Origin: Aureimonas jatrophae
Lineage (GTDB): Bacteria > Pseudomonadota > Alphaproteobacteria > Rhizobiales > Rhizobiaceae
Assembly: GCF_900104035.1 (NCBI RefSeq)
Contig: NZ_FNIT01000001.1
Coordinates: 869,262-933,261 of the forward strand
DNA length: 64,000 bases
Direction: 5' to 3'
Shown piece by piece: positions 1 to 64,000 of this stretch. A program made the translations under genes and the position numbers. Position 1 is the stretch's first letter; the number at the start of each line of letters is the position of its first letter. A model generated the notes under the pieces. The model ran no database searches. It worked only from the letters and a program-made list of their open reading frames with translations, and had not been told where the DNA came from.

Positions 1-1
1 C

Positions 2-1450
2 CGCCGACCGGCGGCCGCGGCCGCAACGGACAGCGCCTCCACCGGCTCGATGCGCATCGCCAAGCGCTTGGCGCGCGCCGGCATCTCGTCGCGCCGCGAC
101 GCGGAGGGCATGATCGCCGACGGGCGCGTGTCGGTGAACGGGCGCAAGCTCGACTCGCCCGCGCTCGACGTGACCATGAGCGACCGCATCGAGATCGACG
201 GCAAACCCTTGCCCGCGATCGAGCGCACGCGCCTGTGGCTCTTCCACAAGCCCGCCGGCACCGTGACCACCAACCACGACCCGGAAGGCCGGCCGACCGT
301 GTTCGACCGCCTGCCGGACGAGATGCCGCGCGTCCTGACCGTCGGTCGGCTCGACATCAACACGGAAGGGCTGCTGCTCCTCACCAACGACGGCGGGCTC
401 GCCCGTGTCTTGGAACTGCCGTCCACCGGCTGGCTGCGGCGATACCGCGTGCGCGCCTATGGCGAGATCATGCAGGAGCGCCTCGACGAGTTGCGTCAGG
501 GCATCGCGGTGGAGGGTGTCTTCTACGGTGCGATCGAGGCGAGCCTCGACCGCACGCAGGGGCACAACGTCTGGCTGACGCTCGGCCTTCGCGAGGGCAA
601 GAATCGCGAGGTCAAGCGCGTCCTGCAGCATCTCGGCCTCGAGGTGAACCGGCTGATCCGCCTGAGCTTCGGACCCTTCCAGCTCGGCGAGCTGGAGGAG
701 GGCGCGGTGCAGGAGATCAACGGACGCACGCTGCGCGACCAGCTCGGGCCCGCCATGATCGAGGAGTCGGGCGCCGACTTCGACGCGCCCATCATCAATC
801 CCTTCTCGAACAAGCCGGTCGCCGCCGCGCGGCCGGGCCGCGACGAGACGGTTGAGGGCGACGACAAGCCGGAGCGCGCCGCCAGGCCCGAACAATCGGA
901 ATGGCGCAGCTTCGGCGGCGAGCGGCCCAACCGCAAGCGCTTCGGCGAGGCCAAGCGCGCCGATGCGCTCGGCCGCCTCGACACGCGGCCGCGCGAGGGC
1001 GGGCGCGGCGAGGGTCGCTTCGGCGACAAGCCGCGCTTTGCCGACAAGCCGAAGTTCGGAGAGGGCCGCAAGTTCGCCGACAAGCCGCGCTTCGGCGCGG
1101 GTCGCAGCGACGGCGACCGTCCCGCCCGCGACCGCGGCGAGGGGGGCGAGCGCCCGCGCCGCTTCGAGAGCCGCGACGGTGGTGCGGCCGCGGGCGGCGA
1201 GGAGAAGCGCCTGAGCCGTCCCAAGGACGCTCCGCGCCGCTCCGCCAACGTTTGGATGGCGCCCGGTGCCCGCGCGACCGGCGAGAAGAAGAAGCAGGAG
1301 CGTGCCGACCGGCAGCGCGAGCGCGACGAGCGGGCCTCGCGCCCGCCGCGCTCGGGACCCTCTCGTTCGGGCGGCGGCGGGGATCGGCCCCGTTCGGGAC
1401 CCGGCCGGCCTCGCCCGAGCGGCGGTGGCGGACGCTCCGACCGGAGCTGA
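2..1450 (+). CDS. rluB: 23S rRNA pseudouridine synthase, RluB/RsuA family (5' end outside window)
   Basis: Converts a uridine of 23S rRNA to pseudouridine during ribosome assembly. Counting from the ATG at 50, an S4 RNA-binding domain covers about residues 1-50. The family signature GRLD lies at residues 99-102, with Asp102 the catalytic residue, followed by NTEGLLLLTNDG. After about residue 250 the protein continues as a roughly 200-residue Arg/Gly/Lys/Asp-rich tail with repeated FADKP(R/K)F-like units. The frame is open to the window edge (RRPAAAAATDSASTGS before Met50) and the ATG at 50 has no Shine-Dalgarno sequence. The true start is therefore probably upstream, with Met50 only an internal alternative. 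rsmD follows 6 bp later, giving an rRNA-modification pair. The RluB assignment over other RsuA-family members rests on overall likeness and this neighbour. Confidence 0.9.
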   Translation, partial: RRPAAAAATDSASTGSMRIAKRLARAGISSRRDAEGMIADGRVSVNGRKLDSPALDVTMSDRIEIDGKPLPAIERTRLWLFHKPAGTVTTNHDPEGRPTVFDRLPDEMPRVLTVGRLDINTEGLLLLTNDGGLARVLELPSTGWLRRYRVRAYGEIMQERLDELRQGIAVEGVFYGAIEASLDRTQGHNVWLTLGLREGKNREVKRVLQHLGLEVNRLIRLSFGPFQLGELEEGAVQEINGRTLRDQLGPAMIEESGADFDAPIINPFSNKPVAAARPGRDETVEGDDKPERAARPEQSEWRSFGGERPNRKRFGEAKRADALGRLDTRPREGGRGEGRFGDKPRFADKPKFGEGRKFADKPRFGAGRSDGDRPARDRGEGGERPRRFESRDGGAAAGGEEKRLSRPKDAPRRSANVWMAPGARATGEKKKQERADRQRERDERASRPPRSGPSRSGGGGDRPRSGPGRPRPSGGGGRSDRS

Positions 1451-1456
1451 CGGCTC

Positions 1457-2017
1457 GTGACGCTGCGCATCGTGGCGGGCAGGCTCAAGGGGCGCCCGCT
1501 CCAGTCGCCGGAGGGAAGCGCGATCCGGCCGACTTCGGAGCGCCATCGCGGCGCGCTGTTCGACATCCTCGCCCACGGCGTGGGCGTCCGCTTCGAGGGC
1601 GCGCGCGTCCTCGACCTGTTCGCGGGCACCGGCGCGCTCGGGATCGAGGCCGTCTCGCGTGGTGGCCGCTTTGCGGTCTTCGTCGAGGAGAGCGCGGAAG
1701 GGCGCGGCCTGATCCGGGGCAACTGCGAGGCGCTCGGCCTCAACGGCTGCACCAAGATCCTACGGCGCGACGCCACGCGCCTGGGGCCGGCCGGCACGAT
1801 CGAGCCGTTCGACCTCGTGCTTCTCGACCCGCCCTACGGTCGGCGGCTGGGCGAGGCGGCGTTGGCCGGGCTCGTCGCGGGCGGCTGGCTGCGTCCCGAT
1901 GCCGTGCTGGTGCTGGAGGAAGGGCTCGACGCCCCGTTCTCGCCGGTTGCGGGACTGGCGCCGCTCGACGAGCGCGCGATGGGCGAAACGCGGCTGCGCT
2001 TCCTTCGCCCGGCGTGA
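1457..2017 (+). CDS. rsmD: 16S rRNA (guanine(966)-N(2))-methyltransferase RsmD
   Basis: Transfers a methyl group from S-adenosylmethionine to N2 of G966 in the 16S rRNA. The 186-residue protein has the usual RsmD length. The SAM-binding motif I, DLFAGTGALGIEA, starts at residue 53, and the catalytic N6/N2-methyltransferase motif DPPY is at residues 124-127. The N-terminal MTLRIVAGRLKGRPL is typical of the family and supports the GTG start at 1457. The gene begins 6 bp after the rluB stop and was probably co-transcribed with it. Confidence 0.95.
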   Translation: MTLRIVAGRLKGRPLQSPEGSAIRPTSERHRGALFDILAHGVGVRFEGARVLDLFAGTGALGIEAVSRGGRFAVFVEESAEGRGLIRGNCEALGLNGCTKILRRDATRLGPAGTIEPFDLVLLDPPYGRRLGEAALAGLVAGGWLRPDAVLVLEEGLDAPFSPVAGLAPLDERAMGETRLRFLRPA

Positions 2018-2123
2018 GCGCGGCCCGAGCCCTTACAAAAACGTAATTGGTGCCTTTGTGGTCGACGCACGATATCGGCCCCGAACCCTTGTCTTCGGCT
2101 CCCCGCGAGGAAGATCCCGCCTG

Positions 2124-3632
2124 ATGACCGTTTCCGCCCGGCGCTCCGGCGTCTGCCTCCTGGCGCTCGCCGCCGTTCTGTCCCTGCAGCCCGCCCGCGC
2201 GCAGGAGAGCCCGACCCCGCCGGTCGCGGCGCCCGCTGCCGCCGCGGTTGAGGCGCAGGCCAAGCGTCCCGCGATCACCTCGTTCACGCTGGAGAACGGG
2301 CTCCAGGTCGTGGTGCTGCCCGACCGGCGCGCGCCGGTCGTCACGCAGATGATCTGGTACAAGGTCGGCTCGGCCGACGAGGAGCGGGGCCAGTCCGGCA
2401 TCGCCCACTTCCTCGAGCATCTGATGTTCAAGGGCACGCGCAACCATCCGGCGGGCGAGTTCTCGGGCGCGGTGGCCGCGATCGGCGGCGAGGAGAACGC
2501 CTTCACCTCCTACGACTACACGGCCTACTACCAGCAGGTCCCCGTCGAGGCGCTGGAGCGCATGATGGGCTTCGAGGCCGACCGCATGGAGAACCTCGTG
2601 CTCACCGACGAGGTCGTGCTGCCCGAGCGCAACGTCATCCTGGAAGAGCGCGGCATGCGCATCGACAACGAGCCGGGGGCCCAGCTCGGCGAGGCGATCG
2701 ACGCCGCCCTGTTCCAGAACTCGCCCTACGGCACGCCCGTGATCGGCTGGCGCGGGGAGATGGAGAAGCTGTCGCGCGACGACGCGATCCGCTTCTACGA
2801 CAAGTACTATACGCCCAACAACGCGACGCTCCTGATCGCGGGCGACGTCGACGCCGAGGCCGTGCGCGGCATGGCCGAGCGCACCTTCGGGCAGGTCAAG
2901 CGCCGCGCCGAGCCGGGCCCGCGCCTCCGGCCGCAGGAGCCCGCGCCGCTCGCCGCACGCGAGGTCTCCTTGAGCGACGCGCGCGTCACGCAGCCGAGCG
3001 TCCAGACGGTCTACCTCGCCCCGTCCGAGATGAACGGCAAGCCGGGCGAGGCCGAGGCGCTGGACCTTCTGGCCGACATCCTGGGGGGCGGCACGACGAG
3101 CCGACTTTATCGCGCTCTGGTGGTCGAGAAGGGCCTGGCGGCCGGCACCGGCGCCTACTACCAGGGCACCGCGATCGACGACGGCCAGTTCATCACCTAC
3201 GCCACCCCGCGCGGCGAGGCGACGCTCGCCGACGTCGAGACGGCGACCGAGGAGGAGGTCGCGCGTCTCTTGCGGGACGGCGTGACGGCGGAGGAGCTGG
3301 AGGCCGCGAAGAACCGCGTGCGCAAGGCGCTGATCTATCTCGCCGACAGCCAGACCGCGATGGCGCGCCGCTACGGCGCGGCGCTCTCGATCGGGCAGAC
3401 GATCGACGAGGTCGACAGCTGGCCGGCGCGCATCGAGGCCGTGACGGTCGACCAGGTGAACGCGGTGGCCCGCGAGGTGCTGCAGGCGAAGCGCTCGGTG
3501 ACCGGCCGCCTCCTGCCGGGCGGCTTGAGCGACGAGGCCGACGCCAAGGCACCCGCCGGTTCGCCGGCCGCCGCCGGCATTCCCGCCGATCCGAACAGCC
3601 CGCCGGCGCCGGTCGGCGACACGCGCTCGTGA
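2124..3632 (+). CDS. secreted M16 family zinc metallopeptidase (catalytic partner)
   Basis: A 502-residue pitrilysin-family peptidase, probably acting in the periplasm. The open frame extends upstream to 1899, but ATG 2124 is preferred. It has GAGGAAG about 10 nt upstream and opens a clear signal peptide (basic MTVSARR, hydrophobic core, cleavage near ARAQE). The inverted zinc motif HFLEH is at residues 95-99, and the third ligand is probably Glu175, about 76 residues downstream (VILEERG). The second M16 domain occupies roughly residues 230-430. The next gene, 16 bp downstream, encodes a zinc-less M16 protein, so the two may form a heterodimer like other paired M16 enzymes. The substrate is unknown. 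Confidence 0.92.
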   Translation: MTVSARRSGVCLLALAAVLSLQPARAQESPTPPVAAPAAAAVEAQAKRPAITSFTLENGLQVVVLPDRRAPVVTQMIWYKVGSADEERGQSGIAHFLEHLMFKGTRNHPAGEFSGAVAAIGGEENAFTSYDYTAYYQQVPVEALERMMGFEADRMENLVLTDEVVLPERNVILEERGMRIDNEPGAQLGEAIDAALFQNSPYGTPVIGWRGEMEKLSRDDAIRFYDKYYTPNNATLLIAGDVDAEAVRGMAERTFGQVKRRAEPGPRLRPQEPAPLAAREVSLSDARVTQPSVQTVYLAPSEMNGKPGEAEALDLLADILGGGTTSRLYRALVVEKGLAAGTGAYYQGTAIDDGQFITYATPRGEATLADVETATEEEVARLLRDGVTAEELEAAKNRVRKALIYLADSQTAMARRYGAALSIGQTIDEVDSWPARIEAVTVDQVNAVAREVLQAKRSVTGRLLPGGLSDEADAKAPAGSPAAAGIPADPNSPPAPVGDTRS

Positions 3633-3648
3633 CCGTGAGATTCCCAGG

Positions 3649-4974
3649 ATGAATCCGATCTTTCGCCCCATCGCCCGTTTCTCCGGCATCGTCGCCTTCG
3701 CGGGCACGCTGCTGGCCGCTCCGATCGCCCAGGCCGTCACGATCCAGGAGGTGACGAGCCCCGGCGGCGTGCACGCGCTTCTCGTCGAGGACTACACCAA
3801 CCCGCTGATCGCCATGCGCTTCGCCTTCAAGGGCGCCGGCTCCACCGGCGACGACCCGGACCGCGAGGGCACGGCCAACCTCCTGTCGGGACTGCTCGAC
3901 GAGGGCGCCGGCGACATCCCGAGCCAGGACTTCCAGCGCAAGCTTGACGAACTCGGCGTCAGCCTTTCGTTCGACGCGGGTCTCGACAACTTCTCGGGCA
4001 ACTTCCGCACGATCGTCGAGAACGAGGACGAGGCCTTCGACCTCCTGCGCCTGTCGCTCAACGCGCCGCGCTTCGACGAGGAGCCGGTGGAGCGCATCCG
4101 CGGCCAGATCCTGGCCGGCATCCGGGGCGACGAGAACGATCCCGGCACGCTGGCCGGCCGCGCGTTCCGCAACACCGTCTTCCCGAACCATCCCTACTCG
4201 CGTCCCGTCGAGGGCACGCTCGAGTCGGTTCCCGCCATCACGGTCGCCGATCTCGACCGCTTCCGCCGCACCGCCTTCTCGCGCGGCAACCTCGTGGTGG
4301 GCGTCGTCGGCGCGATCAGCAAAGAGGCGCTCGCGGCCCGGCTCGACGAGGTCTTCGGACCGCTCGCGGCGACGCCGAAGCTGCGCCCGGTTCCCGAGAT
4401 CGTGCCGGTCACCGGCAAGGTCGAGGCCGTCCCGCTCGACCTGCCGCAGACCCGCATCCAGTTCGTGCTGCCGGGCGTGAAGCGCGACGATCCCGACTTC
4501 TTCGCCGCCTATCTCATGAACCATGTGCTCGGCGGGGGCACCTTCACCTCGCGCCTCTACCAGGAGATTCGCGAGAAGCGGGGCCTGGCCTACGGCGCGG
4601 GCTCGTCGCTGTCGAACTACGAGCACGCCGCGCTGCTGGCGGGCTCGACGGCGACGCGCTCCGACAAGGCGAGCGAGAGCGTCGCCCTGATCCGGCAGGA
4701 ACTGAAGCGCATGGCCTACCAGGGACCGACCGAGGAGGAGCTGAACAGTGCGAAGGCCTTCGTGAAGGGCTCGTATGCGGTGCAGAACCTGTCCTCCTCG
4801 CTCGCGATCGCCTCGACGCTGGTCGGCATCCAACTCGACAACCTCGGCACCGACTACATCGACCGTCGCCAGGCGCTGATCGATGCTGTGACGATCGAGG
4901 ACGCACGCCGCGTCGCGCGCGAGCTTCTGTCGGCGGACCCGACCGTGATCACGGTCGGTCCCGAGGGAGCCTGA
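3649..4974 (+). CDS. secreted M16 family protein lacking the zinc motif (non-catalytic partner)
   Basis: A 441-residue M16-fold protein with an N-terminal signal peptide (hydrophobic 11-27, cleavage near AQA-VT). At the position of HxxEH it has TANLLSGLLDEG (residues 75-86), so no zinc site is present and it should be catalytically inactive. The C-terminal M16 region keeps the conserved arginine/tyrosine stretch (REKRGLAYGAGSSLSNY, about residues 307-323) thought to hold substrate in paired M16 proteases. It lies 16 bp after the catalytic M16 gene and 10 bp before the patatin gene. Role as a regulatory or substrate-binding subunit is inferred from paired M16 systems. Confidence 0.9.
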   Translation: MNPIFRPIARFSGIVAFAGTLLAAPIAQAVTIQEVTSPGGVHALLVEDYTNPLIAMRFAFKGAGSTGDDPDREGTANLLSGLLDEGAGDIPSQDFQRKLDELGVSLSFDAGLDNFSGNFRTIVENEDEAFDLLRLSLNAPRFDEEPVERIRGQILAGIRGDENDPGTLAGRAFRNTVFPNHPYSRPVEGTLESVPAITVADLDRFRRTAFSRGNLVVGVVGAISKEALAARLDEVFGPLAATPKLRPVPEIVPVTGKVEAVPLDLPQTRIQFVLPGVKRDDPDFFAAYLMNHVLGGGTFTSRLYQEIREKRGLAYGAGSSLSNYEHAALLAGSTATRSDKASESVALIRQELKRMAYQGPTEEELNSAKAFVKGSYAVQNLSSSLAIASTLVGIQLDNLGTDYIDRRQALIDAVTIEDARRVARELLSADPTVITVGPEGA

Positions 4975-4984
4975 GCGGACCCGC

Positions 4985-5884
4985 ATGCCGGACGACGCCC
5001 CGCCGCCGCCTCGCATCGGCCTTGCGCTCGGCGGCGGCGGGGCGCGGGGCATTGCCCATCTCCATGTGCTGCAGGCGCTCGACGATCTCGGCCTGCGGCC
5101 CGCTCATGTCGCCGGTTCCTCGATCGGCGCGTTGATCGGGGCGGGCTGCGCCTCGGGCATGCGGGCGCGCGAGATCACCGCCCACGTTCTGGACACCCTT
5201 GCGACGCCCCGGATCGCGGCGGGGCGCTTGTGGCACTCGCGCCCCGCCTCGCTGGCCGAGTTTCTCGCCGACGGGGGCCTCCGGATCGGCCAGCTCAACG
5301 CCGAACGGCTCGTCACCGCCTTTCTGCCGGCCCGGGTGCCCTCCCGCATCGAGGACATGCCGATCCGCCTGAGCGTCATGGCGACGAGCTTCTTCGAGGG
5401 TGAGGAGCTGAGCATCGAGACGGGCGACACGGCCTCGGCGGTGGGAGCCTCGATCGCGATCCCGAGCCTCTTCCGGCCCGTGCGCCGGGGCGGACGGGTG
5501 CTGGTCGACGGCGGCATCGCGAACCCGCTGCCCTTCGATGTCGTGGCGCGGACCTGCGACTTCGTGATCGCGTGCGACGTCACCGGCGGACCGGAGCCGG
5601 GCGCCGCGCCGATGCCGACGCCGCTCGAGGCGATGATCGGCGCCTCGCAGATCATGATGTCGGCGGTGATTCGGGCGAAGCTGACATCCGGCGCGCCCGA
5701 CATCTTCCTCCAGCCGCCGGTCTCGCGCTACCGCGTCCTCGACTTCCTGCGCGCGCGCACGATCCTCGCCGAGACCGAACCCTTGCGCGAAGAGGCGCGC
5801 GACCGCGTGGCCGCCGCCTTTGCCGAGCGTGGCTGGCCACTCGGCCGCCCTTCGCCCGAAGAGGTCGCCCGCTTCGTCGTGTAG
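4985..5884 (+). CDS. patatin-like phospholipase (RssA-type)
   Basis: A 299-residue patatin-fold esterase, probably cytoplasmic or membrane-associated, acting on acyl lipids. The oxyanion-hole motif GGGGARG is at residues 16-22. The nucleophile elbow GSSIG is at 44-48 (Ser46), and the Ser-Asp dyad is completed by the DGG of VDGGIANPLP near residue 175. No signal peptide is seen. It is the last gene of a plus-strand run with the two M16 genes and converges on the topoisomerase gene. The actual lipid substrate cannot be told from sequence. Confidence 0.9.
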   Translation: MPDDAPPPPRIGLALGGGGARGIAHLHVLQALDDLGLRPAHVAGSSIGALIGAGCASGMRAREITAHVLDTLATPRIAAGRLWHSRPASLAEFLADGGLRIGQLNAERLVTAFLPARVPSRIEDMPIRLSVMATSFFEGEELSIETGDTASAVGASIAIPSLFRPVRRGGRVLVDGGIANPLPFDVVARTCDFVIACDVTGGPEPGAAPMPTPLEAMIGASQIMMSAVIRAKLTSGAPDIFLQPPVSRYRVLDFLRARTILAETEPLREEARDRVAAAFAERGWPLGRPSPEEVARFVV

Positions 5885-6005
5885 CGCCGGCAAGCGGACG
5901 CGCCGGGGCGACCCAACACTTCTTTCCCGCCCGCGCTTCGTTGCGGATGCTCGTTGACGCCGTTTGCGCCGGGCGCGACCGCAGAAGCCTTCGCCGGTCC
6001 GGCCC

Positions 6006-7043
6006 TCAGGCCTGCGCCGTTTCCTCCAGGAAGCGCATCAGGCCGGTCTCGACGCTGGTCAGCCCCTCGCGCGCCCGACCGCGCAGGAGGTTCGGCGACA
6101 AGCGCTCCTCCTCGAAGGCGGTGACGATCTCGGGGTGGACATAGGACGCGCGCGCCACGGTCGGCGTGTTGCGCAGGACGGTCGAGACCGAGCGCATGGC
6201 CTTCGCCACCGCGCGGCGGCGCTTGGGCAGCGTGTCACGCTCGGCGGCCGACACGTCTTCCAGAAGAAAGCGCAGCGCCTCGGCCGAGCCGTGGAAGGTG
6301 CGGAAGTCCTTGGCCGAGATGCGCTTGCCGGATGCCGAGCGCAGGTAGCGGTTGAGGATGTTGGCGGTGAGGTCGTGACGCTTGAGGTCGGAGCCGGTGA
6401 AGCGGAACAGGCGCTTCGAGCGTCCCGACTTCATGCGCTCCAGCGAGCGCACGAGCTGCCGGTCCTCGATCTCGACGACGTTGGTCTGGTGCGACTTGCC
6501 GACGAACTTCAGCACCGCGCGCTTCTCGCCGAGCCTGAGGTTCTCGCGGCGCAGCGAGGCGACGCCGCGCCCGCCGTCCTCGGCGTATTTCTCGTGGCCG
6601 GGTCGCATGGCCGAGTGGTCGATCAGGCGCGCGGCCACCGCTGCCGTCGCCCGCTCGTCGTCGGCATTGCGCTTCATGTCGGCCTCGAGACGCTCGCGCA
6701 GCGTCGGCAGCGCCCGGCCGAAGCGCAGGAGGCGCTCGGTCTTCACCGCGTTGCGCACGTTCACCCAGGCCTCGTGGTAACGATACTGGATGCGGCCCTT
6801 CTCGTCGCGGCCGGTTGCCTGGATGTGGCCGTTCTCCTCGACGCAGATCCGCACGTCGCGCCAGGCGGGCGGCAGCACGAGCGCCTTGATCCGCGCCTTG
6901 AGGCGGCGGTCGGTGATGGCCTCGCCGCCCGCGAAGCAGATGCGGTGGCCGCGCCCGTGGCGGCGGCGCTCCACGGTGAAGAGGGTGGGGTCCACCATGA
7001 CGAGGCCGAAGCGCTCGGCATGGAACAGAAGGCGGTCGTGCAT
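6006..7043 (-). CDS. DNA topoisomerase IB (poxvirus/eukaryote type)
   Basis: Relaxes supercoils through a 3'-phosphotyrosyl intermediate. Numbering from the chosen start, the catalytic set is Arg147 (RPGHEKYAED), Lys183 (FVGKSHQ), Arg248 (KDFRTFHG) and Tyr301 (ARASYVHPEI). The 345-residue length fits bacterial type IB enzymes. An upstream in-frame ATG at 7127 would add 28 Arg/Ser/Pro-rich residues. I prefer 7043 because family likeness begins there and a 7-bp inverted repeat (7059-7065 with 7074-7080) lies just upstream, although neither start has a convincing Shine-Dalgarno sequence. It converges on the patatin gene across a featureless 121-bp gap and is divergent from the DUF2945 gene. Confidence 0.9.
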   Translation of the reverse strand: MHDRLLFHAERFGLVMVDPTLFTVERRRHGRGHRICFAGGEAITDRRLKARIKALVLPPAWRDVRICVEENGHIQATGRDEKGRIQYRYHEAWVNVRNAVKTERLLRFGRALPTLRERLEADMKRNADDERATAAVAARLIDHSAMRPGHEKYAEDGGRGVASLRRENLRLGEKRAVLKFVGKSHQTNVVEIEDRQLVRSLERMKSGRSKRLFRFTGSDLKRHDLTANILNRYLRSASGKRISAKDFRTFHGSAEALRFLLEDVSAAERDTLPKRRRAVAKAMRSVSTVLRNTPTVARASYVHPEIVTAFEEERLSPNLLRGRAREGLTSVETGLMRFLEETAQA

Positions 7044-7218
7044 GACGACGGGGCTCTCGGAACGATCAGATCGTCGTTCCAACGAGGGCCGGGGCCGCCG
7101 CGTTCCGAGCGGCCGGGCGCGCCGCATCGCCGCGCTGTGGACAACGGAACGCGGCAGGGAACCCGTGGTCGTGCCGCCTCATTGGCCTTCCCAGCACAGC
7201 CAACAGGAGTTCGCCGAC

Positions 7219-7434
7219 ATGACCGATATCCGCAAGGGCACCGAGGTCGAATGGAAGTACGGCTCGTCCAAGGCCGATGGCAAGGTCGAGCAGAAGTTCA
7301 CCAAGGAAGTGACGCGCAAGATCAAGGGCAAGGAGGTCACCCGCAAGGCGACCAACGACAACCCCGCCTATCTCGTGAAGCAGGACGACGGCACGAAGGT
7401 GCTGAAGAGCGGCAGCGAGCTTCACAAGGCCTGA
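7219..7434 (+). CDS. DUF2945 (HVA1-like) family small protein
   Basis: A 71-residue, lysine-rich, probably cytosolic protein. It starts MTDIRKGTEVEWKYGSSKADG and carries the DUF2945 pattern of a short beta-barrel-like domain with GKV...KEVTRKIKGKEVTRKA and a terminal LKSGSELHKA. The ATG at 7219 has AGGAG 9 nt upstream. The longer open frame to 6790 is antisense to topoisomerase IB and is not believed. Function of the family is not established. Confidence 0.85.
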   Translation: MTDIRKGTEVEWKYGSSKADGKVEQKFTKEVTRKIKGKEVTRKATNDNPAYLVKQDDGTKVLKSGSELHKA

Positions 7435-7462
7435 CGGCCGACGGCCGAACGCTCGTCCGCCC

Positions 7463-9310
7463 TCAGCGGACGGGCTCGGGCTCGGGCTTGGACCTGGCAC
7501 CGGCCGGCGCGGGCGCGGCGTCCTGGGTGCGGGCCGTGCGCGCCTTGGAGCCGGGCGGGCGCGGCTCGGGCAGGGGCTCGGGCGTGACGCGCGTCGGCGC
7601 CAGCACGCTCGACCCGGTGCCCGCCGTGCGCGCCTGCTGCAGGAGGATGCGCTCGGCGTCGCGCGTTCGCACGTCGCCCACCACCGCCGCGGCCTGGCTG
7701 TGGTCGAAGCCCAACGCCTCCAGCGTCGCACCGCCGAAGCTCAAGGCCGATTCCAGCGTCTCGCGAATCTCGAAGGCGACGCCACGCTCGCGCAGCGCCA
7801 GCGTGTGGTTTCGGTCGTAGGAGCGCACGAACAGGCGCACGTCCGGGAATTCGGCGCGGATGAGATCGACGATGCGGGTCGTCGTCTCCGGCGTGTTGGT
7901 GCACACCGCCACGATCTTGGCGCGACGGATGCCGGCGGCCTCCAGGACCTCCAGCCGCAACCCCGAGCCGTAGTAGATGCGGAAGCCGAAGCGCGCCGCG
8001 TTGCGGATGCGCTCGGGCGAGGAGTCGAGGATCGTGAGGCCGAGGCCGCTCGACAGAAGCACCTGCGCGGCGATCTGCCCGAATCGCGAAAAGCCGATCA
8101 TCAGGATGTCGGAGCCCGCGCCCGCGAAATCCTCCTCGGGCGCCTCGAGCCCTTCCTCCTCCACCGAGAAGCGACGCCCGAGATAGTCGGTGAGCGGCGT
8201 CAGCGCCATGGAGAGCGTGACGACGGCGACGAGCAGCGAGCCGAGCTCGGCCGGCAGGATCGCAGCCCCGCTCGCCGCCGAGAACAGGACGAAGGCGAAC
8301 TCGCCGCCCTGCGGCAGGACGAGCGCGACGCGCAGGGCCGCGGTGTGGCTCTCGCCGAACAGACGGCACAGGGGATAGAGCACCGCCGCCTTCACCAGCA
8401 TCAGGACGGGTGTGCCGAGAAGCACGATCCACCAGTTGGCCGCGATCACCGAAAGGTCCAGCGACAGGCCGACCGCGATAAAGAAGAGGCCGAGCAGGAG
8501 ACCGCGGAACGGGTCGATATTGGCCTCCAGCTCGTGGCGGTACGAACTTTCGGCCAGCAGCACGCCGGCGATAAACGCGCCCATGGCCATGGAGAAGCCG
8601 GCCAGCCCCATCAGGAGCGCCGAGGCCAGGACCACGAACAGCGCCGCGCCGATCATCACCTCGCGCGCGCCCGACTGCGCGAGAATGCGGAAGAGCGGAT
8701 TGAGGACGTAGCGCCCGACCACGATCAGCGCGAGCAGCGCTCCCACCGACCAGAGCGGCGAGACCGGCGCGTGCACCGCCACTGACGCCTCGCCGGCGGG
8801 CGACAGGAGCGGCAGGACGGCGAGCAGCGGCACGATCGCCAGGTCCTGGAACAGAAGCACGGCAAAGGCGCTCTGGCCAAAGCGCGTGGCGAGCTCGCCG
8901 CGCTCTTCCAGCACCTGCAGCGCGAAGGCGGTGGAGGAGAGCGCAAGGCCGAAGCCGATCACGGTGGCGGCCTGCCAGCTCGTCGCCAGCATCATCGCGC
9001 CGGTCAGCACCGCGCCGGTCACCGCGACCTGAGCGAGACCGAGGCCGAAGATCTGGCGGCGCAGCGCCCACAGGCGCGAGAGCTTCAGCTCCAGCCCGAT
9101 GATGAACAGGAGGAACACGACGCCGAGTTCGCCGAGATGCAGGATCTCTTCCTGCCCGTGCTCGATGAGCTGGAGCACCGGCCCGATCAGGATGCCGGCG
9201 AAGAGGTAGCCCAAGACCGTGCCGAGACCGATCCGCTTGAACAGCGTGCCGGCCACGATGCCCCCGCCGAGGATCAGGAGGATTTCCGCGAAGAGTGGTG
9301 CCGCCTCCAT
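7463..9310 (-). CDS. CPA2 family cation:proton antiporter (KefB/KefC-like) with RCK domain
   Basis: A 615-residue inner-membrane antiporter. About twelve hydrophobic segments fill residues 5-390 as a Na+/H+ exchanger domain, including the GLELKLSRLW motif typical of Kef proteins. A TrkA-N/RCK domain follows at about 400-520 (DILMIGFSRFGQIAAQVL as the nucleotide loop), probably gating transport by NAD(H) or glutathione. The last ~80 residues are a Pro/Arg/Ala-rich tail. ATG 9310 has GGGGAGA about 9 nt upstream; the open frame beyond is rejected. The stop codon lies inside a small hairpin (7451-7475) shared with the convergent DUF2945 gene. Potassium as the ion is inferred from the family. Confidence 0.88.
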   Translation of the reverse strand: MEAAPLFAEILLILGGGIVAGTLFKRIGLGTVLGYLFAGILIGPVLQLIEHGQEEILHLGELGVVFLLFIIGLELKLSRLWALRRQIFGLGLAQVAVTGAVLTGAMMLATSWQAATVIGFGLALSSTAFALQVLEERGELATRFGQSAFAVLLFQDLAIVPLLAVLPLLSPAGEASVAVHAPVSPLWSVGALLALIVVGRYVLNPLFRILAQSGAREVMIGAALFVVLASALLMGLAGFSMAMGAFIAGVLLAESSYRHELEANIDPFRGLLLGLFFIAVGLSLDLSVIAANWWIVLLGTPVLMLVKAAVLYPLCRLFGESHTAALRVALVLPQGGEFAFVLFSAASGAAILPAELGSLLVAVVTLSMALTPLTDYLGRRFSVEEEGLEAPEEDFAGAGSDILMIGFSRFGQIAAQVLLSSGLGLTILDSSPERIRNAARFGFRIYYGSGLRLEVLEAAGIRRAKIVAVCTNTPETTTRIVDLIRAEFPDVRLFVRSYDRNHTLALRERGVAFEIRETLESALSFGGATLEALGFDHSQAAAVVGDVRTRDAERILLQQARTAGTGSSVLAPTRVTPEPLPEPRPPGSKARTARTQDAAPAPAGARSKPEPEPVR

Positions 9311-9413
9311 GGCGCGGGTCTCCCCATCGTCGGCGCGCCGGACCGTCGGCGTGCTTGAAGCCCGGGCTTCGCATAATAGATGGGGCGAGTGCAAAAGCTT
9401 TGGCGGTTTCCCC

Positions 9414-10754
9414 ATGAGTGACGACCTGTCCCCCCTCGCCGATCTCGGGGAGCGGCTGATCGCGGCCGCCCGCCGCCACGGGGCCGACGCCTCGGACGCG
9501 GCGGTGGTGCGTTCGCGCTCGCGCTCGGTCGAGGTGCGCCTCGGCAAGGTCGAGGAGACCGAATCGTCGGAAAGCGACGACCTGTCGCTGCGCGTCTTCG
9601 TGGGCCGGCGCTCGGCCACGGTCTCGGCCGACATCCGCGCCGACCCGGACCGCCTGGCCGAGCGCGCCGTCGCCATGGCGCGCGTTTCGCCGGAAAACCC
9701 CTATGCCGGCCTCGCCGAGCCCGAGCTTCTCGCGCGCGAGATCGCGGATCTCGACCTGTTCGACCCGAGCGAGGTCGGCGGCGAGGCGCTGGTCGCGGCC
9801 GCCTTGGAAACGGAAGAGGCCGCACGCGCCGTGCCTGGCGTCACGAATTCCGGCGGGGCTTCGGCGGGCATGGGCGCAACGGGCCTCGTTCTCGTCACCT
9901 CGACCGGTTTTCGCGGCACCCGCCAGCGTTCCGGCTTCTCGCGCCAGGTGAGCGTGCTGGCCGGCGAGGGCACGCGCATGGAACGCGACTACGACTTCGA
10001 CAGCCGCATCCACCTCGCCGACCTGGAGGACGCGAGCGCGATCGGCCGGCGGGCGGGCGAGCGCGCCGTGCGCCGCGTGCATCCCGACAAGGTGGCGACC
10101 GGACGCTACGCGATCGTCCTCGACCCGCGCGTGTCGCGCGGCCTCGTCGGAAGTCTGGTGGGCGCGATCAACGGCTCCGGCATCGCGCGCGGCACGAGTT
10201 TCCTGAAGAACCGGATGGGCGAGGCGGTGCTGCCCGACGCGCTGTCGCTCATCGACGAACCGCTGCTGCGCCGGCGGGCCGGGTCGCGTCCGTTCGACGG
10301 GGAGGGCGTGCGCGGCGAGCGTCTGGCGCTCGTCGAGAACGGCATCCTGCGCTCGTGGATCCTCGACAGCGCGGCGGCGCGCGAACTGGGCCTGCGCACC
10401 AACGGGCGCGCCTCGCGCTCGTCGTCGGGCGTGTCACCCTCGTCCACCAACGTGACGCTTGAGGGCGGCGCCCGGCGCCCGGTGGAGGACCTCCTGCGCG
10501 ACACCTGGTCGGGCATCTACGTTACCGAGACGATCGGGCACGGCGCCAATCTCGTGACCGGCGACTACTCCACCGGCGCCTCGGGCTTCCTGATCGAGGA
10601 CGGTCGCCTCGGCCGTCCCGTGTCGGAGTTCACGATCGCCGGGAACCTCGCCGACATGTACCGCGCGATCGAGACCGCCGACGATGCCGACACGCGCTTC
10701 TCGCTGGTAGTGCCCAGCTTGCGCATCGGCGAGATGACGGTGGCGGGCCGTTGA
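9414..10754 (+). CDS. pmbA: metalloprotease-related protein PmbA/TldE
   Basis: A 446-residue member of the TldD/PmbA family, cytosolic proteins that in other bacteria process peptide substrates such as modified microcins and antitoxins as a TldD-TldE heterodimer. Recognisable family blocks include DLSLRVFVGRRSATVS, the NSGGASAG region near residue 145, and the C-terminal IYVTETIGHGANLVTGDYS...GFLIEDG block. It lacks the HExxxH zinc motif of TldD, so it is the TldE-type subunit. The partner tldD is not in the window. ATG 9414 agrees with family starts; upstream frame overlaps the antiporter promoter. The next gene starts 2 bp after the stop. Confidence 0.92.
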   Translation: MSDDLSPLADLGERLIAAARRHGADASDAAVVRSRSRSVEVRLGKVEETESSESDDLSLRVFVGRRSATVSADIRADPDRLAERAVAMARVSPENPYAGLAEPELLAREIADLDLFDPSEVGGEALVAAALETEEAARAVPGVTNSGGASAGMGATGLVLVTSTGFRGTRQRSGFSRQVSVLAGEGTRMERDYDFDSRIHLADLEDASAIGRRAGERAVRRVHPDKVATGRYAIVLDPRVSRGLVGSLVGAINGSGIARGTSFLKNRMGEAVLPDALSLIDEPLLRRRAGSRPFDGEGVRGERLALVENGILRSWILDSAAARELGLRTNGRASRSSSGVSPSSTNVTLEGGARRPVEDLLRDTWSGIYVTETIGHGANLVTGDYSTGASGFLIEDGRLGRPVSEFTIAGNLADMYRAIETADDADTRFSLVVPSLRIGEMTVAGR

Positions 10755-10756
10755 GC

Positions 10757-11533
10757 ATGGAGGATATCGACCTCCTGGCGCAGGCCGCGCGCGAGGCCGG
10801 ACGGATCGCCATGGGCTACTGGCGGCAGGACCCCGAAAGCTGGCTGAAGAACGGCTCGTCGCCGGTCTCGGAAGCCGATCTCGCCGTCGACCGCTTCCTG
10901 CGCGAGGCGCTCGGCCAGGCCCGGCCCCGCTACGGCTGGGTCTCCGAGGAGACCGAGACGGAGGGCACCGCCGAGGGCGAGGACCGCTTCTTCGTGGTGG
11001 ACCCGATCGACGGGACGCGCGCCTTTCTGCGCGGCGAGGAGACGTGGTGCGTGTCGGTCGCGGTGGTGGAGGCCGGGCGGCCGGTGGCGGGCGTCCTGGA
11101 AGCGCCCGCGCTCGCTGAAACGTTTCTGGCCACCGCTTCGGGGCCCGCGACCCTGAACGGCGCGCCGATCACGGCCTCGGGGGGCGGATCCGGCGCAATG
11201 CGCCTGTCCATGCCCGACGGCATGCGCCGGCGCCTGGAAGGGCGGCTCGGCGGCGAGGTCGACTTCCAGCGCTCCATTCCCTCGCTGGCCTATCGCCTAG
11301 CCCTGGTGGCGGCCGGCCGGCTCGACGGCACGATCGTCGGTCCTCATGCCAACGACTGGGACGTGGCGGCGGCCGACCTGATCCTCGAGCGAGCCGGCGG
11401 GCGGCTCGCGCGGCTCGATGGGGAGCGCCACCTTTACAAGCTCCGGCCGGCGAGGCATGGCGTACTGGTGGCCGGCGCCGATGCCGCGCTGGAGCGCCTG
11501 TTCGGCTACGGCCGTGCGGCCGCGGCGGCCTGA
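10757..11533 (+). CDS. inositol monophosphatase family protein (CysQ/IMPase-like)
   Basis: A 258-residue Mg2+-dependent phosphatase of the IMPase superfamily. Metal-binding motifs are present: the SEETE motif at about residue 62, DPIDGTRAF at about 82-90, and DWDVAAADLILERAGG at about 199. Likely substrates are inositol phosphate or 3'(2'),5'-bisphosphate nucleotide; sequence alone does not decide. A TTG at 10751 overlapping the pmbA stop is an alternative start two codons upstream; ATG 10757 is preferred. Confidence 0.88.
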   Translation: MEDIDLLAQAAREAGRIAMGYWRQDPESWLKNGSSPVSEADLAVDRFLREALGQARPRYGWVSEETETEGTAEGEDRFFVVDPIDGTRAFLRGEETWCVSVAVVEAGRPVAGVLEAPALAETFLATASGPATLNGAPITASGGGSGAMRLSMPDGMRRRLEGRLGGEVDFQRSIPSLAYRLALVAAGRLDGTIVGPHANDWDVAAADLILERAGGRLARLDGERHLYKLRPARHGVLVAGADAALERLFGYGRAAAAA

Positions 11534-11565
11534 GCGGCCCCTCCTGGAACGGACTTTGGAAGACG

Positions 11566-11802
11566 ATGGTCAGCGAAGAAACCTCGCCGCAGCGGCTCCA
11601 CCTCGTGTTCGGCGGTGAGCTGAAGAGCCTGTCGGGCGTCGAGTTCCGCGATCCCGCCGCGATCGAGATCGTGGGCGTCTTCCCGGATTATGCGTCCGCG
11701 CTCACGGCCTGGCGCGGCAAGGCGCAGGCGACCGTCGACAACGCGGCCATGCGCTACTTCATCGTCCACCTTCATCGCTTCCTGAACCCGGACGCCGCTT
11801 GA
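11566..11802 (+). CDS. DUF4170 domain protein
   Basis: A 78-residue alphaproteobacterial protein. The pattern LHLVFGGEL...EFRDPAAIEIVGVFPDYASALTAWRGKAQATVDNA...YFIVHLHR matches DUF4170, a small family regularly found just ahead of the DUF374 acyltransferase-like gene in rhizobial lipid A loci. The stop overlaps the TTG start of the next gene, implying translational coupling. No function is known; the position suggests a link to lipid A or Kdo synthesis. Confidence 0.85.
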   Translation: MVSEETSPQRLHLVFGGELKSLSGVEFRDPAAIEIVGVFPDYASALTAWRGKAQATVDNAAMRYFIVHLHRFLNPDAA

Positions 11803-12593
11803 GCGAAGGGGACGAGGCGGCGGGCGCGCCGGAGGCCGCGCGCCCCCGTCGCAAGCGCCTGCGCGTCCGCCTGCAACGCCGCGTCAAGTCGCTGTCGCGC
11901 CAGCCCCTGGTGATGCGCGTCGCGGGCCGGGCGGTGTTCGATCTGCTGCGCTTCATCGGCGCGGCGCAGCGCCCCGTGTCGGGGTCCGACGACTTCTCGG
12001 CGGTCCTGACCAGGCAGCATCCCGCGATCGTCGCCCTCTGGCACGGGCAGCATCTGCTGGCGCCCTTTTTCCGGCCGCGCCACCTGCCCTACGTCGCGCT
12101 TCTGTCGCGCTCGGCCGATGCCGAGATCAACGCGGGCGTGGTGGAGCGCTTCGGCATCCGCACCGTGCGCGGCTCGGGCGGGCGCGTGCGCGAGGCGGCC
12201 TCGCGCAAGGGCGGGGCCCGCGCGCTGATCGAGCTGAAGCGCCTTCTGGACGCGGGCACCGGCGTTTGCATGATCGCGGATGTCCCGAAGGGCGTGCCGC
12301 GCGAGGCGGGGCTGGGCATCGTGACGCTCGCCAAGCTCTCGGGCCGGCCGATCATCCCCTCGGCTGCCGCCACCAGCCGGCGCCGGGTGCTCGAAAAAAC
12401 CTGGGACCGCACCACGATCCCGCTGCCTTTCGGGCGCATGGCGGTGGCCATGGAGCCGCCGATCCTCGTTCCCGCCGATTCGACCCCCGACGACATGGAG
12501 CGCATCCGTCGCGAGGTGACCGCCGCCATCGAGCGCGCGAACCGCCGCGCCCTGGCGCTGGCCGACGGCCGCACGCCCGAGGCGCGCTCGTGA
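11799..12593 (+). CDS. lysophospholipid acyltransferase family protein (DUF374)
   Basis: A 264-residue protein of the DUF374/LPLAT superfamily that probably acylates a lipid A precursor at the inner membrane. Seen are ALWHGQHLL at about residue 81, SRSADAEINAGVVERFGIRTVRGS at about 102 (the degenerate HxxxxD equivalent found in this branch), and DVPKGVPREA near 168. The TTG at 11799 overlaps the previous stop; the first in-frame ATG (11913) would cut into the conserved N-terminal part. The stop overlaps the GTG start of waaA. Acyl donor and exact position on lipid A are unknown. Confidence 0.85.
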   Translation: MSEGDEAAGAPEAARPRRKRLRVRLQRRVKSLSRQPLVMRVAGRAVFDLLRFIGAAQRPVSGSDDFSAVLTRQHPAIVALWHGQHLLAPFFRPRHLPYVALLSRSADAEINAGVVERFGIRTVRGSGGRVREAASRKGGARALIELKRLLDAGTGVCMIADVPKGVPREAGLGIVTLAKLSGRPIIPSAAATSRRRVLEKTWDRTTIPLPFGRMAVAMEPPILVPADSTPDDMERIRREVTAAIERANRRALALADGRTPEARS

Positions 12594-13909
12594 GCGATCG
12601 CCTGTCGCGCACCGCGCTCGGCGCCTATCGCCTGATCGGTCAGGCCGCCTATCCCGCGATCGGCGGCTACGTGCGCTGGCGCGCCAGCCGCGGCAAGGAG
12701 GAGCCCGCGCGTCGGCGCGAGCGCTACGGTCACGCGAGCGAGCCGCGCCCGCCCGGCCAGCCGCTGGTCTGGGTGCACGCGGCGAGCGTCGGCGAGAGCG
12801 CGGCGGTCGAGCCCCTGGTGCGCGAGATCGCGGCCACCGGCGTCGCCGTCCTGATGACCACGGGCACCGTGACCTCGGCGGGACTGGTCGAGGAGCGGCT
12901 CGGCACCGAGGTCATCCACCAGTACGTGCCGCTGGACCTGCGCCCCTGCGTGCGGCGCTTTCTCGACCATTGGCGGCCGGACCTTGCCATCTTTGCCGAG
13001 AGCGAGCTCTGGCCGATGACCATGGCCGAGCTGCAGCGCCGGCGCGTGCCGCAGATCCTCGTCAATGCGCGCCTGTCGGACCGCTCGTTCCGGCGCTGGA
13101 AGTCGGTGCCCTGGCTCGCCGAGACGCTTCTGGAGAATCTCGCCCACATCGTCGCCCAGTCGGCGATCGACGGCGAGCGCTACCATCTGCTCGGCGCGCG
13201 TTCGGTGAGCGTCGCCGGCAACCTTAAGGCCGACGCGCCGCCGCCGGGCGCCGACGCGCGGGATCTTCAGGAGGCCCGTCGCGTGATCGCGCTGCGCCCG
13301 GTCTGGGCCGCGCTCTCGACCCACGAGGGCGAGGAGATGATGGCGGCGCGCATCCACCTTGCGCTGCGCGAGGACCGGCCGCGCCTCCTGACCGTGATCG
13401 TGCCGCGCCACATCGAGCGCGCCGACGCGATCGAGCGCGAGCTGGGAACGCTCGGTCTTCGCGCGGCGCGCTGGAGCCGGGGCGAGCTGCCGGATCCGAC
13501 CACCGACGTCCTGATCGGCGATACGATCGGCGACATGGGCTTCTACCTCCGGCTTTGCGAGATCGCCTTCGTCGGCAAGTCGCTGAGCGCCGAGGGCGGG
13601 CAGAACCCGATGGAGGCCGCCATGCTCCAGACGGCGATCGTCTCGGGTCGCATGGTGCAGAACTTTCGCGACGTCTACGCCAAGCTCCTGTCGCGCGGCG
13701 GCGTGCGCCTCGTGGACAGCGAGGCGGAGCTGGGACAGGCGGTGGCCGAGCTCTTCGCGGAGCCCGAGACGCGGCGCGCCATGATGGCGGGTGCGCGCGA
13801 GGCGGTGGGCGAGATGGGCGGCGCGCTGGACCGCACGATCGCCGCGCTCGACCCCTTTCTCCTGCCGTTGCGGCTCGAGGTGCGGCGCGACCGCCGGGGC
13901 GGACGCTAG
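12590..13909 (+). CDS. waaA: 3-deoxy-D-manno-octulosonic acid (Kdo) transferase WaaA
   Basis: Transfers Kdo from CMP-Kdo to lipid IV-A at the cytoplasmic face of the inner membrane. The 439-residue GT30 enzyme has a membrane-associating N-terminus and the WVHAASVGESAAV block at about residues 61-73, with Glu69 the probable catalytic base. The C-terminal GGQNPMEAA nucleotide-sugar motif lies near residue 336. GTG 12590 overlaps the preceding stop (GTGA), and lpxK follows after 2 bp. Order DUF374-waaA-lpxK is a standard rhizobial arrangement. Confidence 0.95.
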   Translation: MSDRLSRTALGAYRLIGQAAYPAIGGYVRWRASRGKEEPARRRERYGHASEPRPPGQPLVWVHAASVGESAAVEPLVREIAATGVAVLMTTGTVTSAGLVEERLGTEVIHQYVPLDLRPCVRRFLDHWRPDLAIFAESELWPMTMAELQRRRVPQILVNARLSDRSFRRWKSVPWLAETLLENLAHIVAQSAIDGERYHLLGARSVSVAGNLKADAPPPGADARDLQEARRVIALRPVWAALSTHEGEEMMAARIHLALREDRPRLLTVIVPRHIERADAIERELGTLGLRAARWSRGELPDPTTDVLIGDTIGDMGFYLRLCEIAFVGKSLSAEGGQNPMEAAMLQTAIVSGRMVQNFRDVYAKLLSRGGVRLVDSEAELGQAVAELFAEPETRRAMMAGAREAVGEMGGALDRTIAALDPFLLPLRLEVRRDRRGGR

Positions 13910-13911
13910 CC

Positions 13912-14940
13912 GTGCCCCAGGCGCCCGCCTTCTGGTGGCGCGAGCCGGGCTTCCGGTCGGCCGCCCTGGCGCCGCCCGCCCTTGTCTACCGCCTCGCGGC
14001 CGACCGGCGACTGCGGGCGGGCGCCACCGCGCGCGCCGCGCTTCCCGTCCTGTGCGTCGGCAACCCGACCGTGGGCGGAGCCGGCAAGACGCCCACCGCC
14101 CTGGCCCTGGCTGAGGCGGCGTTGGGGATGGGCTTGCGGCCCGGCTTCCTCACGCGCGGCCACGGCGGGACGGCCGGGCGCAACGCGCCCCATCTGGTGG
14201 ATCACGGGCATGACGGGGCCGCCCTGGTCGGCGACGAGTCCCTGCTTCTGGCTAAGCGGGCGCCCACCGTTGTCGCGCGCGATCGAGCCGCCGGCGCGGC
14301 GCTGCTGCGGGCCGAGTGGTGCGACCTCGCCATCATGGACGACGGCTTCCAGAGCGCGCGGCTCCATCCCGATCTCGCGCTGCTCGTGGTGGACGGCCGC
14401 CGCGCCTTCGGCAACCGCCGCGTCCTGCCGGCTGGCCCCTTGCGCGCGAGCCTCGCCGTCCAGATGGATCGCGCCTCGGCGCTGCTGGTGGTCGGCGAGG
14501 GGGAGGGGGCTCGCGCCGCGCAGGCGCTCGCCGACGTGTCGGGCCGCCCGCTCTACCGCGCCCGGGCGCTCTCGCCCAATGCCGACGCGTTCCATGGGCT
14601 GCGTTGCCTTGCGTTTTCCGGCATCGCCGACGGCGAGAAGTTCGTGCGCGCGCTGCGCGCTGCAGGCGCCGAGATCGTCGCCGACGAGCGCTTTCCCGAC
14701 CACCACCCCTATACCGGCGAGGAGGCGCGCTCACTCCTGCAGGAGGCCGACAGCCTCGGGCTGGCGCTGGTGACGACCGCCAAGGACCAGGCGCGCATGA
14801 CGGGCGCAGGGCCCGGTCCCGTGCGCGGGCTCGCCGCCCGCGCGCTCGTCCTGGAGCACCGCCTGGAGCTCGAGGGCGACACGGCGCGGCGCCTCGTCGA
14901 GGAGACGCTCCGGCTGTTTCAGGCCCGGCCGCGCAGCTGA
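13912..14940 (+). CDS. lpxK: tetraacyldisaccharide 4'-kinase LpxK
   Basis: Phosphorylates the 4' position of the lipid A disaccharide, using ATP at the inner membrane. The 342-residue protein carries the Walker A variant VGGAGKTP at residues 54-61 and the family motif DDGFQ at about 143-147, which includes the residues that position ATP and base. The N-terminal APAFWWREPGF is typical. GTG 13912 is 2 bp after the waaA stop. Its 3' end overlaps the converging DUF2093 gene by 22 bp. Confidence 0.95.
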   Translation: MPQAPAFWWREPGFRSAALAPPALVYRLAADRRLRAGATARAALPVLCVGNPTVGGAGKTPTALALAEAALGMGLRPGFLTRGHGGTAGRNAPHLVDHGHDGAALVGDESLLLAKRAPTVVARDRAAGAALLRAEWCDLAIMDDGFQSARLHPDLALLVVDGRRAFGNRRVLPAGPLRASLAVQMDRASALLVVGEGEGARAAQALADVSGRPLYRARALSPNADAFHGLRCLAFSGIADGEKFVRALRAAGAEIVADERFPDHHPYTGEEARSLLQEADSLGLALVTTAKDQARMTGAGPGPVRGLAARALVLEHRLELEGDTARRLVEETLRLFQARPRS

Positions 14941-15134
14941 AGCTCGCGCTGGAGCGAGGCGGCCGCGTCGCGATAGGGTTCCTGGCGCTCGGCGCTCCAG
15001 TAGCGCAGGAGGTCGAGCGGGATCGCCTCGCCCGTCACCGCGCAGCGCACGAAGGCGCCGGGGCGCAGCACCTCGAAGTCGGCATCGCCGTAGCGCAGCT
15101 TCGCCTCGCCGCCGCTGTCCATGCGGTTCATCAT
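14919..15134 (-). CDS. DUF2093 domain protein
   Basis: A 71-residue protein with the DUF2093 block AKLRYGDADFEVLRPG, FVRCAVTGEAIPLDLLRYWS, and ERQEPY, a family seen almost only in alphaproteobacteria and usually beside lpxK or mutL. GAGG lies 9 nt before ATG 15134, while the ATG at 15155 has no ribosome-binding site, so the shorter form is chosen. The single conserved Cys and HGH-less core give no clue to chemistry; function unknown. Confidence 0.85.
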   Translation of the reverse strand: MMNRMDSGGEAKLRYGDADFEVLRPGAFVRCAVTGEAIPLDLLRYWSAERQEPYRDAAASLQRELQLRGRA

Positions 15135-15197
15135 CGGATTTGGCCTCGATTCCATGCGTTTCGCGGGTTCCGTGTTCGCGCGAAGCGGCGCGCGAAG

Positions 15198-17024
15198 TCA
15201 ACGCCGGCCGAACAGGCGCTCGATGTCGGCGAGCTTCAGCTCGATGAAGGTCGGGCGGCCATGGTTGCAGGTGCCGGATCCCGGAACCGCCTCCATCCGG
15301 CGCAGGAGCGCGTTCATCTCCTCGGGACGCATCGTGCGCCCGGCGCGCACCGAGCCGTGGCAGGCCATGGTCGCCGCCACGTGGTCGAGCCGCGCGCGCA
15401 AGGGGGCGCCAGAGCCCTCGCCCTCCGCACCCTCGTCGGCCAGATCCTGAAGCAGCCGTCGTGCGTCCACCTCGCCGAGCATCGCCGGGGTCCCGCGCAC
15501 CATGAGCCCGGCCGGGCCGAAGCGCTCGACCACGAGGCCGAAGCGCGCGAGCGTCTCGCTCTCAGCCGCCAGCCGGTCCGCCTCGGCCTCCGTGAGGTCG
15601 ACGACCTCAGGCAGGAGCAGCATCTGGGCGGGCAGTGCGCGGGCGTGCAGCGCCTCCTTCAGCGCCTCGAAGACGAGGCGCTCGTGCGCGGCGTGCTGGT
15701 CGACGATCACCAGGCTGTCACCGGTTTCGGCCACCACGAAGGCCCGCCCGACCTGGGCGCGCGCCGCGCCCAGCGGATAGTCACCGGCCGGCGCCTCGGG
15801 CAGGCCCACGGGCGCGGCGCGCGCGGAGGGCTCGAAGCCGCGAAACCCCGCATCGCGCTCGGACAAGCCGGACTTGTGCTCGGCGCGGCCCGATGCCAGG
15901 GCCGGCCCGTCGTCGAGCGGGCGAAAGGGATGGCTCGCCGCCTCGAAGGGGCGGGGTGCGGGCGGCGCCTGCCAGCTGCCGGTCGCGCCGGGACGAAAGC
16001 GCCCCAGAAGCCCGTCGGCCCCTTCCGTCGAGCCGCGCAGCCCCTGGTCCAGCATCAGGCGCCGGATCGCGCCGACGACGAGGCCACGCACCAGCGCGGG
16101 ATCGCGAAAGCGCACGTCGCTTTTGGCGGGATGGACGTTGACGTCGACGTCGCGCGGATCGACGTCGAGGAACAGGACGCAGACCGGGTGGCGGTCCTTG
16201 ACCATGAGGTCGCCATAGGCGCCGCGGATCGCCGACAGGATCTGCCGGTCGCGCACGGGGCGCCCGTTCACGTAGGCGTATTGGTGCGCGGCCGTGCCGC
16301 GATGGAAGCTCGGCAGGCCCGCCCAGCCCGTCAAACGGATGCCCTCGCGCTCCGCGTCGAGGGGCAGTGCGTTCTCGGCGAAGTCCGCGCCGATCACGGC
16401 GGCCGCGCGCGCGATGCGGTCGCTCGTGTCGACGGCGGCAAGCACCGTCTCGGCCCGGTCCTCGCCGGCGAGCTCGAAGCGCACGTGGGGAAAGGCCAGC
16501 GCGATGCGCCGCACGACCTCGGTCACGGCCTGGGCCTCGGCACGCTCGCTTTTCAAGAACTTCAGGCGTGCGGGCACCGCCTGGAAGAGGTCTCGCACCT
16601 CGATCATGGTGCCGCCGCCCAGCGCCGTCGGTCGCGGCCCGCTCATGCGACCGCCTTCCACCACCATCTCGTGCGCGGGTGCGCCCTTCACGCGCGAGCG
16701 CAAGGTGAGGTGCGCGACCGAGCCGATCGAGGGCAGGGCCTCGCCCCGGAACCCCAGCGTCGCGATGGCGTCGAGACCGCCCGCCATCTTCGAGGTGCAG
16801 TGGCGGCGCAGCGCCAGCGCCAGCTCGTCCTCCGGGATGCCGCAGCCGTCGTCGGACACGCGGATCAGCGCCTTGCCGCCGCCGGCCGTCACGATCTCGA
16901 TGCGCGTCGCGCCCGCGTCCAGCGCGTTCTCTACGAGCTCCTTCACGACGCTCGCCGGGCGCTCCACCACCTCGCCGGCGGCGATCTGGTCGATCAGGGT
17001 GGGGGGCAGTTCCTGGATGGGCAT
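15198..17024 (-). CDS. mutL: DNA mismatch repair protein MutL (endonuclease type)
   Basis: Mismatch-repair ATPase that links MutS recognition to strand incision. The N-terminal GHKL ATPase shows [10 protein letters not shown] (residues 30-39), DDGCGI (58-63) and GFRGEAL (91-97). The C-terminal half carries the endonuclease metal motif DQHA-x2-E-x4-E at about 438-449, followed by the conserved ACHGS variant of the ACR motif and CNHGRP near 586. It should therefore nick DNA itself, as in organisms without MutH. 608 residues is normal. It follows glgX by 54 bp on the same strand; the linker (about 330-400) is Pro/Arg-rich and unconserved. Confidence 0.97.
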
Positions 17025-17078
17025 CGGCGACGTCGGGTCTCGCGCAAAATCGCTATGTAGCGCCTCGCCGCCGCGGTT

Positions 17079-19076
17079 TCACGCCTCGGCGCCGAAGATC
17101 ACGACCGCGCGCGGCGGGAGCGTCAGGGGCGCCGTTCCCAGCGTCTCGCCCGGCGCGTCGGAGCGTAGGAGAAGGCGCCAGCGGCCGGGCGGCGGCGTCA
17201 CCGTCACGCTCGCCTGCGCGGCGTTCAGGTAGGCCAGCACCGCGCGGCCCTCCTCGCCGCCGGCCAGCCGCAGGCCGAGCCAGGGTTCGCCGCGGCTCGT
17301 CCACTCCGGCGCGACCATGGGCGAGCCGTCCGGTGCGAGCCACGCGACGTCGGGCTCGCCGCAAAGATCCGTGCCGACCAGGAAGCGGTCGAGATGGAGC
17401 GCGGGCTCGCGGGCGCGCAGCGCGGCCAGCTCGGCCGTGAAGCGGGCGAGGTCGAGGTCCGCCCCGGACCAGTCGAGCCAGGTCGTCGGGTTGTCCTGCG
17501 CGTAGGCGTTGTTGTTGCCCCCTTGCGTGCGGCCGAACTCGTCGCCGGCGACCAGCATCGGCGTGCCGCGCGCGAGAAACAGGGTGGCCAGCAGCGCGCG
17601 CACGTCCCGGGCGCGCGCCGCGCGGATGCCCGGATCCTCGCTCGCGCCCTCCACCCCGTTGTTCCAGGAGTGGTTGTCGCCGTGCCCGTCGCGGTTCTCC
17701 TCGCCGTTCGCCCAGTTGTGCTTGTCGGCATAGGACACAAGGTCGAGGAGCGAGAAGCCGTCGTGGGCGCAGACGAAGTTGACGCAATCGCTGGCCTGCC
17801 GCGCGGCGGGGTCGAAGCGGTCGGGCGAGCCGGCCAGCCGCGTGGCCAGCCCCGACAGCGTGCCGCGATCACCACGCCAGAAGCGCCTGACGTCGTCGCG
17901 GAACCCGTCGCCCCATTCCAGGAAGGGCTCGGGGAAGCGCCCGACCTGATAGCCGCCGAGGCCGATGTCCCAGGGCTCGGCGACGTGGATCATGGTGGCG
18001 AGGACGGAGTCGGAGGCGATGGCCCGGAGCAGCGGCGCGTCCGCGCGAAAGCCCTCGTCGGTGCGGCCGAGAACGGGCGCGAGATCGTAGCGGAAGCCGT
18101 CGATGCCACCGCACTCGCCCCAGGTCCGCAGCGTCTCGACCGCCAGCCGCAGGCCCGGCTCGCGGTCGAGCGCGATCGTGTTGCCGGTGCCCGTCACGTT
18201 GACGAGCTCGCCGTCCGGCTCGTGCCGGTAATAGGCGCGATTGTCGAGGCCGCGGCAGGAGACGGTCGGGCCGATGCGGTCGCTCTCGCCGGAATGGTTG
18301 AGGACGACGTCGAGCAGCACGCGGATGCCGCGCGCGTGGAAGCCTTCCGTCACGCGGCGCACCTCGGCCCAGCCGCCGGGCACGAGGCGCGGGTCGGGCG
18401 CCATGTGGCAGATCGGGTTGTAGCCCCAGGCATTGGTGAGCCCGAGGCGCACGAGATGGCGCTCGTCGAGAAACGCGGCGATCGGCATGAGCTCGACCGT
18501 CTCCACGCCGAGCCCGGCGATATGGTCGAGGACGGCGGGTTCGGCGAGCGCGCCCAGCGTGCCGCGCAAATGCTCGGGCACGCCGGGATGGCGCTGCGTG
18601 TAGCCGCGCACGTTCAGCTCGTAGGTGAGGCCGGGTCGACCGGGCACAAGGCGCCCGGCGTCGCGCGGAGGATCCGCCACCACGGCGCACGGCACGAGGG
18701 CGGCCGTGTCGAGACGCTCCGATGCGGGGGCGGCGAGCGCGGGGTGGTAGACGAAGGGCCGGTCGAGCGCCAGCGCATAAGGGTCGACCAGAAGCTTGGC
18801 CGCGTCGAAGCGCAGGGCGCGTGCGGGATCGTAAGCGCCGTCGGCGCGAAAGCCGTAGAGTGCACCAACCCCGATCCCCGGCACGAAGCCGAACCAGGTG
18901 TCACCCCGGCGGCCGGGGAGGGGAAGGCGCGCCGTCTCGCGCGCCGAGCCCGGCTCGAACAGGCAGAGATCGATGCGTGTCGCGTCCGCCGAGGTGACCG
19001 CGAAATGGACGCCGGCAGGCGTCGGGCTCGCGCCGAGGCGCGCGGGGCAACCGTGCTCGGCCGTGATCGTCTGCAT
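17079..19076 (-). CDS. glgX: glycogen debranching enzyme GlgX (GH13)
   Basis: Hydrolyses the alpha-1,6 branches left after phosphorylase has shortened glycogen chains. The 665-residue protein has an N-terminal CBM48-like domain, then a GH13 barrel with DVVLNHSGE, the nucleophile region GFRYDLAPV (about residue 330), the acid/base in AEPWD (about 364), and CAHDGFSLLDLVSY as the transition-state Asp. NWANGEENRDGHGDNHSWNNG is the usual GlgX block. It starts 1 bp after the DUF2585 gene and is the last gene of the glycogen operon. A debranching enzyme implies branched glycogen, yet no glgB lies in this window. Confidence 0.95.
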   Translation of the reverse strand: MQTITAEHGCPARLGASPTPAGVHFAVTSADATRIDLCLFEPGSARETARLPLPGRRGDTWFGFVPGIGVGALYGFRADGAYDPARALRFDAAKLLVDPYALALDRPFVYHPALAAPASERLDTAALVPCAVVADPPRDAGRLVPGRPGLTYELNVRGYTQRHPGVPEHLRGTLGALAEPAVLDHIAGLGVETVELMPIAAFLDERHLVRLGLTNAWGYNPICHMAPDPRLVPGGWAEVRRVTEGFHARGIRVLLDVVLNHSGESDRIGPTVSCRGLDNRAYYRHEPDGELVNVTGTGNTIALDREPGLRLAVETLRTWGECGGIDGFRYDLAPVLGRTDEGFRADAPLLRAIASDSVLATMIHVAEPWDIGLGGYQVGRFPEPFLEWGDGFRDDVRRFWRGDRGTLSGLATRLAGSPDRFDPAARQASDCVNFVCAHDGFSLLDLVSYADKHNWANGEENRDGHGDNHSWNNGVEGASEDPGIRAARARDVRALLATLFLARGTPMLVAGDEFGRTQGGNNNAYAQDNPTTWLDWSGADLDLARFTAELAALRAREPALHLDRFLVGTDLCGEPDVAWLAPDGSPMVAPEWTSRGEPWLGLRLAGGEEGRAVLAYLNAAQASVTVTPPPGRWRLLLRSDAPGETLGTAPLTLPPRAVVIFGAEA

Positions 19077-19077
19077 G

Positions 19078-19659
19078 TCAAGCGCCTCCCTGCCATTGCC
19101 GCACCGCGTCCAGCGGGTAGACCAGCATCAGGACGTTGAGTGCGAGGCCGTCGCGGATCAGCCACGTCGTCAGGACCTCGAAGCCGACCGCGATGAGGAC
19201 GCTCGCCCATACCGGAAGGCGCGAGGCGAGCCAGAAGCCCACCCACATGAAGGCGATGTCCGATAGCGAGTTGACGACGCTATCGCCGTAGTAGTCGAGC
19301 GCGATCGTCGCCTCGCGGTAGCGCCCGATCACGGCGTCCGTGTTCTCGGCGATCTCCCAGGCCGCCTCCGCGAGCGTCGCGAGAAGAAGACGCAAGCCCA
19401 ACGAACGACGCGGCAGGAGAAGATGCAGCGCGCCGTAAAACAGCAGCCCGTGGATCAGGTGCGAGGGCGAGTACCAGTCGGACAGGTGCTGCGAGTTCTC
19501 CGAGGACACGACCTGCCCGTGCCAGAGCTTCACGGTGCCGCAGGTGCAGATCGGCACGCGGCCCATCAGAAGCAGCACCGCGCCCGCCCCGAGCGCTGCG
19601 AGAAGCGCCAGGAGGAGCCAGCGGGGCTCGATGCCCCGCCGGGAAAGGGTGGCGCTCAT
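19078..19659 (-). CDS. DUF2585 family membrane protein (copy 1)
   Basis: A 193-residue inner-membrane protein with about four or five hydrophobic segments. DUF2585 hallmarks: [11 protein letters not shown] after the first membrane span, [22 protein letters not shown], a WEIAENTD motif and [17 protein letters not shown]. It sits tightly between pgm (13 bp) and glgX (1 bp) and must be co-transcribed with the glycogen genes. A second copy is at 46471-47055. Function unknown; the conserved CxCG and acidic/aromatic membrane motifs might bind a metal or lipid, which is only a guess. Confidence 0.88.
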
Positions 19660-19672
19660 CGCCGCGACAGGC

Positions 19673-24014
<4,342 letters not shown>

Positions 24015-24106
24015 CGTCCCTCGACTCCTCCCTTTACGCCTGGGCCTTCGGCCCTTGCCTGCCGCCCGGACCTGCGCCGCGCAGGATTCGTGACGGCCTG
24101 AAACAT

Positions 24107-24142
24107 AGCGCCCGCCCGCTGCCGTGGCAGCGGGCGGGCGCT
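24107..24142 (-). terminator. 17-bp perfect palindrome between glgP and glgC
   Basis: Bases 24107-24123 are perfectly complementary to 24126-24142, with only GT between, giving a very stable GC-rich hairpin in the glgP-glgC gap (24015-24167). It lies 25 bp after the glgP stop and 93 bp before glgC. On the transcribed strand it is followed by ATGTTTC, not a proper U-tract. It could be a partial terminator, an RNA-processing or stabilising stem separating glgP from glgC-glgA-pgm expression. Type terminator is the nearest label, not a firm call. Confidence 0.5.
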
Positions 24143-24167
24143 CGACCCACAAAATTTTCCCCCGCGC

Positions 24168-26642
<2,475 letters not shown>

Positions 26643-26648
26643 GCGGCG

Positions 26649-28301
26649 TTAGTTCCTGAGCGCGGAGATGGCGGCCACAAGGCCGGCGGTGGAGGAATCG
26701 CGGGACGAGGCGTCGCTCTTGCCCTGGACCACGGGCAGGAGCCCCGTCGCCAGTTCCTTGCCGAGTTCGACGCCCCACTGGTCGTAGGCGTTGATGCCGA
26801 AGAGCTGCGCCTCGACGAAGACGCGGTGTTCGTAGAGCGCGACGAGCCGTCCGAACCGGAAGGGGTCGAGGATCTCGTGCAGGATGGTGATCGAGGGCCG
26901 GTCGCCCGAGAACTCGCGGTGCGGCGCGATGCGCTCGGCATCGGCGGCGGAGCGCCCGGCCTGCAGCAGCTGCTCTCGCGCCTCCTCCATCGTGCGGCCC
27001 TTCATCAAGGCTTCCGACTGCGCCAGGCAGTTGGCGATCAGGAGGTCCTGGTGGATCCTCATGGCCTCGCCGTCCTCGTGGGCGCGAGCGCCCAGGATGA
27101 ACTCCACGGGCACGATGTCGGTGCCCTGGTGGAGAAGCTGGAAGAAGGCGTGCTGGCCGTTCGTGCCCGGCTCGCCCCACACCACGGGGCCCGTCACGGT
27201 CGGTGTCGGGAGGCCGTCGAGGCCGACATGCTTGCCGTTGGACTCCATGTCGAGCTGCTGGAGATAGGCGGGCAGGCGGGCCAGGCGCTGGTCGTAGGGG
27301 ATCACGGCGCGCGTCGGATGGTCCTGCGCCACGCGGTGCCACCAGCCGGCAAGGCCGAGCAGCACGGGAAGGTTCTGCTCCAGGCTCGCGTCCCGGAAGT
27401 GGCGGTCCATGTCGCGCGCGCCGGCCAGGAACTCGCGGAAGCGGGTCTCGCCGATCGCGATCATCAGCGGCAGGCCGATCGCCGACCAGATGGAGTAGCG
27501 ACCGCCCACCCAGTCCCAGAAGCCGAAGGTGCGGTCCTCGCCGATGCCGAAGGCCGCCACCTTGTCGAGCGCCGTGGAGACCGCACAGAAGTGGGCGCCG
27601 ACCGCCGCCTCGCCGAGCTTGTCGGCCACCGCGCGGCGCGCGGTGCCGGCGTTGGTCATGGTCTCGATTGTGGTGAAGGTCTTGGACGCCACGATGAAGA
27701 GCGTCGTCTCGAGGTCGAGCGCCTTCAGCGTGTCGGCCATGTGCGCGCCGTCGATGTTCGACACGAAATGGGCGCGCGGGCCGTCGTGGTAGGGCGAGAG
27801 CGCGATCGTCGCCATGGCGGGGCCGAGGTCGGATCCGCCGATGCCGATGTTGACGATGTCGGTGATACGCCGCCCGGTCGAGCCGGCTATCGAGCCGTCT
27901 CGGATGCCCTCGGCAAAGCGGGCCATGGCGGCCAGAACCGCTTCGATCTCGCCGCCGATCTTGTGCCCCGCCGTCTCGAAGCCATCCTCGGGCCGCGCGC
28001 GCAGCGCGACATGCAGGACGGCCCGTCCTTCCGTCGCGTTGATCGGAGCGCCCGCGAACATGGCGTCGCGCCTGGCCTCCAGCCCGCACTCGTGCGCCAG
28101 CGCCAGAAGCGCGGACAGGTCGTCGCGCGAGAGCGCGCATTTCGACAGGTCGAGAAGAAGGTCGTCGTGGCGAAAGCTGAGATGCTCGAAGCGCTGCGGA
28201 TCGGCTGCGAACAGGGCGCGAATGCCGGTGTCCAGCGCCGTCTTGCCGCGCGCCTGCAGGTTCTCGACCGAAGGGGAGAGGGGCGTCGAGGATGTGTGCA
28301 C
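26649..28301 (-). CDS. pgi: glucose-6-phosphate isomerase
   Basis: Interconverts glucose 6-phosphate and fructose 6-phosphate. The 550-residue protein has [11 protein letters not shown] and [12 protein letters not shown] for phosphate binding, the catalytic [20 protein letters not shown] stretch near 350, and the PGI signature [15 protein letters not shown] near 510. GTG 28301 is the only suitable start; there is no strong Shine-Dalgarno sequence. It heads the glycogen operon, 6 bp before glgP, coupling hexose phosphate flux to storage. Confidence 0.96.
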
Positions 28302-28349
28302 GGGAGATCGGGTCCGTTGTTGCGCCGCAGCAGCCGGCGGGAGACCCGC

Positions 28350-28377
28350 TACATAGCGGACCTCTCGCTAAACCCAA
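28350..28377 (-). promoter_or_regulatory. possible sigma-70 promoter for pgi-glg operon
   Basis: On the minus strand TTGGGT (28377-28372) is followed after 16 bp by TATGTA (28355-28350), which would start transcription about 40 nt before the pgi GTG. The match is moderate and based on eye only. The rest of the 28302-28471 gap shows no gene. Confidence 0.3.
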
Positions 28378-28471
28378 GTTGACGCAGGACCGACGCCTTC
28401 GTCAAATCCGTAGGCGCCCCTAGGAGCCGGCGCGCGCCGTGCTCCGGCCATCCGCCGTGGCACCGGCAAGG

Positions 28472-28699
28472 CTAGGTGCGAAGGCCCGCCAGGCGCTCGA
28501 TCGCCTGATCCAGCGTGGAGGCGGTCGGATCGATCCCGTCGGCGCGGTTGTCGGCGTCGACGCGGGCCCGCCATTCCTTCAGGATCGAGTGCTTCTCGTC
28601 ATGGTCCAGTTCGGGGTGGTCGACCACGGCGTCGGGCGAGGCGTGGCTGCGGCCGTTGCTGTCGTCGAACTTGGCGTATTTCAGGGACTCGGTGCTCAT
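28472..28699 (-). CDS. small conserved hypothetical protein (LT-EKxxILxxW type)
   Basis: A 75-residue, acidic, soluble protein starting MSTESLKYAKFDDSNGRSHA. The core DAVVDHPELDHDEKHSILKEWRARVDADNRA resembles a small alphaproteobacterial family in which a predicted helix pair reads LT..EKi.iLrqWe.Da. ATG 28699 has an AAAGG element upstream; the longer open frame antisense-free extension reaches into tamB and is rejected. It lies 82 bp after tamB on the same strand. No function is known. Confidence 0.7.
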   Translation of the reverse strand: MSTESLKYAKFDDSNGRSHASPDAVVDHPELDHDEKHSILKEWRARVDADNRADGIDPTASTLDQAIERLAGLRT

Positions 28700-28781
28700 C
28701 GTCAGACCTTTCGGGGAGCGAAGCGGGCGCTGCGGCCCGCCTGTCATCACCCCGTCATAACGCCGAACGGTCCGCTTCGGT

Positions 28782-31700
28782 TCAGGGCTTGGGATCGCCG
28801 TATTCGCGCTCGTAGAACACGCCGACCTCGCCGCCGTTCGCCCCCACCGCCGCACGCGCCTTGATGTCGGCGCCCAGTTCGAGATCGATCGACACACGGC
28901 CCGTGGAATCGACGCCGACATAGGTGTTGTCGTTGAGATAGCGCCCGACGCCGACCGCCGCCTGGCCATCGGCCGTGGTGCGGATATCGAGGTCGTCCAC
29001 GCCGAGCTGCGAGCGCAGGTTGTCGAGCAGGCCCGTGGAGCCGCCGACGCCCGCCAGCTGCGCGGCGGCCGAGGCGAGCTGCGCGATCTGGAGCGGCGAC
29101 AGGTCGGCCGTGCCCTGGCCGAAGATCAGGCGCGCCAGCACCTCGTCCTGCGGCAGCGCCGGGGAGGAGGTGAAGGAGAAGCTCGGCGCGTTGGCGGGAC
29201 CCGTGATCGCGACGTTGACCGTCACGCCGTCGCCCGTGTCCGAGGAGGCGAGAAGGTCGAGCGTCGGCACCAGGTCGCCGTTGAAGGTCAGCGTCGCGCG
29301 GCTGAAGTCGAGACGACGCGACAGGAGCTGGAAGCGCCCGCGCTGCAGCTCGAAACCGCCGCTGACGCCCAGCCCCGAGACGGGTCCCTGGACGCGGATC
29401 GTACCGCCGAGCTCGAGATCCAGGCCCCGGCCGCGCACGAAGACGCGGGCCGGCGCGTTCACGGTCACGTCGAGGCGGATGCCGCCGCTCGTGCCGCCGG
29501 TGCCGCCCGAGCCGCTGTCGGGATCGATCTCGCGCAGCTGCCGCAGAACGGCGGGCGGCGTGTTGCGCCGCTCCAGATCGATCTGCGCCAGCGAGGTCGG
29601 CAGGTTCTCGGGAACCTGGATGTTGATCTCGCTGGCATTCACCGTGCCCGACAGAAGGGCATCGCCCGTCAGCGGGCCGGTGAGGCGCAGGGCCGCATCC
29701 AAGCGAACGGTCGCGAACTCGCCGTCCGCGTAGCGCACCTGGTCGCCGGTGATCGTGAGGTCCGCCGGGAAGCCGTTCAGGAAGCCCACGGTCCCCGATA
29801 CGCGCACCGTGCCGCCGGAGCGGACGTTGGCCGTCACGCTCTGCAGCGTCGCCGACTGGCCGTTCAGCGTGATGTTGGCTTGGATGTTCTCCAGGGCAAC
29901 GTTGGCGCCGGTGTCGTTGAAGGTCGCGCCGCTGGTCGTGACCGTGCCCGTGACGTTGGGTGCGGCCGCCGTGCCGGTGACGCGTGCATCGACGCGCACC
30001 ACGCCGCTCACCGAGCGCCCGCCCGTCGCCAGCGTCCGGTTGGCGAGCGCGAGCGGAGCCGTTCCGTTGAGGGCGAGGTCGAAGCTCGGCGTGCCCGCCA
30101 GGCCCACCGAGCCGTTGGCGGTGAACTGGAGCCCGTCTCCGCTCAGACTGCCGTCCACGGTGACCCGTGTGCCGGAATAGGTGCCGCGCGCCGCGACGTC
30201 GAGCGGGCCGACGCCGGCCTCCCGCGTCGGCTGGAGGCTGAGGCTGGCGACGCGCAGGTCGTAGTCGACGGCCGGGGCCGAGACCGAGCCGGTGGCGCGC
30301 ACTGTTCCGTTGAGCGTGCCGGTCGGCGCCAGGTCGGGCACCACCGCGGCCGCGAGCGAGACCGGAACGTTGCGGATATCGGCATTGAGGTCGAGCCGCT
30401 GGCCGACTGAGCCCGACGCCGTGACGCGGCCCGAACCGAGATCCAGCTGCGCGGTCTCGAGCTGCAGCGTGCCACCGGCATAGGAGCCCCGCGCCACCGC
30501 GTCGATCGGCGGTGCGCCGGCCTGGCGGCTCTGCGCTACCGAGACACCGCGCGCCGTGACGTCGAAGCGGGCGCTCGGGTTGTCGAGCGAGCCCGTCGCC
30601 GAGGCTTCACCCGACAGCGTGCCGCGCGCTCCCAAATCCGGGCGCACCGCATCGGCGATCGCGAGCGGCAGGCGGTCGAGCGCCAGGCGCAGGTCGAGCG
30701 TGCGGCCGAGCGAGCCGGACAGCTGCAGCGAACCCTCGCCGACCTGCACCGTGCCGCGCTCGAAGCGAACGGCGCTGTCGGCGATCGTGCCGGCGAGATC
30801 GAGGCGCACCTCGTTGATCCCGGCCTGCCGGAGCGGCGCGGCGGAGAGGCCCTGGCTGGCGAGGTCGAAGCGGCCGCTCGGATCGGCGATCGAGCCGGTC
30901 GCCTCGGCGCTGCCGGAAAGCGTTCCGCGCGCGTCGAGGCCTTCCACGAACCCGTTGGCGAGGGCGGCCGGAAGCTCGGAGATCGTCAGGTCGAGGTCGA
31001 GGTCGCGGCCGATGCTGCCGGTCGCCTCGACCCGGCCCGATCCGACGCTTGCGAGCGCGCGGTCGAGCCGCACCGTCGAGCCGCGGTAGAGGCCGGCGAT
31101 CTCGACCTGGAGCGGGGGAACGCCGGCCCGCGCGACGTCGGCGGCGGTGATGTCGGCGCCGGTCAGGTCGAAGCGCACCGCCGGGTTGGCGATCGAGCCG
31201 GTCGCGGTCGCCGTGCCGTCGATGCGGCCCGAGGCGCCGAGTCCCTCGCGGAAGCCGTTGGCGAGCGCCACGGGCAGGTTGGTGAGCGCCAGATCGAGGT
31301 CGAGGCTCTCGCCCACCGTGCCGCTCGCGTCGATCGTGCCCGAGCCGAGCGAGACGCGGGCCGTCTCCAGCGTCGCGGTCCCGTCGCGCAGGCGGCCCTG
31401 AAGGTTGGCTTCCACCGGGGCGAGGCGCGCCTGGCGCGTTTGCGCGGTCTCGATGCCGGCCGCCTGCAGCGAAAAGTCGACATCGGGCGAGGATGCGGGA
31501 CCGTTCAGCGCGGCCGTGCCGGTGAGAGTGCCCGAGGCGTCGAGACCGGCGACAAAGGGATTGGCGAGCGCGACCGGCAGCTGGCGCAGCGCGAGATCGA
31601 GGTCGAGCGTGTCGCCGGCGGAGCCCGACAACTCGAGCGAGCCCGAGCCGGCGTTCAGGAGAACGCGGCTGATCGTGGTGCGCACCGAGCCGAGCGTGAC

Positions 31701-34145
31701 CGTGGCGGGCTCGGCCAAGGCGAGCGGGGCGTTCGGAACAGCGGCGGTGAGACGGCGCAACTCGACGACGGTCCCCGCATCCGTGACGGCGACATCGCCC
31801 GACAGCTCGGTCGGCACGCCGTTCAGCCGCAGCGAGGCGTTGATGGCGGTGGCCTGATTGATCGCCTCCAGCGCGGCATCGAGACGGGTGATGGCGAGCG
31901 ACCCGGCCTCGATCTCGGCGGCGCGGACCGTTCCCGAGACCTGGGGCCGTTCGAGGTAGTCCGTCACGCGCAGCTGGATGCGGGCCTCGGTGAGGCTGTT
32001 CGCGTTCAGCGTGACGGTCGGCGCCGTCAGGTCGACATCGGCCGAGGGCGTGCCGCCAGGGCCCACCGCGAGGTTCACGGTGCCGCTCAGCGAGCCCGCG
32101 CCCGACTGCCCGGCGAGCGCCAGAAGCGGTGCGGCATCGGGCAGGTCGAGGCGCAACTGGCCGCTGGCGCGGTTCTCGCCATCCAGCGCGACCGTGCCCT
32201 CGACGCGGTTGCGGTCCTGGCGCAGCACGAGGTCGCGCAGCTGACGCACGCCGTTCTCGGTGGACAGCGTCGTGGTGAGCTGGAGCGGTGCGCCGCCATA
32301 GGTGCCGTTCACGGCGACCGTTCCCGAGGGGGCATCCGGCGCGAACGTGCCCTGGATCCGCGCATCGAGGTCGTCGAGACGCCGGCCCGCGACGTCGAGG
32401 CGGGTGGCCGTCGCCCGCAGGTCCACCACCGGCGCGGAGGTGGTGCCGGACGCGTCGAGCGTGAATTCGGCCTCGCCGTCGAGGCCGCTGTTCGCCACCG
32501 CCGCCTGGTTGAGGCGGCCCGAAACGGCGGCGGCGATCGTCTCGCCGTTGAGGCTCGCCTGGCCCGACAGGTCGAGCGCGTCGCCGTCGACGCGGAAGTC
32601 GTTCAGCGCCAGCGCGCCGTCGGCCGTGCGCGAGGCGCGCCCCGCGACGGCGACGCTCGGTCCCACATAGGGAACGGCGTCCGCGGCGAGCGCCTCGGTC
32701 TCGAAGCGGCTCTGGATGTCGAGCGCGAAGGTCGAGAAGTTGAGCGCCGCTTGCCCGGCGAGCGAGAGCTCGGCCGCGCCGGTGGTGAGGTTGGCGTTGT
32801 CGAAGCGGATGCCGTCGGCGGTCAGCGCGCCGCCCGCGCGCAGCGCGATCGGGCCTTCGAGCACCCGCGTCGCGATGCCGGCGGGAACGCTGGCGCTTCG
32901 CGCATCGGCCTGGAGCTGGAGGGGGCCGGCGAGGTTGTTGATGTCGAAGCCGGTGGAGCTCGCGGACGCCGTCAACTCGTTCACGGCATAGTCGGCATAG
33001 CCCGCCGAGCGCGCGGCGGCGGAGAGCTCGATCGCGGCGGCCGAAAACGCCCCGCGCAGCCGCGCGTCGAGGCGCGACAGGTCGATCGCCGTGCGCGATC
33101 CCGCCTCGCCGAGGACGATCGGGATCGGATTGCCCTCGTCGGTACGCAGCGCCACCGTGAGGTCGTTGGCGGAGCCCGACCGGTCGAGGACGCCCTGCGC
33201 CGTCAGGTCGAGATTGCCCGACACGAGATGGCCCGTGTCGATCGCGATCGCGCCGTCGGAGCGCAGGAGAACGTTGGCCTGAAGGCGCAGATCCCGCCCC
33301 ACCGTGCCGAGATAGGCTTCCGGCACGAAGGGCGCGGTGAGGGCGGTGAGGTCGGCTTGGACGCGCCGTCCGTCCGCGCCGTTCTGCGTCGAGGCCTGAA
33401 GGGTCGCCGCGCGCTCCGTGCCCAGATCCAGCGTGCCGTTCGCCGCAAAGGCGTCGAGCGGGCCGTTGCCCTGGATCGAAAGCGCCACCGGCGGAGCGCC
33501 GGGGATCTTGAGAAGGCCCGCCACGAGGCCGCCGGCCGGCTCGCTGGCGTTCACCGCGATCTCCAGACGGTTGTTCGCCGGCTCGAAGCCGAGCCTGAGG
33601 TTCACCTCGCCGGGCTGGTCGAGGCGCCGGATCGCAAGGTTCGCGTCAAGAACCGCCGGATCGGCGACGAGGCGCAGCGACCCCTGCGCCGAAAGCCGGG
33701 CGGCAACGCCCGCGACCGCTTCGCCGAGCGCGAACTCGTTCACCTGGATATTGCGGATGTTGGCCGTGATCGAGGGGAGCGAGAAGCCGCCCTCGGAGGG
33801 CTCGGCCGGGGTCTGGCTCGCCAGCGGCAGGCGAGCGAGCGTGATCTGGCCGGCGGTCAGGTTCTCCACCGAGACGTTCTTGCGCACGAGCGCGAGCGGG
33901 GACCAGTCGAGCGCGAGATCGCGCGCCGTCAGCCACACGCCGTCGCGGTCGGAAACGGTCACCTCCTCGATGCGCAGCGCCCCGCTGAAGGCACCGCTGA
34001 GGCCCTGGATGCGGACCGTGCGGTCGGGTGTCGACAGGAGGTTCTCGAGCTGGCCCGCCAGAAACTGCGCCTTGGCGGGGGCGGCGGGGGCGAGCCAGGC
34101 GAGCGTGAGCGCGACGACGGCGAGAAGGGCTTTGGGAAACCGCAT
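28782..34145 (-). CDS. tamB: translocation and assembly module protein TamB
   Basis: Inner-membrane-anchored, periplasm-spanning partner of TamA, involved in outer membrane protein assembly and probably phospholipid transport. At 1787 residues it is longer than enterobacterial TamB. The N-terminal hydrophobic segment (about 1-26, cleavable-looking or anchor, APAKAQF) is followed by beta-rich repeats typical of AsmA/TamB proteins and a C-terminal TamB/DUF490 domain (about 1440-1787, with GGFELQRGRFQLLSRRLDF and LPQDEVLARLIFGQ). Around residues 830-1370 six repeats of about 101 residues are visible. Start overlaps the tamA stop by one base. Confidence 0.93.
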   Translation of the reverse strand: MRFPKALLAVVALTLAWLAPAAPAKAQFLAGQLENLLSTPDRTVRIQGLSGAFSGALRIEEVTVSDRDGVWLTARDLALDWSPLALVRKNVSVENLTAGQITLARLPLASQTPAEPSEGGFSLPSITANIRNIQVNEFALGEAVAGVAARLSAQGSLRLVADPAVLDANLAIRRLDQPGEVNLRLGFEPANNRLEIAVNASEPAGGLVAGLLKIPGAPPVALSIQGNGPLDAFAANGTLDLGTERAATLQASTQNGADGRRVQADLTALTAPFVPEAYLGTVGRDLRLQANVLLRSDGAIAIDTGHLVSGNLDLTAQGVLDRSGSANDLTVALRTDEGNPIPIVLGEAGSRTAIDLSRLDARLRGAFSAAAIELSAAARSAGYADYAVNELTASASSTGFDINNLAGPLQLQADARSASVPAGIATRVLEGPIALRAGGALTADGIRFDNANLTTGAAELSLAGQAALNFSTFALDIQSRFETEALAADAVPYVGPSVAVAGRASRTADGALALNDFRVDGDALDLSGQASLNGETIAAAVSGRLNQAAVANSGLDGEAEFTLDASGTTSAPVVDLRATATRLDVAGRRLDDLDARIQGTFAPDAPSGTVAVNGTYGGAPLQLTTTLSTENGVRQLRDLVLRQDRNRVEGTVALDGENRASGQLRLDLPDAAPLLALAGQSGAGSLSGTVNLAVGPGGTPSADVDLTAPTVTLNANSLTEARIQLRVTDYLERPQVSGTVRAAEIEAGSLAITRLDAALEAINQATAINASLRLNGVPTELSGDVAVTDAGTVVELRRLTAAVPNAPLALAEPATVTLGSVRTTISRVLLNAGSGSLELSGSAGDTLDLDLALRQLPVALANPFVAGLDASGTLTGTAALNGPASSPDVDFSLQAAGIETAQTRQARLAPVEANLQGRLRDGTATLETARVSLGSGTIDASGTVGESLDLDLALTNLPVALANGFREGLGASGRIDGTATATGSIANPAVRFDLTGADITAADVARAGVPPLQVEIAGLYRGSTVRLDRALASVGSGRVEATGSIGRDLDLDLTISELPAALANGFVEGLDARGTLSGSAEATGSIADPSGRFDLASQGLSAAPLRQAGINEVRLDLAGTIADSAVRFERGTVQVGEGSLQLSGSLGRTLDLRLALDRLPLAIADAVRPDLGARGTLSGEASATGSLDNPSARFDVTARGVSVAQSRQAGAPPIDAVARGSYAGGTLQLETAQLDLGSGRVTASGSVGQRLDLNADIRNVPVSLAAAVVPDLAPTGTLNGTVRATGSVSAPAVDYDLRVASLSLQPTREAGVGPLDVAARGTYSGTRVTVDGSLSGDGLQFTANGSVGLAGTPSFDLALNGTAPLALANRTLATGGRSVSGVVRVDARVTGTAAAPNVTGTVTTSGATFNDTGANVALENIQANITLNGQSATLQSVTANVRSGGTVRVSGTVGFLNGFPADLTITGDQVRYADGEFATVRLDAALRLTGPLTGDALLSGTVNASEINIQVPENLPTSLAQIDLERRNTPPAVLRQLREIDPDSGSGGTGGTSGGIRLDVTVNAPARVFVRGRGLDLELGGTIRVQGPVSGLGVSGGFELQRGRFQLLSRRLDFSRATLTFNGDLVPTLDLLASSDTGDGVTVNVAITGPANAPSFSFTSSPALPQDEVLARLIFGQGTADLSPLQIAQLASAAAQLAGVGGSTGLLDNLRSQLGVDDLDIRTTADGQAAVGVGRYLNDNTYVGVDSTGRVSIDLELGADIKARAAVGANGGEVGVFYEREYGDPKP
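30040..31640 (-). repeat. tandem ~303-bp coding repeats within tamB
   Basis: The motif (L/I)P.A(L/I)A(N/D/A)xxxxxLxAxGxLxGxAxAxG recurs with its alanine/asparagine codon at 31560, 31257, 30954, 30651 and 30348, spacing of exactly 303 bp each time, and a sixth, more diverged unit at 30039 (309 bp). Each unit encodes about 101 residues (for example LPVALANGFREGLGASGRIDG and LPAALANGFVEGLDARGTLSG). Protein similarity is clear while DNA identity is partial, so the duplications are old or have drifted. Confidence 0.8.
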
Positions 34146-36124
34146 CAGAAGGCCTGCCCGATACCGGCGTAGATCTGGAACGAGGAGTCGCGGGGGCCGG
34201 GATCGAGCGGCAGGGCGACATCGACGCGGATCGGGCCGAAACTCGTGATGTAGCGGGCGCCCACGCCCGCCCCCAGCTTGAACTCGCCGAAGTCCGGGGC
34301 GAGGTCGTCGCCGACCGTGCCCCCGTCCACGAAGGGCACGATCTGGATGTTCTCGGTGACGCGGAAGCGCAGCTCCGCCGAGGCCTCGAAGACCGACAGG
34401 CCGCCGATCGGCGTGTCGACGAAGTTCGGGTTGGTGCCGGGAAAGGCGATCGGCGGCGTGTAGGGGCCGATCGACTGGAAGGCGTAGCCGCGCACCGAGC
34501 CGCCGCCGCCGGCATAGAAGCGCCGGTTGTTCGGAATTTCCTCGAGGTCAGCCCCCACGATCGCGCCGTAGCTGACGCGGCCGGCCGCCACGAACCGGCC
34601 CGCGTCGTCGAAGGACAGGTAGGCCGACACGTCGCCGCGCGCCTTGGCGAAGAAGGTGCCGTTCTCGATCTCGTAGGCCGGCTCTGCCGAGAGCTTGGCG
34701 AGGAAGCCCTTGGTCGGGTTCAGCTCGTTGTCGCGTCCGTCATAGGTGTAGACGCCCGGCACCGAGGCGATCAGGAACTCGTTCTCGCCGAAGTAGTCGC
34801 CCACCTTGGCGTATTCGCCGACCACGGCGAGCGTCGCGGTCTGCTGGTCGTCGATCCGGTACTCGACGCCGTTGGACAGGACGATCGCCTCGCGGTCGTA
34901 GGCGAGCGGCTGCTCGCGCAGGGCCGACAGCGAGCCGATATAGACCGAGTCGGGCCCCAAGACGCCCGGCTTGCGAAAGGTCGCGCTCGCCGCATAGTCG
35001 AAGCCGTCGAGGGGGCGGGAGTTCTCCGACAGCGTTTCGGCGCCGATGCGCGCGACCTTACCCTCGATGCGCAGCGACTCGGCGCGGCCGAAGACGTTGC
35101 GGTCCTCCCAGTAGGCGTTGGCGCCGGCGCCTTCCGTATTGGAGAACGTTGCGCCCGCGCCGAACACGAAGCGCTTGCGCTCGGCCACCACGAGCTGGAC
35201 GGGAAGCGTCCCGTCGTCGGCCTGCGCGTCGCTCGCCTTGACGTTGGCGGTGGAGAAGACGTTGAGCCCGACGAGGCGCTTGCGCGCCTTTTCGAGCGCC
35301 GCGACCGAGTAGGTCTCGCCCGGCTGGATGCCGGCCATGTAGGCGACGAAGCCGGGGTTCATCCGGCTCGTGCCCTCGACATAGGTCTGGCCGAAGGGCA
35401 CGACGCCGCCCGGCGACACGCGCAGCGCGACGTCGATGGTCCGCGTGGCCGAGTCCGCCACGACCTCGCGGTCGGTCAGCGCCACAAAGGGGCGGCCCTC
35501 GTCGCGCAGGTCGGTCAGGATGCGCCCCTCGGCGGCGAGGATGCGCACCGATCCCGCGTCTGAGCCCGGCGTCAGACCGTAGGGTGCCGGGTCGATCGGG
35601 CCCCGGTCGTCGCCGCTGATCGCCACCCGGCCGATCGTGAAGAGCGGACCCGGATCGACCGTGATCTCGACCGGCACGGTGCGCGAGGTGTCGAAGGTCG
35701 CGTCCGGCTCCAGCGTTGCGATGTCGCGGCCGTCCACGCGGATCTGGACGAGCCCGTCATAGCGCGCGGCCTCGTAGAGCGCGGCGACGATGCGACGGCG
35801 GTCGGTTCGTGCCTTGGCCAGCAGCCCGAGCGAGCCCGAGACCGGTTCCGCCTCGTCGGCGACGAGCGCGGAGGCGCGCTCCAGCGTGTCCTGCAGGCCG
35901 CTCTCGTCGGGCATGACGGTCAGCGTCGCCTCGTAGCGCACGGGGTCGGGAATGCCGGGGTCCTCGACTTCGGGCGAGGTGAACAGGTTGAACGGGTCGA
36001 GGAAGCGCAGCGGCGAGGCGGCGGGACGCGTGGGGGCCTGCGCTCCGGCAGGCGCGATGGTCGAAGCCAGCAGGAGCGCCGCGCAGGAAACGCGGAGCCA
36101 GGATGCCGTCAGGGTCTGTGCCAA
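34145..36124 (-). CDS. tamA: BamA/TamA family outer membrane protein TamA
   Basis: Outer-membrane Omp85-type barrel that works with TamB. A signal peptide (WLRVSCAALLLASTIAPAGAQA) is followed by POTRA domains (about 80-330) and a 16-strand barrel, including the GGGGSVRGY motif of the L6 loop near residue 545. The C-terminus ends in Phe (AGIGQAF), the usual outer-membrane signature. The TTG at 36124 is chosen because it stands just before the signal peptide; the only upstream ATG (36334) would add 70 residues of non-signal sequence. Stop TGA overlaps the tamB ATG by one base. Confidence 0.9.
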   Translation of the reverse strand: MAQTLTASWLRVSCAALLLASTIAPAGAQAPTRPAASPLRFLDPFNLFTSPEVEDPGIPDPVRYEATLTVMPDESGLQDTLERASALVADEAEPVSGSLGLLAKARTDRRRIVAALYEAARYDGLVQIRVDGRDIATLEPDATFDTSRTVPVEITVDPGPLFTIGRVAISGDDRGPIDPAPYGLTPGSDAGSVRILAAEGRILTDLRDEGRPFVALTDREVVADSATRTIDVALRVSPGGVVPFGQTYVEGTSRMNPGFVAYMAGIQPGETYSVAALEKARKRLVGLNVFSTANVKASDAQADDGTLPVQLVVAERKRFVFGAGATFSNTEGAGANAYWEDRNVFGRAESLRIEGKVARIGAETLSENSRPLDGFDYAASATFRKPGVLGPDSVYIGSLSALREQPLAYDREAIVLSNGVEYRIDDQQTATLAVVGEYAKVGDYFGENEFLIASVPGVYTYDGRDNELNPTKGFLAKLSAEPAYEIENGTFFAKARGDVSAYLSFDDAGRFVAAGRVSYGAIVGADLEEIPNNRRFYAGGGGSVRGYAFQSIGPYTPPIAFPGTNPNFVDTPIGGLSVFEASAELRFRVTENIQIVPFVDGGTVGDDLAPDFGEFKLGAGVGARYITSFGPIRVDVALPLDPGPRDSSFQIYAGIGQAF

Positions 36125-36370
36125 CGCGAACGCTTTCCCACCCGATGTCCGGCGCGCGGGATGGTCGGCCGCGTCCGGGCAACCCCAAGCGACCGATCGG
36201 CCGGCATTCGGGATCCACTTAGCTCTCAAGATGCCGAGTTGGCGCCCGAAGACAACCGGTCTCCTCGACGCGGAGCCACGCGCCGAAGCTTTTGTGGGAC
36301 TTGAGCCACACCTTCCGCCGTCCGTCCACAGCAACCCACAGGCTTGGGTCTATGTCGTTGCAAGGGCACG

Positions 36371-36398
36371 AAAAAAGGCCCCGGATCGCTCCGGGGCC
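36371..36398 (-). terminator. intrinsic terminator of the first BA14K gene
   Basis: A 9-bp perfect stem (36377-36385 with 36390-36398) and a 4-nt loop, followed on the minus strand by six U residues (36376-36371). It lies 25 bp beyond the BA14K stop at 36423 and ends that transcript before tamA's upstream region. The rest of 36125-36422 shows no gene. Confidence 0.88.
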
Positions 36399-36422
36399 CT
36401 CGGGTCTTGATACGCGGTGCGC

Positions 36423-36899
36423 TCAGAGATTGCAGCGCCGCGCGTAGCCGTCGTAGCCGACGAACGTGTCGGTGCGCGGATCGTAGGAGCGGTAGCGCGC
36501 CAGGCAGCGCTCGACGTGGCCGCGCGGCGAGCGGTCGTAGTAGCGGACCGTGCGGGGCGCGGGGTAGGTGTCCTCGTAGGCCGGGGGCTCGACATAGACG
36601 GGCACCGGCGCGCGGTAGGCGGGCGCGGCATAGACCGGGCGGCCGTAGTAGGGATCGACATAGGCAGGCGCGGGGCGGGGCTGCGAAAGGGCCGAGCCGA
36701 GAAGCGCCCCGGCCGCCAGACCGATCGCGCCGCCCACCAGAGCGTCGCCGCCGCGAAAGCCGCGGTCGTGATGGCGATAGTAGCCGCCGCCACCGTAGTA
36801 CGGGCCGGGGCCGTAGCCCCAGGGATCGGCCTTGGCGGCCGTGGCGCCGCCGGCGGTGACGGTGAGAACGGCGGCCAAACCTGCAAGAAGCATGCGCAT
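36423..36899 (-). CDS. BA14K family protein (copy 1)
   Basis: A 158-residue secreted protein. It has a signal peptide (MRMLLAGLAAVLTVTAGGATAAKA), a Gly/Tyr-rich stretch, a hydrophobic glycine-zipper-like segment (ALVGGAIGLAAGALLGSAL, about 52-71) and the C-terminal BA14K motif HVERCLARYRSYDPRTDTFVGYDGYARRC with two Cys that may pair. ATG 36899 has CGGAG about 10 nt upstream. The family is named from a Brucella immunoreactive 14-kDa protein, with a proposed lectin-like or envelope role. A related copy lies 170 bp upstream. Confidence 0.88.
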   Translation of the reverse strand: MRMLLAGLAAVLTVTAGGATAAKADPWGYGPGPYYGGGGYYRHHDRGFRGGDALVGGAIGLAAGALLGSALSQPRPAPAYVDPYYGRPVYAAPAYRAPVPVYVEPPAYEDTYPAPRTVRYYDRSPRGHVERCLARYRSYDPRTDTFVGYDGYARRCNL

Positions 36900-37031
36900 G
36901 GCGAAACACTCCGAAGCGTTCGAAAGCGGTCCCGACCGGGTGCGCCCGCCAAGCGGGGTCCGTGGGGTCGTGCCTCGACGTTTATTGTCCGGCACCTGAA
37001 CGCGCGCTGAACGCTCTGGTTTCAAGGGGAT

Positions 37032-37061
37032 GGCGGGCCGCATCGCGCGATGCGGCCCGCC
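37032..37061 (-). terminator. strong hairpin after the second BA14K gene
   Basis: A 13-bp perfect stem (37032-37044 with 37049-37061) and a 4-nt GCGC loop begin 8 bp after the BA14K copy 2 stop. On the transcribed strand it is followed by ATCCCCTTG, with no U-tract, so it is a terminator-like or 3'-stabilising stem rather than a textbook terminator. The remaining gap to copy 1 holds nothing else recognised. Confidence 0.55.
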
Positions 37062-37069
37062 GGACGCGT

Positions 37070-37495
37070 TTACAGGCGGCAGACGCGGCGCTCGCCCGCG
37101 CTGTTGGCGACATAGGTGTTGGTGCGCGGGTCGTAGGTGCGGTAACGCGCGGCGCAGCGCTGCGCCTGGCTGGAGCTGTAGCCGCCACCGCTGCTGGCGG
37201 CGGCCGCACCCAGCGCCGCGCCGGCGGCCAGGCCGAAGATCGCGGCCGTGGTCGCGTCACGACGGTCCTGACGGTAGTTGTCGCGATACCAGCGCTGGTA
37301 GCGGCGATTGTCCCACCGGCGGGCGTCGCGGCGGAACTCGCGGCAGTCGCGGGCACCGGGGTTGCGGGCGCAGAAGCGCTCCACGAAGCGCTGCTGCTGG
37401 CGGTAGCTCTGGGCCTCGGCCGGAGCGGCGGCAACGGTGAGGCCGCTGGTCGCCAGAAGCGCAGCAGCCAGGAACGACGAGATCGAACGACGCAT
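37070..37495 (-). CDS. BA14K family protein (copy 2)
   Basis: A 141-residue secreted protein with signal peptide (MRRSISSFLAAALLATSGLT to APAEAQ), a basic Arg/Gln-rich stretch with a Cys pair (ARNPGARDC region, residues 42-51), a short Ala/Gly hydrophobic segment, and the BA14K C-terminus CAARYRTYDPRTNTYVANSAGERRVC. ATG 37495 has GAGGATG about 10 nt upstream. It is paralogous to the next downstream gene but differs in the middle. It is divergently placed from the SOS-box operon. Confidence 0.85.
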   Translation of the reverse strand: MRRSISSFLAAALLATSGLTVAAAPAEAQSYRQQQRFVERFCARNPGARDCREFRRDARRWDNRRYQRWYRDNYRQDRRDATTAAIFGLAAGAALGAAAASSGGGYSSSQAQRCAARYRTYDPRTNTYVANSAGERRVCRL

Positions 37496-37702
37496 CAACT
37501 CAACATCCTCAAGGTAGGGGCCGGCGCCTTGCGCGCGGCCCGTCAAAACGTCCCACGCGTCTGAAAGACGGCAGTCCGGCAACGGTTCCCGCCGGATCAC
37601 GGGGTCGAAGCGAAGGTGGACTTACGATCGTGAACCGGACCTGAACGGCAGGGCGCCGTATCCCGCGCATGGTCGGGGATAAAAGCGGGTTCCGCATGGC
37701 GG

Positions 37703-37725
37703 GAACGAAGGCGGAACACTATATA
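37703..37725 (+). promoter_or_regulatory. LexA (SOS) box and -10 element in front of the radical SAM-udgX operon
   Basis: GAAC at 37703-37706 and GAAC at 37714-37717 are separated by exactly seven bases, matching the alphaproteobacterial LexA operator GTTC-N7-GTTC read on either strand. A TATATA hexamer follows at 37720-37725, so LexA would sit between -35 and -10. No good -35 is seen. With that -10 the transcript would start at about the ATG at 37732, i.e. nearly leaderless. Confidence 0.7.
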
Positions 37726-37731
37726 GGCGTC

Positions 37732-38961
37732 ATGGCCCAGATGACGCTCAAGACCAAGCTCGCCATCCTGTCGGACGCCGCGAAATACGACGCGTCCTGC
37801 GCCTCCAGCGGGACCGCCAAGCGCGACTCCACCAAGACCGGCGGCATCGGATCGACGGAAGGCTCGGGCATCTGCCACGCCTATGCGCCGGACGGCCGAT
37901 GCATCTCGCTTCTCAAGATCTTGATGACGAACTTCTGCGTCTACGACTGCGTCTACTGCGTGAACCGCTCGTCCTCGAACGTGCAGCGCGCGCGCTTCAC
38001 GGTGGAGGAGGTCGTGAAGCTGACGATGGAGTTCTACAAGCGGAACTACATCGAGGGCCTGTTCCTCTCGTCCGGCATCATCCGCTCCTCGGACTACACG
38101 ATGGAGGAGATGGTGCGCATCGCGCGCAAGCTGCGCATGGAGGAGAACTTCGCGGGCTACATCCATCTCAAGACCATTCCCGACGCGAGCGCAAAGCTCA
38201 TCGAGGAGGCGGGGCTGTTTGCGGATCGCCTGTCGATCAACATCGAGCTGCCGACCGACATCGGGCTCGAGACGCTCGCACCCGAGAAGAACCCTCGCGA
38301 CATCAAGCGCTCCATGGGGCACCTTCGGCTCAAGATCGACGAGCACAAGGGCGAAGCGCGCGACCGCGCCAAGCCGCCCAAGTTCGCGCCGGGCGGGCAG
38401 TCGACGCAGATGATCGTGGGGGCGGACGCGGCCAGCGACGACGACATCCTCGGCCGCTCCGAGAACCTCTACGGCAACTATCGCCTCCGCCGCGTCTACT
38501 ACTCCGCCTTTTCGCCGATCCCCGACAGTTCTTCCGCGCTGCCGCTCGCCAAGCCGCCGCTGATGCGCGAGCACCGGCTCTACCAGGCCGACTGGCTGAT
38601 GCGCTTCTACGGCTTCGAGCGCGACGAGATCGTGTCGGGCGGGGAGGGCGGCATGCTCGACCTCGCTATCGACCCCAAGCTCGCCTGGGCGCTGAAGAAC
38701 CGCGGCCGCTTCCCGGTGGACGTCAACCGCGCGGACCGCGAGATGCTCCTGCGGGTGCCGGGCCTCGGCACGAAGTCGGTGGACCGCATCCTGTCGACGC
38801 GCCGCCATCGCTCGCTTCGACTCGACGACGTGAAGCGCCTGTGCGGCTCGATCGAGAAGGTGCGGCCCTTCGTCGAGGCGATCGACTGGACGCCGGCCCG
38901 GCTCGACGGGCGCGAGACGCTGGTCAAGAAGCCTCCCGCCCAGCAGTTGAGCCTGTTCTAG
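37732..38961 (+). CDS. putative DNA modification/repair radical SAM protein
   Basis: A 409-residue radical SAM protein of the TIGR03916 type, nearly always next to a TIGR03915/UdgX gene. The [4Fe-4S] motif CVYDCVYC gives Cys69, Cys73 and Cys76, and an earlier Cys-rich block precedes it (YDASCASSG, GICHAY). A helix-hairpin-helix DNA-binding segment is near the C-terminus (NRADREMLLRVPGLGTKSVDRIL). The SAM domain suggests a radical reaction on DNA, not yet defined. ATG 37732 is favoured; ATG 37741 (MTLKTKLAIL) is an alternative and matches family starts. The udgX gene begins 2 bp after the stop. A LexA box precedes it. Confidence 0.88.
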   Translation: MAQMTLKTKLAILSDAAKYDASCASSGTAKRDSTKTGGIGSTEGSGICHAYAPDGRCISLLKILMTNFCVYDCVYCVNRSSSNVQRARFTVEEVVKLTMEFYKRNYIEGLFLSSGIIRSSDYTMEEMVRIARKLRMEENFAGYIHLKTIPDASAKLIEEAGLFADRLSINIELPTDIGLETLAPEKNPRDIKRSMGHLRLKIDEHKGEARDRAKPPKFAPGGQSTQMIVGADAASDDDILGRSENLYGNYRLRRVYYSAFSPIPDSSSALPLAKPPLMREHRLYQADWLMRFYGFERDEIVSGGEGGMLDLAIDPKLAWALKNRGRFPVDVNRADREMLLRVPGLGTKSVDRILSTRRHRSLRLDDVKRLCGSIEKVRPFVEAIDWTPARLDGRETLVKKPPAQQLSLF

Positions 38962-38963
38962 CG

Positions 38964-40442
38964 ATGAAGCTCGCGCGCCTCGACCACCCGGCGGACTTTG
39001 AGGGCTGGCGCGAGGCCGCGCGGCGCGCGGTGGCCCTCGGCATCACGCCCGACGAGATGGACTTCGCGGTGGGCGACGAGGCCGGGCCGCTGTTTGCCGA
39101 GGCACTGGGCGCGATGCCCGAGGGCGCGCCCGCGATGACCGTGCCGAGGGCCTTTCCGGATCTGGCGCGCAAGGTCGTCTGCCACGCGGACCCCGAGCGC
39201 TTCCGCCTCGCCTACCGCCTCCTGTGGCGCCTGCAGCGCGAGAAGGGGCTGCTCGAGATCGCGTCCGATCCGGACACGGCGCGCGCCGCCGAGTTCGAAA
39301 AGGCGGTGCGCCGCGACAGCCACAAGATGAAGGCCTTCGTGCGCTTCCGCGAGGTCGAGACGAATGGAGGCCAGCGCCACTATATCGCCTGGTTCGAGCC
39401 CTTCCACCATGTGGTGGAGCTGACCGCGCCGTTCTTTCTCCGGCGCTTTCCCGGCATGATCTGGAGCATCCTGACGCCCAAGCGCTCGGTGCACTGGGAC
39501 GGGGCGGACATGGTGTTCGCGCCGGGCGCCGACGCCTCGCAGAAGCCCGCCGATGACGACACCGAGGCGCTTTGGCTCACCTACTACTCGTCGATCTTCA
39601 ATCCGGCACGCCTCAAGGTGAAGGCGATGCAGGCCGAGATGCCGAAGAAGTACTGGCACAACCTGCCCGAGGCCGCCCTGATCGAGCCGCTCGTGCGCGG
39701 CGCCGAGGCGGCCCAGCGCCGCATGATCGAAACCGCGCCGACCCTGCCGAGTTTGCGTGCCGAGAAACAATCGGAGCGCAACCAGATGGCACGAGCCGCC
39801 ACCGCCGTCCCCGCCTTCAACGGCTTCAACAAGGCCCCCGACACGATCGAGGAGGCGCGCGAGCAGGCGCGCCACTGCAAGGCCTGCCCGCTTTGGGAGC
39901 CCGCGACCCAGACCGTGTTCGGCGAGGGGCCACCCGACGCGCCCGTGATCTTCGTCGGCGAGCAGCCGGGCGACCAGGAGGATCTGGCGGGCCACCCCTT
40001 TGTCGGCCCCGCCGGCAAGGTCTTCAACGGCGCGCTGGAGGCCGCCGGCATCGACCGCGCGCAGGCCTATGTCACCAATGCGGTGAAGCACTTCAAGTTC
40101 GAGCCGCGCGGCAAGCGGCGCATCCACAAGACGCCGGCCGTCAGCGAGGTGAAGGTCTGCCGCTGGTGGCTGGAACAGGAGCGCGAACTGATCCGCCCCA
40201 AGCTCATCGTGGCGCTGGGGGCGACGGCCGCTGCCGCCGTGATCGGCAAGACGGTCACGATCCGCGACACGCGCTCGCGCCTGATCGACCTGCCCGGCGG
40301 CGACACCAAGCTCCTCGTCACCGTCCACCCCGCCTATATCCTGCGCCTGCCCGACCCCGAGGCGCAGGCGCGCGAGCAGGCCCTGTTCGAGGAGGACATG
40401 GGCCGCGTGAAGGCGTTCGTGCCCGAGATCGCGGTGGGTTGA
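38964..40442 (+). CDS. udgX: DUF4130-UdgX fusion, uracil-DNA-binding repair protein
   Basis: A 492-residue two-domain protein. Residues 1-265 are a TIGR03915/DUF4130 domain (RDSHKMKAFVRFREV, YYSSIFNPARLKVKAMQAEMPKKYW). Residues 285-492 are a UdgX-type uracil-DNA glycosylase domain: motif GEQPGDQED (about 332), the diagnostic loop KRRIH at 384-388, and VTVHPAYILR (His455). In the UdgX family the loop His (here His388) forms a covalent bond with uracil-containing DNA. Iron-sulphur ligands are likely Cys305, Cys308 and Cys399; where family-4 enzymes have VKC this has VKH. Co-transcribed with the radical SAM gene 2 bp upstream. Cytosolic, nucleoid-acting. Confidence 0.9.
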   Translation: MKLARLDHPADFEGWREAARRAVALGITPDEMDFAVGDEAGPLFAEALGAMPEGAPAMTVPRAFPDLARKVVCHADPERFRLAYRLLWRLQREKGLLEIASDPDTARAAEFEKAVRRDSHKMKAFVRFREVETNGGQRHYIAWFEPFHHVVELTAPFFLRRFPGMIWSILTPKRSVHWDGADMVFAPGADASQKPADDDTEALWLTYYSSIFNPARLKVKAMQAEMPKKYWHNLPEAALIEPLVRGAEAAQRRMIETAPTLPSLRAEKQSERNQMARAATAVPAFNGFNKAPDTIEEAREQARHCKACPLWEPATQTVFGEGPPDAPVIFVGEQPGDQEDLAGHPFVGPAGKVFNGALEAAGIDRAQAYVTNAVKHFKFEPRGKRRIHKTPAVSEVKVCRWWLEQERELIRPKLIVALGATAAAAVIGKTVTIRDTRSRLIDLPGGDTKLLVTVHPAYILRLPDPEAQAREQALFEEDMGRVKAFVPEIAVG

Positions 40443-40445
40443 GCC

Positions 40446-41057
40446 TCAGCGCTCCGCCAGGGCGAGCCGCAGGCCGAGCAGCGCGAAGGCCGCCGCGAAG
40501 CTCCGGCGCATCCAGGCCATGACGGCGGGGCGCGACACGATCCGGTCGCGCACGGCGGCGGCAAACGCGCCGTAGAGCAGGAAGACCGCCAAGGTCATCG
40601 CCATGAAGACGAGGCTGAGCTCCGTCATCCGCGCGAGCGCGCCCGCCGTCTCGGGAGCGACGAACTGGGGTAGGAAGGCGAAGAAGAAGATCGAGAGCTT
40701 GGGGTTGAGAAGGTTCACGAGGATCGCGGAGAGGACCACCTGCCCGTCGCTGCGCGGGGCGGCGTCCGGCTCGACGCGAAGCGGTCCGTTCTCGCGCAAC
40801 GTCATCCAGGCCATGAAGAGGAGATAGGCGACGCCGGCATAGCGGATCACCTCGAAGGCGAGCGCGCTCGCGTGAAGAACGGCGGCGAGGCCCGTGATCG
40901 CGGCCAGCATGTGCGGCACGATGCCGAGCGTGCAACCGAGGGCGGCGACCGCGGAGGCCCGGAAGCCGCGCGACAGCGCGGCGGCGAGCGTGACCACGAC
41001 GCCCGTGCCGGGCGAGGCGACGATGACGAGGCTCGTGATCAGGAAGTCCCAGCCCAT
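40446..41057 (-). CDS. LysE family translocator
   Basis: A 203-residue inner-membrane exporter with six hydrophobic segments. The N-terminal GWDFLITSLVIVASPGTGVVVTLAAALSRGFRAS is the LysE/RhtB signature, with SPGTG replacing SPGP. LNPKLSIFFFAFLPQF is the second conserved block. ATG 41057 has AGGA about 9 nt upstream and is preferred over an ATG at 41114. Substrates of the family are amino acids or related compounds; none can be assigned. It converges on udgX with a 3-bp gap. Confidence 0.9.
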   Translation of the reverse strand: MGWDFLITSLVIVASPGTGVVVTLAAALSRGFRASAVAALGCTLGIVPHMLAAITGLAAVLHASALAFEVIRYAGVAYLLFMAWMTLRENGPLRVEPDAAPRSDGQVVLSAILVNLLNPKLSIFFFAFLPQFVAPETAGALARMTELSLVFMAMTLAVFLLYGAFAAAVRDRIVSRPAVMAWMRRSFAAAFALLGLRLALAER

Positions 41058-41124
41058 CCGCGTGTCCTGGCCGCAAGGATCGCCTCGAGCGTGACACGAG
41101 GCGATCGCGAGCACCAGAGGGGGC

Positions 41125-41232
41125 TCAAGGCATGATCGCCCAGCGGATGGCGTAGGCGACGACGCTGAGCGCCGCGATGCTGGCGAACCAGATCGCGGCG
41201 AACCACAGGAGCCTGCGCAGCGCGGGTGGCAT
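41125..41232 (-). CDS. DUF2474 small membrane protein of the cytochrome bd (CIO) operon
   Basis: A 35-residue protein missed by a 60-residue cutoff. It starts MPPALRRLLWFAAIWFAS and has one membrane span (about 8-30), ending RWAIMP. The N-terminal basic residues followed by LLWFAAIW and VVAYAIRW are typical of DUF2474, a CydX-like subunit found after cydB in cyanide-insensitive-type bd oxidases. It begins 5 bp after the cydB stop. Likely stabilises the oxidase. Confidence 0.85.
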   Translation of the reverse strand: MPPALRRLLWFAAIWFASIAALSVVAYAIRWAIMP

Positions 41233-41237
41233 CACGG

Positions 41238-42251
41238 TCAATGGTCATGCGTGTGGTAGCCCTCGCCCTCGATCACCTTCCCCCGGAACACCCAGTAGGA
41301 ATAGGTCGTGTAGGCGAGGATCAGCGGGATCAGCACCGAGGCGCCCACCAGCAGGAAGATCAGGCTGGAGTCGGGCGCGGCGGCCTGCCAGATCGTCATC
41401 TCCGGGGGCAGGATGTTCGGATAGAACGAGATGCCGATGCCGATGAAGCTGAGGATGAAGATCGCGAGCGAGGCCAGGAACGGCCGGTAGTTCGAGACGT
41501 GGTCGCGCAGCGCCGTGAACAGGCTCCAGGCCGCGAACGCGACGAGAAGCGGGATCGGCGCGACAACCAGGATCTGCGGAAACGAGAACCAGCGCGAGTA
41601 GAAGGTCGGCTGGAGGAAGGGCATCCAGGCCGAGACCACCGCGATCGCCGCGATCGTCGCGATGGCGAGAAAGCCCGCATAGCGCGCCGCCAGTCGGTTC
41701 AGCGGCCCTTCGGTCTTCATGATGATCCAGGTGGCGCCGAGCAGCGCGTAGCCGACCACCACCGCCGCGCCCGTCAGCATCGAGAACGGCGTCGCCCAGT
41801 CGAACCAGCCCCCGCCATAGGCGCGTCCCGAGACCTCGATGCCCTGCACGATCGTGCCGAGCGCGACCCCTTGCGCGAAGGCCGCAACGACGGAGCCGGC
41901 AAAGAACGAGAGGTCCCAGACGCCGCGCCAGCGCACCGTGCGCCAGCGGAACTCGAACGCGACGCCGCGGAAGATCAGCGCGAGCAGCATGGCGATGATC
42001 GGCGCGTAGATCGCCGGCATGAGCACCGCATAGGCGAGCGGGAAGACCGCGAAGAGGCCGCCGCCGCCCAGGATCAGCCAGGTCTCGTTGCCGTCCCAGA
42101 AGGGGGCGACCGTGTTCATCGCCGTGTCGCGGTTCTCGTGCCGCCGCAGGAACGGGAACAGGATCCCGATGCCCAGGTCGAACCCGTCGAGCACGACATA
42201 GGCGAGGACCGCGAAGGCGAGGATGAAGGCCCAGAGCAGGGGAAGGTCCAT
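41238..42251 (-). CDS. cydB: cytochrome bd-type quinol oxidase subunit II
   Basis: A 337-residue membrane protein with eight or nine spans, the second subunit of cytochrome bd. Seen are the opening LLWAFILAFAVLAYVVLDGFDLG, GNETWLILGGGGLFAVFP and FRGVAFEFRWRT, all standard CydB motifs. ATG 42251 is preceded by GGGGAGGA. It is 12 bp downstream of cydA. The C-terminus ends in HTHDH, a histidine-rich tail. A CIO-type enzyme is favoured because of the DUF2474 partner. Confidence 0.95.
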   Translation of the reverse strand: MDLPLLWAFILAFAVLAYVVLDGFDLGIGILFPFLRRHENRDTAMNTVAPFWDGNETWLILGGGGLFAVFPLAYAVLMPAIYAPIIAMLLALIFRGVAFEFRWRTVRWRGVWDLSFFAGSVVAAFAQGVALGTIVQGIEVSGRAYGGGWFDWATPFSMLTGAAVVVGYALLGATWIIMKTEGPLNRLAARYAGFLAIATIAAIAVVSAWMPFLQPTFYSRWFSFPQILVVAPIPLLVAFAAWSLFTALRDHVSNYRPFLASLAIFILSFIGIGISFYPNILPPEMTIWQAAAPDSSLIFLLVGASVLIPLILAYTTYSYWVFRGKVIEGEGYHTHDH

Positions 42252-42263
42252 CGTGTCCTCCCC

Positions 42264-43697
42264 TCAGGCGCCGGTGCGCGCGCCGGCGACCGCCCCGTCC
42301 GCGACGTCCATCGCCGGCCCCGGCGTGATGCCGGCGGTGCGGATCGGCTCGCGCGGGTCCGGGCCCGTCTCGAAGACGCTGGGCGCTTTCCCCATGGTGC
42401 GCAGGATATAGTAGATGCCGGCGCCGAACACGACGAAGTACACGACGATGAAGGCGAGAAGCGAGGTGCCGACCGCCGACGCCGCGACCGGCGAGTGACT
42501 CTCGGCCGTGCGCAGGAGACCGTAGACCGTGTAGGGCTGGCGTCCGACCTCGGTGGTCATCCAGCCCGCGAGAACCGCGGCAAAGCCGCTCGGCGCCATC
42601 GCGACCGCCGCGCGCTGCAACCAGCGGTCCTCGTAGATCGAGCCCCGGAAGCGCCGAACGAGCGACCACAGGCCGATGCCGAGCATGGCGAAGCCGATGC
42701 CGACCATGATGCGGAAGGTGAAGAAGACGATCCAGACGTTCGGCCAGTCCTCGCGTGGGAACTGGTCGAGGCCGCGCACCTCGCCGTCGAGCGAGTGGGT
42801 GAGGATCAGCGAGCCGACCTGGGGAATGCTGATCGCGTTCCGCATCCGGCCGGCCTCCATGTCCGGGATCCCGAACAGGGTCAGCGGCATGCCACCGTCG
42901 CGGTTGGTCTCGAAGTGCCCCTCCATGGCGGCGATCTTCATGGGCTGGTGTTCGAGCGTGTTGAGCCCATGCGCGTCGCCCATGAAGATCTGGGCGGGCG
43001 CGACCACGGTCGCCATCCACAGCGCCATGGAGAACATGGTGCGCGCCGCGGCGTTGTGCCGGTCGCGCAGGAGGTGGAGCGCGCCCACCCCGCCCACCAC
43101 GAAGGCCGTGGTCAGGTAGGCCGCGAGAACCGTGTGCGCGAGGCGATAGGGAAACGACGGGTTGAAGACGATCGCCCACCAGTCCTCGGGCACGAACTGG
43201 CCGTTGGCGGCGACCCCGTAGCCCGCCGGCGTGTGCATCCAGGAGTTCACCGACAGGATCCAGAAGGCGGACCCGAGCGTCCCGATCGCCACCATCAGCG
43301 TCGCGAACATGTGCAGGCCCTTGCCGACCCGGTTCAGCCCGAACAGCATGACGCCCAGGAATCCCGCTTCCAGGAAGAAGGCGGACAAGACCTCGTAGGC
43401 CATCATGGGCCCAAGGATCGGCCCGGTCCGGTCCGAGAAGACGCTCCAGTTCGTGCCGAACTGGTAGCTCATCACGATGCCCGACACGACGCCCATGGCG
43501 AAGCTCACGGCGAAGATCTTGACCCAGTACTGGAACAGCGTCCGGTAGACCTGCCGCCCGGTCGCCAGGTGCAGCCCGTTCAGCACCGCCAGGAACGAGG
43601 CGAGGCCGATCGTGAAGGCGGGAAAGAAGAAGTGGAACGAGACCGTGAAGGCGAACTGGATGCGCGCCAGAAGAACGGGATCGAAGCCTTCGAACAT
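42264..43697 (-). CDS. cydA: cytochrome bd-type quinol oxidase subunit I
   Basis: Haem-bearing subunit of a terminal quinol oxidase reducing oxygen to water. The 477-residue protein has nine or ten spans. The haem-ligand His near residue 22 (FTVSFHFFFPAF), a His ligand in PYRLAHTVLAAY and the conserved EVGRQPY (usually GRQPW) near 381 are present. The periplasmic Q-loop region looks short, a trait of CIO-type oxidases. ATG 43697 has AAAGGA about 9 nt upstream; ATG 43706 is too close to the ribosome-binding site. Divergent from the isomerase gene across 155 bp. Confidence 0.95.
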   Translation of the reverse strand: MFEGFDPVLLARIQFAFTVSFHFFFPAFTIGLASFLAVLNGLHLATGRQVYRTLFQYWVKIFAVSFAMGVVSGIVMSYQFGTNWSVFSDRTGPILGPMMAYEVLSAFFLEAGFLGVMLFGLNRVGKGLHMFATLMVAIGTLGSAFWILSVNSWMHTPAGYGVAANGQFVPEDWWAIVFNPSFPYRLAHTVLAAYLTTAFVVGGVGALHLLRDRHNAAARTMFSMALWMATVVAPAQIFMGDAHGLNTLEHQPMKIAAMEGHFETNRDGGMPLTLFGIPDMEAGRMRNAISIPQVGSLILTHSLDGEVRGLDQFPREDWPNVWIVFFTFRIMVGIGFAMLGIGLWSLVRRFRGSIYEDRWLQRAAVAMAPSGFAAVLAGWMTTEVGRQPYTVYGLLRTAESHSPVAASAVGTSLLAFIVVYFVVFGAGIYYILRTMGKAPSVFETGPDPREPIRTAGITPGPAMDVADGAVAGARTGA

Positions 43698-43852
43698 GGC
43701 GGGCATCCTTTCGGGACCGATGCCTCGGATTCTAGCGTGTTCCGGTCGGGCGGGAACCGGACGAATTGCCCAAGCCATCGTCGCGTGACCGCAACGGTCA
43801 TGCTAGGAGCGCTCCCGCCCGGCGGTCGGGCCGTCAAGGGAGGAGTGCTGCC

Positions 43853-44539
43853 ATGAAGCGTTCGCGCGTCAACGAGATCCTGCGCGAGGGAGACGAGTTC
43901 ATCCGCTCCTTCGGCTACCGCATGCCGCCCTTCGCCTACCTGTCGCCGGCCGAGATGAAGCGGCGCCGCGACGAGCTTTCGGCGGTGGTGGACCGCCGCC
44001 TCGGCTGGGACATCACCGACTACGGCCGCGGCGACTTCGACAACATGGGCCTCTTCCTGTTCACCACGCGCAACGGCGACAATGCCGACCTGAAGGCGGG
44101 CCGCGGCATGCTCTATGCCGAGAAGATCATGATCTCGCGCAAGGATCAGCTCTCGCCGATGCACCGGCACGACCTCAAGGCCGAGGACATCATCAATCGG
44201 GGCGGCGGCACGCTGGCGCTCAAGCTCTACACCGCCGCCCCCGACGGCTCGATCGACAAGTCGCTGCCGGTCAACGTCGTGACCGACGGCCTGCGCCGGC
44301 AGATGCAGGGCGGCGACATCCTGCGCCTGTCGCCAGGTGAGAGCGTCACGCTCATGCCGGGCACCGACTGGCACGCCTTCTGGGGCGAGGGCGGCGACGT
44401 CCTGATCGGCGAGGTGTCGACCGTCAACGACGACCTCACCGACAACGTCTTCGCGGAAGCCATCGGTCGCTTCGCCGAGATCGAGGAGGACGAGGAGCCC
44501 GTCCACCTTCTGGTCTCCGACTACGACAAGTGGCTCTGA
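43853..44539 (+). CDS. D-lyxose/D-mannose family sugar isomerase
   Basis: A 228-residue cupin-fold isomerase likely interconverting D-lyxose and D-xylulose or D-mannose and D-fructose. The metal site is indicated by PMHRHDLKAEDIINRGGG (HxH...K..ED, about residues 103-119) with a further acid/His set in TDWHAFWGEGGDVLIGEVS (about 170-190). ATG 43853 has an excellent GGGAGGAG ribosome-binding site. No sugar transporter or kinase lies beside it, so its physiological substrate is open. A 12-bp stem follows the stop. Confidence 0.85.
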   Translation: MKRSRVNEILREGDEFIRSFGYRMPPFAYLSPAEMKRRRDELSAVVDRRLGWDITDYGRGDFDNMGLFLFTTRNGDNADLKAGRGMLYAEKIMISRKDQLSPMHRHDLKAEDIINRGGGTLALKLYTAAPDGSIDKSLPVNVVTDGLRRQMQGGDILRLSPGESVTLMPGTDWHAFWGEGGDVLIGEVSTVNDDLTDNVFAEAIGRFAEIEEDEEPVHLLVSDYDKWL

Positions 44540-44559
44540 GCGGGCAGCCAGCCTCTTCG

Positions 44560-44593
44560 GGAGCGGACGGCCCGCCGGCCCGCCGTCCGCTCC
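44560..44593 (+). terminator. terminator-like hairpin after the isomerase gene
   Basis: Bases 44560-44571 pair perfectly with 44582-44593 (12 bp) around a 10-nt loop, 20 bp after the isomerase stop. No U-tract follows, so it is either a Rho-assisted end or a 3'-protecting stem. Confidence 0.55.
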
Positions 44594-44943
44594 GCCACGC
44601 CTTCATGCCGCGTGCGATCCTTTTCGGCCTATAGGCCGTCGCATCCCGATGGCGGGCGGCGGCGCCGGGGTGCGGGAACGCCGGTGCGGCCCCGTTCGAG
44701 GCGCAGCGGGACGCAGCAGGGACGCGGCGTTTCCAAACAGCTGAGCCCGGACATCCCGTTCAGGACCCGCGCGGGCGTGGTGCGCGTGGCGTCAGGCGCA
44801 CCGGTGTGGACAGGCCGGCCGGCGGGACTCCTTTTCCACAGGCGTCCGCGCTATGGTTGCTCCCAACCCAGACAAGGCCGAGCTGTCGAGGCGTCGCCGT
44901 CTCCGTCCGGCCCCGTTGCGCCCACGCGCGGAGTGATCGTGAA
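44594..44943 (+). other. non-coding upstream region of the HerA-like ATPase gene
   Basis: About 350 bp with no credible gene. A plus-strand frame from 44612 is Arg/Gly/Pro-rich and runs into the ATPase start, so it is rejected. A 14-bp perfect palindrome (CGGCCTATAGGCCG) lies at 44625-44638, with TGCGA/TCGCA arms at 44613-44617 and 44639-44643. This could be an operator. No promoter stood out. Confidence 0.4.
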
Positions 44944-46458
44944 TTGACCAAGGTCGCCGTCGATCTCGGGACCACCGCCACCGGCGAGCCGGCGGAGATG
45001 GATCTCGAGGAACTCCTGTCCACGCGTCTGCTCGTCCAGGGCAATTCCGGCTCGGGCAAGTCGCATCTCTTCCGCCGCATCCTGGAGCAGAGCGCCGGCT
45101 TCGTGCAGCAGGCGATCATCGATCCCGAGGGCGACTTCGTGTCCTTCTCGGAGCGGTTCGGGCACGTGGTGGTCGACGCCGACCGCACCCCGGCCGAGCT
45201 CGGCCGCATCGCGGCGCGCATCCGCCAGCACCGCGCCTCCGTCGTCCTCAACCTCGAGGGGCTCGACGCCGAGGTGCAGATGTCGTGCGCCGCGGCCTTT
45301 CTGAACGGCCTGTTCGACGCCGACCGGCACCATTGGTTCCCGATGCTGATCGCCGTCGACGAGGCGCAGATCTTCGCCCCCTCCATGGCGGGCGAGGTGG
45401 CCGACGAGGCGCGCCGCATCTCGCTCGGCGCCATGACCAACCTGATGTGCCGCGGCCGCAAGCGCGGGCTGGCGGGCATGATCGCGACCCAGCGCCTGGC
45501 CAAGCTCGCCAAGAACGTCGCGGCGGAGGCCTCGAACTTCCTGATGGGCCGCACCTTTCTCGACATCGACATGGCGCGCGCGGCCGACCTCCTCGGCATG
45601 GACCGGCGTCAGGCCGAGCGGTTCCGCGACCTCCAGCCCGGACACTTCGTGGCGCTCGGTCCCGCGCTGTCGCGCCGCCCGCTGCCCGTGCGCATCGGCC
45701 CCGTCGAGACGGCGGGCCGCTCCGGACGGCCCGTCCTGATGGCGCTGCCCGAGGCCAGCCCCGAGGCCATGGCCGACCTGATCTTCACCGCCGGCGCCGA
45801 CGAGCCCGCCGCGCTCCCCCCGCCGCCGCCGCGCACGCCGCGCGAGCCGGTGGTCTCGACCCGCGAGCTTCTGGAGCGGGTCGCGGGACCGCGCTCGGCC
45901 ATGGCCGAGGCCGAGCCGGAAGAGGATCCGATCGACGCGGGCGAGCACGAGCGGCAGGTCGAGGAGATTATCGCCGAACTGATGAGCGCGCCCGACGCCG
46001 CGTTCCGGCCCGCGCCCATGCTGTACCAGGACTTCCTGGTTCATTGCCGGCTCCGGCGCCTCGGCCGCTCGACGCTCGACATGGCCGCGTTCCGCCGTCG
46101 TCTGGCGCTGGCGCGCGCCGGCATCGGCGAGGGCGGTGCGGACGAGAGCTGGGCCGAGGTCGTCGCACGCTCCGAGGAACTGCCCGAGGACATGCAGGGC
46201 GTCTTCCTGCTGATCGCCCAGGCGGCCAAGGACGGCGAGCCCTGTCCCGACGACGCGACGCTTGCGCGCGCCTACGGCAGCCATTCGCCCTCGCGCGGCC
46301 GCTTCCTCCTGACCTACATGGCCGAGCGCGGCTTCGTGGCGAGCGAGACCGACTTTCGCGGCAACCGCGTCGTCACGGTGGCGGGCCCCAACTGGCGCAC
46401 GGGGCCGGGCGCGAGCAAGCCGACGCCAGGCCTCACGCCGCGCATGCGGCGGGCCTGA
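44944..46458 (+). CDS. HerA/FtsK-superfamily ATPase (DUF87-type)
   Basis: A 504-residue, probably hexameric ATPase. Walker A is GNSGSGKS at residues 33-40, Walker B LIAVDEAQIF at about 134-143, followed by an arginine-finger/sensor segment (ATQRLAKLAK, about 178) typical of HerA/VirB4-like proteins. A Pro-rich linker (PPPPPRTPREP) leads to a C-terminal helical, wing-like region (about 350-480). No NurA nuclease or other HerA partner adjoins it. TTG 44944, with GGAG 10 nt before, is chosen; ATG 44998 is an alternative. Confidence 0.85.
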   Translation: MTKVAVDLGTTATGEPAEMDLEELLSTRLLVQGNSGSGKSHLFRRILEQSAGFVQQAIIDPEGDFVSFSERFGHVVVDADRTPAELGRIAARIRQHRASVVLNLEGLDAEVQMSCAAAFLNGLFDADRHHWFPMLIAVDEAQIFAPSMAGEVADEARRISLGAMTNLMCRGRKRGLAGMIATQRLAKLAKNVAAEASNFLMGRTFLDIDMARAADLLGMDRRQAERFRDLQPGHFVALGPALSRRPLPVRIGPVETAGRSGRPVLMALPEASPEAMADLIFTAGADEPAALPPPPPRTPREPVVSTRELLERVAGPRSAMAEAEPEEDPIDAGEHERQVEEIIAELMSAPDAAFRPAPMLYQDFLVHCRLRRLGRSTLDMAAFRRRLALARAGIGEGGADESWAEVVARSEELPEDMQGVFLLIAQAAKDGEPCPDDATLARAYGSHSPSRGRFLLTYMAERGFVASETDFRGNRVVTVAGPNWRTGPGASKPTPGLTPRMRRA

Positions 46459-46470
46459 GGCCCCCGGGCA

Positions 46471-47055
46471 TCACACCGAGACGCCGAAGACGCGCAGCGT
46501 TCCGAGAATGAAGCCGTCTTGGATGGCGAAGGCGATCGAGGCTTCGATCGCCGCCAGCGCCAGGAGCGACACCCAGCGCGGCACCGCGCGGGCGAACACG
46601 AAGCCGAGCGTCACGAACACCGTGTCGCCGAAGGCGTTGAGCACACTGTCGCCGGAATAGGAGGGCGCGCCCGCCGCGCCGTCGAACATCGCCACGACGA
46701 AGCTCGTGTTCTCCACCATCTCCCAGATCGCGGACGAGCCGATGGCGAGCAGGAGGGTCCAGGACAGGGGCCAGTGGGGCCGCAGGCGCGACAGGGCGGC
46801 GTAGAGGCCCATGCCCAGCGCGACGTGCAGAAAGGAATACCAGTCCGCGAACTGCTGCGAGGCGCCCGGCGAATGCGGATCGCCGTCCCAGATCGCGATC
46901 GTGCCGCATTCGCACACCCACGGCCGCCCCATGAACCGCAGCCAGGCGAGCATGGTGAGGAGCGACAGGAGCGCGATCGCCGCCAGCACGAGCGGTCGCC
47001 GCAGGAGGAAACCCCTGTGTCGGAAACGCGGCAGAACAGGGGCGAGATCGGTCAT
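46471..47055 (-). CDS. DUF2585 family membrane protein (copy 2)
   Basis: A 194-residue inner-membrane protein paralogous to the one in the glycogen operon: CECGTIAIWDGD, QQFADWYSFLHVALGMGLYAAL, WEMVENTSFV and YSGDSVLNAFGD align with copy 1. It has four or five spans. ATG 47055 has GGAGG just upstream. It lies 12 bp from the ATPase gene (convergent) and is divergent from crtX, so it is not in an operon with either. Function unknown. Confidence 0.88.
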   Translation of the reverse strand: MTDLAPVLPRFRHRGFLLRRPLVLAAIALLSLLTMLAWLRFMGRPWVCECGTIAIWDGDPHSPGASQQFADWYSFLHVALGMGLYAALSRLRPHWPLSWTLLLAIGSSAIWEMVENTSFVVAMFDGAAGAPSYSGDSVLNAFGDTVFVTLGFVFARAVPRWVSLLALAAIEASIAFAIQDGFILGTLRVFGVSV

Positions 47056-47065
47056 GCCCCTCCAA

Positions 47066-47080
47066 CGCGCGTTACGCGCG
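47066..47080. promoter_or_regulatory. 15-bp palindrome between DUF2585 and crtX
   Basis: CGCGCGT-T-ACGCGCG is a perfect 7-bp dyad with one central base, 11 bp before the DUF2585 ATG and about 190 bp before crtX. A candidate operator or hairpin in a divergent 216-bp region. No TGT-N12-ACA (PpsR-type) site was seen here. Confidence 0.35.
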
Positions 47081-47271
47081 ACGGTTGCCGGCCTTGATGT
47101 CGCAATCCGTGCGATCCTTGTGGAAAAGGCGCGGCTGCGTCGCACGGCTTCCCTTTTGCCGCGGTTGTGCCAAAACGAACGGGAGCGGCCGACCGCCGGC
47201 CCGCCCTTGTTCTTCGATTCTCCCGCCCCTTGTCCCCGGACCGGCGGCCCCGTCGCCAGTGTCCGATCCGC

Positions 47272-48513
47272 ATGACCCGCTTCGCCCTCGTCTGCCCTCC
47301 GTTCTGGAGCCACGTGCGCGCCTTCGAGGCGCTGGGCGAGGCGCTGGTGGCGCGCGGCCACGAGGCGGTGCTGGTCCTGAACCACGGCGGCGCGGCGCTG
47401 TCGCGCTCGGCCCGCGTCCCCGCCATCGAGATCGCGGGCGAGGCGGGCGAGGCGCGGCGCCACGCGCTGGCCGGGCGGCAGGGCGTGTTCGCCACGGTTC
47501 AGGAGGCGGCGCGCCGCACCGATGCGCTGTGCCGCCACGCGCCCGGGCTCCTGGGCGATCTCGGGGTCGAGGCGATCCTGGCCGACCAGACCGAGCCGGC
47601 CGGCGCGCTGCTGGCGCGCCATCGGGCGTTGCCGTACCTGTCGGTGGCCTCCGCCCTGCCGACCGATCCCGATCCCGCGATTCCGCCGCCCTATCTCGGC
47701 TGGCCCTTCGATCCCTCGCCGCGGGGGCTGAAGCGCAACCGGGGCGGCGCCCGCGTCGCCGATCTCGTGCTCGGCCCGCAGCGCCGCGTGGTTCGCCGCT
47801 GGTCCGAAACCTTCGCGCTGCCCGGCGCCCCGCCGGAGCGTGGCCTGTCGCCGCACGGAACCCTCAGCCAGACCGTCGACAGCTTCGACTTCCCCCGGAC
47901 CGGCAACCGCATCTTCGCGGTGGGACCGTTTCGGGGCGCCGAGCCGGAATGGATCGCGCCGCTCCGGCGCACGGAGGAGCGGCCCCTCGTGTTCGCCTCG
48001 TTCGGCACGCTCCAAGGACACCGGCTCGGGCTCTTCCGACGCATCGCCGAGGCCTGCCGACGCCTCGGGCTGCGGCTCGCGATCGCCCATTGCGGGCTCC
48101 TGACGGCCGCCGAGGCCGCGACGATCGACGCCGAACTCGTCGCGGACTTCCTGCCCCAGCGCGCCATGCTGCGCGAGGCCGACGTGTGCGTCACCCATGC
48201 CGGCCTCAACACGGTGATGGATGCGCTGGAGATGGGCGTGCCATGCCTGGCCATTCCCTTCGCCTTCGACCAGCCGGGCGTGGCCGCGCGGCTGAGCTAT
48301 CGCGGGGCGGGCCTTGCCCTGGCGCCCCGGCGCCTGACAACCTGGCGCGTGGAGACCGCGCTGGCCCGCCTCCTGGCCGATCCCGCCTTTGCCCTTGCGG
48401 CCCGCCGCATCGGTGCCGACATCCGGTCCGGGGGCGGTTCGCGCCGGGCGGCTGCGATCGCGGAACAGCTCGTGGGCACGCCGGCGCGCCGGTTGGAGGA
48501 GTTGCGGGCATGA
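47272..48513 (+). CDS. crtX: zeaxanthin glucosyltransferase CrtX
   Basis: A 413-residue GT1 (UDP-glucosyltransferase-like) enzyme predicted to glucosylate hydroxylated carotenoid such as zeaxanthin. The N-terminal half reads RFALVCPPFWSHVRAFEALG. The UDP-sugar box is HAGLNTVMDALEMGVPCLAIP near residues 310-330, followed by FDQPGVAARL. The stop overlaps the crtY ATG (ATGA). CrtX is first in a crtX-Y-I-B run; a carotenoid beta-ring hydroxylase (crtZ) needed to make its substrate is not in the window. Confidence 0.9.
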   Translation: MTRFALVCPPFWSHVRAFEALGEALVARGHEAVLVLNHGGAALSRSARVPAIEIAGEAGEARRHALAGRQGVFATVQEAARRTDALCRHAPGLLGDLGVEAILADQTEPAGALLARHRALPYLSVASALPTDPDPAIPPPYLGWPFDPSPRGLKRNRGGARVADLVLGPQRRVVRRWSETFALPGAPPERGLSPHGTLSQTVDSFDFPRTGNRIFAVGPFRGAEPEWIAPLRRTEERPLVFASFGTLQGHRLGLFRRIAEACRRLGLRLAIAHCGLLTAAEAATIDAELVADFLPQRAMLREADVCVTHAGLNTVMDALEMGVPCLAIPFAFDQPGVAARLSYRGAGLALAPRRLTTWRVETALARLLADPAFALAARRIGADIRSGGGSRRAAAIAEQLVGTPARRLEELRA

Positions 48514-49691
48514 GCGAGTACGACCTGATCCTGGCGGGCGGGGGCCTGGCCAACGGACTGATCGCCTATCGCCTGGCCCAGCGCCGGCCGGACCTGCGGG
48601 TGCTGCTTCTGGAAGGTGCGGAGCAACTCGGCGGCAACCACACCTGGAGCTTCCACGACGGCGACCTGTCGGCCGCCGAGCACGGCTGGCTCGACCCCTT
48701 CGTCGAGCATCGCTGGCCGGACTACGACGTGCGCTTCCCGCGCCGCCGCCGGACCGTGTCCACGGGCTACAACTCCGCGACGTCGGAGCGCTTCCGCGAC
48801 GTTCTCGGCCGCGCCATGGGGTCGCGCCTTCGCCTCGGCATGCCGGTCGTGGCGTTGAGCGAGACCAGCGTCACGCTGGCCGACCAGACCGTCCTGCGCG
48901 CTAAGGCCGTGATCGACGGGCGCGGCCAGCGCCGCTCGCCCCATCTCGATCTCGGCTTCCAGAAGTTCCTCGGCCAGGAGTGGGAGTTCGAGCGCCCGCA
49001 CGGCGTCACGCGTCCCGTCGTGATGGACGCGACCGTGCCCCAGAGCGACGGCTACCGCTTCGTCTACGTCCTGCCGTTCTCGCCGACGCGCCTCCTGGTG
49101 GAGGACACCTACTACGCCGACGGCGAGGCGCTGGAGACCGAGCGCCTGCGCGGGGCGCTGCGAGCCTATGGCGAGGCCGCCGGCTGGGGCGAGGGGCGGC
49201 TCCTGCGCGAGGAGCACGGCATCCTGCCGATCGCACTGGGGGGCGACATCGACGCGCTGGTCGAGGAGGCAAAGGGCGTGCCGACCGTCGGGCTCGCGCG
49301 GGCCCTGTTCCACCCGACCACCGGCTACTCGCTGCCGGATGCCGTCCATGTGGCCGATCTGGTGGCCGGCGCGCCGGACCTGTCCTCGCCCGCCCTGTCG
49401 CGGCTTCTCGCCGCGCATGCGCGCAACATCTGGGACGATCGCGCCTTCTTTCGAACCCTCAACCGCCTCCTGTTCCTGGCGGGGCCGTCCGAGGAGCGCT
49501 ACCGGGTGCTGGAGCACTTCTACCGGCTGCCCGACCCGCTGGTCGCGCGCTTCTATGCCGCACGGCTGGATTTCGGCGACAAGATCCGCATCTTTGCCGG
49601 GCGCCCCCCGGTCTCGGTGCGCAGCGCGCTGCGCGTCCTCGGACAGCGCGGCCGCATTCCCGTCTCGACCCCCTCGAAGGAACCCGCATGA
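48510..49691 (+). CDS. crtY: lycopene beta-cyclase CrtY
   Basis: Cyclises both ends of lycopene to beta-carotene. The 393-residue protein begins with an FAD/NAD-type fold (DLILAGGGLANGLIAYRL) and has the CrtY blocks GGNHTWSFHDGD, RPVVMDATV, EDTYY and FHPTTGYSLPDAV. ATG 48510 overlaps the crtX stop, with GGAGGAG just upstream; the stop in turn overlaps the crtI ATG. It is a membrane-associated flavoprotein. Confidence 0.95.
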   Translation: MSEYDLILAGGGLANGLIAYRLAQRRPDLRVLLLEGAEQLGGNHTWSFHDGDLSAAEHGWLDPFVEHRWPDYDVRFPRRRRTVSTGYNSATSERFRDVLGRAMGSRLRLGMPVVALSETSVTLADQTVLRAKAVIDGRGQRRSPHLDLGFQKFLGQEWEFERPHGVTRPVVMDATVPQSDGYRFVYVLPFSPTRLLVEDTYYADGEALETERLRGALRAYGEAAGWGEGRLLREEHGILPIALGGDIDALVEEAKGVPTVGLARALFHPTTGYSLPDAVHVADLVAGAPDLSSPALSRLLAAHARNIWDDRAFFRTLNRLLFLAGPSEERYRVLEHFYRLPDPLVARFYAARLDFGDKIRIFAGRPPVSVRSALRVLGQRGRIPVSTPSKEPA

Positions 49692-51178
49692 AGCAGACCG
49701 CCCGCAGCGCCGTCGTGATCGGATCGGGGTTCGGAGGCCTCAGCCTCGCGATCCGTCTCCAGGCCGCGGGCATCGCGACGACCCTTCTGGAGAAGCGCGA
49801 CAAGCCCGGCGGCCGGGCCTATGTCTACGAGGATCAGGGCTTCGTCTTCGATGCCGGGCCGACCGTGATCACCGACCCCAGCGCGCTCGTCGAGCTCTGG
49901 GCGGCCGCCGGCCGGCGCATGGAGGACTACGTCACCCTCCTGCCGGTCTCGCCCTTCTACCGCCTGTGCTGGGAGGACGGCTACGTCTTCGACTACGCCA
50001 ACGACCAGGCCGAGCTCGACCGCCAGATCGCGCTGAAGAACCCCAAGGACGTCGAGGGATACCGGCGCTTTTTGGCCTACTCGCGCGCCGTGTTCGAGGA
50101 GGGCTACCTCAAGCTCGGCACCGTGCCCTTCCTCCACTTCCGCGACATGATGCGCGCCGGGCCCCAGCTCGCCAAGCTCCAGGCGTGGCGCTCGGTCTAT
50201 GCCAAGGTCGCCGAGTTCATCGAGGACGAGCAGCTTCGTCAGGCCTTCTCGTTCCACTCGCTCCTGGTGGGCGGCAACCCGTTCGCGACCTCCTCGATCT
50301 ATGCGCTGATCCATGCGCTGGAGCGCGAATGGGGCGTGTGGTTTCCCAAGGGCGGCACGGGCGCGCTGGTGCGCGGCATGGTGAAGCTCTTCGAGGACAT
50401 CGGCGGGCGGATCGAGCTCAACGCCGAGGCAGGACAGATCGAAATGGAGGACGGCCGCGCGTCGGCCGTTGTCGCGAAGGACGGACGTCGCTTCGTGGCC
50501 GATCTCGTGGTGTCCAACGCCGACATCGTCCATACCTACGACAAGCTGCTCGGCCACGTGTCGCGCGGCGCCGAGGAAGCCAAGCGGTTGAAGCGCAAGC
50601 GCTTCTCCATGTCGCTCTTCGTGATCTACTTCGGCCTCTCCAAGGCGCAGCCGCAGCTGCAGCACCACACCGTCCTGTTCGGCCAGCGCTACCGCGCGCT
50701 GATCGACGAGATCTTCAAGGCCAAGACCCTGGCGGGCGATTTCTCGCTCTACCTTCACAGCCCCTGCGCCACCGACCCGAGCCTCGCGCCCGAGGGCGCC
50801 GGCTCCTTCTACGTCCTGTCGCCGGTGCCGCACCTCGGCAACGCGCCGCTCGACTGGAGCGTCGAGGGCCCGCGCTATCGCGACCGGATCTTCGACTACC
50901 TCGAGCAGCGCTACATGCCGAACCTCAAGCGCGACCTCGTCACCAGCCGCATCTTCACGCCCGACGACTTCCAGAGCGAGCTCAACAGCCACCACGGCTC
51001 GGCCTTCTCGCTCGATCCGGTGCTGACGCAGTCCGCCTGGTTCCGCACGCACAACCAGGACCGGCAGATCCGCAACCTCTTCTTCGTGGGCGCGGGTACG
51101 CATCCCGGCGCGGGCGTTCCGGGCGTCGTCGGCTCCGCCAAGGCCACGGCGGGCCTGATCCTCGGCGAGGCGGCTTGA
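49688..51178 (+). CDS. crtI: phytoene desaturase CrtI
   Basis: Converts phytoene to lycopene by four desaturations using FAD. The 496-residue protein shows the N-terminal dinucleotide fold SAVVIGSGFGGLSLAIRLQAAG, the conserved FDAGPTVITDP and the C-terminal FVGAGTHPGAGVPGVVGSAK block. ATG 49688 overlaps the crtY stop and crtB's TTG overlaps its own stop, so the genes are translationally coupled. Confidence 0.96.
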   Translation: MKQTARSAVVIGSGFGGLSLAIRLQAAGIATTLLEKRDKPGGRAYVYEDQGFVFDAGPTVITDPSALVELWAAAGRRMEDYVTLLPVSPFYRLCWEDGYVFDYANDQAELDRQIALKNPKDVEGYRRFLAYSRAVFEEGYLKLGTVPFLHFRDMMRAGPQLAKLQAWRSVYAKVAEFIEDEQLRQAFSFHSLLVGGNPFATSSIYALIHALEREWGVWFPKGGTGALVRGMVKLFEDIGGRIELNAEAGQIEMEDGRASAVVAKDGRRFVADLVVSNADIVHTYDKLLGHVSRGAEEAKRLKRKRFSMSLFVIYFGLSKAQPQLQHHTVLFGQRYRALIDEIFKAKTLAGDFSLYLHSPCATDPSLAPEGAGSFYVLSPVPHLGNAPLDWSVEGPRYRDRIFDYLEQRYMPNLKRDLVTSRIFTPDDFQSELNSHHGSAFSLDPVLTQSAWFRTHNQDRQIRNLFFVGAGTHPGAGVPGVVGSAKATAGLILGEAA

Positions 51179-52119
51179 GCCGAGCGGCTGCCGTCGACAC
51201 CGGAGCCTTTGCCGAGCGCTCGATCGCCAAGGGCTCCAAGAGCTTTGCGGCCGCCGCGCGCTTGTTCGACGCCGCCACGCGCGGCGACGTCGTGCGCCTC
51301 TACGCCTGGTGCCGCCATTGCGACGACGTGGCGGACGGGCAGGAGGGGGGACACCTGACGGGCGCGCGGCCGGAGGTCGCCATTGCCGAGCGCGTGGCGG
51401 GCTTGCGCCGCGACACGGACCGGGCGCTGGCGGGCGACACGGCGGGCCTCGACCCGAGCTTCCAGGCGCTGGCCGAGGTCGCGCGGCGCCACGCGCTGCC
51501 GCCCGCGCTATTCCATGAGCATCTCAAGGGGTTCGAGCTCGACGCGGGCGGGCGCCGCTACGAGACGCTGGACGAGCTCCTCGGCTACTGCTGGCACGTG
51601 GCCGGCGTCGTGGGCGTCCTGATGGCGCGCGTCATGGGCGTCACCGACGAGGCCGTGCTCGATCGCGCCTGCGACCTCGGTCTCGCCTTCCAGCTCACCA
51701 ACATCGCGCGCGACGTGGTGGAGGATGCGGGCGAGGGGCGCGTCTACGTCCCGCTGGCCTGGTTGCGCGAGGAGGGCATCGCGCCCGCCGACCTCGCCCA
51801 GCCCGCCCATGCGGCTGCGGTCGCGCGGCTGCGCCGGCGTCTCGTGGAGGCGGCCGAGCCCTACTACGCCTCGGCGCGGCAGGGCGTCGACCGCCTGCCG
51901 CGCCGCTCGGCCTGGGCGATCGGCACGGCCGAGCGCGTCTACCGCCGCATCGGGCTGAAGCTGGTGGCGGCCGGAGAGGCGGCGCACGGGCAGCGTGTCT
52001 CGACCGGCACGGGCGAAAAAGCGGCGGCGATCCTCGGCGGCGGCTGGGGCGCGGTGCGCTTTCGCGCCTATGGCGAGGAGCCGCGCGACCCCGCGCTCTG
52101 GCGGCGGCCCGCGATCTAG
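51175..52119 (+). CDS. crtB: phytoene synthase CrtB
   Basis: Condenses two geranylgeranyl diphosphates to phytoene. The 314-residue protein has the aspartate-rich sites CRHCDDVAD (about residue 45) and ARDVVEDAGEGRVYVP (about 181), and the segment YCWHVAGVVGVLMARVMG. The start is a TTG overlapping the crtI stop; no ATG is available nearby. It converges on crtE across a 51-bp gap. Confidence 0.95.
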   Translation: MSRAAAVDTGAFAERSIAKGSKSFAAAARLFDAATRGDVVRLYAWCRHCDDVADGQEGGHLTGARPEVAIAERVAGLRRDTDRALAGDTAGLDPSFQALAEVARRHALPPALFHEHLKGFELDAGGRRYETLDELLGYCWHVAGVVGVLMARVMGVTDEAVLDRACDLGLAFQLTNIARDVVEDAGEGRVYVPLAWLREEGIAPADLAQPAHAAAVARLRRRLVEAAEPYYASARQGVDRLPRRSAWAIGTAERVYRRIGLKLVAAGEAAHGQRVSTGTGEKAAAILGGGWGAVRFRAYGEEPRDPALWRRPAI

Positions 52120-52170
52120 ATCGTCGGCGTCGCGCCAGCGGCAGGCCGCCTCGGCCTTGCGCCGGGATGC

Positions 52171-53097
52171 CTAGCCGAGCGCTGCCGGCTCGGCGGCGGG
52201 CGGCAGCCCGATGGCGAGGCGCGCCTGACGGCCGAAGATGTCGTCCACCAGCGCGTGAAGCCGCGAGCGCTTGCCGAAGGCGGCGGTCAGCCGCTCGTGC
52301 GCGGCGTCGATATGGCGGTCGATGCGCCGCTCCACCTGCGCCGGGCCGATCAGGGCGACGATGGTCGACTTGCCCGCGTCCTTGCCGACGTCCTTGCCGG
52401 TGAGCCCGGCATGGGCCTCGCCGTCCAGAAGATCGTCGAGCAGCTGGAAGGCCAGGCCGATCTCGCCGGCAAAGGCGCGCAACTCGGACCGCACCGCCGC
52501 ATCCGCGCCCGCCACCACCGCGCCGATCTCGGCGGCGGCCGCGAACAGGGCGCCCGTCTTCAACCCGTTGCCTTCCGCGATGTCGCTGATGGGCCGGGCG
52601 GAGCGGCCGCCGTGAAGGTCGAGGAACTGACCGGCCACCAGCCCGTGCGCGCCCACCGCGTCCGCCAGGATCGCCACGCACTCGCCCTTGGCGGCGGGCG
52701 ACAGCGCCTTGAGGCGTGCGAGCGTCCCGTAGGCGGCCGAGAGCACGGCGATCGCGGCGAGCACGGCCACATCCTCGCCGTGCGCCCGGTGCGTCGTCGG
52801 CTGGCCCCGCCGCAGCGCGGCGTCGTCCATGCAGGGCAGGTCGTCGAGAATCAGCGATGCGGCGTGCACCATCTCCACCGCGCAGCCCGCGTCCAGCGCA
52901 GGCTCCGAGAGCCCGCCCAGCTCCTCGGCGACGAGCAGCGTCAGGATCGGCCGCAGCCGCTTGCCGGGCGCCAGCACGCTTTCGCGCATCGCCCGGTCGA
53001 GCTTCGCTTGGCCGGGAAGGGCGGGGGGCATCAAGGCATCCAAACGCAGGTCCACGCGGCGGCGGAGTTCGAGGCGTTCGGGCTGGGCTGTCGTCAT
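52171..53097 (-). CDS. crtE: geranylgeranyl diphosphate synthase CrtE
   Basis: Builds C20 GGPP from FPP or DMAPP plus IPP, feeding CrtB. The 308-residue protein has the first aspartate-rich motif DDLPCMDD at 85-92 and the second DDLLD at about 218, with the GKRLRP substrate motif near 45-50. It lies on the opposite strand from crtX-Y-I-B, facing crtB, and divergently from fni, with which it may share a 197-bp promoter region. Confidence 0.94.
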   Translation of the reverse strand: MTTAQPERLELRRRVDLRLDALMPPALPGQAKLDRAMRESVLAPGKRLRPILTLLVAEELGGLSEPALDAGCAVEMVHAASLILDDLPCMDDAALRRGQPTTHRAHGEDVAVLAAIAVLSAAYGTLARLKALSPAAKGECVAILADAVGAHGLVAGQFLDLHGGRSARPISDIAEGNGLKTGALFAAAAEIGAVVAGADAAVRSELRAFAGEIGLAFQLLDDLLDGEAHAGLTGKDVGKDAGKSTIVALIGPAQVERRIDRHIDAAHERLTAAFGKRSRLHALVDDIFGRQARLAIGLPPAAEPAALG

Positions 53098-53294
53098 TCT
53101 GGCATCATGTCCTTGGACGGCGTCCGGGTCCCGGTCGTGCGCGTCCGGTGGTAATTTCTAGCACGCTCCGCCGCCGCTGGAAGTCCCGCCGGTTTCCTTC
53201 CCCGATCCGATGCGACGAAACGACATAGAAGGTTTCCAACGCGCAGGATGCGGTTCAAACAGGGCCAACCGCCCCAGGAGAGCCCATCCGCCGC

Positions 53295-54329
53295 ATGCAG
53301 CCGCCCGCCGATATCCGCGACCGCAAGGACCAGCATCTCGACCTCGTTCTCGCCTCGCGCGGGGCGGGGACACCCGTATCGAGCGGCTTCGACGCGATCC
53401 GCTTCGAGCATTGCGCGCTGCCGGAGATCGACTTCGACGCCATCGACCTGTCGGCTTCATTTTTGGGTTACCGGCTGCGCGCGCCCTTCCTGATCAGCTC
53501 CATGACCGGGGGAACGGCGCGTGCGGCCCGAATCAACCGACATCTGGCCGAGGCGGCCGAGAGCTGCGGCATCGCGCTGGCCGTCGGCTCGCAGCGCATC
53601 GCGGTGGAGGGGCGCGGCGGGGGCGGGCTCGACCGGACCCTGCGCGACGCGGCGCCCAGCGTGCCGCTTCTCGGCAACATCGGGGCCGGCCAGCTCGTCG
53701 CCGGCTGGGGCGCCGACGAGGCCCGGCGCGCGGTCGAGATGATCGGTGCCGACGCGCTGATCGTTCATCTCAATCCGCTGCAGGAGGCGGTGCAGCCGGG
53801 CGGCGACCGGCGCTGGCGCGGCGTTCTGGCCGCGATCGAACGGCTCGCGGCCGCGCTCGACGTTCCGATCGTCGCCAAGGAGGTCGGGGCGGGCATCTCG
53901 GGCCGGCTGGCGCGCCGGCTCCTGGAGGCCGGTGTCGTCGCGGTCGACGTCGCGGGCGCCGGGGGCACGAGCTGGGCGGCGATCGAGGCCGAGCGCATCG
54001 GCGACCCGGCGGGGCGGGCGAGCGCTCTGCTGTTCGCGGACTGGGGCATCCCGACCGCGCAGGCCATCGCGGACGTGCGCCGCCAGTGTCCGGAGGCGGT
54101 GGTGATCGGCTCGGGCGGCGTGCGCCATGGGCTCGACGCGGCGCGAGCCCTGCGCCTCGGCGCCGACCTCGTCGGCCAGGCGGGCGCCAGCCTGTCGGCC
54201 GCGGAACTGTCCGGCGAGGCGGCGGCGCGTCACTTCTCGCAGGTCGCCCAGGAGCTGCGCATCAGCTGCTTCTGCACCGGCTCGCCCGACCTCGCCGCGC
54301 TCCGTCAGGCCCCGCTCCTGCCGGGTTGA
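53295..54329 (+). CDS. fni: type 2 isopentenyl-diphosphate delta-isomerase
   Basis: FMN- and NADPH-dependent isomerisation of IPP to DMAPP. The 344-residue protein carries FLISSMTGG (about 55-63), GSQR (about 95), [15 protein letters not shown] and a C-terminal phosphate/FMN loop ([25 protein letters not shown]). AGGAG precedes ATG 53295. It sits divergent from crtE and supplies the crt pathway; type 2 enzymes are unrelated to the classical idi. Confidence 0.95.
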
Positions 54330-54363
54330 CCTTGCGTTCCCCGCCGGCTTGAGCGATCCCGCT

Positions 54364-54384
54364 GTTTGTCCGGATGCGACAAAC
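54364..54384 (+). promoter_or_regulatory. inverted repeat GTTTGTC-N7-GACAAAC before fbp
   Basis: Perfect 7-bp arms (54364-54370 and 54378-54384) flank a 7-bp spacer in the 70-bp gap between fni and fbp, immediately before the fbp ribosome-binding site (GGGAG). It could be an operator for a dimeric regulator or a leader hairpin. No matching known operator is recognised. Confidence 0.4.
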
Positions 54385-54399
54385 GGGAGCCCGAGCGCC

Positions 54400-55434
54400 A
54401 TGACCCTGAGCGACTACCTGAAGGCCCATGCGGGCGCGGATCCGATCCGGCGCGATGTCGCCACGCTGGTTGAATCGCTCGCCGAGGCGGCGATCGAGCT
54501 GCACCGCGCGATCGCATCGGGCGCCGCCGACCGCGAGGGATCGGGCGGGGCCGCGGTCACCAACGGCGGCGGCGACGTGCAGAAGGTCCTCGACCGCGAG
54601 GCCGACCGTTTGTTCTCACAAGCGGCGCGGCGCGCGCCGGTCGCCTTCTACGGCTCCGAGGAGCAGGACGAGGCGGTCGTGTTCGACGCCGATCGCAGCC
54701 TCGCGCTGGCGATCGATCCGCTCGACGGCTCCTCCAACATCGAGACCAACGTCTCGATCGGCACGATCTTCTCGGTTCTACCCGTCCGTCCCGAGCACCG
54801 CGCCGACAGCGCCACGGTGTTCCGCCAGCCGGGCCGCGACCAGCTCGCGGCGGGCTTCGTCGTCTACGGGCCGCGCCTCCTTCTCGTCCTGACGGTGGGC
54901 GAGGGCACGCATGTCTTCGGCTGGAGCCCGGACACGAACACGTTCGCGCACGCCGCGCGCATGGCCATTCCCGAACAGGCCAAGGAGTTCTCGATCAACG
55001 CGTCGAACCGGCGCCACTGGGACGAGCCGGTGCTCGCCTACGTGGCCGGCTGCGAGGACGGGAAGGAGGGCGCGCGCGGGCGCGACTTCAACATGCGCTG
55101 GGTCGCCTCCATGGTGGCCGACGCCTACCGCATCTTCCTGCGCGGCGGCCTCTACATCTATCCCGGCGACCGGCGGCCGGGCTACGCAGAGGGGCGCATC
55201 CGCCTCGTCTACGAGGCCAATCCCGTGGGCTTCTGCGCCGAGCAGGCGGGGGGCGCGGCGAGCGACGGCCTCCAGCCGATCCTCGACATCGTGCCGACCC
55301 ATCTCCACCAGCGCACGCCGGTGGTCTTCGGCTCGCGCGAGGAGGTTCTGGAGTTCGGCCGGGCCATGGCCGATCCGGCGAGCCGCACGGAGACCTCGTC
55401 CCTCTTCGGCCACCGGCCGGTCGGCGGGTTCTGA
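54400..55434 (+). CDS. fbp: class I fructose-1,6-bisphosphatase
   Basis: Dephosphorylates fructose 1,6-bisphosphate for gluconeogenesis. The 344-residue enzyme has the metal-binding IDPLDGSSNIE at about 106-116 and the substrate signature RLVYEANPVGFCAEQAGG near 270. ATG 54400 has GGGAG about 10 nt before; the open frame further upstream overlaps fni and is rejected. rpe begins 3 bp after the stop. Confidence 0.95.
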   Translation: MTLSDYLKAHAGADPIRRDVATLVESLAEAAIELHRAIASGAADREGSGGAAVTNGGGDVQKVLDREADRLFSQAARRAPVAFYGSEEQDEAVVFDADRSLALAIDPLDGSSNIETNVSIGTIFSVLPVRPEHRADSATVFRQPGRDQLAAGFVVYGPRLLLVLTVGEGTHVFGWSPDTNTFAHAARMAIPEQAKEFSINASNRRHWDEPVLAYVAGCEDGKEGARGRDFNMRWVASMVADAYRIFLRGGLYIYPGDRRPGYAEGRIRLVYEANPVGFCAEQAGGAASDGLQPILDIVPTHLHQRTPVVFGSREEVLEFGRAMADPASRTETSSLFGHRPVGGF

Positions 55435-55437
55435 GCC

Positions 55438-56127
55438 GTGGCGAGCCAACCCGTCATCGCCCCCTCGATCCTGTCGGCGGACTTCTCGCGCCTTGGCGAG
55501 GAGGTCGCGGCGGTCGACAGGGCCGGGGCCGACTGGATCCATCTCGACGTGATGGACGGGCGCTTCGTGCCCAACATCACCTTCGGTCCGCCGGTGGTGA
55601 AGGCGCTGCGCCCCTCGTCGGCCAAGGTCTTCGACGCCCATCTCATGATCGTGGAGCCCGAGCGCTACGTCGCCGACTTCGTGGCGGCGGGCTGCGACGG
55701 CGTCACGGTCCATGCCGAGGCCTGCACCCACCTCGACCGCACGCTCCAGCTCATCCGCGAGCGCGGCGCGAAGGCGGGCGTGGCGCTCAACCCGGCAACC
55801 AGCGAGGAGGCGCTGGCCTACGTTCTCGACCGGCTCGACCTCGTGCTGGTGATGACCGTCAATCCGGGCTTCGGCGGCCAGAGCCTCGTGCCGGCGACGA
55901 TCGAGAAGGTGCGCCGCGTGCGGGCCCTGATCGGCGAGCGGCCGATCCGCCTTCAGGTCGACGGCGGGGTCTCGCCCGCGACGATCGGAACCCTAGCGGA
56001 CGCGGGCGCCGACAGCTTCGTGGCGGGCTCCGCGGTGTTCCAGGGCGGTGGCGAGGCCGGCTACGCGCGCACCATCGGCCTCCTGCGCGATGCATGGGGT
56101 GCGGAACGCGCGGTCAAGTCTTCCTGA
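55438..56127 (+). CDS. rpe: ribulose-phosphate 3-epimerase
   Basis: Interconverts ribulose 5-phosphate and xylulose 5-phosphate. The 229-residue TIM-barrel protein starts with the family block [18 protein letters not shown] and contains [29 protein letters not shown] and [11 protein letters not shown] 55438 follows the fbp stop by 3 bp. It is the last gene before a terminator-like region. Confidence 0.96.
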
Positions 56128-56144
56128 CGATTTCGTGAGACTTT

Positions 56145-56186
56145 GGCGCACGACAGCAAGTCGTGTGCCGCCCGATCGCGGGTTTT
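56145..56186 (+). terminator. double hairpin after rpe
   Basis: A 10-bp stem (56145-56154 with 56160-56169, one G-U pair, 5-nt loop AGCAA) is followed at once by a short CCCG-ATCG-CGGG hairpin (56171-56182) and TTTT. It probably ends the fni-fbp-rpe transcript ahead of terC. Confidence 0.65.
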
Positions 56187-56429
56187 CGGGAGAATAAGTG
56201 GGGTCGTAAGGCTCGCTTCTGATGTTTTTCCAGCGCGGGACGATGGAAAACGTCGGTCGCGATGTTGCGCCGGACGAACCAAACCACATCTAAGCGGCGC
56301 GCCGCGCGGCCCGAGGGCTCCCGCGGCGCTTGCGCGTCCGGTGGGGCACCGGCGCATGCGCGGCCGGTTCGGCCGGATCAGAGGGCTGTGGGACGAGGAT
56401 CGATACCGTCCCCCAAGGAGGATGTGAGT
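56187..56429 (+). other. long leader region of the TerC-family gene
   Basis: Some 240 bp without a gene. A 6-bp hairpin (56390-56395 with 56407-56412, 11-nt loop) sits directly upstream of the ribosome-binding site AAGGAGG (56415-56421). That site is followed at 56422 by ATGTGA, a start-stop mini-ORF, and then the real TTG at 56430. A metal-sensing riboswitch is common ahead of TerC genes, but I do not recognise its conserved sequence here. Confidence 0.4.
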
Positions 56430-57506
56430 TTGGAACAACCGGTTTCCGAAGCGGCGGCACAGACGGCGATCACGGGGATCTCGCCGGACGTGGTGCCCAC
56501 CTCCGTCTGGCTGGCCACGATCGCCGCGATCGCGGCCCTTTTCGTGTTCGACTTCCTGACCCACGTGCGCAAGCCGCACGAGCCGACCTTCAAGGAGTCG
56601 GCGCTCTGGTCGACCTTCTACGTCGCGCTGGCGCTGATCTTCGGCGCGGGCGTGTACTACTGGTGGGACGCCGAGCACGGCGTCGAGTACTTCGCCGGTT
56701 TCATCACCGAGAAGTCGCTCTCGGTCGACAACCTCTTCGTCTTCGTGATCATCATGAAGAGCTTCAGCGTGCCGCGTGCCTACCAGCAGAAGGCGCTCCT
56801 GATCGGCATCGTGATCGCGCTGATCATGCGCGGCATCTTCATCGCGCTGGGCGCCGCCGCCATCGAGCGCTTCTCCTGGGTCTTCTACCTCTTCGGCGTC
56901 TTCCTCTTGTGGACGGCCTGGAAGCTGGCGGCCGAGAGCCTGAAGCACGGCGCCAAGTCGACCGACGAGGAGTACGAGCCCAACTCGATTGTGAAGTACT
57001 TCCAGCGCCACCTGCCCACCGTCGACGACTTCCGCGGCAACGCGCTGACCGTGATCGAGAACGGCAAGCGCTACTTCACGCCGATGTTCATCGTGATCCT
57101 GGCGCTCGGCATGACCGACCTCCTGTTCGCGCTGGACTCGATCCCGGCGATCTACGGCCTCACCGATGCCCCGTATATCGTCTTCACGGCCAACGCCTTC
57201 GCGCTGCTCGGCCTCCTGCAGCTCTACTTCCTGCTCGGCGGCCTGCTCGACCGCCTGGTCTACCTCGGCATCGGCCTGTCGCTGATCCTCGCCTTCATCG
57301 GCGTGAAGCTGATCATCCACGCGATGGAGGCCAACACGCTGCCCTTCCTGAACGGCGGGCAGCCGATCGAGGGCCTGCCGCATATCGAGACGAGCTTCTC
57401 GCTCTCGGTGATCGTCGGCATCCTCGTGGTGACCACGGTGGCGAGCCTCCTGAAGAGCCGCTCCGACAGCCGCAAGGCGGCCGGCGACACGACGACCCGC
57501 CACTGA
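56430..57506 (+). CDS. TerC family integral membrane protein
   Basis: A 358-residue inner-membrane protein with about eight or nine spans. TerC motifs include EKSLSVDNLFVFVIIMKSF (about 92-110), PMFIVILALGMTDLLFALDSIPA (about 215) and a later FTANAFALLGLLQLYFLLGGL. Family members export manganese or contribute to metal homeostasis and folding of secreted proteins. The TTG at 56430 is 8 nt after AAGGAGG, whereas a GTG at 56424 is too close. A strong terminator follows. Confidence 0.88.
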   Translation: MEQPVSEAAAQTAITGISPDVVPTSVWLATIAAIAALFVFDFLTHVRKPHEPTFKESALWSTFYVALALIFGAGVYYWWDAEHGVEYFAGFITEKSLSVDNLFVFVIIMKSFSVPRAYQQKALLIGIVIALIMRGIFIALGAAAIERFSWVFYLFGVFLLWTAWKLAAESLKHGAKSTDEEYEPNSIVKYFQRHLPTVDDFRGNALTVIENGKRYFTPMFIVILALGMTDLLFALDSIPAIYGLTDAPYIVFTANAFALLGLLQLYFLLGGLLDRLVYLGIGLSLILAFIGVKLIIHAMEANTLPFLNGGQPIEGLPHIETSFSLSVIVGILVVTTVASLLKSRSDSRKAAGDTTTRH

Positions 57507-57530
57507 CGGCAGGGCGAGCGAAACGACGCC

Positions 57531-57564
57531 AGGGGCGGGACCTTCGGGGTTCCGCCCCTTTTTT
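57531..57564 (+). terminator. intrinsic terminator after the TerC gene
   Basis: A 10-bp GC-rich stem (57531-57540 with 57550-57559, one G-U pair), an inner CC-UUCG-GG loop, then six T residues (57559-57564). It lies 25 bp after the stop. Confidence 0.92.
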
Positions 57565-57576
57565 CGTTCCGGCGGA

Positions 57577-58482
57577 TCAGGCCGCCGGCAGGCTCACGGG
57601 CCCGGTCCAGGCCGAGCGCCCGCGCTCGTCGGTGGCGACCACGCGGAACCAGTCGCCCCGGAAGCGACCGAGCGGCAGGCGCGCCGTCGTGATCCCCTCG
57701 CCGAACAGGTTGGCCGCGCGCGAGCCCCGCCCGACGACCGCGATGTTGCGCACGGCCGAGGTTTCCACGACGATCTCGTCGCCCTCGATCCGCGCGTCGA
57801 CGATCTCCGGGCCGCAGCTGGCGTAGAATCGCCCGCTCTTCAGCGCGTCGAGGATCGGCTCCGGCGCGTTCGCGTCCGCCTTCACCATGACCCAGCCCTG
57901 GCCGGCGTCGGGCACGCGCAGGTGCGCGTCGTCGCAGGCGATGGCGTGGAGGAGCGCGCCCTCGTTGGCGAGCGCGTCGAGGAGGTAGGTGCCGTCGGGG
58001 CGTGCCGTCTCCAGCGCGCAGCCGGTGTTGAAGATCTCTACCGCGTGCGCGACGCCGCCGAGCGCGCGGCCGTCCTCGATGGTCAGCGAGGACCATTGCG
58101 GATGCGCGATCGCGACAAAGGCACCAGCCTCGCGGGCGCGCCGGGCGAGCGCCACGCCGTCCTCGCCGGGCGACGGCGGCGCGAAGTCCAGCGGCAGGCC
58201 GCAGACGAGGATATGCCAGAGTTCGCCCTGCGAGTTCTCCGGCGCATGGAGCTCGGCGCCGAAGATCGTCGTGAAGCCGTCGGCGCGCAGCGCCCGCGTG
58301 TCGGCCACTGGAAAGCCGTAGCGCTCGAGGAAGTGGTCCGACAGGCACAGGAAGTCGTAGCCCGCCTCCCGGTAGATCGCGGCGACCCGCTCCGGCGATT
58401 CGGCGCCGTCGGAAAGGGTCGAGTGGGTGTGCAGGTTGCCGCGCAGGAAGCGGCCGGGCGCGGCGAAGGGGGCGAGCTGCAT
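57577..58482 (-). CDS. PHP domain metal-dependent phosphoesterase (CehA/McbA-like)
   Basis: A 301-residue PHP-fold hydrolase. NLHTHSTLSDG gives His18, His20 and the metal Asp; further ligands are in LSDHF, GAELHA, AHPQW and CDDAH. No signal peptide is visible. C-terminal residues from about 210 form a beta-sandwich-like region (IVVETSAVRNIAVVGRGS). The gene is divergent from the ABC transporter operon. Such proteins cleave phosphoesters; a role in releasing phosphate from a transported substrate is inferred. Confidence 0.88.
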   Translation of the reverse strand: MQLAPFAAPGRFLRGNLHTHSTLSDGAESPERVAAIYREAGYDFLCLSDHFLERYGFPVADTRALRADGFTTIFGAELHAPENSQGELWHILVCGLPLDFAPPSPGEDGVALARRAREAGAFVAIAHPQWSSLTIEDGRALGGVAHAVEIFNTGCALETARPDGTYLLDALANEGALLHAIACDDAHLRVPDAGQGWVMVKADANAPEPILDALKSGRFYASCGPEIVDARIEGDEIVVETSAVRNIAVVGRGSRAANLFGEGITTARLPLGRFRGDWFRVVATDERGRSAWTGPVSLPAA

Positions 58483-58609
58483 GGGTCTCCGAAAGTCCGT
58501 TTGGTGTGCGAAGCGGCCTCTACCAGTCCCATGTTGCGCTTTTTTGCTTGCCCGTCTCCGGCAAAGGCTCTCACATGCCGGAACGCCGTCTCGTCACGGC
58601 GCGCATCGA

Positions 58610-58655
58610 CGCATCGCGCCCGATCGAAGGGCGCGCGATGCGACACGCAAGTGTC
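58610..58655. promoter_or_regulatory. stacked inverted repeats between PHP gene and ABC operon
   Basis: In the 261-bp divergent region, CGCATCGCG (58610-58618) pairs with CGCGATGCG (58634-58642). It is immediately followed by GACAC-GCAA-GTGTC (58642-58655). They look like operator dyads or hairpins; no pho-box consensus is seen. Confidence 0.35.
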
Positions 58656-58743
58656 ACGCGTCGGTGATACGGGGCCCCGGCGGGCGACAAGGCCCGCCTC
58701 GAACAACAAGGCCGCGATCAGGCGGCCAGGCTGGAGCGGTCGG

Positions 58744-59859
58744 ATGAACGAAATGTTGAAGCGCAGCGTCTGTCTCGCGGCTCTCGCCGGCGTGGCGCTC
58801 GGCGCCACGGCCCCGGCCGCGCTGGCCCAGGGCATGGACGAGCTGGTCGCCGCCGCCAAGAAGGAGGGCTCGCTCACCACGATCGCGCTCCCGCACGACT
58901 GGTGCAACTACGGCGAGATGATCTCGGGCTTCAAGGCCAAGTACGGCCTGGCCGTCAACGAGCTGAACCCCGATGCGGGCTCCGCCGACGAGATCGAGGC
59001 CATCAAGGCCAACCAGGGCAACACCGGCCCGCAGGCCCCCGACGTGATCGACGTCGGCCTGTCCTTCGGCCCGCAGGCCAAGACCGACAAGCTGATCCAG
59101 CCCTACAAGGTCTCGACCTGGAGCGAGATTCCCGACGAGGCCAAGGACGCCGACGGCTACTGGTACGGCGACTACTACGGCGTCCTCACCTTCGAGGTGA
59201 ACAAGGACCTCGTGTCGAACCCGCCGCAGGACTGGGCCGACCTCCTGAAGTCCGACTACGCCAACTCCGTGGCGCTCGCTGGCGATCCGCGCGCCTCGGC
59301 GCAGGCCATCCAGGCGGTCTACGCCGCCGGCCTCTCCAAGATGCCCAACGGTTCGCCGCAGGAGGTCGCGACCGCCGGTCTCGACTTCTTCAAGCAGCTG
59401 AACGCCGCCGGCAACTTCGTGCCCGTGATCGGCAAGCCGGCCTCGCTCGCCCAGGGCACGACGCCGATCATGATCCGCTGGGACTACAACGGCCTGTCCT
59501 CGCGCGACACGCTGAACGGCAACCCGGCGGTCGAGGTCGTGGTGCCGAAGTCCGGCGTGGTGGCCGGCGTCTACGTCCAGGCGATCAGCGCCTACGCCCC
59601 GCATCCGAACGCCGCCAAGCTCTGGATGGAGTACCTCTACTCCGACGAGGGTCAGCTGACCTACCTCAAGGGCTACTGCCACCCCATCCGCTTCAACGAG
59701 ATGGCCAAGGCCGGCAAGATCCCGCAGGACCTTCTGGATCGCCTGCCGCCGGCCGCCGCCTACGAGAGCGCCCAGTTCCCCTCGGTCGAGGTCCAGAACG
59801 CCGTGAAGGCCGAGGTCACCACGAAGTGGGACCAGGTCGTGGGCGCCAACGTCCAGTAA
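58744..59859 (+). CDS. ABC transporter periplasmic substrate-binding protein
   Basis: A 371-residue extracellular solute-binding protein. Signal peptide (MNEMLKRSVCLAALAGVALG, cleavage near AALA-QG). The mature part begins MDELVAAAKKEGSLTTIALPHDWCNYGEM and includes the GNTGPQAPDVIDVGLSF segment and DYYGVLTFEVNKDLV, consistent with the Fe3+/spermidine/phosphonate (cluster D/F-like) binding-protein fold. ATG 58744 has GGAG 8 nt before. The ligand is not evident; the flanking phosphoesterases favour an organophosphate or phosphonate. A strong hairpin separates it from the permease genes. Confidence 0.9.
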   Translation: MNEMLKRSVCLAALAGVALGATAPAALAQGMDELVAAAKKEGSLTTIALPHDWCNYGEMISGFKAKYGLAVNELNPDAGSADEIEAIKANQGNTGPQAPDVIDVGLSFGPQAKTDKLIQPYKVSTWSEIPDEAKDADGYWYGDYYGVLTFEVNKDLVSNPPQDWADLLKSDYANSVALAGDPRASAQAIQAVYAAGLSKMPNGSPQEVATAGLDFFKQLNAAGNFVPVIGKPASLAQGTTPIMIRWDYNGLSSRDTLNGNPAVEVVVPKSGVVAGVYVQAISAYAPHPNAAKLWMEYLYSDEGQLTYLKGYCHPIRFNEMAKAGKIPQDLLDRLPPAAAYESAQFPSVEVQNAVKAEVTTKWDQVVGANVQ

Positions 59860-59874
59860 TCACGACGCCTCGTG

Positions 59875-59901
59875 TCCCGCGCCGGTTCGGCCGGCGCGGG
59901 A
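59875..59901 (+). other. hairpin between binding-protein gene and permease genes
   Basis: An 11-bp perfect stem (59875-59885 with 59891-59901) with loop TTCGG lies 15 bp after the binding-protein stop and has no U-tract. It would favour higher binding-protein than permease expression by stabilising the upstream message or partly halting transcription. Confidence 0.6.
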
Positions 59902-59916
59902 TCGCTCGTTGGAGCC

Positions 59917-59946
59917 ATGGCTACGGATCACATGAGACCCTCATGA
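59917..59946 (+). CDS. nine-codon leader ORF coupled to the permease start (putative)
   Basis: ATG 59917 opens a frame encoding MATDHMRPS whose TGA overlaps the permease ATG (ATGA). The permease itself has no good ribosome-binding site, whereas GGAG precedes this ATG by two bases. It may provide translational coupling. Not shown to be translated. Confidence 0.35.
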   Translation: MATDHMRPS

Positions 59947-60860
59947 CGGCGATCACGGACGGCGTTTCCACCAGCCGGGCCACCACCGGGCGGCCGCGCT
60001 TGCGCACGAAGGCGGGCGTCGGTCCGCTGGCGTTGTTGGGCGTCGTGCCCTTCTTCCTGTTCGCGCTCCTGTTCCTGATCGGGCCGACGCTTTACCTGAT
60101 CCTCGGCGCCTTCCAGAACCCGGCCGGCGAGTGGACCCTCGCCAATATCGGCGCCCTGTTCCAGCCGCAGATCATGGCGGCCTACTCGATCTCGATCCGC
60201 GTCAGCCTTGCCTCCGCCGCGCTCGGCACGCTGATCGGCTTCGCGCTCGCCTACGCCATCGTCCACGGCGGTCTGCCGGGCTTCATCCGCTCGGGCGTCG
60301 TGACCTTCTCGGGGGTCGCGTCCAACTTCGCCGGCATCCCGCTCGCCTTCGCCTTTATCGCGACGCTCGGGCGCATCGGCCTCGTCACCTGGTTCCTGCG
60401 CGACGCCTTCGGCATCGATCTCTACCGTCTCGGCTTCAACCTGCTCAGCTTCTGGGGCCTGACGATCACCTATCTCTACTTCCAGATCCCGCTGATGGTG
60501 CTGATCATCACGCCGGCGCTGGACGGCTTGAAGCGCGAATGGCGCGAGGCGGCCTCGATCCTGGGCGCAACGCGCTGGCAGTACTGGCGCATGGTGGCGC
60601 TGCCGGTGCTCTTCCCGAGCCTGATGGGCTGCTTCCTGCTTCTGTTCGCCAACGCCTTCGGCGCGATCGCCACGGCTTACGCGCTGACCGGCTCCTCGCT
60701 CAACATCGTGCCGATCCTCCTTTACGCACAGATCCGGGGCGACGTTCTCTACAACCCCAATCTCGGCTACGCGCTGGCGGTCGGCATGATCGCGATCACG
60801 GGCCTTTCCAACATCCTCTACATCGTCCTTCGATCGCGCTCCGAGAGGTGGCTGCGATGA
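59943..60860 (+). CDS. ABC transporter permease 1
   Basis: A 305-residue inner-membrane protein with about six spans. The cytoplasmic EAA loop reads EWREAASILGATRWQYWRMVALPVLFPSL (about 195-223). N-terminus is soluble (about 25 residues). Start ATG overlaps the leader ORF stop; the stop overlaps the second permease ATG. It pairs with the next gene to form the channel. Confidence 0.92.
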   Translation: MTAITDGVSTSRATTGRPRLRTKAGVGPLALLGVVPFFLFALLFLIGPTLYLILGAFQNPAGEWTLANIGALFQPQIMAAYSISIRVSLASAALGTLIGFALAYAIVHGGLPGFIRSGVVTFSGVASNFAGIPLAFAFIATLGRIGLVTWFLRDAFGIDLYRLGFNLLSFWGLTITYLYFQIPLMVLIITPALDGLKREWREAASILGATRWQYWRMVALPVLFPSLMGCFLLLFANAFGAIATAYALTGSSLNIVPILLYAQIRGDVLYNPNLGYALAVGMIAITGLSNILYIVLRSRSERWLR

Positions 60861-61681
60861 CCGCCCGCCGCATCGGCGCGGGAGCGGTCGTGCTCCTGGG
60901 CGCCCTCTACTTCCTCCTGCCGCTCTGGGCGACGTTCCAGTTCTCGCTCGGCATGGTACGCGGCACCTGGAGCTTCCAGAGCTACCGCGTCGTCTTCGCC
61001 GACCAGCGCTTCCAGGAGACCTTCCTGTTCTCCACGGTCTGCGCGCTCGCCACGATCGTGCTCGGCGCGCTTCTCGTGGTGCCGACCGCCTACTGGGTGC
61101 GTCTGCGCCTGCCCAGGCTCCGGCCGATCGTCGAGTTCGTCACGCTCCTGCCGCTCGTGATCCCGCCGATCGTGCTCGTGTTCGGGTACCTGCGCCTCTA
61201 CAACTCGTCGTCCTGGCTGCCCTTCACCGCGACGCTCTGGGGCACCAACGTCCTGATGGTGTTCGGCTACACCGTCCTGTCGCTGCCCTACATGTACCGC
61301 GCGGTCGACACGGGCCTCCAGGCGATCGACATCCGCACGCTCACCGAGGCCGCCGAGAGCCTGGGGGCCAAGCGGCACGTCGTGCTCCTGCGCGTGATCC
61401 TGCCGAACGTGCGGGCCGCGGTCCTATCGGGCGCCTTCCTGACCTTCGCGATCGTGATCGGCGAGTTCGTGCTGGCGAGCCTCCTCAACCGGCCGGCCTT
61501 CGGTCCCTACCTCCAGAATGTCGGCGCCAACCGCGCCTACGAACCGGCGGCCCTTGCGATCATCGCCTTCGCGGTGACCTGGGGCTGCATGATCCTCCTG
61601 CAACTGGCCGGCGGCGGCGCACCGGGGCGCCCGCGCGCCTCCGTGCGCGCGCTCCTCAAGATTGGAAGGCGCGGGCGATGA
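60857..61681 (+). CDS. ABC transporter permease 2
   Basis: A 274-residue inner-membrane protein with about six spans. The EAA loop is TEAAESLGAKRHVVLLRVILPNVRAAVLSG (about 162-190). ATG 60857 overlaps the previous stop (ATGA) and its own stop overlaps the ATPase start, so the three genes are coupled. Sequence type agrees with spermidine/iron/phosphonate-type permeases. Confidence 0.92.
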   Translation: MTARRIGAGAVVLLGALYFLLPLWATFQFSLGMVRGTWSFQSYRVVFADQRFQETFLFSTVCALATIVLGALLVVPTAYWVRLRLPRLRPIVEFVTLLPLVIPPIVLVFGYLRLYNSSSWLPFTATLWGTNVLMVFGYTVLSLPYMYRAVDTGLQAIDIRTLTEAAESLGAKRHVVLLRVILPNVRAAVLSGAFLTFAIVIGEFVLASLLNRPAFGPYLQNVGANRAYEPAALAIIAFAVTWGCMILLQLAGGGAPGRPRASVRALLKIGRRGR

Positions 61682-62796
61682 GCTTTCTCGAGATCGAGGA
61701 CGTCCAGAAGAGCTTCGGCGCGACGACGGTCGTCCACCACTTCTCGCTGTCGGTGGAGCGGGGCGAGTTCGTGTCGTTTCTCGGACCGTCGGGCTGCGGC
61801 AAGACCACGATGCTGCGCATCGTGGCGGGCTTCGAGACGCCCAGCGCCGGCACCGTTCGCATCGACGGGCAGGACGTGACGCGCCTGCCGCCCAACGAGC
61901 GGCGCATCGGCATGGTGTTCCAGGCCTACGCGCTGTTTCCCAACATGACCGTGCGCGACAACGTCGCCTTCGGCCTGCGCATCGCCGGTATGGGCCGCGA
62001 GGAGCGCGCGGCGCGCGTCGAGGAGATGCTGCGCCTCATCGGCCTGCCGCACGTCGCCGACCGCTATCCCTACCAGCTGTCGGGCGGCCAGCAGCAGCGC
62101 GTGGCGCTCGCCCGCGCCATCGCGCCGCGCCCGCGCGTCCTTCTTCTCGACGAGCCGCTCTCCGCGCTCGACGCCAAGATCCGCGTGTCGCTTCGCGAGG
62201 AGATCCGCGAACTGCAGCGCTCGCTCGGCATCACCACGATCTTCGTGACGCACGACCAGGAGGAGGCGCTGTCCATGTCGGACCGCATCGTGGTCATGTC
62301 GGAGGGCCGGGCCGAGCAGGTCGGCACGCCGTTCGAGATCTACAACCGTCCGCGCACCCGCTTCGTCGCGTCGTTCGTGGGAACGCTCAGCCTTCTGGAA
62401 GGGGAGGCGGCCTTCGGCGACCGCGCGATCGTGGCCGGCCAGGAGGTCGAGGCGGAGATGCCCGGCGCCAAGCCCGGCGACCGCGTGACGCTGGCGCTGC
62501 GTCCCGAGTCGCTGTCGCTTCACCCCTCGCGCGAGCGCTCCAACGCCCTCAAGGGCACGATCAGCGACGTCGCGTTCCTCGGCTCGGTGGTGCGCGTGCG
62601 CGCCCGCTTCGGCCAGGGCGAGCTCCTGATCGACACGTTCAACGACCCCGCCGCCCCGCCGCCCCAGCGCGGCGAGCCGGTGACGGTGTTCTTCTCGCCC
62701 GCCGACGTCCAGTGCCTGGATGCGGCGACCGGCGCGACGCACCGCCCGTCGGTCCGCGCGGGCGCGGGAAGCGTCGCGCAGCCGGTCGACGCCTGA
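61678..62796 (+). CDS. ABC transporter ATP-binding protein
   Basis: Energises the importer. The 372-residue protein has Walker A GPSGCGKTT (36-44), Q-loop near FQAYALF, signature LSGGQQQR (about 134-141), Walker B LLLDEPLSALDA (about 153-166) and a C-terminal TOBE domain (about 245-340). It resembles PotA/FbpC-type ATPases. The final gene of the transporter, 108 bp before the phosphatase gene. Confidence 0.94.
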   Translation: MSFLEIEDVQKSFGATTVVHHFSLSVERGEFVSFLGPSGCGKTTMLRIVAGFETPSAGTVRIDGQDVTRLPPNERRIGMVFQAYALFPNMTVRDNVAFGLRIAGMGREERAARVEEMLRLIGLPHVADRYPYQLSGGQQQRVALARAIAPRPRVLLLDEPLSALDAKIRVSLREEIRELQRSLGITTIFVTHDQEEALSMSDRIVVMSEGRAEQVGTPFEIYNRPRTRFVASFVGTLSLLEGEAAFGDRAIVAGQEVEAEMPGAKPGDRVTLALRPESLSLHPSRERSNALKGTISDVAFLGSVVRVRARFGQGELLIDTFNDPAAPPPQRGEPVTVFFSPADVQCLDAATGATHRPSVRAGAGSVAQPVDA

Positions 62797-62904
62797 CACG
62801 GCCGTTTCTCGACTCCGCCCGGGCGGGGTGGGTCTTGCAGGACGCGGCGAACGCCCGACATGCACCGCCGGGGGCATTTCAGGAGCTGAAGGCGGCGGAC
62901 CCGA

Positions 62905-64000
62905 TTGAGCGACCAGACGAACCGCCTGCCGGAAACGGCGGGCCCGATCCTTTATGCGCGCGGCGCCGACGCGCAGACGCTGCGCCTGACCGCCGTCATG
63001 GTCACACGCGAGGGCGCGCCCGCACCGCTCCTCGAGCCTGACGGCGGCGAGGCCCGCCCCATGCACCGCCGCGCGACCTTGTTCGGGCGCAGCGTCTGGG
63101 GACTCGACTTCGAGCTGCCGGCGCGGCGCGAGGGGGCGCACTACGGGTTGGACGGGACTCGCTTCCGTGTCGCGAGCGACCTCACCGGCGACCTCGCCAT
63201 CGCCTTCGTGTCCTGCAACGGCCAGGAGAACGGCGACGAGGACCGTACCCACGACGACCGCGACGTCCTGTGGCGGCGGCTTCTGGACGAGCACCACCGC
63301 CGTCCCTTTGCGCTCCTTCTGCACGGCGGCGACCAGCTCTATGCCGACGAGGCGGTGGACAGCCATCCCGAGACGCGCCGCTGGAACGACCTGCCGAACG
63401 AGGAGCGGCCCGGCGTCGCCTGGACGGCGGAGATGCGCGAAGCGGTGCGGCGCTACTTCTTCCGGCGCTACCTCGCGCTGTTGCGGCAGCCCGCCGCCCG
63501 CGAGCTTCTCGCCCGCGTGCCCTCGATCATGATCTGGGACGACCACGACATCTTCGACGGCTGGGGCAGCCACCCCGCCGCGCTCCAGGCAAGTCCCGTG
63601 GCGCTCGGCCTGTTCGAGGCCGCACGCGAGATGTTCGTCCTGTTCCAGCTGGGCGCCGAGCCCGGCCGGCTGCCCGACACCTGCCTCGATCCAAGCGGGA
63701 CGAGCCTGTCGCAGGGCGCGGGGTTCCCGGGCTTCGGCGTGGTCGCGCCGGACCTACGCTCCGAACGCCTGCCCGATCGCGTCATGGGCGAGCCCGGCTG
63801 GCGCGCCTTCGAGCGGTCGCTGGAGCGCTTGCCGCGGGGCGAGCGGCGCATCGTCGTGTCCAGCGTTCCGGCGATCGGTCCGCGCCTGTCGCTGGTGGAA
63901 GCGCTTCTCGACTTCTATCCCGGCGTCAACAAGTACGAGGACGACCTGCGCGACCAGTGGCAGAGCCGGGCGCATCGCGACGAGTGGCGGCGCTTCCTCC
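62905..64000 (+). CDS. alkaline phosphatase D (PhoD)-like family protein (3' end outside window)
   Basis: About 365 residues are visible, running off the window. Metallophosphatase motifs include FVSCNGQ (about 94), LLHGGDQLYAD (about 132) and MIWDDHDIFDGWGSH (about 210), the PhoD-like pattern. No signal peptide is seen, so it may be cytoplasmic. TTG 62905 is the only plausible early start since a stop codon lies at 62887-62889; ATG 62998 is an alternative. Same strand as the ABC transporter, 108 bp downstream, suggesting linked function. Confidence 0.85.
   Translation, partial: MSDQTNRLPETAGPILYARGADAQTLRLTAVMVTREGAPAPLLEPDGGEARPMHRRATLFGRSVWGLDFELPARREGAHYGLDGTRFRVASDLTGDLAIAFVSCNGQENGDEDRTHDDRDVLWRRLLDEHHRRPFALLLHGGDQLYADEAVDSHPETRRWNDLPNEERPGVAWTAEMREAVRRYFFRRYLALLRQPAARELLARVPSIMIWDDHDIFDGWGSHPAALQASPVALGLFEAAREMFVLFQLGAEPGRLPDTCLDPSGTSLSQGAGFPGFGVVAPDLRSERLPDRVMGEPGWRAFERSLERLPRGERRIVVSSVPAIGPRLSLVEALLDFYPGVNKYEDDLRDQWQSRAHRDEWRRFL

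Follow-up and report, generated by a model that had tools for sequence, protein, structure and literature searches.

The TamB protein encoded in the 64-kb stretch of Aureimonas jatrophae DNA analyzed here (hereafter, the window) contains an array of 101-residue repeats, and our results make it probable that these are groove modules amplified in a lengthening specific to TamB, which gave a longer bridge without comparable growth of its sister bridges or of TamA. The role proposed for TamB is transport across the bacterial envelope, of lipids as well as outer-membrane proteins. On the minus strand of the window, a Pfam search placed tamA, tamB, and then pgi. Specifically, tamB (28782..34145, minus strand; 1787 aa) matched PF04357 (TamB) at 216.3 bits (cut-off 22.4; E 1.1e-63) over residues 1436-1782, the conserved C-terminal domain (28800..29840, minus strand), and the sequence match to solved E. 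coli TamB chains was confined to this conserved C-terminal part (residues 1365-1730 of the window TamB). The adjoining tamA (34145..36334, minus strand; PF01103, E 3.9e-46; start codon uncertain) has one base in common with the tamB frame and supplies the Omp85 neighbor expected of a TamB; in all 61 loci compared, tamA likewise lay upstream of tamB and on its strand, with a gap of <60 bp in 47. On the plus strand, very long open frames of 1394 and 910 aa (24198-28382 and 31440-34172) oppose minus-strand genes, pgi and tamB among them, and most likely reflect chance in a high-G+C genome.

The repeat array and its predicted fold

The array comprises four consecutive 101-residue units and a fifth of 106, all in frame, at residues 851-1360 (30066-31595, minus strand). 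Units 1 to 4 (31293..31595, residues 851-951; 30990..31292, residues 952-1052; 30687..30989, residues 1053-1153; and 30384..30686, residues 1154-1254) scored 118, 116, 113, and 119 bits, respectively, with a hidden Markov model (HMM) of the unit, and unit 5 (30066..30383, residues 1255-1360) scored 92 bits. By position, just before the C-terminal part, unit 5 corresponds to the only unit that short relatives have. The array is flanked by a degenerate sixth unit (29775..30065, residues 1361-1457, 30 bits) and, ahead of unit 1, by a partial copy (31596..31703, residues ~815-850), as similarity at a lag of 101 starts at ~815; a weak partial match ahead of the unit also occurs in several one-unit relatives. 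The motif heptapeptides LPVALAN (residue 856), LPVALAN (957), LPAALAN (1058), LPLAIAD (1159), and VPVSLAA (1260) are spaced by 101 residues, or 303 bp, with APLALAN, in the degenerate unit, a further 309 bp on. A sequence-only reading had described this spacing, five copies at 303 bp and a sixth at 309 bp, and its motif codons lie where it put them, its coordinates being the low-coordinate ends of the heptapeptides. Its figure of 101 residues per unit was borne out when TamB was compared with itself (BLOSUM62, lags 20-699) and with 300 shuffles: the top lags were 101, 202, and 303, with 404 fifth, and lag 101 scored -141, while the best of all shuffles over the same lags reached -527. The repeat extends far beyond the motif, as whole units.

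Ungapped DNA identity does not exceed 60% between any two of units 1 to 4, which argues against a recent origin of the array, and Tandem Repeats Finder reported no repeat in the DNA. Between the window and a relative (locus L003), dN/dS was 0.10 in the array, 0.19 before it, and 0.06 after it; in this one pair tested, the array is under purifying selection.

An AlphaFold model of two units (units 1 and 2; pLDDT 87.4, pTM 0.78) predicted that each unit folds into six beta-strands and two short helices, in line with the units being structural modules. Its input (alignment A4) comprised six sequences, unit pairs as well as single units, taken from the window and Aureimonas sp. AU4, with two stray residues in the two single-unit rows; two unit-group alignments (A2 and A3) were left unfolded for being partly out of register. 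Across 136 units of relatives, restricted to those of precisely 101 aa and excluding last units, hydrophobic residues alternate along much of the strands, and seven Gly and one Pro are invariant. The sequence-only reading had described TamB as a long beta-structured tube; in the model, the two units are predicted to form consecutive strands. Modeling the whole array (616 aa) from two sequences gave pLDDT 34; this model was discarded, and we therefore infer the shape of the array from two units.

A Foldseek search with the two-unit model found nothing in the PDB with an E-value of 0.001 or lower, and neither TamB nor VPS13-type bridges were among the best 50 of its 243 rows, which is no evidence against the fold. 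In a second structural comparison, apolipoprotein B, another lipid-holding beta protein, led the ranking (Z 10.2; rmsd 8.3; 175 aligned); a solved TamB (9xdd_B; Z 6.8, rmsd 4.5, 165 aligned) stood among many beta-barrels, which makes the predicted fold's match to TamB non-discriminating. With beta-strands spaced by 0.48 nm, six strands would give a rise of 2.9 nm per unit. Further, E. coli TamB (1259 aa) is given a length of 17.8 nm (AlphaFold) or 24.6 nm (stretched) in the available part of PMC11014939, and therefore 101 aa would span 1.4-2.0 nm.

Copy number and TamB length among relatives

TamB was present in 21 of 21 genomes of the genus and in 111 of 121 of the family. From these, we fetched 20 genus loci (19 of which yielded tamB), 40 family loci, most of them picked because their frames are long, and 20 more from the family whose frames are short; given this choice by frame length, the share of long TamBs in the sample is not that of the family. 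Start codons were set by alignment or a hydrophobicity rule (by hand in L083), such that lengths may be off by some residues. One locus (L079) had no tamB as fetched, its genome carrying the gene on two contigs, and L076, a repeat of L003, was dropped. Aureimonas sp. AU4, a named relative from a protein search, was counted once among the 30 proteins of the window's clade; this separately deposited sequence (92% identity) has the same array.

Within this clade, TamB carries four to nine units, and its length climbs a regular ladder: 1682 aa with four units, 1780-1796 with five, 1885-1891 with six, 1990 with seven, 2084-2095 with eight, and 2184-2187 with nine. The relationship is linear (100.2 aa per unit, r 0.9997, 30 proteins), and the line extrapolates to 1386 aa at one unit, where 20 short relatives measure 1384-1407 aa; 19 of these have one unit of >50 bits, and the other has one of 46 bits. 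Hence, copy number sets TamB length among the relatives, in exact steps. The 1787 aa of the window's TamB, which the sequence-only reading had called long, is indeed so relative to E. coli (1259 aa) and to other families of the class, in which 18 of 20 TamBs measured 1390-1548 aa and the other two 1135 and 1187 aa, the latter truncated at a contig end. Within its own clade, the protein is ordinary, 18 of the 30 having five units, as do 16 of the 19 genus loci with tamB.

When 19 of the 30 proteins were compared, the best outside match of each window unit was the same-numbered unit of another five-unit protein, which argues that the five-unit array predates the five-unit group. Among TamBs of seven to nine units, central units were clearly or slightly more alike within one protein in L093, L086, and, in part, L084, and the best match usually lay in another protein in L082, L083, L087, and L089; with this within-protein likeness in only some species, the comparison points to no one order of duplication. 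Lower counts also occur, with five units (L108) beside seven and four (L066) beside five.

The family has reached long TamBs by other routes as well. A separate group of 12 proteins (1531-1654 aa) has two or three units of ~105 aa, and L092 (2015 aa) combines six 107-aa units with one of 105 aa. A single internal duplication, at a lag of 477-622 aa, occurs in each of 13 more long TamBs (1860-2001 aa), with ungapped lag scores of z 5.5 to 23.2; by the same measure, unduplicated short relatives reach z 4.4. The boundaries of these blocks vary between lineages. In L094, an in-frame duplication of 1.85 kb lies inside tamB, and its copies differ in 28 codons and are 97% identical in DNA, which marks it as recent. 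In a tree of the copies, five of the 13 pairs were exclusive sisters (L094, L095, L097, L102, and L106), L103 and L104 seemingly go back to one common event, L098, L099, L101, and L105 to another, older one, and the L091 and L096 pairs could not be placed. This fits several independent block duplications, a pattern that gene conversion could mimic. No clear internal duplication that would explain its length was found in L100 (1844 aa; best z 2.8). Outside the family, a class sample had a match in 28 of 86 genomes, and the 20 TamBs fetched from it had no such duplication (best z 3.8). By parsimony on a tree of TamB's two ends (80 rows; L100 left out of the counts), base and long (>1480 aa) forms interchange at least 13 times, with 29 of the 77 inner branches poorly supported; the neighbors L106 (1860 aa) and L148 (1392 aa) differ by 468 aa and are joined with a support of 98.

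Judged by eye, the N-terminus of the window's TamB (34065-34145) resembles a cleavable signal peptide (...APAKA, then QF), as does that of the two- to three-unit TamBs (e.g., PALAQD), and the block-duplicated TamBs start with a plain hydrophobic anchor. If such a signal peptide is cleaved, TamB would be without fixation in the inner membrane.

Partner and sister proteins beside TamB length

The TamA match stayed at 583-612 residues across all 61 loci. The large AsmA frame, of which one was hand-picked by size in each of 42 genomes and measured stop to stop, ranged from 1210 to 1415 aa while TamB ranged from 1373 to 2187 aa. The two lengths correlate weakly and positively (rho 0.32, p 0.04, uncorrected for kinship): AsmA measures 1289-1391 aa in the eight genomes whose TamB reaches 2080 aa or more and 1262-1273 aa in the three whose TamB is below 1420 aa, a shift of tens of residues against ~700-800 in TamB. 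YhdP frames, with a value taken in 25 of the 42 genomes, measured 1119-1239 aa and did not correlate with TamB (rho 0.09, p 0.66). A YhdP profile built from 10 relatives matched in 24 of 25 genomes and spanned 3.2-3.4 kb in 23, long-TamB genomes included. A loss of YhdP in the eight- and nine-unit clade, considered when a Pfam model matched in 30 of 42 genomes, was dropped given these profile matches; the one genome of the 25 without a match, G042, has a nine-unit TamB. In two genomes (G020:C1:109239-112607 and G107:C22:97860-101243), the match crosses one TGA, which may be the gene's own stop.

A rather unlikely alternative to a lengthening that has an effect is that groove modules are easily duplicated and tolerated, the anatomy being the same and the length without consequence. 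Such neutral expansion could produce the same ladder, and it would sit well with modules that, in the predicted structure, look self-contained, with the low unit counts found beside higher ones, and with the recurrence of block duplications. It is less easily squared with the five units of most genus loci, with the purifying selection on the array in the pair tested, and with the absence of lengthening in AsmA and YhdP frames.

The sequence-only reading had proposed that repeat number sets periplasmic length, and this stands insofar as copy number sets the length of TamB; its extension to the width of the whole periplasm is not supported. That the two membranes of a species are spaced according to repeat number, whether the repeats follow this distance or determine it, is improbable: although TamB length moves in discrete steps and AsmA follows it weakly, AsmA shifts by tens of residues where TamB shifts by ~700-800, YhdP and TamA do not follow, and the gap between L106 and L148 is not what a slowly changing envelope would predict. 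The ruler idea survives only in a TamB-specific form; TamB length may possibly serve local spacing or slack. Finally, that a Gly-, Ala-, and Leu-rich protein of a high-G+C genome acquired its periodicity by chance or low complexity, or by an assembly error, is refuted by the shuffles and by the same array in AU4 and further relatives, and its probability is negligible.

Under modular lengthening specific to TamB, each 303-bp repeat would encode a 101-residue module of the beta-groove, predicted to hold six strands and a pair of short helical turns. In the ancestral TamB, a single module would have lain beside the conserved C-terminal part, as it does today in relatives of ~1390 aa. In-frame tandem duplication, probably through recombination between repeats, would have raised this to five copies ahead of the diversification of the window's group, and the same process may have led to four to nine copies in sister lineages. 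The modules presumably stack along one groove from the inner membrane to TamA, each adding ~1.4-2.9 nm of hydrophobic groove, and the longer lipid- or client-conducting bridge could provide more reach, slack, or lipid capacity, with the lengthening confined to TamB and no comparable growth in AsmA, YhdP, or TamA. More tentatively, TamB length may even be a repeatedly selected trait in this family, in which independent amplifications (of units of 101, 105, or 107 aa) and block duplications (lags of 477-622 aa) took a bridge of ~1390 aa to 1530-2190 aa with partner and sister bridges near constant; if true, this would provide a natural series in which to study the effect of lipid-bridge length.

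Comparison with known systems

One to nine modules in one gene, with near-unchanged partners, make it testable in related bacteria whether the length of an AsmA- or VPS13-type lipid bridge must match the gap it crosses. A search of mostly open-access literature, with bioRxiv outside its scope, found no title or abstract opening on repeat-number variation in TamB; we also drew on the available parts of PMC12800296, PMC12436622, PMC10787603, and PMC10900882. As far as the accessible text goes, Heinz et al. 2015 describe TamB length as relatively consistent, with few very long exceptions (PMC4494059).

Like TamB of the E. coli translocation and assembly module, the window's protein has a C-terminal PF04357 domain, an adjacent tamA, and, in the modeled part, strands predicted to form a groove; unlike it, it is 528 aa longer and carries an amplified 101-aa module. 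Another rhizobial TamB is MapB of Brucella, for which the portion of PMC6377625 available gives 1579 aa and a second partial DUF490 match at 916-1088. MapB would fit the two- to three-unit class, which differs from the window in having ~105-aa units and no 101-aa array. YhdP and the large AsmA, encoded by the same genomes, are likewise bridge-like proteins of the AsmA superfamily but, unlike TamB, are nearly constant in length in those searched. A parallel in mode lies in the eukaryotic repeating-beta-groove lipid bridges VPS13C and VPS13D, which, according to the part of PMC7613979 at hand, gained length by internal duplication of groove modules (~500 residues), with a link between VPS13 length and bridged width suggested there but unstudied. 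There, as probably here, internal duplication of groove modules lengthens a bridge, but VPS13 belongs to another superfamily by name and sequence, and the present series is bacterial and proceeds in steps of one module.
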